Positions 1 to 35,453 of a stretch of 35,453 nt of DNA are shown piece by piece. The DNA is from an uncultured bacterium (GTDB taxonomy: Bacteria; Verrucomicrobiota; Kiritimatiellia; CAIKKV01; CAIYGI01), in assembly GCA_903925685.1 (NCBI GenBank), contig CAIYGI010000317.1, positions 1 through 35,453 of the forward strand. Reading direction: 5' to 3'. Each line of letters begins with the position of its first letter. Position 1 is the first letter of the stretch. The position numbers and the translations under genes were made by a program. The notes under the pieces are model-generated. The model saw nothing but the letters and a program-made list of their open reading frames with translations. It made no database searches and had not been told where the DNA came from.

Positions 1-137
1 AGTCTATACGATACCTATGTGAAGGTTCGCCAGTCCGTCTGACGGTTACACCTCTAACTGGAGAGCCGTATGCGGGAAATCCGCCTGTACGGTTCGGAGG
101 GAGGGGTGCCGCGGAAACGCGGCATCCCTACCCCTAT
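1..137 (+). mobile_element. Group II intron 3' end (domains V and VI), truncated by window edge
   Basis: Positions 63-96 have the 34-nt length and form of a group II intron domain V: it opens GAGCC with the AGC catalytic triad, has a GAAA-type loop around 76-79 and closes with ACGGTTC. Domain VI follows at about 97-137 as a G-rich/C-rich stem capped by GAAA (113-117). A130 lies 7 nt before a 3' end ending AT at 137, the right distance for the branch-point adenosine. The rest of the intron, including any reverse transcriptase gene, is left of the window. An AGC triad argues against class IIC, whose triad is CGC. Seen directly: motif and spacing. Inferred: exact 3' splice site. The interrupted exon is unknown; no gene can be joined to 138 onward. 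Confidence 0.8.
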
Positions 138-145
138 CAATGAAA

Positions 146-234
146 TACGGCCGGGGTGGAACCCGGACCTCCAGGGTTCGATCGCGGCGTTTTTACGCCA
201 TGGAGGGTCCGGTTCCACCCGGACCGAGGCCGTA
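146..234. repeat. Long imperfect inverted repeat / hairpin
   Basis: Left arm 146-173 and right arm 201-234 pair over most of their length: TACGGCC/GGCCGTA at the base, GGGTGGAACC/GGTTCCACCC in the middle, CGGACC/GGTCCG and TCCA/TGGA near the top. The right arm carries about 7 extra bases at 221-227. The loop holds a second small palindrome, GGCG...CGCC at 186-199. It starts just 3' of the intron end and lies 90 bases before hemB. It may be a REP-like palindrome, a leader structure of hemB, or part of the intron target. No second copy was seen in the window. The remaining bases to 323 hold no gene I can support. Confidence 0.6.
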
Positions 235-323
235 ATTCGAATTGCCGATGCAGGCCCTTTTTCAATGGTTTTTGGGAAGCAGGTTTGCTTCAATGATGGC
301 GAAGACGGAACCGGGGAGCGACG

Positions 324-1316
324 ATGAACAACTATCCTGAAGTTCGATTGCGGCGGTTGCGGCGCACGCCCGCGCTGCGGCGCATGTTCGACATGACGGC
401 GCCGGGGCCCGAAAAGTTCATGTGGCCGGTCTTCGTCAAGGCTGGCACGGGGGTGCGGGAGCCGATTGACGCCATGCCCGGACAAAGCCGGATGAGCGCC
501 GATGTCCTGATGAAAGAGCTGGAGCGCGTGGTGGACATGGGCATCGGGAGCATCCTCGTCTTCGGCCTGGTTGACGGCGCGAGTAAGGATGGCTCCGGCA
601 GCGCGGCCTATGACGAGCGTGGCGCCGTGCAGCAGGCGATCCGTAAGATCCGCAAGAAATTTCCCGAGCTGGTGATTGCCTCGGATGTCTGCGTGTGCGC
701 CTACACCAGCCACGGGCACTGCGGACCATTGACCAAGTCCGGCGATGTGGACAACGACGCCGCCAACGAGGTGCTGGCGAAGATGGCCGTTTCGCATGCC
801 GCGGCCGGCGCGGACATGGTCGCGCCCAGCGCCATGATGGACGGCCAGGTTTTTGCCATCCGCAAGGCGCTCGATGCGCGCGGCTTTCAACAGACGCTGC
901 TGATGAGTTATTCGACCAAGTTCGCTTCGAGCATGTACGGGCCTTTCCGGGAGGCGGAAGAATCGGCGCCGCAGAAGGGCGACCGCCAGGGATACCAGGC
1001 CTCGTTCGCCAACCTACGCCAGGCCTTGCGCGAATCCCAGCTCGATGAAGCGGAAGGCGCGGATATCCTGATGCTGAAGCCGTCGCTGTTCTACCTCGAT
1101 ATCCTCGCCCGCCTGCGCGACCGCACGGACCTGCCGATCGCCGTCTACAACGTCAGCGGCGAGTACGCCATGCTGATCGCCGCCGCCGAACGCGGCTGGG
1201 GCGATTTGAAAGGCATGGTGCGCGAGTCAACCATGGCGCTGTCACGCGCCGGGGCGGATCTGATCATCTCCTACTGGGCGAACCGTTATGATGAGGTGCT
1301 AGGTGGAAGGTGTTAG
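324..1316 (+). CDS. hemB: Porphobilinogen synthase (delta-aminolevulinate dehydratase)
   Basis: Cytoplasmic enzyme joining two 5-aminolevulinate molecules into porphobilinogen, the first common pyrrole of heme and other tetrapyrroles. The 330-residue protein is full length. The catalytic zinc site is complete, with Cys123, Cys125 and Cys133 in a DVCVC...HGHCG segment, so this is the zinc-dependent type rather than the Asp-rich magnesium type. The two Schiff-base lysines are Lys199 (SYSTKFAS) and Lys252 (LMLKPS). GGGGAG at 313-318 precedes the ATG by about 5 bases. The last codons (EVLGG) are written by the start of the 7-bp repeat array at 1294-1370, so the original C-terminus was probably altered slightly. 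hemL, two steps of the same pathway upstream, follows after the inserted four-helix-bundle gene. Confidence 0.97.
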   Translation: MNNYPEVRLRRLRRTPALRRMFDMTAPGPEKFMWPVFVKAGTGVREPIDAMPGQSRMSADVLMKELERVVDMGIGSILVFGLVDGASKDGSGSAAYDERGAVQQAIRKIRKKFPELVIASDVCVCAYTSHGHCGPLTKSGDVDNDAANEVLAKMAVSHAAAGADMVAPSAMMDGQVFAIRKALDARGFQQTLLMSYSTKFASSMYGPFREAEESAPQKGDRQGYQASFANLRQALRESQLDEAEGADILMLKPSLFYLDILARLRDRTDLPIAVYNVSGEYAMLIAAAERGWGDLKGMVRESTMALSRAGADLIISYWANRYDEVLGGRC

Positions 1317-1370
1317 GTGGTAGGTGCTAGGTGGTAGGTGGTAGGTGCTAGGTGGGAGGTGTAAGGTGGT
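1294..1370 (+). repeat. Heptamer tandem array, 11 units of AGGTGNN
   Basis: Eleven uninterrupted 7-bp units, all starting AGGTG except for the variable last two bases (CT, GA, TT, GT, GG, TA). The period is exact over 77 bases. The array begins inside the hemB stop region and ends 15 bases before the likely start of the four-helix-bundle gene. Confidence 0.9.
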
Positions 1371-1385
1371 AGAGGAGGGATGGGA

Positions 1386-1892
1386 ATGGGACAACTCAAG
1401 TCATTTCGAGATCTCAAGGTTTATCAGAAACTGAAGGCGCTACACATTGAGGTGCATAACGAGACGCTTAGTTTCCCGAAGTTTGAGACGTATGAACTGG
1501 GTTCGCAGGTGAGACGGTCCTCGAATTCTGCCCCGGCCTTGATTGCCGAAGGATGGGGAAGCCGACATACAAATATCTACATCGAGGCGATCAACCGCGC
1601 ATTAGGTGAGGTTCGGGAAACACAACATCACATTGACGTCGCAAATGAAAAGAAGTACCTATCTGCGCAACGGTTTCAGGAACTTGATGACCGCTACGAC
1701 GAATGCGGTCGCATGCTCGAAGGACTTCACCAGGCCCTTAGTGGATGGCGGGGAACCACGCGAACCGGCAGCGTCATTCAGGAAGAAAGCGTCGAATACG
1801 GCTCTAAACCGATCCTTCCGGCTCTGAGTCAGTTATTCGAAATCACACGTCAATTTGAGGAGTCATTCCAATGGCAAAAACCAACCACCTAA
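1386..1892 (+). CDS. Four helix bundle protein (23S rRNA intervening-sequence / S23 family)
   Basis: Small protein of the four-helix-bundle family first known from open reading frames in 23S rRNA intervening sequences and related to the Avd accessory protein of diversity-generating retroelements. Molecular function is unsettled. Family marks are visible: FRDLKVYQ at the start, FPKFETYELGSQVRRSS, the AEGWG turn in place of the usual NIAEG, then a helix with EAINRALGEVRETQ. An ATG at 1380 is also in frame, but GAGGAGGG at 1372-1379 is correctly spaced only for the ATG at 1386, giving 168 residues, longer than the usual 115-130; the extra residues are an unmatched C-terminal tail. The stop lies inside the right heptamer array and 22 bases past the hemL start, so the two genes overlap. 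Confidence 0.8.
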   Translation: MGQLKSFRDLKVYQKLKALHIEVHNETLSFPKFETYELGSQVRRSSNSAPALIAEGWGSRHTNIYIEAINRALGEVRETQHHIDVANEKKYLSAQRFQELDDRYDECGRMLEGLHQALSGWRGTTRTGSVIQEESVEYGSKPILPALSQLFEITRQFEESFQWQKPTT

Positions 1893-3217
1893 CACCTAAC
1901 ACCAACCACCTAACACCTACCACCTCGCACCTCCCACCTTCTTCTTCCGCGCAGCTCTTCGATCGCGCCTGCCGTGTCATTCCCGGCGGGGTCAATAGTC
2001 CTGTCAGGGCATTCAATTCCGTGGGGGGCGAGCCTCTATATGTCGTGAGCGGCAAGGGCGCGCGCGTCAGGACGGTTGAAGGCGTCGAACTTACCGATTT
2101 TTGCGGGTCATGGGGGCCGCTGCTCTTCGGTCATGCCCGCAAGGAAATCGTCAAGGCCATCCAGCTGGCCGCTTCCGAAGGAACAAGCTTTGGCATCAAC
2201 ACGCCGCGCGAAGTGGAATTTGCCGAGGGACTGTGCGAACTGGTTCCATCCATGGAAATGGTTAGACTGGTCAGTTCGGGAACCGAGGCCGTGATGACGG
2301 CACTGCGGCTGGCCCGCGGGTTTACCGGGCGGCGGAAAATCCTGAAATTCGACGGCTGTTACCACGGTCACACCGATTCCATGCTGGTCGCGGCCGGCAG
2401 CGGCCTGCTGACCGGCGGGATCAGTTCCTCCGCCGGGGTACTGCCATCCGTGGCGGCGGAAGTCTTCGTGTCGCCATACAATGATCTTGAAGCGGTAAAC
2501 CGCCTTGTCCGTGGCCAGGGCAGCGATCTGGCCGCCATTATTGTCGAGCCGGTTGCCGGCAACATGGGGTTGATCCCGCCGGCGGCGGGTTTTCTGGCCG
2601 GGCTGCGCGAGGCGGCCAGCCGCTGCGGGGCGCTGCTGATCATGGACGAAGTCATCACTGGATTCCGCCTGGGACCCACTACCTACGGGATGCAGTGCGG
2701 CGTGACACCGGATTTGACCACACTGGGTAAAATCATCGGCGGCGGCATGCCGCTCGCCGCCGTGGGCGGGCGCGCCGAAATCATGCGTAAACTGGCGCCC
2801 CTTGGCCCGGTTTATCAGGCCGGAACCTTGAGCGGCAATCCGCTGGCCGTGGCCGCGGGCCTGGCCATGCTGGAGCTGGTTCGCGCGGAGAAGCCGTATC
2901 CGCGCCTGGAAGCATTGGGACGACGGTTGACCGAAGGCCTCAATGCGGCCGCGCATGAGGCTGGACTGACCTTCCACTGCGCCGGACTCGGCGGACTGTT
3001 CACCGCATTTTTCGTTGGCGAGGCGCCGACGGACCTGGCGACGGTGAAACGCTGCAATACACAGGCCTATGCGGACTTTTTCCGGAAAATGCTGGAGCGC
3101 GGATTCTATCTGCCACCCTCGCAGTTCGAGGTCGCATTCGTTTCCGCCGCCCACAATGACGACGATGTCGACCGCTTCATCGCCGCCGCGCGCGAGACGC
3201 TCGCTGGCATGGGCTAG
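1871..3217 (+). CDS. hemL: Glutamate-1-semialdehyde 2,1-aminomutase
   Basis: PLP enzyme of the C5 pathway that converts glutamate-1-semialdehyde to 5-aminolevulinate, the substrate of HemB. Class III aminotransferase fold; the PLP lysine is Lys287 in TTLGKIIGGGMPL, with the SSGTEA phosphate-binding turn at 135-140 and MDEVITGFR at 258-266. Length 448 residues against a usual 425-430. The excess is the first 25 residues, rich in Asn, His, Thr and Pro, encoded entirely by the CACCTNN heptamer array; recognisable HemL begins near SSSAQLFDRA. No other ATG exists between 1871 and the conserved start, so translation probably uses the ATG supplied at the end of the inserted four-helix-bundle gene. 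Presence of hemL implies the glutamate-tRNA route to heme. Confidence 0.96.
   Translation: MAKTNHLTPNTNHLTPTTSHLPPSSSAQLFDRACRVIPGGVNSPVRAFNSVGGEPLYVVSGKGARVRTVEGVELTDFCGSWGPLLFGHARKEIVKAIQLAASEGTSFGINTPREVEFAEGLCELVPSMEMVRLVSSGTEAVMTALRLARGFTGRRKILKFDGCYHGHTDSMLVAAGSGLLTGGISSSAGVLPSVAAEVFVSPYNDLEAVNRLVRGQGSDLAAIIVEPVAGNMGLIPPAAGFLAGLREAASRCGALLIMDEVITGFRLGPTTYGMQCGVTPDLTTLGKIIGGGMPLAAVGGRAEIMRKLAPLGPVYQAGTLSGNPLAVAAGLAMLELVRAEKPYPRLEALGRRLTEGLNAAAHEAGLTFHCAGLGGLFTAFFVGEAPTDLATVKRCNTQAYADFFRKMLERGFYLPPSQFEVAFVSAAHNDDDVDRFIAAARETLAGMG
1886..1941 (-). repeat. Heptamer tandem array, 8 units of CACCTNN (inverse of 1294 array)
   Basis: Eight 7-bp units (AA, AA, one CACCAAC variant, AA, AC, CG, CC, TC). 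The complement reads as the same AGGTGNN unit found at 1294-1370, in inverted orientation. It is translated as the N-terminal tail of HemL, the reading frame cycling because the unit length is not a multiple of three. Confidence 0.88.
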
Positions 3218-3294
3218 GATTTGGCAACGACATCATGCAAGTTGCAGCGCAGTTTTTACTTGACCGATAACCATGAAACGGGCACCGTAAAAAC

Positions 3295-3681
3295 ATGAAA
3301 ACAATACTGGTTGTTGACGACGATCCCGATTGCCGCGAATTTGCGCAGGTTGTGCTTTCGCCGCGATACGAGGTGCGGATGGTCGCGTCCGCCGACCAAT
3401 GCCGCGCGGAACTGAAGGCCCGGAAACCGGACCTGATATTGCTCGACGTCATGATGAGCCAGTTGAGCGACGGACTTGAACTGGCCAAGGAATTGAAGGA
3501 AGCGCAGGCCACCAGCGCCATCCCGGTGATCATGCTCACCAACGTCACCGAGGTGTATGACTACCGCTCGCAGGTTGACGCCGCTTACTTCCCGCACGAC
3601 CGGTGGCTCGATAAACCAGTGAAAGCCGCCGACTTGCTGAAAGCGGTCGCCGATGTGCTGGATCGTCCGCCTGTATCGTAG
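3295..3681 (+). CDS. Single-domain response regulator (receiver, CheY-like)
   Basis: 128-residue protein consisting only of a phospho-acceptor receiver domain. The acidic pocket is Asp8-Asp9-Asp10 (VVDDDPD), the phosphorylation site is Asp51 (LILLDVMMS), the conserved Thr lies in IMLTNV and the Lys in WLDKPVK. No output domain follows, so it would act through protein contact, as CheY-type or phosphorelay intermediates do. No histidine kinase is in the window. It sits alone between hemL and moeA, same strand, so the partner cannot be inferred from context. Confidence 0.9.
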   Translation: MKTILVVDDDPDCREFAQVVLSPRYEVRMVASADQCRAELKARKPDLILLDVMMSQLSDGLELAKELKEAQATSAIPVIMLTNVTEVYDYRSQVDAAYFPHDRWLDKPVKAADLLKAVADVLDRPPVS

Positions 3682-3730
3682 CGCCGTGAAGCGCATCCAG
3701 ACTTCCCGCGCTATTTGGAAAGGAAACGGC

Positions 3731-4942
3731 ATGGTCGATCCCGATCACGCCTGGAATACGATCGTGTCGAGCGTGAAGCCCTTGCCGGCCGCGGCGCGCG
3801 CGTACTCCAGATGCTTGAATTATTACCTCGCGCAACCGGTCCTCGCCGACCGGGACATCCCCGCCGCCGACCGTTCGGCCATGGATGGTTTTGCGGTGCG
3901 CGCCGGCGATCTTGCCGCGGCGCCTGCGACTCTGCGCGTCGTGGGCGAGGTGTCGGCGGGCTCTGCCGCACAGCCCGCGCTGGCGGCCGGCGAGTGCGTC
4001 CGCATATTCACCGGCGCCAATATCCCGCCCGCTGCCGATGCCGTGGTCATGCTTGAGGATACCGAGGCCATGGCTGACGACACGGTGACCATCCTGAGCC
4101 CGGTCGCGCAGGGTCGGCACATTTTGCGCCGCGGCGAAAACGCGCGCCAGGGCATGGTGTTGCTTCCGCGTGGTTTCAGGTTCGATGCCGTCGCCCTTTC
4201 GGTATGCGCCGCGGTGGGTTGCGTGGAACCGGAAGTACATGCGCGGCCGCGGATCGCCGTCATCACAACCGGGGCGGAACTGAAGCCGCCCGGCGCGACG
4301 GTCGGTGTTCACGAAATTCGCGATTCCAACGGGCCGCTGCTCGTGGCGGCGGTTGCCGAACACGGCTTTGGATCGGCCGCCTGGGTCTGCGTGACGGATG
4401 ATCGCGCAAAACTGCTGCGGGCGCTGCGACAGGCTTTGGAGAACAGCGATGTGATTCTGATCACCGGCGGAGTTTCCGTCGGAAAGTACGACCTGGTTCC
4501 CGACGTGATCAAGGAAGCGGGCGGCACGATCCACTATCACGGCATCGCCATGAAGCCCGGCAAGCCCCAGTTGTTCGCCACCGCCGGCGCCCACCGGAGC
4601 ATCTTCGGCTTGCCCGGCAATCCGTTGAGCGTGTTGACCGGGTTTCACGAATTTGTTTTGCCGGCCATGCGCTATCTCGCCGGGTGTCCGGAGGCGGGCT
4701 GCCGCCGGCTTCTGCGGCTGCCGTTGGTCTCCGCGGTGACGACCAAGGGCAGGCAGTGGAATTACCTGTTGGGAAGGCTGGTGCTTGCGCCCGGCGGCAC
4801 GGCCGTGGAACCCGTTCCGAATGCGGGCTCCGCGGACTTCGTGGCGGGCAGCAAGGCGCATGGGACGATCATCGTTCCCTTAGGCGTGTCGAGCATTCCC
4901 GCCGGTGGCTGCGTGGATTATCGTTCGTGGAGCTTGCTGTGA
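3731..4942 (+). CDS. moeA: Molybdopterin molybdenumtransferase MoeA
   Basis: Inserts molybdate into adenylylated molybdopterin, the last step of basic molybdenum-cofactor synthesis. 403 residues from the ATG at 3731, which has AAAGGA just upstream; the open frame extends to 3653 but those residues match nothing in MoeA. Visible motifs: DRSAMDGFAVRAGD (47-60), RIFTGANIPPAADAVV (91-106), ITTGAELKPPG, the MPT-binding TGGVSVGKYD (245-254), MKPGKP (274-279) and GLPGNPLS (293-300), followed by the C-terminal beta domain. First gene of the cofactor block; its TGA overlaps the GTG start of moaA, so the two are translationally coupled. Confidence 0.96.
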   Translation: MVDPDHAWNTIVSSVKPLPAAARAYSRCLNYYLAQPVLADRDIPAADRSAMDGFAVRAGDLAAAPATLRVVGEVSAGSAAQPALAAGECVRIFTGANIPPAADAVVMLEDTEAMADDTVTILSPVAQGRHILRRGENARQGMVLLPRGFRFDAVALSVCAAVGCVEPEVHARPRIAVITTGAELKPPGATVGVHEIRDSNGPLLVAAVAEHGFGSAAWVCVTDDRAKLLRALRQALENSDVILITGGVSVGKYDLVPDVIKEAGGTIHYHGIAMKPGKPQLFATAGAHRSIFGLPGNPLSVLTGFHEFVLPAMRYLAGCPEAGCRRLLRLPLVSAVTTKGRQWNYLLGRLVLAPGGTAVEPVPNAGSADFVAGSKAHGTIIVPLGVSSIPAGGCVDYRSWSLL

Positions 4943-5904
4943 TCTCCAGCCACACTTCAGCCGGACTTTACCTGCGGGTCTCCGTTACCGACCGTTGTCA
5001 ATTGCGTTGCCGCTATTGTATGCCAGCATGGGGTGTTCCGCTTTGTCCCAAGGACGAAATTCTCTCTTACGAGGAAATCGTCGCGCTGGTCGCCTGCCTG
5101 CAGGATGAGTTCGGCTTGTCCAAGGTCCGGATCACCGGCGGGGAACCGCTGGTTCGCGCCGGAATCGAACGGCTGGTCGGCATGCTCGCGGATCGCGGCA
5201 TACCGGATCTCGCCCTCACGACCAACGGGCTGCGTCTGGCCGAAATGGCGCCCATGCTCAAGCGCGCCGGATTACGCCGGGTGAACGTCAGCTTGGATTC
5301 GCTCTCGCCCGACACCTTCCGCCGTCTGACGGGAAGCGGGGAACTGCAGACCGTTTTGGATGGAATAGACGCGGCGCTGGACGCGGGACTGCTCCCGCTG
5401 AAACTGAACACCGTGGTGATCCGCGGAATCAACGGGCATGAGGTGCGGGATATCGTCGAATATGGACTGCAGCGGAATTGCGAGGTGCGGTTCATCGAAT
5501 TAATGCCGATCGGACCTGGCGCGGAACTATTCTCTGCTGGATTCGTTTCCTCCGAAGAGGTGCGGCAGGAACTATTAACGCATTTTACGGTTTTCCCACT
5601 CGATCAGGAACACGGACTCTCCGCCCGGCGCCATGGCGTAGTCAACGCCGTCGGAAATCGGGGCACGGTGGGCCTGATTTCCTCTTGCAGCGCCCCGTTT
5701 TGTGCTGAATGCTCGCGCCTCAGGGTAACGGCGGACGGTCGGCTGATCGGCTGCCTGGCCAGTAACGAAGGCATCCCTATCCGCGTGCCGTTGCGTGCCG
5801 GCGATACGACGGAGATCGGCCGTGCCGTGCGCCGCGTTTTGGAAGGCAAGACGGCGGACCGGATCTTTAAACAGGGAATGGCCATGGCATCGATCGGCGG
5901 GTAA
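4939..5904 (+). CDS. moaA: GTP 3',8-cyclase MoaA
   Basis: Radical-SAM enzyme that starts molybdenum-cofactor synthesis by cyclising GTP to 3',8-cyclo-7,8-dihydro-GTP, the substrate of MoaC. I start it at the GTG at 4939, which shares four bases (GTGA) with the moeA stop and has GGAG at 4929-4932; the frame is open further left but only as an overlap of moeA. This gives 321 residues, the family length. The N-terminal SAM cluster is Cys20-Cys24-Cys27, the second cluster Cys255-Cys258-Cys272, and the protein ends in the functionally required Gly-Gly pair. Complete and apparently active. Confidence 0.96.
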
Positions 5905-5910
5905 TTTTAA

Positions 5911-5930
5911 CGGGGTGGGGGCCAACCCCG
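5911..5930 (+). other. Short hairpin between moaA and moaC
   Basis: CGGGGT (5911-5916) pairs with ACCCCG (5925-5930) around an 8-base loop in the 44-base moaA-moaC gap, just before the moaC ribosome binding site GGTGGAG. There is no U-run, so it is not a clear terminator; it may tune moaC translation. Confidence 0.35.
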
Positions 5931-5948
5931 CGATGGTGGAGATACGCG

Positions 5949-6437
5949 ATGTCCCATAAAATTATAAGACTCAGTCATGTTGCGAAAGACGGACGCGCGC
6001 GCATGGTAGACGTCAGCGGCAAGCGCGTTACCCAACGCACCGCGCGCGCCGAGGCCGTGGTCCGTCTGGGCGCCCGCATCGTCGCGAGGTTGAAGGAACC
6101 CGGCGGTGTGCGCAAAGGCGATCCCGTGGAGACCGCCCGGATTGCGGGAATCATGGCGGCCAAACGCACCGCCGAGTTGATCCCCCTCTGCCATTCCCTG
6201 CCGCTCGACCTCGTTGACGTTCAGGTAACGTTCGGCAGGAACTTCCTGCGCATCGAATCGCTGGTGCGGACCAGTCATGTAACCGGGGTCGAAATGGAAG
6301 CCCTCACCGCCGCGGCCGTCGCAGCGCTCACGATCTACGACATGTGCAAGGCCGCCGACAAGGGGATCGTGATCGAGCGGATACAACTTCTGGAAAAGAC
6401 CGGCGGGATATCCGGCCATTGGAAGAGAGACGCTTGA
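5949..6437 (+). CDS. moaC: Cyclic pyranopterin monophosphate synthase MoaC
   Basis: Converts the MoaA product to cyclic pyranopterin monophosphate, the first stable intermediate of molybdenum-cofactor synthesis. 162 residues, normal length. Conserved blocks: LCHSLPL (80-86), GVEMEALT (113-120), the [10 protein letters not shown] segment (131-140) with active-site residues, and [10 protein letters not shown] near the C-terminus. GGTGGAG precedes the ATG. Same strand as moaA. MoaD and MoaE, needed for the next step, are not in the window. Confidence 0.96.
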
Positions 6438-6483
6438 GGTTTATCCCTTGACGCATGGGCCGCAATGTGACACAGTGAGACAC

Positions 6484-6747
6484 ATGAAAACGATCAGCAT
6501 ACGCGAACTGCACGAAAAAACCGGGGCGTGGGTTCGCCAGACAGCCCGGCACGGAGAGATCGTAGTCAGCGATCGGGGTGTGGCCGTGGCCCGATTGGTG
6601 CCGCAAGCGGTGGAACGGCCGGCGCCCTACTTTGCGTCCCGGCCTTTGTCGCCCGCCTTTCTCAAGCTTCAGCGGAGCGGAAAGGTAAAAGGCGGCGCCG
6701 ATAGCACCGCTATGGTGTCGAACGATCGGGACCGGAACGGCTCATGA
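6484..6747 (+). CDS. Phd/YefM-like antitoxin
   Basis: 87-residue protein with the Phd/YefM antitoxin N-terminus: TISIRELHEKTGAWVRQTARHG, then IVVSDRGVAVARLVP, the fold that binds operator DNA as a dimer; the C-terminal tail would wrap the toxin. The frame is open from 6448, but the family start is the Met of MKTISI at 6484. No strong ribosome binding site. Its stop overlaps the start of the PIN gene by ATGA, typical of antitoxin-first VapBC-type operons, which usually repress themselves through the antitoxin-toxin complex. Confidence 0.88.
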   Translation: MKTISIRELHEKTGAWVRQTARHGEIVVSDRGVAVARLVPQAVERPAPYFASRPLSPAFLKLQRSGKVKGGADSTAMVSNDRDRNGS

Positions 6748-7175
6748 TCTACTTCGACACGAGTTATATTGTGCGATTATACCTGCAGGATGCGGGTTGG
6801 GAACGTGTGCGCGCGCTCGCGGCTGCCGAGCACCTCGCCTGCTGCTTGCACGGACGCGCGGAGACCATCGCCGCCTTTCATCGTAAATGGCGCGAAGGCG
6901 CTGTCACCCGCGCGGGGTTTCGGACTCTGATGGACCAGTTCGATGCCGATTGCGAGGCGAATGGCATCCGCTGGTTGCCGTTCGCCGCGACCGTGGTCAG
7001 CCGCTTAACGAAGGTGGTTCGTAATCTCCCGCTGAACGCGACGCTGCGGGCCGCGGACGGTGTGCATTTGGCTTGCGCGGCCGAGAACGGATTCGAGGCG
7101 ATCTACTCCAATGACCGCCAACTTTTGGCAAGCGCCACGCATTTTGGCCTGAACGGGATCGATGTGTTGTCTTAA
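6744..7175 (+). CDS. PIN-domain ribonuclease toxin (VapC-like)
   Basis: 143-residue PIN-domain protein. The four acidic metal-binding residues of active PIN nucleases are all present: Asp5 (YFDTSYIV), Glu40 (RAETIAAF), Asp105 (RAADGVHLA) and Asp124 (YSNDRQLL). VapC-type toxins cleave tRNA or rRNA; the target here cannot be read from sequence. Coupled to the preceding antitoxin by a 4-base overlap. The pair interrupts the molybdenum-cofactor genes on the same strand, so it was either acquired there or is transcribed with them. Confidence 0.9.
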   Translation: MIYFDTSYIVRLYLQDAGWERVRALAAAEHLACCLHGRAETIAAFHRKWREGAVTRAGFRTLMDQFDADCEANGIRWLPFAATVVSRLTKVVRNLPLNATLRAADGVHLACAAENGFEAIYSNDRQLLASATHFGLNGIDVLS

Positions 7176-7182
7176 ACTGCTT

Positions 7183-8199
7183 ATGGATACCGCTGAATCA
7201 CTGACTTCATGTCAAATGGGAACCGTTGACGCAATCTGCATCAGCCGCCGCAAGGGCGAGAAGAAGTCGCCGATGGCCTCCGTGAGGTTGATGAAGAATT
7301 ACGGCATCGAAGGCGATGCCCATGCCGGCGCCCGGCATCGGCAGATCAGTATCCTGGCCGCGCAGGATGTCGAGGGCATGCGCCGTAAAGGGCTGCCGAA
7401 TCTCAAAGCCGGCGATTTCGCGGAGAATCTGGTCGTTTCGGGGTTAGACCTGACCAAATTGGGCTTGGGCAGCCGGTTGCGGGTTGGGCGCGGTGCGGAG
7501 CTGACCGTGACCCAATTGGGCAAGATCTGCCATGCGCGCTGCGCCATCTACGAGCAGACCGGCGACTGCATCATGCCCCGTCTCGGTATTTTTGCGCGAG
7601 TCATCGCGGGCGGAACGATCGCTGCCGGCGATTGCGTCGAGATCGTCGAAACGATTCCGCGCGAGACCTTCCAGGCCGTCGTCCTGACCGTTAGCGACCG
7701 CTGCTCCCGCGGCGAGGCAACGGACACGGCCGGACCGGCGGTGGCAGAGCGTGTGAAGGAGATACTCAAGGCCAACATATACAATGTTTGTATTGTGCCT
7801 GACGAGCAGATCGAAATCGAAAACGCCCTGCGCCATTTCGCGGACGGCCATTCGATCGATCTTGTGTTGGCCGTGGGCGGGACGGGATTCGCGCCGCGCG
7901 ACGTCACGCCTGAAGCCGTGGTTGCTGTGATTAAACGGCGCACTCCCGGCCTGGACGAGGCCATGCGGCGGGCGTCGTCGGAAACAACGCCGCACGCCAT
8001 GCTGTCGCGCGCCGTGTCGGGAATCCGGGACGGAACGCTGATCGTCAGTCTGCCCGGTTCGGAACGGGCGGCTGTCGAAAATTTGGATGCCATCCTGCCC
8101 GCTCTCGCTCACGGACTGTCCAAACTGCGCGGCGATCCCGCCGATTGCGGACGCCAGGGCATTGGCTTGGGAAAAGGAACCGCGAATGAACGCCCATGA
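7183..8199 (+). CDS. MOSC domain - MogA/MoaB fusion protein
   Basis: Two-domain molybdenum-cofactor protein. Residues 12-155 form a MOSC domain (VDAICISRRKG start, GIEGDAHAG turn, Cys116 and Cys120 in KICHARC), a fold that handles sulfur-bearing molybdenum cofactor. Residues 164-318 are a MogA/MoaB molybdopterin adenylyltransferase with LTVSDRCSRGE, VGGTGFAPRDVTPEA (231-245) and LPGSERAAVENL (290-301). MogA adenylylates molybdopterin before MoeA inserts molybdate, so it complements moeA. Start is uncertain: ATGs at 7162, 7183 and 7216 are all in frame and none has a good ribosome binding site; 7162 would overlap the PIN stop. Its 3' end overlaps mobBA by 14 bases. Confidence 0.88.
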   Translation: MDTAESLTSCQMGTVDAICISRRKGEKKSPMASVRLMKNYGIEGDAHAGARHRQISILAAQDVEGMRRKGLPNLKAGDFAENLVVSGLDLTKLGLGSRLRVGRGAELTVTQLGKICHARCAIYEQTGDCIMPRLGIFARVIAGGTIAAGDCVEIVETIPRETFQAVVLTVSDRCSRGEATDTAGPAVAERVKEILKANIYNVCIVPDEQIEIENALRHFADGHSIDLVLAVGGTGFAPRDVTPEAVVAVIKRRTPGLDEAMRRASSETTPHAMLSRAVSGIRDGTLIVSLPGSERAAVENLDAILPALAHGLSKLRGDPADCGRQGIGLGKGTANERP

Positions 8200-8213
8200 A
8201 CGCGAATCAACGC
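8184..8213 (+). repeat. Three 10-bp repeats (NNATSAACGC) at gene junction
   Basis: Units GAATGAACGC, CCATGAACGC and GAATCAACGC in direct tandem, followed by a partial fourth. They form the overlap between the MOSC-MogA stop and the MobB-MobA start and supply the MobB-MobA start codon. Confidence 0.7.
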
Positions 8214-9256
8214 GGATGATTCCCTATCCAGCGTTTGGCATTTGCGGGTACAGCGGGTCTGGCAAGACCACGCTGATCGAGGCGCTTGTCCACCGACTGT
8301 GCGCGCGGGGTTTGAAAGTAGGCGTGATCAAGCAGGACGCGCACGGGCTGGACCTTGACCGCGAGGGCAAGGATACCGATCGTATATTCAAGGCGGGCGC
8401 AGATGTTCTGATTCGCGATGCGGAACAACTCTTCGCGCGCATGCATCGGCAGGCCGACCTGGCGCTGCCGGACCTGATCAAACGGCTCGGCCCGCATTAC
8501 GATCTGATTTTGGTGGAGGGACACAAGGCCACGCCTTTGCCCTTCAAGTTGTGGTTGTGCAAGCCCGGTGAAGATGCCGGTCCGCCTGAAGCCGCCGACA
8601 TTCGCCGTGTTCTGCGCTGGGACGAAGACCGGCTGCCCATCGTTATGGACATTCTGGATGCCTGGCTGCCCGGGGCCTGGCACGCCACTCCGGTTTATGC
8701 GGGCATCCTGATCGGCGGCGGCAGCACGCGGATGGGCCGGCCGAAACACTTGATCGAGGAAGATGGCCAAACGTGGCTCCAGAAGATCGTTGCGTCAGTA
8801 CAAAGCCAGGTGGACAAGGTCGTGATTCTGGGCGGCGGCGAGCTTCCCGTCGATCTCCGGGCGCTGCCGGTCCTGCCGGACGTGGAGGACGCGGCGGGGC
8901 CCTTGCGCGGTATGCTGGCGGCGATGCGTTGGGCGCCGCTGACATCATGGCTCTTCGTGGCCTGCGATTTGCCGATGGCGTCGCCGTCGGCCGTGCAATG
9001 GCTGCTCGGCCACAGACAGCCCGGGGTCCGGGCCGTGCTGCCGCGCCTGACGGACGCGCCTGGTCCGGAACCTCTGCTGGCCTACTACGATTTTCGGGCC
9101 GCCGCGCTGCTGGAAACGGTTCGGCGTCCGGTCGATTGCGCCGGTAACTTTGGGGTGATCACACCGCTTGTGCCGATCGAACTGGCAAATGCCTGGAAAA
9201 ACATCAATACTGCCCGGGAACTTTCCGAAAGCGGCGGACCGCAGAGGCGCATCTGA
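8186..9256 (+). CDS. MobB-MobA fusion: molybdopterin-guanine dinucleotide biosynthesis
   Basis: Bifunctional protein. Residues 14-165 are MobB, a P-loop GTP-binding accessory protein (Walker A GYSGSGKTT at 21-29, DLILVEGHK around 106-114). Residues 170-356 are MobA, molybdenum cofactor guanylyltransferase, with the nucleotidyltransferase signature GILIGGGSTRMGRPK (173-187) and ACDLPM (259-264). Together they make the bis- or mono-MGD form used by DMSO-reductase-family enzymes such as nitrate reductase or formate dehydrogenase. I chose ATG 8186 with AAGGA upstream; longer frames start inside the MOSC-MogA gene. The first residues (MNAHERES) are encoded by the 10-bp repeat. Confidence 0.92.
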   Translation: MNAHERESTRMIPYPAFGICGYSGSGKTTLIEALVHRLCARGLKVGVIKQDAHGLDLDREGKDTDRIFKAGADVLIRDAEQLFARMHRQADLALPDLIKRLGPHYDLILVEGHKATPLPFKLWLCKPGEDAGPPEAADIRRVLRWDEDRLPIVMDILDAWLPGAWHATPVYAGILIGGGSTRMGRPKHLIEEDGQTWLQKIVASVQSQVDKVVILGGGELPVDLRALPVLPDVEDAAGPLRGMLAAMRWAPLTSWLFVACDLPMASPSAVQWLLGHRQPGVRAVLPRLTDAPGPEPLLAYYDFRAAALLETVRRPVDCAGNFGVITPLVPIELANAWKNINTARELSESGGPQRRI

Positions 9257-9305
9257 CCCAGCGCAAAAAATACATGCCGTCTGAACAACTTGAGCAGTAA
9301 TTATT

Positions 9306-10007
9306 ATGCTTGAAACAGTGCCTGCCGTTCACAAGATTTTCGCCCGCATATCCGGCACGTATGAGCTTGTGAACCATCTGCTCACCTTTGGGCTGGATCG
9401 ATACTGGCGGCGCCGCGCGGCGCGTTGCGCCGTGCAACCTGGTGTTGCCTCCTGCCTCGATGTCTGCACCGGCACGGGCGAGATGGCAGTTTCCGTGCGC
9501 CGGGCCGGACGCGGCAGGGTGGCGGTCGCGGCCGTGGATTTTTGCGAGCCAATGATCCGCGCGGCCGCGCGGAAGTACGAGTCCCTCGACATTGCGTTTC
9601 AACTGGCCAAGGCGGACATGCTCCCGTTTCCCGACAATCGTTTCGACCTGCTGACGATCTCCTTTGCGGTGCGCAATCTCAATCTGACGCGCGACAATTT
9701 GAATGCCTGCCTGGTGGAGTTCCGGCGGGTGTTGCGCACTGGCGGCCGTCTTGTCGCCGTGGAGACGACGCAGCCGCCCGTTTCAGCAATCAGGAGGCTA
9801 CTGCACTTCTACGCCCGCTACGTTGTGCCGCGTATCGGCGCCGTATTCTCCGGATCGGGCCCGGCCTATGCGTACCTCTCCAACACGATCCCGCGCTTCT
9901 ACAGCGCGCCGGAGCTGGCGGAAATTATGCGTGACGCGGGCTTCACGCAAGTGCAGTATCGGTATCTTAGTTTCGGGATTGTTGCGATCCACGAAGCCGT
10001 GAAGTGA
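9306..10007 (+). CDS. menG: Demethylmenaquinone methyltransferase (UbiE/MenG family)
   Basis: SAM-dependent C-methyltransferase for the last step of menaquinone (or ubiquinone) synthesis. 233 residues, family length. Family signature YELVNHLLTFGLDRYWRR (19-36), SAM motif I LDVCTGTGE (51-59), VDFCEPMI, ADMLPFPDNRFD and the FAVRNL block are all present. menA lies 550 bases downstream on the same strand and no ubiquinone genes are seen, so menaquinone is the likely substrate. The stretch after FAVRNL is typical of UbiE and separates it from general methyltransferases. Confidence 0.92.
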   Translation: MLETVPAVHKIFARISGTYELVNHLLTFGLDRYWRRRAARCAVQPGVASCLDVCTGTGEMAVSVRRAGRGRVAVAAVDFCEPMIRAAARKYESLDIAFQLAKADMLPFPDNRFDLLTISFAVRNLNLTRDNLNACLVEFRRVLRTGGRLVAVETTQPPVSAIRRLLHFYARYVVPRIGAVFSGSGPAYAYLSNTIPRFYSAPELAEIMRDAGFTQVQYRYLSFGIVAIHEAVK

Positions 10008-10031
10008 GCAAGGAAGGAAGGAGCGTACGGT

Positions 10032-10520
10032 ATGATTAGCTCGAAGAAAGTGTTCGCGCTTCGGCGGCAGATGTTGTCGGCGGCCTTGATAATGCTGGCG
10101 GCGCTGCCGGCTATTTCGGCAACACCGGCTGCGGACGAAAGCCCCAAGGCGCTGATCGCGAAGTGGGATCAAGGGACGGCGACGATCGAGGTGACCAACT
10201 ATCCCGTCGCGGCGCGCGCGGGCTACGAGCTTTTTGCCGTCCGCTGCGCCCGTTGTCACAAACTTGCCCGTTCAGTCAATGCCGATTACGTTTTGCCTGA
10301 CGAATGGGAACCGCGCATCGAGCGCATGAGAAATAAATGGTTCTCCGGCATCGACAAGGAGACTGGGAAGCGGATTCTGGATTTCCTGGTCTATGATGCC
10401 AGCGTACGCAAGAAACCGCGGATGGATGCTGCTCTGGCAAAACTTTCCGCCGAGTCAAGAAAAGCCGCCGAAGATCGGATCATGGAAATCCGGCTGAGAT
10501 GCGAAAACAAGGCCCCTTGA
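10032..10520 (+). CDS. Exported monoheme c-type cytochrome
   Basis: 162-residue protein with a positively charged start (SSKKVFALRRQ), a hydrophobic segment at 14-29 and a likely signal-peptidase site near AISA-TPA. One heme c attachment motif, CARCH at Cys72-His76. Met99 (IERMRNKW) is a candidate sixth ligand. The rest matches no cytochrome subfamily I can name. It would act in the periplasm as an electron carrier; its place between menG and menA, same strand, with 24-40-base gaps, suggests a link to menaquinol oxidation. Heme ligation would also need a cytochrome c maturation system, not in the window. Confidence 0.82.
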   Translation: MISSKKVFALRRQMLSAALIMLAALPAISATPAADESPKALIAKWDQGTATIEVTNYPVAARAGYELFAVRCARCHKLARSVNADYVLPDEWEPRIERMRNKWFSGIDKETGKRILDFLVYDASVRKKPRMDAALAKLSAESRKAAEDRIMEIRLRCENKAP

Positions 10521-10560
10521 AAATTTGACGAGGAAACGAACTGTTGAAGGTGACAGCGCA

Positions 10561-11532
10561 ATGCAAGATGTCGGCAAGGAGTCGGTTGTGAGCACGCCGC
10601 CTGATATTCCGATGGTCAAAGTCTGGCTGACTGCCGTGCGTCCCTTCGCCTATTCAGCTTCGGTCCTGGCCGTGGTGCTGGGAATGGCGATTGCCCGTTA
10701 CTGCGGTTATCCGATTCAATGGGGACCGTTTGTTGTCACGCTGTTGGGCGTCTTATGTTTCCATACGGCGGCCAACTTGTTGAACGACTGCTTCGATCAC
10801 CGGCGCGGATTGGATACGCGGGACACGGTCACGGCCACGAGCGGCGCGGTCGTTCGCGATTGGATCACCGAGGCCCATGCCTTCCGGGCGGCGACGGTTT
10901 TGCTGGCTGTCGGTATCGGCTGCGGGCTGTTCCTGACCTGGTATGCCGGGTGGGTCGTGCTTTTGCTCGGAGTTTTGGGCGCCATCTTCACGGCCGGCTA
11001 CACAACGCCGCGGCTGTGCTTCAAGTACGTTGGATTGGGCGATGCCGCCATTTTCTTTTCGTTCGGCATCCTTGTGATCTTCGGCGCCTTTTGGGTGCAG
11101 GCCAGGCAGTTCCATTGGCTGCCGGTCCTGTGGAGCCTGCCGCCCGTCATGCTCACCGTGGGCATCCTGCACGCCAATAATTGGCGCGATATCGAAAGCG
11201 ACCCGTCAAAAGGCTGCCGCACGGTGGCAAACGTCTTGGGCAGCCGCGGTTCCGAAATCTATTACCGGTTTCTGGTGCTCGGCCCCTTTGTTCTGATCGC
11301 GGTTTATCTTCTGCTCGACCTGTTTCCAGGACTTGGCGTTCACACCCCGCTCACCACGCTGGCCGTATTTCTGGCCCTCCCGCTGGCCATCAAACTGTCC
11401 GGCGTCAAGCGACGCGGTACGCCGGAGCAATTCGCGGTGCTGGATGGCAGCACGGCCCAACTGCACCTGGTCTTTACCGTGCTTTGTGCCGCCGCATTTT
11501 TCATCGCCCCTTATCTTCCGGCCATTCCATGA
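10561..11532 (+). CDS. menA: 1,4-dihydroxy-2-naphthoate polyprenyltransferase (UbiA family)
   Basis: Integral membrane prenyltransferase that attaches the isoprenoid tail to 1,4-dihydroxy-2-naphthoate, giving demethylmenaquinone, the MenG substrate. 323 residues from ATG 10561 (GAAGG upstream); a TTG at 10525 is also in frame. Eight to nine hydrophobic segments. First Asp motif NDCFDHRRGLD (Asn75, Asp76, Asp79, Asp85) and second motif NNWRDIESDPSKG (Asp210, Asp214) bind Mg-diphosphate. The NNWRD...KG form of the second motif is characteristic of MenA within the UbiA family. Confidence 0.92.
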   Translation: MQDVGKESVVSTPPDIPMVKVWLTAVRPFAYSASVLAVVLGMAIARYCGYPIQWGPFVVTLLGVLCFHTAANLLNDCFDHRRGLDTRDTVTATSGAVVRDWITEAHAFRAATVLLAVGIGCGLFLTWYAGWVVLLLGVLGAIFTAGYTTPRLCFKYVGLGDAAIFFSFGILVIFGAFWVQARQFHWLPVLWSLPPVMLTVGILHANNWRDIESDPSKGCRTVANVLGSRGSEIYYRFLVLGPFVLIAVYLLLDLFPGLGVHTPLTTLAVFLALPLAIKLSGVKRRGTPEQFAVLDGSTAQLHLVFTVLCAAAFFIAPYLPAIP

Positions 11533-11552
11533 CCGCCGCCGCTGTATGATCC

Positions 11553-12212
11553 ATGACTGAGGACGCCAACAAGTTTTCGGCCACCGTAAGGCGGCGCCGC
11601 TGCTACGTGGCGGTGGTCCTGGCCCTGGCGGTCTTTGGACTGCTATTCCTGCGCGGCACTCCGCATTTCTGGACCCAACTGGCCATTTCCGCGGCGGCGC
11701 TTTGCGGGATGGCGCTGATCGTGGAACGCGATCCGATGCTGGCGGCGCTGCGTGATGCGGGCGGGCTGGGGGTCGTCAAGACCATCCTTATGGGACTGGC
11801 CTCCGCCGCGCTGCTCTATTTTGTGTTCCTGCTTGGAAATCTCGCGGCGCGAACCCTCTTTGCCTTCGGCGGCGCGGAAATCGATGCGGTCTATGGGTTT
11901 GGCGCGACCACGCCACGCTGGGTTATCGCTTTCCTGCTGATGCTCGTGGTGGGGCCGGGGGAGGAGTTTTTCTGGCGCGGCTATGTGCAACGCAGGCTGC
12001 AGGCGGAATTCGGCTGGCCCGGGCTGGCGGCGTCGGTCTTGATTTATGGCGGCGCCCATCTGGTGACCTGCAATCTGATGCTGATCATGGCGGCCCTGAC
12101 GTGCGGAACCTTCTGGGCGCTTCTGTACCACCGCTACGGTTCGCTCAGGATCAACATGATCAGTCACGCCGTCTGGGCGGCGGCCATTTTCGTCTTTTTC
12201 CCGCTGTCCTGA
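11553..12212 (+). CDS. CPBP family intramembrane protease
   Basis: 219-residue membrane protein of the CPBP/ABI family (CAAX protease and bacteriocin-processing relatives). Catalytic motif 1 is Glu137-Glu138 with Arg142 (GPGEEFFWRGY), motif 2 is GGAHLVTCN (His169, Asn174), motif 3 contains His205 (ISHAVW). About six hydrophobic segments. Follows menA by 20 bases on the same strand and is probably co-transcribed. Substrate unknown; in other bacteria family members act in bacteriocin immunity or protein-sorting, but nothing here decides. Confidence 0.87.
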   Translation: MTEDANKFSATVRRRRCYVAVVLALAVFGLLFLRGTPHFWTQLAISAAALCGMALIVERDPMLAALRDAGGLGVVKTILMGLASAALLYFVFLLGNLAARTLFAFGGAEIDAVYGFGATTPRWVIAFLLMLVVGPGEEFFWRGYVQRRLQAEFGWPGLAASVLIYGGAHLVTCNLMLIMAALTCGTFWALLYHRYGSLRINMISHAVWAAAIFVFFPLS

Positions 12213-12228
12213 ACCCCGGTATCTCAGC

Positions 12229-14160
12229 TCAGTGCATCTGTTGGCGGTACAGACGCGCGAAGAAACCGTTTCCTTTCATCAGATCGGCGGGCGCGCCAGC
12301 TTCGAATACTATGCCGCCGTCGAGCACGCAAACCCGCTGACAGCGCATTGCCATTGACACACGTTGGGAGACGATCAAAGCGGTGCGCCCTTTCAGGGTT
12401 TTTATCAGCGTTTCCTGGATACGGCGTTCGGTTTCGGCATCCAGCGCCGACATGCAATCGTCGAGCAGCAATACATCCGGTTGTGAAAGCAAGGCCCTGG
12501 CGAGGGTGATTCGTTGCCGTTGTCCGCCGGAGAGGGTCATGCCTTTCTCTCCAATCAGAGTCTCGTATTTCACGGGAAGTTCCATGATTGTGTCGTGGAT
12601 TTCCGCGGCCTGTGCGGCGGCAACGATTTCACGAGGGCTGGCGTCAGGATTGCCGTAACATATGTTGTCTCGAATCGTTCCCCCGAATATCTGGGGTTCC
12701 TGCGGCACCAGCACGACGCGCCGATGCAAAGATTCGAAACGGATCCGGTTCAGCGGTACGAAGTCATAATAAATCTCTCCCGTCAGGGGTTCATAAAGCT
12801 GGCTGAGCAGGTGGAGCAATGTGCTCTTGCCGCATCCGCTTGGCCCCATCAAGCACATCCATGAGCCCGCGCGAACGTGCAGGGTGATGTCTTCCAGCAC
12901 GGGCAGGTTCTGCTGTTCGTGGCGAAAATGCACGTTGAGCATGGTTACGCCGTGCTTGAGCGGCGAGGGGAATTCCAGCGCATCGGACGCTTCGACGATG
13001 GTCTCTTTCTCGTCAAGCACCCTTGCCAGCCGCTGTAAAACGACCAGCAACTTTGAAATGGTCACGTTAAGCTGGCTCAGCATGATCACCGGTCCGAACA
13101 GCACACCCGCCACCCCGCTCGCGTACATCAGCGTGCCAAGCGTCATCTCGCCGGCCAGCACGCGCATGGTGCCGTACAGGAACAGGGAGCTTGTCCCGAT
13201 GGTCGCGATGATCGTGCATAGGGCGCCAAGTCCGGCGGCGGTGTGCTGCTGAAGCATGGTGTCGCGCAGAAAACAGGCGGACAACCGGTGGAAGTTCAGA
13301 TCCTCATGGCTTTCGCGTCCGTAGGACTGGATGGCCCGCATGCTGTCCAGTTTTTGGGATGCCAGGGCATACATCCAGGAGTTTGTGTGACGGAGTTCGG
13401 CGTTGACCTCTTTCAAAACGCGACGCGACTTGCGGTAGGACATCATGTAAGCCGGCAGAGTCAGCATCGCAATTCCGCCGAAATGCCAGTCGAGCAGGAA
13501 AAGAATCGCCAGCCCCACCGTGATGGATGTGAAAGCCCCGAGAAACGACAGAAAGGTCATGTACAACTGGTCCTGCACTTCGCCGACATCCGACAGGATG
13601 TTGGCCATGAGGCGGCCCGGCGCATGCGCTTTATGGTACGCAAGCGACAGTCGCATGATCTTCTTGTGGAGATCCTCCCGGAGACGCGCCGTGAGCTGCT
13701 GGCCGATGCGGATCCGGCTGATGGCTTCCATCCGGTTGCCGATATTTGTGACGATCAATGTTGCCGTGTAGATGCCAAACAGCCACCCCAGCATGCGCAT
13801 GGCGCCCGCGGGCCGGACGGCCAGCCCGGGGCCGCGATCGTGGGTCAGCCCCCCGGGCGGCCCGGCTTTCTCGGGCATGCGATCCGTACGAAGCGGCGGT
13901 ATGTCATGGGACGCGACGGCGGTGGACTCGCTTGTCGTGCTGATGACCAGAATCGAATCGACCACCACCCGGGTATACCAGGCCATCAGGAAAGGCGTTA
14001 TGGAACTGAGCGCCCACCAGATGGAAATCGCCAACAAAACACGCCTGTAAGGCCAGACATATTCGCTCAGGAAGCGATGATAAAGATCCCAGTTTCCGGC
14101 GGCCGACGCATTCTCACGGCGCGGCGGTCGGAAACGTATCTTGCGATGGTGCGCTTTCAT
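12229..14160 (-). CDS. ABC exporter half-transporter with degenerate ATP site (second subunit)
   Basis: Membrane domain plus ATPase domain of the MsbA/multidrug exporter type, 643 residues from the ATG at 14160 just after the upstream subunit stops (the frame is open to 14232). Walker A GPSGCGKST (439-447) and signature LSGGQ (543-547) are intact, but the catalytic Glu after Walker B is Asp568 (LLLDDCMSALD) and the switch His is Gln (IVSQRVS, about 599). Such changes mark the non-hydrolysing site of heterodimeric exporters. Residues about 72-122, between the first two membrane helices, form a Pro/Gly-rich insertion that would lie outside the membrane. Last gene of the export operon; ends 16 bases from the convergent CPBP gene. 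Confidence 0.93.
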   Translation of the reverse strand: MKAHHRKIRFRPPRRENASAAGNWDLYHRFLSEYVWPYRRVLLAISIWWALSSITPFLMAWYTRVVVDSILVISTTSESTAVASHDIPPLRTDRMPEKAGPPGGLTHDRGPGLAVRPAGAMRMLGWLFGIYTATLIVTNIGNRMEAISRIRIGQQLTARLREDLHKKIMRLSLAYHKAHAPGRLMANILSDVGEVQDQLYMTFLSFLGAFTSITVGLAILFLLDWHFGGIAMLTLPAYMMSYRKSRRVLKEVNAELRHTNSWMYALASQKLDSMRAIQSYGRESHEDLNFHRLSACFLRDTMLQQHTAAGLGALCTIIATIGTSSLFLYGTMRVLAGEMTLGTLMYASGVAGVLFGPVIMLSQLNVTISKLLVVLQRLARVLDEKETIVEASDALEFPSPLKHGVTMLNVHFRHEQQNLPVLEDITLHVRAGSWMCLMGPSGCGKSTLLHLLSQLYEPLTGEIYYDFVPLNRIRFESLHRRVVLVPQEPQIFGGTIRDNICYGNPDASPREIVAAAQAAEIHDTIMELPVKYETLIGEKGMTLSGGQRQRITLARALLSQPDVLLLDDCMSALDAETERRIQETLIKTLKGRTALIVSQRVSMAMRCQRVCVLDGGIVFEAGAPADLMKGNGFFARLYRQQMH

Positions 14161-14167
14161 GGCGGCA

Positions 14168-15940
14168 TCAGGGGCTGGATGAGAAGACGGTTTGGGCTTC
14201 GTCGAGTGTGCCGCGCCCTGTGAACCTGGCATAAATGGCGGCGTAGTGTCCGCCCGGAATTTTCATGAGTTCGTCGTGGCAGCCCTTTTCGATCACCTGC
14301 CCCTGGTTCATCAAAACAATTATGTCGGCGTTGCGAATCGTGCTGAGGCGGTGCGCTACGATGAAGGCCGTCCGGTTTTTCAGCAGACGATCCATGGCGA
14401 TCTGGATGGCATGCTCGGATTCGCTGTCCAGCGCGCTGGTGGCCTCATCCAGAATCAAAATGGCCGGATCGGCCGCGACGGCGCGCGCGATAGTGATGCG
14501 CTGCTTCTGGCCGGTTGAAAGTTGCGTGCCCTCTACGCCGATAAGAGTGTCGTAACCGGACGGCAGCGTCATGATGAAGTCATGGATCTCGGCCACACGC
14601 GCGGCGGTTACGACCTCCGCCTGTGTGGCGTCCGGCCTGGCATAGCGGATGTTGTCGGATATGCTGGCCGTAAAGAGTTGCGGCTCCTGGAGCACGATGC
14701 CAAAATGGCGGCGCAGTTGTTTGAGCTGCACCGTGCGCACGTCATGGCCGTCGAGTTTCAGAGCGCCCCCGGAGACATCGAAGAAGCGGAGCAGCAGCGT
14801 GAGCAGCGTGCTCTTTCCGCAACCAGTCGGCCCGATGAGCGCCACCGTCTGTCCGGGCTCGACATGCAGGTCAAAATCGCGGATGATCGGCTTGCCGGGG
14901 TTGTACTGGAAACTGACGTGATCGAAATCGACCCGGCCGGACAGGTGGGGGACCACGCGCGCATCGGGAGCATCGTGGATTTCGGGGCTTTCAGAGAACA
15001 GTTCGGACAGCCGATCAGCCGCCACTCCGACATCCTGAATCTGCTTGGCCAGTAGCGAGAACCGTACGGCTGGCCAGAGAAGCTGGATGGCATACGTGGT
15101 GAATGCCAGCACATCGCCATAGGTCATCAGTTCCATGAGCACCATGGCGCACCCGGCGAAATAGATCGTCGCGCGTCCGAGGTCGGCCAGAAGACTGGTA
15201 TTGTTGCTGAAAGTGGTGTTGGCCACCTGCATCGCGCGAACCTGCTTCAAGCTCGAATCCGACTGTTCCTGGAACACGCGCTGTTCGCGCAGCTCGGCGC
15301 CGTAGCTCTTGACGACCAGGGTGGTCATGAGACGGTCCTGCAGTCTCGCTGACAGGCGATCCATGGAGCGCTGATAGTTCCGGTTGGACTGTCGGATGAA
15401 TCCGATATTGAGGCGGAAATTGATCACGAACACAAACATCAGGAGCACGATCAGGATAGCAAGCCGCCAGTTGATCATAAAGGTGGCGGTGATGGCGAAG
15501 GCGGAACTGACCAGATCGGAAACGACGCTGATGGTCGAGGATGTCAGGAGGTTCTGCACCGCGCCGGTGTCGCCCATGAGACGGTTGACGAGCATGCCGA
15601 CGCCGGTCTTGCCGAAGAATCGCATGGAGAGGCGCAGCAGATGACGGTAAAGCGCCTGCCGCATATCGAAGACAAACTTCTGCCCAACGTAGGCGATGCC
15701 GAGCGTTTGCAAATATGAACACGTGGCGCTGATCAGCGGCACAAGGATCATGGCCATTCCAAGCATGAGCAGGGGACCACGGTCCCCAGTCGTAATCACG
15801 CGGTCGACGATGGCTCGCATGATCAACGGTGGCAGCATTGCGAGCACCGCCAACAGTGCCGTAAGCCCCAGCAGAGCCCATAGCCGGCCCGTATATGGGG
15901 ACAGCATCGGGATGAAAATCTTCAGTTTGGGGGGAATCAT
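14168..15940 (-). CDS. ABC exporter half-transporter with intact catalytic residues (first subunit)
   Basis: 590 residues from the ATG at 15940 (open to 15985, which would overlap the adaptor gene by 29 bases). Six membrane helices then an ATPase domain: Walker A GPTGCGKST (370-378), Q-loop VLQEPQ, Walker B ILILDEATSALD with catalytic Glu499, and AHRLST switch His. Its own signature is LSTGQ instead of LSGGQ. Pairing with the next gene would give one consensus site (this Walker B with the partner LSGGQ) and one degenerate site (partner Asp/Gln with this LSTGQ), as in known heterodimeric exporters. No C39 peptidase domain, so no sign of bacteriocin leader processing. Confidence 0.94.
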   Translation of the reverse strand: MIPPKLKIFIPMLSPYTGRLWALLGLTALLAVLAMLPPLIMRAIVDRVITTGDRGPLLMLGMAMILVPLISATCSYLQTLGIAYVGQKFVFDMRQALYRHLLRLSMRFFGKTGVGMLVNRLMGDTGAVQNLLTSSTISVVSDLVSSAFAITATFMINWRLAILIVLLMFVFVINFRLNIGFIRQSNRNYQRSMDRLSARLQDRLMTTLVVKSYGAELREQRVFQEQSDSSLKQVRAMQVANTTFSNNTSLLADLGRATIYFAGCAMVLMELMTYGDVLAFTTYAIQLLWPAVRFSLLAKQIQDVGVAADRLSELFSESPEIHDAPDARVVPHLSGRVDFDHVSFQYNPGKPIIRDFDLHVEPGQTVALIGPTGCGKSTLLTLLLRFFDVSGGALKLDGHDVRTVQLKQLRRHFGIVLQEPQLFTASISDNIRYARPDATQAEVVTAARVAEIHDFIMTLPSGYDTLIGVEGTQLSTGQKQRITIARAVAADPAILILDEATSALDSESEHAIQIAMDRLLKNRTAFIVAHRLSTIRNADIIVLMNQGQVIEKGCHDELMKIPGGHYAAIYARFTGRGTLDEAQTVFSSSP

Positions 15941-15956
15941 GGGGCGCTTGGCTGCC

Positions 15957-16994
15957 TCACAAGTCCAGGATAAATTGCCACACATTCACCTTGCCGCAGT
16001 AGATGCGCGTCTCGGCCGAGGTCCCGGGAGAAACCGTGCGTCCGCGGGCGGCAAAGTCACCGTAGGCAACCCGGTACGTTTTTTGCCCTTCCGTCTGGAT
16101 GACATTCCGGAGGGCTTCGATATGCCCCGTAAACCAAACCGGCTGAAATCCTCCATAGGGAGTCAGCCAGGCTTTGTAGCTCTGGCCGACCGAGACGAGG
16201 GCGGCGTATCGCTCAGGGATCCGCAGTTTCAGCACCTGCCGGACACCGCCGAAGATCTCGTACATGACATTTTCGGGGCGCATCAGTTCACCGGTCACAA
16301 ACTCGTAACGCAGCACCTGGCCGGACACTGGCGCACGGACGGTCTTCAGTTTCAGGCGCGAAACGGCGCGCGCGAGGGCATCCTCGCGGGCCTTGATTTC
16401 CTGGCGCCGTACGGCGAGTTCTTGATCGTATACGGATTGATCCTTTTTCAGCAACGACTCCAGTTCGGCCTCGGCGAGCTTCCCGGCCAGCAAGGCGTCC
16501 TCCATCGCGCTGCCTGCCAGAAGCCTCTTGGCGAGCAATTCCTTCGCCCGGGCAAGCTTGACGGCGGTGTTTTGCACGTGCAGGCGGGCAATGGCAATCA
16601 ATTCCTGATGATGGCGTTTTTCCTCGACGATTTCCGCCTCCCGGCGAGCCAGTTCGGATTCCACCTGGAGCACGCGGCTTTGCGCCTCTTCGACGGCGGC
16701 ATGTTCTTCGGTCATGTCCAGAAAGGCCAGCACTTGGTTCTGCGTCACCGTGGAACCGGTTTGGGCGAGAATTTCCGAGACGATGCCGACGGTTGCCGGG
16801 CGTACTTCCGCATAGTTCTCGGTTGTGACATAACCATTGGCCAGGAAGCTGCGTTCAACGCGTATGAAATATCCGGCGGAGGCAACTCCCACGACGAGGG
16901 CCAGCGTGAATGACAGACGGCGGAACCGTCGGCGCTGACGCAGCGGCGCGGAGGTCAGCGCGGGTTCGCCGGTTGTGGTGCGGTATTCTCCCAT
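15957..16994 (-). CDS. HlyD/AcrA-type membrane fusion (periplasmic adaptor) protein
   Basis: 345 residues. One membrane helix near 28-45, a biotinyl-lipoyl-like half at EVRPATVGIVSEIL...VTQNQVLAFLD, a long charged coiled coil at about 95-205 (many Glu, Ala, Lys heptads), the second lipoyl half at RAPVSGQVLRYEFVTGE and a beta-barrel region after it. It would bridge the inner-membrane ABC pair and the TolC-like channel. GAAAAGG lies before the ATG; the gene begins 5 bases after the Cys-rich gene stops. It lacks a lipobox, so it is anchored by its helix rather than a lipid. Confidence 0.9.
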   Translation of the reverse strand: MGEYRTTTGEPALTSAPLRQRRRFRRLSFTLALVVGVASAGYFIRVERSFLANGYVTTENYAEVRPATVGIVSEILAQTGSTVTQNQVLAFLDMTEEHAAVEEAQSRVLQVESELARREAEIVEEKRHHQELIAIARLHVQNTAVKLARAKELLAKRLLAGSAMEDALLAGKLAEAELESLLKKDQSVYDQELAVRRQEIKAREDALARAVSRLKLKTVRAPVSGQVLRYEFVTGELMRPENVMYEIFGGVRQVLKLRIPERYAALVSVGQSYKAWLTPYGGFQPVWFTGHIEALRNVIQTEGQKTYRVAYGDFAARGRTVSPGTSAETRIYCGKVNVWQFILDL

Positions 16995-16999
16995 AAATG

Positions 17000-17545
17000 T
17001 CAGGCCTTTTCAGGTGTTACGGCGGCCTTTACGCGGGTGGTCTGCTCCTGCGCGCGGAAGCCGTCAGATTCGTTGATGAAACGTTTAGTGCATAAATTGC
17101 AGTCGTCGCACAGCCGCTCATAGCAGTTGCGGTGTACGCGCGCTGGGTACATCCTGCGAAAGGCTTCGTAGCAGTCGTCGCAGCAGAAGTAGTGACGCTC
17201 TTGGAACGAGCCCAGCGCGACATGCACCAGATGAAACCCATCCTGATCGGCGCGGCAGGGTATGTTACACCAGGCGCAGGGCCGTTCGTCCCGTTCCATG
17301 AGCTGGTCGCCGCACGATTGACAGCGTCCCACCTTGAGCAGCCGAACGTTGTCCGGCAGTTCCCCGGCGGGTGGATCGGCCCCCGGCTTGACCAGCGCCT
17401 CGCGTGCGCCATTGGACCGCGTGCCGTCGGAACCGTGATTTTCCTGATGAACATCGCGAAGAATCTGCTTTTCCATGGCGATTTCCAATTCTTCCGGTTT
17501 GTCATCGCCTAGTCCGAATAAATCCATGATTTTACTGATGCCCAT
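17000..17545 (-). CDS. Cys-rich zinc-ribbon-like protein of unknown function
   Basis: 181 residues from the ATG at 17545, preceded by GAGGAGG; the frame is open to 17572. No signal peptide, so probably cytoplasmic. Residues 1-60 are acidic and of low complexity (MDLFGLGDDKPEELEIAMEK). Residues 75-152 hold 12 Cys: CxxC pairs at 75/78, 90/93 (plus 97), 122/125 (plus 121), 146/149 (plus 141, 152), with His between. The spacing suggests two or three zinc-binding knuckles, perhaps rubredoxin- or TRASH-like. I do not recognise the family. It overlaps the TolC gene by 14 bases and precedes the adaptor, so it belongs to the export operon: regulator, metal sensor, chaperone or substrate are all possible. 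Confidence 0.75.
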   Translation of the reverse strand: MGISKIMDLFGLGDDKPEELEIAMEKQILRDVHQENHGSDGTRSNGAREALVKPGADPPAGELPDNVRLLKVGRCQSCGDQLMERDERPCAWCNIPCRADQDGFHLVHVALGSFQERHYFCCDDCYEAFRRMYPARVHRNCYERLCDDCNLCTKRFINESDGFRAQEQTTRVKAAVTPEKA

Positions 17546-19088
17546 CGTGGCCTCCTCGAAGGTGCGGCGCATCTGCCGCCGGGATATTGACGGTTGGATA
17601 GCCGGTTGCGTACATGAAATTCGAGTGTCCCTTCAGCAATGACGCCACTATGGCGTTGCGGGACTGATAGGTCTTGGTCAGGTCATTCTGGGCGTCCAGC
17701 ACGTTACGGCTGCGGCCCTCCCCGAGCCGGAAACGCTCGGCCTCGGAATCGAGGGTTTGACGCGCCTGCTCCACGGCGACGGCGATCTCCTTGAGCCTTT
17801 CGGATGCGCCGGTAATCTCACGGCGTGCGGCGGCCAGATCGGCGGTCAGACGGTTTTGCAGTTCGCGCTGGAGTTCGGCCAGTTGCGCTTCGCGAGCGCG
17901 CGCTTCGCGGAGCCGGGCGCGGGCGCCAGTCTGACTCCAGGGCCGTTGCCATACGAGCACGGCGGCGGCGGAATAGGGTTTGTTGGCGATGATCTCCCCG
18001 TCGGCAGTTTGCGCCGTGGAGTCCTCTGATGTCCAAACCCCGCGCAGGGATATTCCCAAATCAGGACGCAGCCGGTCTTCCATCGACCGTGTTTCAAAGG
18101 CCGCGGCGGTCGCCAGCGCCTCGATTTCGCATAGTGCGCCGCGCGCGGCAAAGGACGGTCCGGACGCCGGCGCCTCGGGAAGGCGCAGCCCGGCGATGAG
18201 GTCGGTCAAGGTGTTGGAATTGGTTGTCAGCGTGGGAGGGGATGTAACGCCCAGAACCTGCGCAATCCGCAGTCGAACCGTGTCGATCGCCTGGACGGCG
18301 GCGCAGAATTCCTCGCGGCGGAACGCCAGTTCAAGCCGCGCGGGGGCCAACTGGTATTCAGGCACCATCTTCAGCCGGACCAGTTCCTCGGCTTCCTTTA
18401 GGAGTTGTTGGGCGCGATCGGTGGCGGACACCAATGTGGCGGCGTTCGCGATTTCCACAAGATAATCGATGTAAGTCTGTTCAACGGCATGCCGGACCGC
18501 TTGCCGCGTCTCCAGCAGGCGGGCGTCGGCGGCAGCCTGAAGTTCCTTCAAGCGCGACAGATTTCGCTTCCAGAGGCTGAACCCGCGGTCCTGAAACAAC
18601 GGGATGCGGATTTGCGCGCCGATGAACGTACGATAACCAGGCGTGATGCCATACGCGGGATTGACCAGGTACTGCTCCGATACGCCGACGCCAGTATAAA
18701 TGCCCGGGCGGACGGGTACTTCAACGGCGGACGAGACGCCGCAGGCGTCCGCCAGCGGGAGCCCTGTTGGTGCGCCCAACAAAGGAGTGGCGGCGGTATC
18801 GCCGGACAACCTGCCCGCCGCCGTTGTGGTGCGTGGATCGAAAAATTCGCCGGCTGCGTCGCGAGCGGCCATAGCCTGCCGGACTTCTTCGCTTACCGCG
18901 TGAAGTACGGGACTGTTGCTGAAAGCCAGGCTGATGAGATTATCCAGTTCATTGGCGCGTCCGGCCGCCGTTGTCATAACGGCCAGACACAGCGCCATCG
19001 CAAAGGTGAGTCGTGGTCGAACACTTGGTGGAGCCACCAAGGCCGTCCGCCCCAAGCAAGCGGCTTCCCTGTAAATATCGCATCTCAT
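17532..19088 (-). CDS. TolC-family outer membrane efflux protein
   Basis: 518 residues from ATG 19088. A hydrophobic signal segment at 31-44 (MALCLAVMTTAAGRA) follows a long N-region; an internal ATG at 18998 would give a shorter, more usual signal peptide. Two repeats of the outer-membrane efflux fold are seen as long Ala/Glu/Arg helices at about 190-280 and 385-470, each ending in a FRLGEG/VRLKMV-type turn, with YIDYLVE and QNDLTKTYQSRNAIV typical of the family. First gene of the minus-strand export operon; the four following genes overlap or nearly touch, so one transcript is likely. Confidence 0.88.
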   Translation of the reverse strand: MRCDIYREAACLGRTALVAPPSVRPRLTFAMALCLAVMTTAAGRANELDNLISLAFSNSPVLHAVSEEVRQAMAARDAAGEFFDPRTTTAAGRLSGDTAATPLLGAPTGLPLADACGVSSAVEVPVRPGIYTGVGVSEQYLVNPAYGITPGYRTFIGAQIRIPLFQDRGFSLWKRNLSRLKELQAAADARLLETRQAVRHAVEQTYIDYLVEIANAATLVSATDRAQQLLKEAEELVRLKMVPEYQLAPARLELAFRREEFCAAVQAIDTVRLRIAQVLGVTSPPTLTTNSNTLTDLIAGLRLPEAPASGPSFAARGALCEIEALATAAAFETRSMEDRLRPDLGISLRGVWTSEDSTAQTADGEIIANKPYSAAAVLVWQRPWSQTGARARLREARAREAQLAELQRELQNRLTADLAAARREITGASERLKEIAVAVEQARQTLDSEAERFRLGEGRSRNVLDAQNDLTKTYQSRNAIVASLLKGHSNFMYATGYPTVNIPAADAPHLRGGHDGHQ

Positions 19089-19105
19089 GCAGACCCAATC
19101 CCAGT

Positions 19106-19134
19106 ATTATGGTCCCTGTCGGGATGACCAACAA
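19106..19134 (-). promoter_or_regulatory. Candidate sigma-70 promoter for the export operon
   Basis: On the minus strand TTGTTG (19129-19134) and CATAAT (19106-19111) are 17 bases apart. The start site would fall near 19099, only about 10 bases before the ATG at 19088, which favours either a short leader or use of the internal ATG at 18998. Confidence 0.4.
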
Positions 19135-19234
19135 GATTGATCTTATGCCCTGCCGCGTTATGCAACAAGTATAATGTCGGTTCCGTTGAAATAGTCGAAG
19201 TCGCCATCGCTCTCGCCATAGACTGGCGATCCCT

Positions 19235-19274
19235 CTCGAACCTGATAGCCGCCGCGTGAAACGGCTGGTTCGAC
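19235..19274 (-). other. Degenerate attC-like hairpin after the BNR gene
   Basis: Minus strand: GTCGAAC (19268-19274), 2-base spacer CA, then GCCG...CGGC stem and a closing box GTTCGAG (19235-19241), one base off the GTTCGAC of the two better sites. The right-hand spacer is 6 rather than 3 bases and the inner stem is only 4-5 pairs. Lies 28 bases after the BNR stop, the expected cassette position. Weak alone; supported by the two sites at 20484 and 21148. Confidence 0.45.
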
Positions 19275-19302
19275 AATCTGCCATGCTGCGCGTCATCGCC
19301 CC

Positions 19303-20466
19303 TCACAGTTCCGACAGAGCCACGCGCAGAACCTGAATGGCTTCCTTCTGCCGCGAGACGATCACGTAGAGGTGGCCGCCATGTATCAGCGTGTGCGGAT
19401 AGCCGTATTCGCCGCCTTTCCAGCGGCCCGCCTGGCGCATGGAGTAACACTCGTCGCCCAGGATGAAATGCGTGTTGAACTGCACGCCGTCAAGCGAAAG
19501 CGACAGCGTTAGCGGAATACGGCCGGCCCCGATCGGACAGCCGACATAGTAGAAGCGCCCATCCGGTAGGCGTCCGAAGTGGAACTTGGTGTCAGTGTCG
19601 CTGAAATCGGTTTCGACCGGCGCAGACCAAGTTGCGCCGTTGTCGCGGCTTTCCGTGACCCAAAGGCGATTACGGAACTGCCCGCCCGTGCTGCGAAGCA
19701 GCGTGTGCAGCGCGCCATCATCCGTCTGGTAGAACGAGCCTTCGCAAAGAGCGGATGGCCAGCCTTGCTGCTTGGAAACATCCCAGAACGAAGCGGGATC
19801 ATCCTTGATTGTCGCGGACATGCTCGGTGGATAGATGCCCGTCATATGATAGCCTGTCAGCCCCGAAGGATCGTCGGTCCATGGAAAAGCGATGTTCCCG
19901 CAGATGATCAACCGGCCGGACACTGTACGCTGCGGAGGATGATTGGGATTTACCGGGATGCCGACGTCTCGCACGGCACTCCAGTGCTCGCCGTCCGTCG
20001 TTGTCATGGCTTGCAGGCGGGTCATTTCCTTGCGCTGGCCATAGTTGCCGAAGTAGGCAACCAACGTTCCATCGTGCTGGTGAAAACCCGCCGCGGTGAG
20101 CACACGTTCAACGCCGTTCGAGTCTCGCACGGAATCCGCCAGCGGGTGCGGCGCAATCCAATGAGCGAAGTCCTTTGCCGAGGCCATCAGCACGCGCTGG
20201 CCGGGCGCGTCCTCGTCCTTGCGGCTATTGGACCAGATCGCGAAAAAGCGGTTTCTGAAAACCGTGATGCTCGCATGATGAGAATAGGTCCATTCTGTCT
20301 CCGGGCTATAGAGGAACACGCTGTCCACCCTTGGTCGTGTCGCGCCAAGAAGCGCGACCGGCTTGCCATTCGCCCATTCAGCACAGTTCGTGATCGGGCT
20401 TTGCCCGCCCTCAACGGTGGGCGTAGTGAGAGTTCCCTCCTGACTGATTCGTTTGGTCCTCGCCAT
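19303..20466 (-). CDS. BNR/Asp-box sialidase-fold protein (exo-sialidase-like)
   Basis: 387 residues from ATG 20466 with AAAGGAGG upstream; longer frames run into the hairpin at 20484-20547. One clear Asp-box, SRDNGATWS, and several weaker ones (TTDGEHWSA, SLDGVQF), marking a beta-propeller of the sialidase/BNR type. I see no unmistakable arginine triad or nucleophile Tyr-Glu, so enzyme activity and substrate are open. No signal peptide, unlike most secreted sialidases. The gene starts 17 bases after one attC-like hairpin and ends 28 bases before another, so it fits a cassette. Confidence 0.72.
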   Translation of the reverse strand: MARTKRISQEGTLTTPTVEGGQSPITNCAEWANGKPVALLGATRPRVDSVFLYSPETEWTYSHHASITVFRNRFFAIWSNSRKDEDAPGQRVLMASAKDFAHWIAPHPLADSVRDSNGVERVLTAAGFHQHDGTLVAYFGNYGQRKEMTRLQAMTTTDGEHWSAVRDVGIPVNPNHPPQRTVSGRLIICGNIAFPWTDDPSGLTGYHMTGIYPPSMSATIKDDPASFWDVSKQQGWPSALCEGSFYQTDDGALHTLLRSTGGQFRNRLWVTESRDNGATWSAPVETDFSDTDTKFHFGRLPDGRFYYVGCPIGAGRIPLTLSLSLDGVQFNTHFILGDECYSMRQAGRWKGGEYGYPHTLIHGGHLYVIVSRQKEAIQVLRVALSEL

Positions 20467-20483
20467 GTCGTGCCTCCTTTCTG

Positions 20484-20547
20484 GTCGAACGACGCGCATG
20501 AACCTCGGCGCGGCTTCGCGCCGTAGTGTTCCATGCGCTGGTTCGAC
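20484..20547 (-). other. attC-like site 1 (cassette recombination site candidate)
   Basis: Read on the minus strand: box GTCGAAC (20541-20547), 2 bases, 7-bp stem GCGCATG, variable part, CATGCGC, 3 bases, box GTTCGAC (20484-20490). The variable part folds into a perfect 7-bp stem CGGCGCG/CGCGCCG with a GCTT loop (506-523). One unpaired base (20531) sits beside the 7-bp stem, like the extrahelical bases of attC. The boxes differ from attC RYYYAAC/GTTRRRY at one paired position. It starts 11 bases after the stop of the DUF4258 partner gene. Confidence 0.7.
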
Positions 20548-20557
20548 GCCCCATTAT

Positions 20558-20776
20558 TCAAACGGCAACGGGAGTAAGGCTGAACACGCGAGCTTGGCGG
20601 GCCGCCGCGCGGATGTCTCCGCGGCGTAAAGCTTCGCGGACATCATCGAGTCTGTAGGCATCTTCAACTGAAAGGTATGGAGACCAACTCTCGTCCGTCT
20701 CGATCATCTCGACATCCACTTCGGCCACGTATTGTCCTTCGTGAATCATTTTGGCTTGGTGTCTCTTATTCATCAT
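20558..20776 (-). CDS. Small partner of DUF4258 protein (putative antitoxin)
   Basis: 72-residue acidic-centred protein: a short beta start (GQYVAEVDVEMIE), SWSPYLSVEDAYRLDDVREALRRGDI and a basic C-terminal helix. Small proteins with the HEGQYVAEVDVE...SPYLS.EDA.RLDDVR pattern commonly sit beside DUF4258 genes, as here; I infer an antitoxin-like role. Its ATG overlaps the stop of the DUF4258 gene by 4 bases, so the pair is coupled, toxin-like gene first, as in HigBA. The attC-like site begins 11 bases after its stop. Confidence 0.78.
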   Translation of the reverse strand: MMNKRHQAKMIHEGQYVAEVDVEMIETDESWSPYLSVEDAYRLDDVREALRRGDIRAAARQARVFSLTPVAV

Positions 20777-21093
20777 ATTCTCCTCATGAAGTTCCTCGTC
20801 CAGCGCACGGGATCAGGTCGATAGGCTGTAACAAGAACGGCTGGCGACGCATGACCCTTCGGTATCCCCCACACAACATGAATGAATGCTCCCGTTTGAT
20901 CCCGTTGGAGCGCCAACACACTTGGCCCTTTGTGATAGTTCGGGTAGTCTTCAATGATGACCGCGTTTCCGATGCCGGCGATCACCTCTCTAACACCCAA
21001 ACCATCTTTGGCCAGTTCGTCGTACCCATGCTCTGAAATCCGCATCTCGCCATTTCGGACAAGCGTCAGAACAAGCTGAAACGTGTCGCTCAT
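20773..21093 (-). CDS. DUF4258 domain protein (RelE-like toxin candidate)
   Basis: 106-residue protein matching DUF4258: RISEHGYDELAKDGLGVREVIAGI, then a PNYHKGPSVLAL beta strand and IHVVWGIPKG...LVTAYRPDP. The fold is related to RelE/BrnT-type ribonuclease toxins (family knowledge). The His/Tyr/Asp/Arg residues expected in that fold (SEHGYD, YRPDPVRW) are present. No ribosome binding site is seen, but a promoter at 21100-21128 would give a leaderless message starting at the ATG. The gene pair is flanked exactly by attC-like hairpins, so it looks like a toxin-antitoxin gene cassette. Confidence 0.82.
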   Translation of the reverse strand: MSDTFQLVLTLVRNGEMRISEHGYDELAKDGLGVREVIAGIGNAVIIEDYPNYHKGPSVLALQRDQTGAFIHVVWGIPKGHASPAVLVTAYRPDPVRWTRNFMRRI

Positions 21094-21099
21094 GAGATT

Positions 21100-21128
21100 A
21101 GATTACTCTGGCGGCGTATCAGAATCAA
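21100..21128 (-). promoter_or_regulatory. Promoter inside the DUF4258 cassette
   Basis: Minus strand TTGATT (21123-21128), 17 bases, TAATCT (21100-21105). Transcription would begin at about 21093, the A of the DUF4258 ATG, predicting a leaderless mRNA. A cassette-borne promoter is common for toxin-antitoxin cassettes. Confidence 0.5.
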
Positions 21129-21147
21129 TCGCGTTTTTTATTATTTA

Positions 21148-21204
21148 GTCGAACGCCGCAGGTCAGGCGCGCTGTGAAGCGTCATCTGGACCTGCTTGTT
21201 CGAC
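21148..21204 (-). other. attC-like site 2 (cassette recombination site candidate)
   Basis: Minus strand: box GTCGAAC (21198-21204), 2 bases AA, 7-bp stem GCAGGTC, 24-base variable part, GACCTGC, 3 bases, box GTTCGAC (21148-21154). Box sequence, spacer lengths (2 and 3), stem length and the place of one unpaired base (21188, beside the inner stem) are the same as in the 20484 site, while stem and loop sequences differ. That is the pattern of attC sites: conserved structure, unrelated sequence. It lies 16 bases after the GH36 stop. Confidence 0.7.
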
Positions 21205-21220
21205 TCCTGTCAGGGGCATT

Positions 21221-23377
21221 CTACGCTCTCGCATACATCACCAACTCGCTCGTCATCGCCGCATCAAGACGCACGGGAAGTCCCTGTAGCGCAAGATCGC
21301 GACCGGACATGCGGAAGACTTGTGAGGCGTTGTCGAGCGTCACCTCGTAATCGGCGCCGGCATCCACGCCGCGCAGACGGAGGTGGTAATCGGCGGCGCC
21401 CCCCTGGAGCTTGAACACCCCCGCGTAGCCGCGGCTCCGGTCAGCGCAGGCATATTCGAGAACGCACCACTCGGTGGGTTTGAACAACCCGATGTCCGGC
21501 GTATGGTGATACACGACCGGATGCCCCGCCAATACGGGCCGGCAGAAACCCTTATGCAGGCCGATGTACCGGCGGGTTTTCGCAAAATACTCGGTGGACC
21601 GGTCCGCCCCCTGGGAACCGAATCCCACGTAGATGGGCACGGCAAAGAGCGTGACACGCAGGTGCGTATCGAGGTCGGCCACCTGGTGGGCGTGCTGGAT
21701 GTGGTTGTGATAGTAGACGAGCGCTTCGGGCGGAATGAAGAGGCTGAGCGCATTGATGGCGCGGATACTGTAGGGCATCACGCTCCAGTCGGACTCGCAG
21801 TTGTAGTGAAAACGTGCAACCATGCCGAGGTCATTCCGGCCGCCGCCGCCCGCGCAGTTCTCGAGGCACACGTCCGGGCATTCCTTGAGGATGCGGTCAT
21901 AGGCTCGGTGGACCGCCTCGGTGTGCCGCCAGATTTCAGCCTCGGCGTAACCGTCGCGCACGGTTTGGCCGCCTTCGCCGGTCGCAACGTTGTAGTCGAG
22001 TTTGTAGAAGTCCAGCTTGAACCCCTTGACGATCTTGACAATCGAATCCTCGAAGTACTTTGCCGCCTCGGCATTGGCCAGGTCGAGCGTGTCGGCACAT
22101 TCCCGGCCGTTGTCGGTCTTTAGCATCCAGTCGGGATGCTTCTCGAAGGCGCGCGTTTTCTTGGAGATGGCCTCCGCTTCATGCCAGAGCCCGAAGAGCA
22201 ATCCTTTCTTGTGCGCATGCTCGCGCAGTCCCTGGATGCCGCCGGGCAGCCAGTCGCCCTCGAACCAGTCGCCGCGGTGTTCCCACCAGTTGGCGAAGCT
22301 GTCGCCATACCACCCGGCGTCCACCATGAACGCTTCCACGCCCATCTCGGCGGCGATATCAATCTCCTTCGTGACCCAGTCGCCGGTCTCTTCCACCACG
22401 CGGCCCGCCACCGTATACATCTCCCTGCCCTTGGGGCGCGGCGGGATGACGCTGGCGCGCATGTGTCGATACCACAACCCGACGGCTTCATCGAACGAAC
22501 CGTGCATGGGGCCGAGATGGACCTCGGGGCTCGTGACGGTTTCGCCGGCGGCGATCAGGCGCAAGGGCGCCGGCGCATGCGGCCCGATGCGGAACGACAG
22601 CAGCGACTCGTGGCGATAAGCGAACTCGGCAAAGAAGTTCCCGCCCCAGGCCAACCCCAGAAAGAAGAGTTCGCCCGTGGCTTCGTTGCGCAGAATGTAG
22701 TAGGGCGATCCCCAGCAGCGGCCCGATTCCGTCCGTTCGATGCGGAAGTTCTCCGGTGGCAACGGTTGCCAGACGAGATTGCCCTCGTGCCCCCATTCCT
22801 CACTGGCGAAGTAGCCAAGCGTGAACTTGGACCGGCCCCGCTCCTCGAACGCGGGGTTAACATTCGCATAGTGGCGCAACTGGGCAGTGTTTGTGTTCCA
22901 CAGCACTCCGGACCAGGGGGTGACGCGGCCGAGCGCGGCTGGTTCCTGGCCGGTGTTGGTGATCTCCAGATAGCGAGCGAACACCGACGAGCCGTCCAGG
23001 CGCGTGACGACCTTGACAGTGACAGGGCGGATCTGGTGCTTCAATTCGACTACGGCCTCCGTTGTCCCCGGGCGCTTTCCCGTCCGGCGGGAAAACTCCA
23101 CCATCTCCCATCGGTTGTGCAAAGACTGCCCGTCGATTTCCAGTTCAAAGGCATGGATCGGACGCTTGAGAGAGTCGAGTCCCGGCAGGCCTGAAACGAC
23201 GTTTTCGCGGTGGACATGGCCGGTCGCGGACCAGTATAGCCCGACCCAGCGGCCATTTTCCAGCGCCTCCTCGCAAACGGCGGCGGCCGAAACATAGCGC
23301 GCGGTCGGTCGCTTGCCCGCCTGGTGAAAACTGATGGCCGCATGGCCACTCAGCCTGTCTTCGATATCAGATTCCAT
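21221..23377 (-). CDS. Alpha-galactosidase, glycoside hydrolase family 36
   Basis: 718 residues: N-terminal beta-supersandwich (about 1-310), TIM barrel (about 320-640) and a C-terminal beta domain, the full GH36 plan. The catalytic nucleophile is Asp461 (FYKLDYN) and the acid/base Asp530 (NCESDWSV); VDAGWYGD (352-359), FGLWHEAEAIS and ENCAGGGGRNDLGM are the other substrate-site blocks. It releases terminal alpha-1,6-galactose from raffinose-type or galactomannan oligosaccharides. No signal peptide, so it works on imported sugars. AAGGAGG precedes the ATG. First unit of the cassette-like array, with its own promoter at 23419-23447; its stop is followed at once by an attC-like hairpin. Confidence 0.92.
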   Translation of the reverse strand: MESDIEDRLSGHAAISFHQAGKRPTARYVSAAAVCEEALENGRWVGLYWSATGHVHRENVVSGLPGLDSLKRPIHAFELEIDGQSLHNRWEMVEFSRRTGKRPGTTEAVVELKHQIRPVTVKVVTRLDGSSVFARYLEITNTGQEPAALGRVTPWSGVLWNTNTAQLRHYANVNPAFEERGRSKFTLGYFASEEWGHEGNLVWQPLPPENFRIERTESGRCWGSPYYILRNEATGELFFLGLAWGGNFFAEFAYRHESLLSFRIGPHAPAPLRLIAAGETVTSPEVHLGPMHGSFDEAVGLWYRHMRASVIPPRPKGREMYTVAGRVVEETGDWVTKEIDIAAEMGVEAFMVDAGWYGDSFANWWEHRGDWFEGDWLPGGIQGLREHAHKKGLLFGLWHEAEAISKKTRAFEKHPDWMLKTDNGRECADTLDLANAEAAKYFEDSIVKIVKGFKLDFYKLDYNVATGEGGQTVRDGYAEAEIWRHTEAVHRAYDRILKECPDVCLENCAGGGGRNDLGMVARFHYNCESDWSVMPYSIRAINALSLFIPPEALVYYHNHIQHAHQVADLDTHLRVTLFAVPIYVGFGSQGADRSTEYFAKTRRYIGLHKGFCRPVLAGHPVVYHHTPDIGLFKPTEWCVLEYACADRSRGYAGVFKLQGGAADYHLRLRGVDAGADYEVTLDNASQVFRMSGRDLALQGLPVRLDAAMTSELVMYARA

Positions 23378-23418
23378 ATTGGGCCTCCTTGAGGTGTTAA
23401 TGGGTGCCGAACCTCTGT

Positions 23419-23447
23419 ATTATACGTCAGCATGTCGGGTTATACGA
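23419..23447 (-). promoter_or_regulatory. Promoter for GH36 with overlapping palindrome
   Basis: Minus strand perfect -10 TATAAT (23419-23424) with a weak -35 TCGTAT (23442-23447) at 17 bases. Start site near 23412, leaving a leader of about 35 bases with a good ribosome binding site. It lies between the integrase remnant and the first cassette, the place of a cassette promoter. Confidence 0.5.
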
Positions 23448-23491
23448 TCTGGACCCTTCCGGGCACCGTTTCGACCGTGTATTCCCGACAT
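23432..23491. repeat. Inverted repeat upstream of GH36
   Basis: ATGTCGGG (23432-23439) and CCCGACAT (23484-23491), extended by ATAC/GTAT after a 2-base mismatch, separated by about 30 bases. It overlaps the -35 region of the GH36 promoter, so it could be an operator, or part of the integrase attachment region. The boxes do not match attC. Confidence 0.45.
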
Positions 23492-23771
23492 CTGGCACTT
23501 GCCGATGGGGAAAGCGCCTAAGCGGACGGGTTTTCCGACCGGCGAGTGAACTCTACAAGCAACGCCGGAGTGTGCGCAAGTCGGAAATGGCACAAAATAC
23601 GTCCGGCGATGGTGGAGGTGCGTCAGAATGGCGCGATGTGGCGAGACGTCGGCAGACCCCGGCCTGGAATCCGATGGAATGGTGGCGGTCAGGCGCTCGA
23701 TGGACGGCGGAAGGCGAGGAAGCCGTCCCGCCAACGTAAGCGGAGGAAGTTCAGGAACCGGACGGCAGGGT

Positions 23772-23806
23772 GGAAGGCGGAACACGGAAGGCGGAACGCG
23801 GAAGTC
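23772..23806 (+). repeat. Heptamer tandem array, 5 units of GGAANNC
   Basis: Five 7-bp units, GGAAGGC, GGAACAC, GGAAGGC, GGAACGC and GGAAGTC, in the 460-base stretch between GH36 and the integrase remnant. Same period as the arrays at 1294, 1886 and 24990, different sequence. No inverted partner was seen nearby. Apart from this and the promoter region, 23500-23838 holds no gene I can support. Confidence 0.7.
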
Positions 23807-23838
23807 GTCGGAAGCGGCGGAGGTTCCGGGGTTGGGTG

Positions 23839-24590
23839 CAGTCGGTCCAGTGGACTCTGCGTATTGGGGAACAGGCATCGCAGGTAGATCATGGTGGTTT
23901 TGACGGAGCGATGGCCCAGGCGGGTCTGTATGGCGCGGATGTTCTCGCGGGCTTCCAGTGCGTGAACGGCGTGGCTGTGGCGAAGCGTCATGGCGCTGAC
24001 GGACTTGTCGATTCCGGCGTCGCGGGCGGCAGTGCGCACGATGCGCTCGATGGTGCGGATTGTTATCGGAGCCGGATTCCAGCAGGTGCGTCGCAAAGGA
24101 ATGACGAAGCGTGTGGCTGTGGGCGGGTTTGTCGATGCCCGCTTCAAGCACGGCCTTGTGAATGGCGCGTTGGATCACCTGTTCGTCGAGGTGATGGCGT
24201 TGGACACGCCCCGAACGTGGATCGGTGGAATGCGTGGCGGCCGGGAAGACGTACTGCCAGCGCCAGTGGCGGTTTTCGTGAGGGTATTTCACTTCGAGCG
24301 CGTAGGGCAGATAGACGGTGCCGTGGCCGGCAGCGAGGTCGTCTTCGTGTAATTTCTTGACCTCGACGAGATGGTCGCGCAGACGTGGGACTACATTTTT
24401 AGGGAGCATGAGTCGGCGATCCTTGTCGCCTTTGGCCTCACGGACGATCAGCATGTTCCGGTCGAAATCCACGTCCTTGACGCGCAGGCGCAGCGCCTCC
24501 AACAGGCGCATGCCGGTGCCGTACATCATTTCGGCCACCAGTCCCGGGATTCCCTGCATATGTTCCAGAAGTCTGGTGGTTTCATGGCCT
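23839..24590 (-). pseudogene. Broken integron integrase (IntI-type tyrosine recombinase), chimeric
   Basis: Catalytic domain of an integron integrase. Visible: LLYGTG-type block MMYGTGMRLLEALRLRVKD with the first catalytic Arg, REAKGDKDR with the catalytic Lys, the IntI-specific insertion HENRHWRWQYVFPA, DPRSGRVQRHHL and HTLRHSFATHLLESG. The N-terminal core-binding domain is missing; similarity begins near ETTRLLEHMQG at about 24590. At about 24061 the frame shifts, and the new frame starts IRTIERIVRTAARDAGIDKS and runs through a second TLRHSHAVHALE box to LGHRSVKTT, the tyrosine in MIYL and QSPLDRL. So two recombinase 3' ends are joined in tandem. It cannot make an active enzyme as it stands, barring a sequencing error at the shift. 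Confidence 0.82.
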
Positions 24591-24693
24591 TGGCGGCGTG
24601 CGTCTTGACCGTATCCATGGCCTCGCTAAGCAGGGCGTCGCGCTGCCGCGCGAGTTCCTCCGTGAAGGCCGGATCTTTCAGCCAGTTATCTGT
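24526..24693 (-). pseudogene. Fragment resembling a phage-type helix-turn-helix protein
   Basis: An open stretch without a start codon reads NWLKDPAFTEELARQRDALL followed by SEAMDTVKTHAAKAMKP. The NWLKDPAF...R...L pattern is like the N-terminal helix-turn-helix of phBC6A51-type phage proteins. It replaces the missing N-terminal part of the integrase and runs into it in another frame. Evidence is one short segment only, so this is tentative. Confidence 0.3.
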
Positions 24694-24854
24694 TCATTCC
24701 GCTGCCGCTGGCAGCAGCCATCGGGCTGGATGCCGGTGAGGAGTTCCAGTGGTCGGTGGCCGACAGAAATTCGCTATCCATACATCGCGTCAGTCCGGTT
24801 CAGGCGACAGCACGGGGCGCACAAGGATCGCCGCGCAAAGAATGAGGCCCCAAC

Positions 24855-24893
24855 TTTTTCAAAAAGTGTTCAAAACTGTTCAAAAGTGTTCGG
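24855..24893 (+). repeat. Phased 10-bp repeats (GTTCAAAANT)
   Basis: Three to four copies of TTCAAAA with GTTC at 24868, 24878 and 24888, exactly 10 bases apart and so on one face of the helix. A possible -10 (TATACT, 24901-24906) follows on the plus strand. It may be a protein-binding site. The rest of 24700-24985 shows no gene I can support. Confidence 0.45.
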
Positions 24894-24989
24894 GCTAGGC
24901 TATACTTCTTCACGGCTGGTTCCTGCTTTTGCATCCTTTGTGACTGCTTCGTGATAAACATCAGTAGCATCCCACAGGATTCAGGTTGA

Positions 24990-25108
24990 TAGACTGTAGG
25001 CTGTTAGACTGTTAGGAAATACTTGTATTCCTGTTTGATTTCGCGGCAAGTCATTTACGACATCTGAAATTCATTGGCATGCAATTATACCTAACAGCCT
25101 ACAGCCTA
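24990..25108. repeat. Inverted pair of 7-bp repeats (TAGGCTG) around a gene-less core
   Basis: Left block 24990-25016 has units TAGACTG, TAGGCTG, TAGACTG and TAGG; right block 25090-25108 has two CAGCCTA units. Eighteen bases of the left block match the inverted right block with one mismatch. The 73-base AT-richer core holds AATAC-TT-GTATT and no reading frame. Layout and polarity (G-rich left, C-rich right) copy the element at 1294-1941. Confidence 0.65.
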
Positions 25109-25336
25109 AACCGCTTCAGCCTCGGCATTGTCCCCGTTCCAAACCGCCACGAAATTAGCCCCGTTAGCCACTTTTCGCCCCTCGACGCCCACTCCGCAAC
25201 GTAAGATCGATGAAGGAAGTTGAGGGAGTGGCTTGCTTTCCACAGAAGATTTTACGATGCTTGGCCCATACACGTTCGGCAACCGGCATTTCGCAGGACG
25301 GGATGAGCGCGACCGTCGGCGCACAAGTGGCATCGC

Positions 25337-25411
25337 ATGAAAACGCTTCGAGTTCTGACCATTGGCAACAGCCTGATGGACAACGCCCTCTGCGAACGGG
25401 TCATTACATAA
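25337..25411 (+). pseudogene. Truncated start of a DUF4886/SGNH-like gene
   Basis: A 24-codon frame beginning MKTLRVLTIGNSLMDNAL, the conserved first strand and GNS nucleophile block of DUF4886/SGNH-type hydrolases, then broken off to a stop. It ends 3 bases before the murD ATG. Probably a relic left by deletion or insertion upstream of murD. Confidence 0.4.
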
Positions 25412-25413
25412 TC

Positions 25414-26772
25414 ATGGAATCCGCGGATAAACTTACCGGGCGGCGGGTGCTGGTGCTGGGGCTGGGGGCGAGCGGCGCGGCGGCGGCGCGCCTGACGCGG
25501 AGGTTGGGGGCCTCGGTGACGGCGGTGGACAGCCAGTCCACGGAAGCCGCAGCGTTGCGGGCGGCGGAACTGACGCGCGAAGGAATTGACGCGCGGCTCG
25601 GTCAAACTGAACTGCCGCCGGGCTCTTTCGATCTGGCAGTGACAAGTCCCGGCCTGCCGGTGGATGCGCCTTGGCTGCGTGAACTGGGGGAGCGCGGTGT
25701 TTTGCCGATACCCGAGTTGGAACTTGGCTGGCGCTATTGTTCCGCACGGGTGCTGGCGGTGACCGGTTCCAACGGCAAGAGTACGCTGGTCAAGCTTTGC
25801 GCCGAGGCGCTCACGACGGCCGGCCTGCGCGCCGTGCCTTGCGGTAACTATGGAGCGCCGCTGAGCGAAATCGCGCTTGCCGAACCTGCGCCCGACTGGA
25901 CGGTGGTGGAGGCGAGTTCGTTCCAATTGGAAATCGTGGAGCGCTTCCGGCCGGACGTTGGCGTGCTCTTCAACCTGACCCCGAACCATCTCGACCGCCA
26001 TGGCGATTTTGCGGCGTACCGACGCGCCAAACTGAAACTTTTCGCGCGCATGACCAACAACGATACGGCGGTGATCGGCGATGACCTGGCCGCCGATGCG
26101 CTGGCGGAACTCTCGTCCGCGCCGCGCCGGGTATCGTTTGGCGCCGGTCCAGACGCGGCGTGGCGCTGGACGCCGGGCGCGCTGCGCGGTCCCGGCGGTG
26201 CGTGCGTGGCCTGCGCGGGCACGCCTTTCGACAACGAAATTCTCGGCCTGACCGCCGCCGCGGCCTGCGCGGCGGTAGCGGCCTGTGGCGTAGCTCCCGA
26301 GGCGGTGGGCGCGGCGCTGCGCGTCTTCAAGTCCCTGCCGCACCGCATGCAAACGGTGGGCGAGGCGCGGGGGGTGCGTTTTGTGGACAATTCCAAGGCC
26401 ACCACGCTGGCCGCGCTGGCGGCGGCCGTGCGCATGGCCGGTGGCCCCGTACGACTGATCGCCGGCGGCATGCTCAAAGAAACGGATTTGACGGGCGTAA
26501 AAAAAGTGTTGTCGAAAGGCGTGCGAGCTGTCTACACTATCGGCAAGTCTTCGTACGCGCTGGCTGACGCTTGGAGCGATGCCGTGCCGTGCGTGGTTTG
26601 CGGCGATTTGCGGTGTGCCGTGGATCGCGCCTGGAAGGAGGCTGAGGCGGGAGAGGTGATTCTATTGGCGCCGGGTGGCGCGAGTTTCGATCAGTTTCGC
26701 GGATTTGACGACCGGGGCAATCAATTTTCTGAGATGGTGCAATTATTAATTGTTAGAGGAGAACGACAGTGA
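25414..26772 (+). CDS. murD: UDP-N-acetylmuramoylalanine--D-glutamate ligase
   Basis: Cytoplasmic Mur ligase adding D-glutamate to UDP-MurNAc-L-alanine in peptidoglycan synthesis. 452 residues from ATG 25414; the frame is open to 25210 but that part matches nothing in MurD. N-terminal Rossmann-like domain (RVLVLGLGASG), ATP site VTGSNGKST (116-124), EASSFQLE (167-174), NLTPNHLDRHG (187-197), and in the C-terminal domain VDNSKATT and the closing APGGASFDQFRGFDDRG. All usual catalytic blocks are present. Its TGA overlaps the GTG start of the LysM gene, so the two are coupled. Confidence 0.95.
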   Translation: MESADKLTGRRVLVLGLGASGAAAARLTRRLGASVTAVDSQSTEAAALRAAELTREGIDARLGQTELPPGSFDLAVTSPGLPVDAPWLRELGERGVLPIPELELGWRYCSARVLAVTGSNGKSTLVKLCAEALTTAGLRAVPCGNYGAPLSEIALAEPAPDWTVVEASSFQLEIVERFRPDVGVLFNLTPNHLDRHGDFAAYRRAKLKLFARMTNNDTAVIGDDLAADALAELSSAPRRVSFGAGPDAAWRWTPGALRGPGGACVACAGTPFDNEILGLTAAAACAAVAACGVAPEAVGAALRVFKSLPHRMQTVGEARGVRFVDNSKATTLAALAAAVRMAGGPVRLIAGGMLKETDLTGVKKVLSKGVRAVYTIGKSSYALADAWSDAVPCVVCGDLRCAVDRAWKEAEAGEVILLAPGGASFDQFRGFDDRGNQFSEMVQLLIVRGERQ

Positions 26773-27647
26773 AACGTATGGCAACGATCAGTGGTATGGC
26801 GGCGCAAGGCGCGGCCGTGGTGGGTTTTCTGGTATTGACGGGCTGCGCGACGCGAAATGCGGCGGTGAAGCCTGAAGTTGGCGGCATGCCGCCAACGATC
26901 GAGGCATCCACGAACGTGGTGCCGGAAGTTGTGATCCCGGCGCCGATGCCCGTGGTGGCGGTGGCGAAGACCTATACGGTCAAGCAAGGGGACTCGGTCA
27001 GCAGGATCGCGAAGAAGTGCGGCTGCACGACGCGCGATCTGATTGCCTTCAACGGTCTGAAAAATGGCAACGCCATCCACGCCGGTCAGGTTTTGAAACT
27101 GCCTGATGGCTCGAAGCCGCCTGCGGGCGTCGAAGCCGCGGCGGGGCACAAGACGGGTAAGCATGCCGCGGCTGGCAAGGCCGGCAGCAGCGCTGCGGGC
27201 GGCAGTTACACGGTTGTGGCAGGCGACAGCCTGGGCAAGATCGCGCATCAGCACGGCACCACCGTGGCCGCCATCAAGTCCGCCAACACTCTGACCAGCG
27301 ACAGCATCCGTCTCGGCCAGAAGCTGGTGCTTCCGGCCGGCAAAGCGGGCGTTGCCGCCAAGAAGGGCGTGAAGGCGGTCAAACCCGAGCCAGCGGCTGG
27401 CGCCAAGGACGTGGCTGTTGCCGCGGGAGCGGGCGCACCGGAGGGTGACGTTCCGATGATGGCCGCCACGAACGGTCCGGCCAAGTCCTCGGAAATATTG
27501 CATGTTGTCGAAGCCAATCAGGATCTTGCTTCCATTGCCATGATGTACGGCGTGCGGCAGGATGACCTGATGAAGGCCAACAGTCTTGCTTCGCCGCAGG
27601 TTAAGGCTGGTCAGACGCTGAAAATTCCGCCGCCTGCGATGCCGTAA
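26769..27647 (+). CDS. Lipoprotein with three LysM domains
   Basis: 292 residues. Lipobox LTGC with Cys26 after a hydrophobic segment, so it is a lipoprotein. Three LysM peptidoglycan-binding domains: YTVKQGDSVSRIAKKCG (about 68-110), YTVVAGDSLGKIAHQHG (about 147-192) and LHVVEANQDLASIAMMYG (about 243-286), joined by Ala/Lys/Pro-rich linkers. No catalytic domain, so it is a wall-binding or scaffold protein. GTG start overlapping the murD stop, with GAGGAG upstream; ftsW follows in 10 bases. Position in a murD-ftsW operon suggests a role at the division wall. Confidence 0.9.
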   Translation: MKRMATISGMAAQGAAVVGFLVLTGCATRNAAVKPEVGGMPPTIEASTNVVPEVVIPAPMPVVAVAKTYTVKQGDSVSRIAKKCGCTTRDLIAFNGLKNGNAIHAGQVLKLPDGSKPPAGVEAAAGHKTGKHAAAGKAGSSAAGGSYTVVAGDSLGKIAHQHGTTVAAIKSANTLTSDSIRLGQKLVLPAGKAGVAAKKGVKAVKPEPAAGAKDVAVAAGAGAPEGDVPMMAATNGPAKSSEILHVVEANQDLASIAMMYGVRQDDLMKANSLASPQVKAGQTLKIPPPAMP

Positions 27648-27657
27648 AGCGGACTTC

Positions 27658-28791
27658 ATGCAACGAACGCCTCGCCTGTTGGCGGGCATCGTGCTTGTGC
27701 TGTTGGCGCTGGGGCTAGTCATGCTGGCCAGCGCCAGCAGTGTTAAAGGGGATGCCTCGAAGAACGACCCCGGCTACTTTCTCAAGCGCCAGGCGGCATG
27801 GCTCGCCGTGGCCGCGGTGGCCGGCGTGGCCGCCGCGCGGGTGGATTACCACCGCTGGCAGAAGGTCTGGGTTCCGCTAGCCATATTCTCGGTTGTCCTC
27901 TTGACCCTGGTCATGGTTCCCGGATTGCGCCTGGAAATTAACGGCGCCTGCCGCTGGTTCCGCGTGGGTCACTTCAGTTTCCAGCCATCGGAGCTGGCTA
28001 AAATTGCCGTGGTGGTGATGCTTTCCGCCTGGATGACCCGCTGCGGCGTGCGCTCCTTGCGTTTCCGCGACGGCGTGCTCAAACCGCTGGCGATGCTGGC
28101 CGTTTTTCTGGCGCTTGTAATCAAGGAGCCCGATTACGGCACCACCATCCTGCTGGCCATGGTGGGCGTGGGCATTTTGTTTGTCGGCGGCGCGCGCGGC
28201 TGGCAGCTGCTGCTGCCCTGTCTGATCGGCGGCGCCTGCATCGCCTTCCTGATCAGCCTCGATCCCGTGCGCCTGGGCAGGATTGTGGCCTTTATTGACC
28301 CTGAACAAAACCCCAAGGTGGCTTATCATCTGGCGCAGTCCAAGACCTCCTTCATGCTGGGCGGGCTGTGGGGCGTCGGGTTGGGCAACAGTCTGCAAAA
28401 GCATTTTTATCTGCCCGAGGCGCATACCGATTTCATCCTCTCCATCATCGGCGAGGAACTCGGTTTGGTGGCGACGCTCGCGGTGGTGTTGCTGTTCGCA
28501 GGCTATGTGATTTGCGGTATGCGCATTGCGCTCAAGGCCCCGGACTCCTTCGGACGTCTGACGGCCTTCGGACTGACCACGATGGTGGGCTTGCAGGCCT
28601 TTATCAATGGCGGCGTGGTGACGGGCATACTGCCGACCAAGGGACTTCCGTTGCCTTTCATCAGTTACGGCGGATCGAGTTTGATCATGTCCCTGGTTGC
28701 GACAGGCATCCTCATAAACATCGCCGGGCATGTCGCCCGCCGCGGCGACACGCACAGCCGCGCGGTCAAAGACCGCGCTAAAACGCTCTAG
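27658..28791 (+). CDS. ftsW: SEDS-family peptidoglycan polymerase, FtsW
   Basis: 377-residue polytopic membrane protein (about ten helices) of the FtsW/RodA/SpoVE family, which polymerises lipid II with a partner penicillin-binding protein. Signature parts: NGACRWFRVGHFSFQPSELAK, EPDYGTT with the catalytic-site Asp, PEAHTDFILSIIGEELG, and LPTKGLPLPFISYGGSS. Position after murD and the lipoprotein fits the dcw cluster, so FtsW rather than RodA. murG, which often follows, is absent. The final codons form a strong hairpin, GCGCGGTC/GACCGCGC around AAA at 28760-28778. Confidence 0.93.
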   Translation: MQRTPRLLAGIVLVLLALGLVMLASASSVKGDASKNDPGYFLKRQAAWLAVAAVAGVAAARVDYHRWQKVWVPLAIFSVVLLTLVMVPGLRLEINGACRWFRVGHFSFQPSELAKIAVVVMLSAWMTRCGVRSLRFRDGVLKPLAMLAVFLALVIKEPDYGTTILLAMVGVGILFVGGARGWQLLLPCLIGGACIAFLISLDPVRLGRIVAFIDPEQNPKVAYHLAQSKTSFMLGGLWGVGLGNSLQKHFYLPEAHTDFILSIIGEELGLVATLAVVLLFAGYVICGMRIALKAPDSFGRLTAFGLTTMVGLQAFINGGVVTGILPTKGLPLPFISYGGSSLIMSLVATGILINIAGHVARRGDTHSRAVKDRAKTL

Positions 28792-28795
28792 CCGG

Positions 28796-28809
28796 CCGCC
28801 GCTCGGCGG
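28796..28809 (+). terminator. GC hairpin after ftsW (weak terminator candidate)
   Basis: CCGCCG-CT-CGGCGG immediately after the ftsW stop; no U-run follows. Together with the stem at 28760-28778 it may reduce read-through into the glycosyltransferase gene. Confidence 0.3.
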
Positions 28810-28845
28810 TTGTCTAAGTCCCGCGATTCGGTTATTTTGCCCCGC

Positions 28846-30327
28846 ATGAACGAAACATGTGAAATGACTCCCGGCTTCCGCTATGGCTGGGCCGTTGCGG
28901 CATGGATCGCCGGATGGACGCTTTTCCGCCTCTATTTTTGCACAACCTTCGAATTGAGCGGCGACGAAGCCTATTACTGGCTCTGGTCCAAGCACCTGGA
29001 CTGGAACTATTACAGCAAGGGGCCCGGCGTGGCGGTCGTGATCTGGCTTGGCACCCGCCTGCTGGGCGACACGGTGCTTGGCATACGGCTGGGAGCCGTG
29101 CTGCTTGGCGCCGGCACGACAGCCTGCGTGTATGGTCTGACGCGCCGTCTCTTTTCGCCGCGCGTCGGCTTCTGGGCCGTGGTGATCGCAACCTTTGCAC
29201 CGCTCTTTGTGATCGGCGGCATGCTGATGACGATCGATCCGATCAGCGTCTGCTTCTGGAGCGCCGCGATGTGGGCCTTCTGGGAGGCGGGGCGGCGCGG
29301 GCGGCTCGCCTGGTGGGGGCTGACCGGTCTGCTCGTGGCGCTTGGTATGCTCGGCAAGTACACGAACGTGGCGCTGCTGCCTTCTTTCCTGCTGTTTGCG
29401 CTCTGGGATCGCGACGCGCGCCGCTGTCTGCGCGGCCCTGGCTTCTTGCTGATGACGGCAATTGCGTTGCTCGGCCTGATGCCTTCAGTGTGGTGGAACG
29501 CACAGCATGACTGGGTGACGGCGGGCCATCTTGTGCATCGCGGCGAGTTGGATAGCGGGTTGACTTTGTCGCTGCTCAAGCCCCTGCGGTTTCTTGGCGA
29601 ACAGATGGGAATGGTGTGGCCGTGGTGTTTCATCGCCATCTGCCTCGCGATTTTCACCCGCGATGTGCGCGCGTCAACGCCGCATGCCTGGCGTTTTCTT
29701 GTGTCGCTCGCCGCGCCCCTGTTTATATTCTATTTCGTGCTCTCCTTTCACTCCTTCGGTCCGCCAAACTGGACAGCCCCGGCCTACATCGGCGCCTTCA
29801 TACTGATGACCGCCTGGGTTATGCCGCGTCTCGCGGCGGGCACGGGCATTCGCCGCGTCGCGCTCTGGATTGGCGGTGTCTCGGTCGCGCTGATTCTAGC
29901 CATCTTTGCGGTGATGCCGTTCCGCCTGCCGACGCGGCAGGATCCATTCGTGCGCGTGCGCGGCTCGGCGGATCTGGCCGTCCAGGCGCGCGCCTTTCGG
30001 ACGGCGCATGATGCGGCTTTTACGATAGCCGGCAACTATCAGGACGCCAGCCTGTTGAGCTTTTATCTGAACGAGCCGGGCAATGTGTTTCTGCCGCCCC
30101 AGGAGGGCATGCACCATCAATTCAGTCTCTGGCCCGGGTATGACGCGGACGGCGCGCGTCGCGGTCAGAACGCGGTCATGATATTACGCAACGACGAGGT
30201 GCCCGACACGGTGCGGGCGGGATTCGAATCGGTCTCGCCGCCGCTTGAAACATGGACGCGTTTCAAAGGTCATCCCAGCCGCCGCTATTACTTCTTCCTC
30301 TGCCGCAACTATCGCGAGAAACGATAG
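28846..30327 (+). CDS. Family-39 glycosyltransferase (ArnT/PMT-like membrane protein)
   Basis: 493 residues from ATG 28846 (a TTG at 28810 and an ATG at 28864 are also in frame; none has a clear ribosome binding site). About ten to twelve membrane helices. The first periplasmic loop carries ELSGDEAYYWLWSKHLDWNYYSKGPG, where Asp-Glu is the catalytic acidic pair of ArnT/PMT enzymes, and MTIDPISVCFW is a second family block. These enzymes move a sugar from a polyprenyl-phosphate carrier to lipid A, protein or another glycan; the acceptor here is unknown. Confidence 0.85.
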   Translation: MNETCEMTPGFRYGWAVAAWIAGWTLFRLYFCTTFELSGDEAYYWLWSKHLDWNYYSKGPGVAVVIWLGTRLLGDTVLGIRLGAVLLGAGTTACVYGLTRRLFSPRVGFWAVVIATFAPLFVIGGMLMTIDPISVCFWSAAMWAFWEAGRRGRLAWWGLTGLLVALGMLGKYTNVALLPSFLLFALWDRDARRCLRGPGFLLMTAIALLGLMPSVWWNAQHDWVTAGHLVHRGELDSGLTLSLLKPLRFLGEQMGMVWPWCFIAICLAIFTRDVRASTPHAWRFLVSLAAPLFIFYFVLSFHSFGPPNWTAPAYIGAFILMTAWVMPRLAAGTGIRRVALWIGGVSVALILAIFAVMPFRLPTRQDPFVRVRGSADLAVQARAFRTAHDAAFTIAGNYQDASLLSFYLNEPGNVFLPPQEGMHHQFSLWPGYDADGARRGQNAVMILRNDEVPDTVRAGFESVSPPLETWTRFKGHPSRRYYFFLCRNYREKR

Positions 30328-30337
30328 ATGTACCGGA

Positions 30338-30352
30338 GCCCGGTTTTCGGGC
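30338..30352. terminator. Small hairpin between convergent genes
   Basis: GCCCG (30338-30342) and CGGGC (30348-30352) flank a T-rich loop in the 29-base gap between the glycosyltransferase and the outer-membrane gene. Could serve as a bidirectional terminator, though a U-run is missing. Confidence 0.35.
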
Positions 30353-30356
30353 GGCC

Positions 30357-31274
30357 TTAAAACTCCCATCCGGCGTTGAACCATATCTGGGCGGCAGGAG
30401 AATCGGACGTAACGCCGAAAAGCGGCGCGAAATTCATGGTCATCTGGGGGAAGGGACGGTATTGGAAGGATGGGCCGAGGAAAACATTGTTCTCGAAAGT
30501 CCAGCGGTCGTCCCTGGTGTCGGTAAACGCCGCCTTGCATTCTCCGCCCACCGAAAGTTTGTAGTCCAGCACGGCATAACTGAGTCCGCTACAGATCTGG
30601 TATTCCCGTTCCAGGTCGCCGCCGGTCTGGCATTCGGCCACGAAATTTAGGCCCCAATGCCAGCTTTGGGCCAGTTCCCCGCCGAAGAGGATTTTGGGCT
30701 CGATCTGGTCCGGTTCCTCCCGCTGGTCGTGCCTGATCCACTCCAGATAAAAGGTGGGGTTGCCGGGCAGTTTGCCCCAGTCGGCCAGGGCGTAGCGAAT
30801 TTCCAGTTGTTCGCTATAATAGATTTGCCCGTCGTTGCCGGACTGGTCGGTTCGCGCATAGATGTCGATTTGAAAACGATGCGGCAAGCCGAACTCGACC
30901 TCGTACAAACTCCGGTAGCTGGTCGTTCCGTCTTTATCGACCGTCGTTCTCAGCCAGTATTCGAAATCCATCTTGCCTTCGGGAATGATATAGACGCGCG
31001 TGGTTGGAAAGCGGCGGGTTGCCGTCCACAACGGTTGCTCATAGGCGCCGATCAGACCTTCCTCGCGCAGTGTGGGGAGGCGGGTGTCCGTGACCTGGAT
31101 GACAGGATATTCCCACGAGCGATAGCGTTTTTCGATGGGCTGCGGCTGCGTGGCGGGCGACTCGTTTCTTACGGCGTCCGCCGGATTGGCGATTTGCGCG
31201 AAACTTGTACCCGCCCAAATTGTCAAGCCCGCCATGAATGCCGCTGCTTGCCAATGTTGTCTTGAATGCTTCAT
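30357..31274 (-). CDS. Outer-membrane beta-barrel protein, function unknown
   Basis: 305 residues from ATG 31274 (AAGGGA upstream). Signal peptide at 1-27 (MKHSRQHWQ then a hydrophobic stretch to SFA-Q). Alternating polar and aromatic strands through the rest (MDFEYWLRT, FQIDIYART, EIRYALADW, FYLEWIRH, WGLNFVAE, YKLSVGGE) and a C-terminal Phe after GWE, the beta-barrel assembly signal. No specific family recognised; it could be a porin-like or DUF-type barrel. Divergent from the sigma factor gene. Confidence 0.8.
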   Translation of the reverse strand: MKHSRQHWQAAAFMAGLTIWAGTSFAQIANPADAVRNESPATQPQPIEKRYRSWEYPVIQVTDTRLPTLREEGLIGAYEQPLWTATRRFPTTRVYIIPEGKMDFEYWLRTTVDKDGTTSYRSLYEVEFGLPHRFQIDIYARTDQSGNDGQIYYSEQLEIRYALADWGKLPGNPTFYLEWIRHDQREEPDQIEPKILFGGELAQSWHWGLNFVAECQTGGDLEREYQICSGLSYAVLDYKLSVGGECKAAFTDTRDDRWTFENNVFLGPSFQYRPFPQMTMNFAPLFGVTSDSPAAQIWFNAGWEF

Positions 31275-31400
31275 GCTTTGTCCCTTCACGGTGATGAGGT
31301 TAAGTTCGATGGTATAAACGCGGGCGTGGCGAAAAAAGTTCACCGAAATATATTTAATATTTTGTTGCTGGCCGGAGCGCCATGCCGTCTAATCATCCGC

Positions 31401-31952
31401 ATGCCGGAAACCGACCATCCCGAACGTTCCTCCGATCCCGACATCCAACTGATGCTTGAGACGGCCGCCGGTTCTGAAACGGCCTTTGCCGGCTTGATCC
31501 GGCGTCATCAAAACGGGTTGCTGAACTTTTTTGTCCGCATGGGCGTTTATACTGATGCCGAGGATCTCGTGCAGGAAACGTTCGTCAGGGTTTACAAGGC
31601 CCGCGACCGGTACCGTCCCTCGGCGCGCTTTACAACTTTTCTGTACATGTTGGCCCGGCATGTGTGGGCGGATTCCGGACGCAAGGCCGGAAGGCGCAAG
31701 CGTATTGAGGACAGTCTGGCGACGGATGCCGGGATTGGCGGAGGCATGACGCTGCCGGCCTCGGTGTCGGGGCTGGATCTGCAGGAGGCGCTGAACCGGC
31801 TGTCGCCGAAATTGCGGGAAGCGATCGTGTTGAACGTATATCAGGGCTTGCCTTACCAGGAAATTGCCGACGTGCTGGCGATTCCGCTGGGAACGGTGAA
31901 ATCGCGGATCAACCTGGCATTGCGGGAATTGAGAGGAATGTTGGATGACTAA
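31401..31952 (+). CDS. ECF-type RNA polymerase sigma factor
   Basis: 183 residues from ATG 31401; the frame is open to 31266. Region 2: AFAGLIRRHQNGLLNFFVRMGVYTDAEDLVQETFVRVYKARDRYR in pieces, with the DAEDLVQETF core-binding block. Region 4: LSPKLREAIVLNVYQGLPYQEIADVLAIPLGTVKSRINLALREL, a helix-turn-helix that reads the -35 element. Region 3 is missing, as in all ECF factors. Its stop overlaps the start of the next gene by 8 bases, the usual sigma/anti-sigma arrangement. Confidence 0.93.
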   Translation: MPETDHPERSSDPDIQLMLETAAGSETAFAGLIRRHQNGLLNFFVRMGVYTDAEDLVQETFVRVYKARDRYRPSARFTTFLYMLARHVWADSGRKAGRRKRIEDSLATDAGIGGGMTLPASVSGLDLQEALNRLSPKLREAIVLNVYQGLPYQEIADVLAIPLGTVKSRINLALRELRGMLDD

Positions 31953-33060
31953 CGATCAAGACGTGATGGCTCGTCTCAAGAGCCTGCCGCCGGTCGTGGT
32001 CTCCCACGACCTGGCGCCGGAGATTCTGGCGCGGGTGAGGGCGGAACAGCGTGTACGTCTGACAGTCAGGTTTTGCGTGTATGCCGTCGCATCGGCGGCG
32101 GCGGCCTTGGTCCTGTTGCTGGGCGGCTTATGGTTGTTTGGGGCAAAGTCCACTGATCCAGGCCGGCAGGCCGTGGCGTGGTTGTGCCGTACCCAGGAAC
32201 CCGATGGCTCCTGGAGCGCCGCCAAATGGGGCGGCAACAAGCAGTTTGAAGTCGCATTGACCGGGCTTTCCCTGATTACGCTGCTGGACGGCGCCTCCGG
32301 TGGCAACCCCGCCGTCGAACGCGCAATCGCTTATCTTATTCGACAGCAGCAGGCGGATGGACAGTTCGGAGATCGGTTTTCCGCCTCACCCTATAATCAC
32401 GGGATTGCCACTTTGGCGCTGGCGAAAGCCTATGAGACGCGCAAAAACGAACGCCTGCGGCTGGCCCTGGATCGCGCGGTGGCGGTCATTTGCGCGTGCC
32501 AACAGGCCGATGGAGGGTGGGGCTATCAGACCGAGGCCCGTTCGGAAGCGAACCTCTCCATCACCTTGTGGCAGATCGAGGCTTTACGCCATGCCGCGGC
32601 GCAGGGGTGGACGCAGGCGCGGCCGAACGTGGAGCGCGGTCTGCGCTGGATGACTGACGTGGCGTCGGACGACGGGTCCTTTGGCTATCAGAGGCGCGGC
32701 GATACGCAAGTTGACGCCTCGCAAACCCTGACGGCAATGGGCGCCATGAGTTTGCTCGATCCGGTGCATGCCGTACTTGTTTCCCCCGGAAGGCGCCAGG
32801 CCATCAAGGCGCAAATGCAGAGGCTGGCGGCAACGCCTGGGCCGGACATGGATTATTACCGCCGTTACTTCCTGGCCGCCGCCCTCAAGAAGATGGACGA
32901 AGAGTCCGCTCATCGCGGCCTGGCGGAGATTCGCCATGAACTCGTAACCCGGCAAATCAAGCACGGCACCGAGGTCGGAAGTTGGAAAGCTGACGACCGT
33001 TGGAGCTCCTCCGGCGGTCGCATCTACGCCACCGCCATGGCGTCATTGTCTTTGCGGTGA
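31945..33060 (+). CDS. Membrane anti-sigma-like protein with terpene-cyclase-type toroid domain
   Basis: 371 residues. N-terminal cytoplasmic part of about 42 residues, a single membrane helix at about 43-67, then a large outer domain (70-371) made of repeated helices with the prenyltransferase/squalene-cyclase repeat signature: TQEPDGSWSA, QQADGQFGD, QQADGGWGYQ and SDDGSFGYQ. The outer domain lacks the DxDD or DCTAE-type acid motif of active cyclases, so it looks like a binding or sensing module. Translational overlap with the sigma gene makes an anti-sigma role likely; the N-terminus has no ZAS zinc motif (HxxxCxxC), so binding would use another mode. Confidence 0.8.
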   Translation: MTNDQDVMARLKSLPPVVVSHDLAPEILARVRAEQRVRLTVRFCVYAVASAAAALVLLLGGLWLFGAKSTDPGRQAVAWLCRTQEPDGSWSAAKWGGNKQFEVALTGLSLITLLDGASGGNPAVERAIAYLIRQQQADGQFGDRFSASPYNHGIATLALAKAYETRKNERLRLALDRAVAVICACQQADGGWGYQTEARSEANLSITLWQIEALRHAAAQGWTQARPNVERGLRWMTDVASDDGSFGYQRRGDTQVDASQTLTAMGAMSLLDPVHAVLVSPGRRQAIKAQMQRLAATPGPDMDYYRRYFLAAALKKMDEESAHRGLAEIRHELVTRQIKHGTEVGSWKADDRWSSSGGRIYATAMASLSLR

Positions 33061-33079
33061 GACCGCCGGCTCTGCGTCA

Positions 33080-33298
33080 TCAGGCCATTACCTCGACCTT
33101 GGCGGTTTCGACGGTAAGCGGAAGGCCAAGTTCCGCCCGCACATCCAAACAGGCGGCAATCGCGTCCTTGGCCATGGCGATGGCTTCATCGCGGGTGGCG
33201 CCCTGAGTGACGCAGCCAGGAATGGCAGGGCATTCGGCGATCCATACTCCATCTTCGTCGCGGTCGAGAGTGATGGTGAAGTTCATGTAACTTATCAT
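33080..33298 (-). CDS. HicB-family antitoxin-like protein
   Basis: 72 residues (or 68 from the ATG at 33286, MNFTITL). Classic HicB partial RNase H fold: DEDGVWIAECPAIPGCVTQGATRDEAIAMAKDAIAACLD. There is no C-terminal DNA-binding domain and no HicA toxin beside it, so it is an orphan or works alone. It stands between the anti-sigma gene and the RHS region. Confidence 0.85.
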   Translation of the reverse strand: MISYMNFTITLDRDEDGVWIAECPAIPGCVTQGATRDEAIAMAKDAIAACLDVRAELGLPLTVETAKVEVMA

Positions 33299-33343
33299 GC
33301 CATAGGGAGGGGCAGGGCGTCAAGGCAGGTTGAATTTCGGACA

Positions 33344-33754
33344 TCAAATGGCGATGAACGGATTGCTGCGTAATTCACGGGCGATGATCGTGGCTGGGCC
33401 GTTCGTCACGGTCATCGTGCGATTACCGGCGAGGTCATAAGTCCACGAAGCCGCATAGGTCAACCCGGTATTTGCGTATTGTTTTTCGGACAACAGGCGA
33501 TCCAGCGAATCGTATGTGTACGCGATCCAGCCCCCGTCTTCACGACTAACGTTGGTGATCATGCCGGCGGTGTTAAACGTGTAACCAAAACTCCGCACAG
33601 TTGTGCCAGAGGCATTCTGCCACGCAATGTTTGTGGCCCGATCCAGAACGTCATAATCGAGAGACTCCGAAATCGCGGCGTTCCCGAAAGGCAATCTCAA
33701 CGACTGCGTCGTCTCTGCCAACGACACCAGCATACTGGTGACACGGTTTTCCAA
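33344..33754 (-). pseudogene. Displaced RHS/YD-repeat fragment
   Basis: About 136 residues with YD repeats: DYDVLDRATNIAWQNASG, FGYTFNTAGMITNVSREDGG, YTYDSLDRLLSEKQYAN and WTYDLAGNRTMTVTNG, ending abruptly in a stop. It matches the repeat region that precedes the RHS core in the gene at 34130 (YGVDSLDRITSA...YTWDLAGNPMRRTENG), so it is a copy of that part, cut before the core. No start codon in family position; a stop lies two codons before the first open residue. Displaced RHS tips of this kind are left by recombination that swaps toxin tips. Confidence 0.7.
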
Positions 33755-34112
33755 GAGTTAGCATTTTCTCGACAAGTACCGAACAATCAATCCATCCCTC
33801 TGAATCTCTTGCCCAACAGAAGCAAGGGCCTCGAACAGTCCGTTTAAGTAGCGTAATTTCTTTGCTTCGTCCCGTCCTCAAAGTTCTATCGGAATTAATC
33901 AATTCCATGGAGGAAAAATGTTCAATCCGTCCCGGTGCAATCGTCGCAAGTTGAACAATGCCACAATTTACACTCGCCAAACGGACGAAACCGTCCCTCA
34001 AGCCAATGAGTCCTTCGGACAAAATGGTGTCGATTCTCAATGTCGGCCCATCAATCCCCTGATAGAAGTCGATTAGGAATAGCCCTGTTCCATTCCCGTC
34101 TGTAGTGTTCAC
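33651..34112 (-). CDS. Candidate immunity protein for the RHS toxin
   Basis: 153 residues from a GTG at 34112, with AAGGAGG correctly spaced and located just after the RHS stop at 34130-34132. Sequence NTTDGNGTGLFLIDFYQGIDG, then DTILSEGLIGLRDGFVRLASVN and further; no family recognised, as is usual for immunity proteins. The last 34 or so codons run out of frame through the displaced RHS fragment, so the true C-terminus was probably lost when that fragment was joined at about 33765. Function is inferred from position alone. Confidence 0.5.
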   Translation of the reverse strand: MNTTDGNGTGLFLIDFYQGIDGPTLRIDTILSEGLIGLRDGFVRLASVNCGIVQLATIAPGRIEHFSSMELINSDRTLRTGRSKEITLLKRTVRGPCFCWARDSEGWIDCSVLVEKMLTLGKPCHQYAGVVGRDDAVVEIAFRERRDFGVSRL

Positions 34113-34129
34113 AGAGTCCGCCCTCCTTA

Positions 34130-35453
34130 TCACGGGACATTTTGCCACGGGCTATTCCATGAATCCCATGGGTTGTAATCCCAATGAGGAACCGGATGCC
34201 ATGTGTCTCCGCCTTGATGATAACGCCATTCACCGCCATTTGAATCCCACCAATTCATACCCGATTGGTTGCGTGTACCTGGTAGTTGTTGCCAACTGTT
34301 GTTCCACCCGGGAGGTGTTGGACTTTGGCCTCTACTATTATTAAGACCGGTCATCGCCACAAGTGCAACGATTGATGCGGACGCAGAAACACCAAGCGCC
34401 GTTGCAACGTAAGGTGTTGCACTCGGCACAACAGGAGTTTCCGTTGACCACAGTCTGTTGGCTGCATCCCGATACATTTGCGCGGACCAACTTAAATGCG
34501 TGAGATCATAAATCTCCGCACCAAAAGCAGTACCAATTGCATCGGCCGTATTATTTAGTGCATTGCCAAATGAATGCCAGAATCCAGAGGAATTTTGACT
34601 GCAATTCCCTGACGGATCCCGGAACCGCACCACATTGTCATTCATCGTCTGATAGAGATTTGCACCGCCGGCAATACCCAGCGGGTCTTTTGACAACCAC
34701 CGCGCGGTCTGCGGGTCGAAGTAGCGGGCACGGAAATAGTAAAGATCCGTCCGCCAGGAATACTCGCGGCCGTGAAGAAGGTAACGATTCCCGATCGCTG
34801 ACGCGGCAATGGATTGTCCAGCACCATTCCACGTACCGAGCACACGGCCCCATGGGTCAAAACGATATGACTTCACCACCGCGCCGGTGTTGTCGGCCAA
34901 CGCATGCACGGTTCCGGCGTGGTCGGTCAGGCAGTAGTAAGTCTTGGCGACCGCGCCGGTATGTACCGTAATGGCCGACAGATTGTCGATCCCGGCGCTG
35001 TAGGAATATGTCCGGATCGGACTGCCGGTGGCAGTCACATCGGCCATGACGTGAATCCCGTTGTAAAGGTGATAATTGGTGGCGGCCCCATCCCATGTCC
35101 ACGCCCGCCTGCCGAGGGCATCGTATCCGTACCGCTCCACCGCTACGTTGTTCGAACGCATTTCCGTAAGTTGATACTGGCCGTTCCAAATCAGGCCCCA
35201 GTTTACCCCGCCGCGAACGATGTTCGTGCCGTTTCCGGCAGCATCGAACCGGTTTGTCCCGCCAGCCCAGGAAACCAACTGATTTCCATTGGTGAGCACA
35301 CAGTTGTTCGTGACGCCGTTTTCGGTACGGCGCATCGGGTTTCCAGCGAGATCCCATGTGTAACTCGCCGCCAGATACGAGGCGTTTGCGGAGGTGATGC
35401 GATCAAGGCTATCCACGCCGTAGCCAACGTTTTCGGTTGAGGTTTCCCGTGCC
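34130..35453 (-). CDS. RHS/YD-repeat polymorphic toxin, C-terminal part (5' end beyond window)
   Basis: Last 440 or so residues of an RHS protein, open to the right edge. YD repeats, then the RHS core end: DPWGRVLGTWNG, YYFRARYFDPQTARWLSKDP and GGANLYQTMNDNVVRFRDPSG, which forms the cleavage plug of the RHS cage. After it comes a variable tip of about 160 residues: a Ser/Asn-rich start, a hydrophobic stretch (VATALGVSASASIVALVAM) and a Trp-rich end with WDSNGGEWRYHQGGD and VPHWDYN. The tip would be the toxin; I cannot assign it to a named toxin family. The hydrophobic stretch may be a membrane-entry segment. Confidence 0.88.
   Translation of the reverse strand, partial: ARETSTENVGYGVDSLDRITSANASYLAASYTWDLAGNPMRRTENGVTNNCVLTNGNQLVSWAGGTNRFDAAGNGTNIVRGGVNWGLIWNGQYQLTEMRSNNVAVERYGYDALGRRAWTWDGAATNYHLYNGIHVMADVTATGSPIRTYSYSAGIDNLSAITVHTGAVAKTYYCLTDHAGTVHALADNTGAVVKSYRFDPWGRVLGTWNGAGQSIAASAIGNRYLLHGREYSWRTDLYYFRARYFDPQTARWLSKDPLGIAGGANLYQTMNDNVVRFRDPSGNCSQNSSGFWHSFGNALNNTADAIGTAFGAEIYDLTHLSWSAQMYRDAANRLWSTETPVVPSATPYVATALGVSASASIVALVAMTGLNNSRGQSPTPPGWNNSWQQLPGTRNQSGMNWWDSNGGEWRYHQGGDTWHPVPHWDYNPWDSWNSPWQNVP

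Follow-up and report, generated by a model that had tools for sequence, protein, structure and literature searches.

The window (the whole 35,453-nucleotide stretch of DNA that was analysed, a contig of an uncultured bacterium of the class Kiritimatiellia) carries on its minus strand, in this order, a remnant of an integron integrase (IntI), a leader with a putative attI site, a gene for a GH36-like alpha-galactosidase (Melibiase; 718 aa, 21221-23377, PF02065, E 9e-37) with the hairpin attC1 (21148-21204), a pair of small genes with the hairpin attC2 (20484-20547), a gene for a BNR-repeat (sialidase-like) protein (387 aa, 19303-20466, PF13088, E 1e-25) that starts 17 bases after attC2, and a worn third site of attC type. 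The pair consists of a DUF4258 protein (106 aa, 20773-21093, PF14076, E 2.8e-15) and a 72-aa partner with no family match (20558-20776), the two genes overlapping by 4 bases; judging from this arrangement and from the DUF4258 family, it may be called toxin-antitoxin-like, with a toxin-like DUF4258 protein and an antitoxin-like partner. To the left of the array, an efflux (TolC) operon is syntenic in two relatives (G004 and G008), where it is found without cassettes. No clean pair of empty and occupied sites was found in the same genus, in which genome G001 aligns only up to position 25224 and its contig ends near there. At window position 25384, G001 has about 800 extra bases (L098 6797-7605), on a contig that ends close to the integron start. 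Two dispersed repeats were also noted, one at 24961-25126 with many copies in the same genome, G001 and other genomes of the order, and one at 24849-24963 that is 97% identical to a place on contig C31. The only Rfam match in the window is a group II catalytic intron family (61-137, 57 bits, E 8e-9), and this search returned no attC-related family.

An earlier note, made from the letters alone, had taken the two hairpins for attC sites bracketing the DUF4258 pair. Both hairpins are present and do bracket the pair, and on the minus strand each reads GTCGAAC, two spacer bases, a 7-bp stem, the second half of that 7-bp stem, three spacer bases and GTTCGAC, with the first unpaired base at position 17 of the 5' arm in both. 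They lie just past stop codons (attC1 16 bases after the stop ending at 21221, attC2 10 bases after the stop ending at 20558), and no dinucleotide shuffle folds as well as they do in single-stranded form (z -6.2 for 20484-20547 and -4.2 for 21148-21204). The fine structure of known attC sites (PMC2727003) is present as well, namely single unpaired bases on the R''-L'' arm, an unpaired central spacer of 2/3 bases and a C directly before GTT. In the genome (4.12 Mb), the exact pair of boxes was found only at these two sites and in two unrelated simple repeats on contig C191 (3331-3399 and 3630-3698), which are of the type GTCGAACATTGAACAGTCAACATCGAAC and contain the same box words. When relatives were searched at the DNA level with the 791-bp interval, the hairpins came back apart from the genes, with about 77-93% identity, beside different sequences and in many genomes.

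Covariance models point in the same direction. Model R1 was built from 14 sites like attC2 (including attC2 itself) and model R2 from four sites like attC1, and each finds the hairpin that is absent from it: R1 detects attC1 (28.7 bits, E 2.9e-6 in the window and 2.4e-5 in 291 kb) and R2 detects attC2 (28.4 bits, E 3.3e-5 in 291 kb). A third model, R3, comprises 16 sites on nine contigs, none of them in the window, which R1 had picked out no more than a few kb away from intact IntI genes; R1, which contains attC2, also supplied its alignment, so that for attC2 the independence is one of sequences and not of the seed. With this model made from integrase-linked sites, the hairpins rank first and second in the window, each on the predicted minus strand (attC2, 72.5 bits, E 2.9e-16; attC1, 40.9 bits, E 3e-8). 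Box-and-stem scanners were also tried across loci and dropped as too strict, most sites being missed because the last six bases of an arrayed site belong to the next cassette. On the strength of fold, position and model matches, we regard the two hairpins as real integron recombination sites (attC).

The boxes of these sites depart from the consensus RYYYAAC/GTTRRRY, since GTCGAAC has a G instead of a pyrimidine at position 4. The deviation pointed out in the earlier note is thus real at that one position, but it is not special to the locus: position 4 is G in 30 of the 48 sites of the class with AAC in place, only five of the 48 obey RYYYAAC, and the array beside an intact IntI on contig C313 includes both GCCTAAC and GCCGAAC boxes. 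As most sites in the class, some of them beside intact IntI genes, break RYYYAAC, this consensus is not a dependable defining feature here and its violation is not decisive. The weaker third site announced after the BNR gene (19235-19274, minus strand, GTCGAAC CA ... GTTCGAG) fared less evenly. Its sequence is there, it folds, and its boxes, place and strand are right, but its model score is not significant (8.5 bits, E 4.9). The box pattern GTCGAAC..GTTCGA (spacing 15-45), which is expected 0.05 times in the window, occurs at attC1 and at this third site, and a similarly short site (1894-1927) is held by an array on contig C125 of the same genome. The third site is probably at best a short, degenerate attC, which leaves it uncertain where the BNR cassette ends on its outer side.

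At the head of the array, the broken IntI that had been suspected is real. Its main fragment (24065-24586, minus strand) matches TIGR02249 with 242 bits, below the cut-off of 265, over profile positions 105-278 of 315; the IntI-specific insert is present, the N-terminal part (the first ~105 profile positions) is missing, and the fragment is ~41-59% identical to intact IntI proteins. A second C-terminal fragment of the integrase family lies in another frame (23839-24054, minus strand) and overlaps the first in content, the stretch AGIDK..TLRHS occurring once in each; a simple frameshift would not produce this, because the second fragment repeats part of the first. Judged by its sequence, the local integrase is a dead relic of the IntI family, predicted to be incapable of making an enzyme. 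The remnant was also considered as a member of the clade of same-direction integrases described below, but it has no firm place on the tree.

Between the integrase remnant and GH36 lies a leader of 170 bp (23406-23582, minus strand). Further copies of it are present in this genome on contigs C125, C204 and C114, with a partial copy on C209 that is truncated and ends before GTT (copies at L102 4578-4750, L103 2133-2310, L104 1308-1403 and L105 1198-1314). C204 and C209 also have other repeated stretches in common. Read in gene direction, the leader copies agree up to GAGGTTCG and diverge immediately after it. Compared with C125, the window is identical at 47/48 positions before G|TT, at 5/6 of the next six bases and at 13/48 thereafter; the corresponding values are 44/48, 5/6 and 12/48 for C114, and 35/48, 6/6 and 14/48 for C204. 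Identity past G|TT is thus at chance level, different genes follow at C125, C114 and C204, and no similarity among the copies was detected beyond this point except one 18-bp match between C204 and C114. The crossover would fall at 23412|23411 (G and T), and the start codon of GH36 follows 34 bases later. Beyond the leader, C125 has five attC-like sites (3850, 3150, 2364, 1927 and 1107), all on the same strand, and C114 has a small ORF and an attC at 923-858. The leader lies next to intI and breaks at G|TT, and by these sequence features it is recognisable as a putative attI with different first cassettes. An attI crossover right before GH36 would make GH36 the first cassette. Against this reading, the cassette's 5' core (TTCGGC) has one mismatch to the complement of the box of its own attC1.

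The borders of the first cassette are given by the attI and attC1 crossover points (21154-23411, the GH36 gene plus most of attC1), and those of the second by the two bracketing attC sites (20490-21153, the gene pair plus most of attC2); the BNR gene is probably the third. The second cassette finds parallels among the relatives. The DUF4258 pair is present in 3 of the 55 relatives searched, with the partner kept beside DUF4258 in all three loci (L014, L015 and L016). In another family of the class (L015), the pair (1452-1987) again lies between two attC sites (1330-1390 and 1992-2050); in L014, an attC upstream of the pair is found by the model and a downstream site, missed by the models, was read by eye; and in L016 (1422-1960, G047) the pair is free-standing, without attC, between hisH-like and purQ-like genes as identified by eye from translations. 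The BNR protein has one relative (70% identity, G022), and at the DNA level GH36 has one (76% identity, G006), with no attC nearby. Neither gene was seen in other arrays among the relatives, so that it is attI, attC1 and attC2 that mark them as cassettes. Conservation of the gene units as one block, named in the earlier note as an objection, is not what these distributions show. Searches of PDB and PADLOC with the DUF4258 protein gave no match, and no plasmid relatives were found.

A second integron in the same genome was missed by the earlier description of the array, as was the attI that marks GH36 as a cassette. It lies on contig C313 (L021, 4904-16053) and is complete, with an intact IntI bearing the usual catalytic motifs, seven attC sites and a divergent layout. 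The products of its cassettes include HNH and GH53-like proteins, a DNA methylase and a GH127 enzyme from a cassette of about 2 kb, next to which the 2.26-kb GH36 cassette is not out of scale. The two loci resemble each other in their sugar-enzyme cassettes and in related attC sites (C313:9264-9326 and attC2 both score 83-84 bits with R1, which contains both); they differ in that C313 has an intact IntI, about 50% identical to the window remnant, and a divergent layout, and no similar leader was found on it.

Among the 56 genomes searched, including the one studied here (the class also has a genome labelled Lentisphaerales by its submitter), an integrase above the curated cut-off was found in 25 and attC in 29. 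With thresholds of E below 1e-40 for the integrase and below 1e-3 for R1 attC matches, both were present in 18 genomes, the integrase only in nine, attC only in 11 and neither in 18 (Fisher p 0.037). This gives weak support for an association, and a weak one is expected because the assemblies are fragmented and the model was fitted to one attC subtype. Integrase and attC lie on the same strand, the array following on the 3' side of the integrase, in G007:C167, G029:C15, G026:C39 and G053:C14, whereas the integrase diverges from the array on C313 and in G012:C185, G045:C133, G004:C16, G016:C34, G042:C19 and G038:C13. On the tree, these four same-direction integrases form one group (one change; 70% of bootstrap trees), with a weak joining branch (60/78), and the direction of the integrase relative to the array seems to follow integrase phylogeny in the class (L110, L111, L115 and L119 versus L021, L118 and L123-L127).

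Taken together, the locus is very probably a sedentary chromosomal integron, of same-direction layout, that has decayed. What can be read from the sequence is two attC sites, an attI breakpoint, the use of a single strand, an apparently dead integrase and a second-cassette gene pair that lies between attC sites in another family as well; the cassettes all have one orientation, and their genes end just before attC. The integron-like array of the earlier note is in this way borne out, and stands more firmly with the covariance models, the attI and the integron on C313 than it could from a first reading. Integrase and genes do all point the same way, as had been said, but this layout is not new, being already known from Treponema (PMC3607928) and present in relatives with an intact integrase.

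Among other explanations, the one that fares best grants that the cassettes are real and supposes that an integrase acting in trans, such as the C313 IntI, put them into a stray attI-like module, the adjacent remnant deriving from another event. No integrase remnant was detected beside the leader copies on C114, C204 and C209 (the last truncated), so the leader could have another origin; those on C114 and C204 also precede different genes and, on C114, an attC. The remnant's two overlapping fragments and its loose position on the tree fit this explanation, and an intact IntI is at hand on C313. Against it, the window shares with C125 not only the leader but also the IntI tail (MIYLRCL..NTQSPLDRL), so that the integrase remnant and this leader did belong together, and relatives have same-direction platforms with intact IntI and similar spacing (in L111, the IntI domain ends at 3543 and the first attC is at 5805). 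We consider this explanation rather unlikely. Still less probable is that the leader is an unrelated dispersed promoter-like element whose end at GTT is coincidental, the DUF4258 pair being the sole cassette and GH36 a chromosomal gene of the usual kind. That the truncated copy on C209 stops before GTT, and that the DNA relative of GH36 in G006 stands away from any attC, would suit such a view, but in four leader copies the similarity breaks off at one and the same G|TT, which is the integrase crossover motif, attC-bearing units follow two of the other three copies, and large sugar-enzyme cassettes are normal in this genome. Finally, the hairpins are GC-rich and close to stop codons, as REP/BIME-like repeats or transcription terminators at gene ends might be, but this can practically be dismissed, because near-identical copies are not scattered over the genome (apart from AAC/GTT, stems and bulges, the members are not alike), each array stays on one strand, a terminator scan does not list the hairpins, and the model from integrase-linked sites finds both. 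An identity as REP/BIME elements was rejected for want of many near-identical copies in both orientations without bounded genes; the genome-wide recurrence of that kind named in the earlier note as an objection was not seen, attC-model matches being few, at gene ends and on one strand within each array.

The preferred reading, a decayed same-direction integron, can be compared with several known systems. With two attC sites 600 bp apart and no functional integrase, the locus resembles a CALIN as used by IntegronFinder (at least two attC sites within 4 kb, no integrase; PMC9024848), but it differs in having kept a defined attI and a remnant of the integrase, by which it can be traced to a complete integron. 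It is like the Treponema-type sedentary chromosomal integrons (PMC3607928) in that IntI is transcribed toward attI, in the direction of the cassettes, and in its attC-bounded cassettes on one strand, and unlike them in its dead integrase, its host group, its very short array and the occurrence of the leader (attI) module at several other places in the genome. In archaea, attI sites downstream of intI have also been described (PMC9668308). Two-gene toxin-antitoxin cassettes within a cassette array are familiar from the Vibrio cholerae superintegron (PMC8618304), but here the putative toxin is of the DUF4258 family and its partner is of no known family.

By analogy with established integrons, the cassettes would have been captured one at a time, folded attC bottom strands recombining with double-stranded attI under an IntI. 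The local IntI may then have decayed through 5' loss and rearrangement, leaving the array frozen, although the C313 integrase, being intact, might still act on its cassettes in trans. Expression of the cassettes would be expected from a leader promoter; a TATAAT stands just before the crossover point, and a promoter scan lists no promoter at this place.

What is most unusual about the locus is that one genome has several copies of attI, and no described arrangement matching the repeated leader was found in a brief literature search. One possible, though tentative, explanation is a distributed integron, in which an attI-plus-leader of about 170 bp was copied to at least four places (C317, the contig of the window, C125, C114 and C204) and each copy received cassettes of its own through an integrase in trans. 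Insertion points rather than integrases would then perhaps have been multiplied, two of the copies being those with no detected integrase remnant. The repeated attI module would make it possible to put cassette capture in trans to the test.

The best-known integrons are those of Proteobacteria. Verrucomicrobiota are among the phyla with integrons (PMC8618304), and little literature was found on integrons of the present class; the mechanism itself is already known, and it is the host group that is little studied. Since G at position 4 is class-wide, such sites would escape any search or primer that relies on RYYYAAC. The arrays of this host hold large carbohydrate-enzyme cassettes, which suggests that integrons shuffle polysaccharide-degradation genes in these bacteria.
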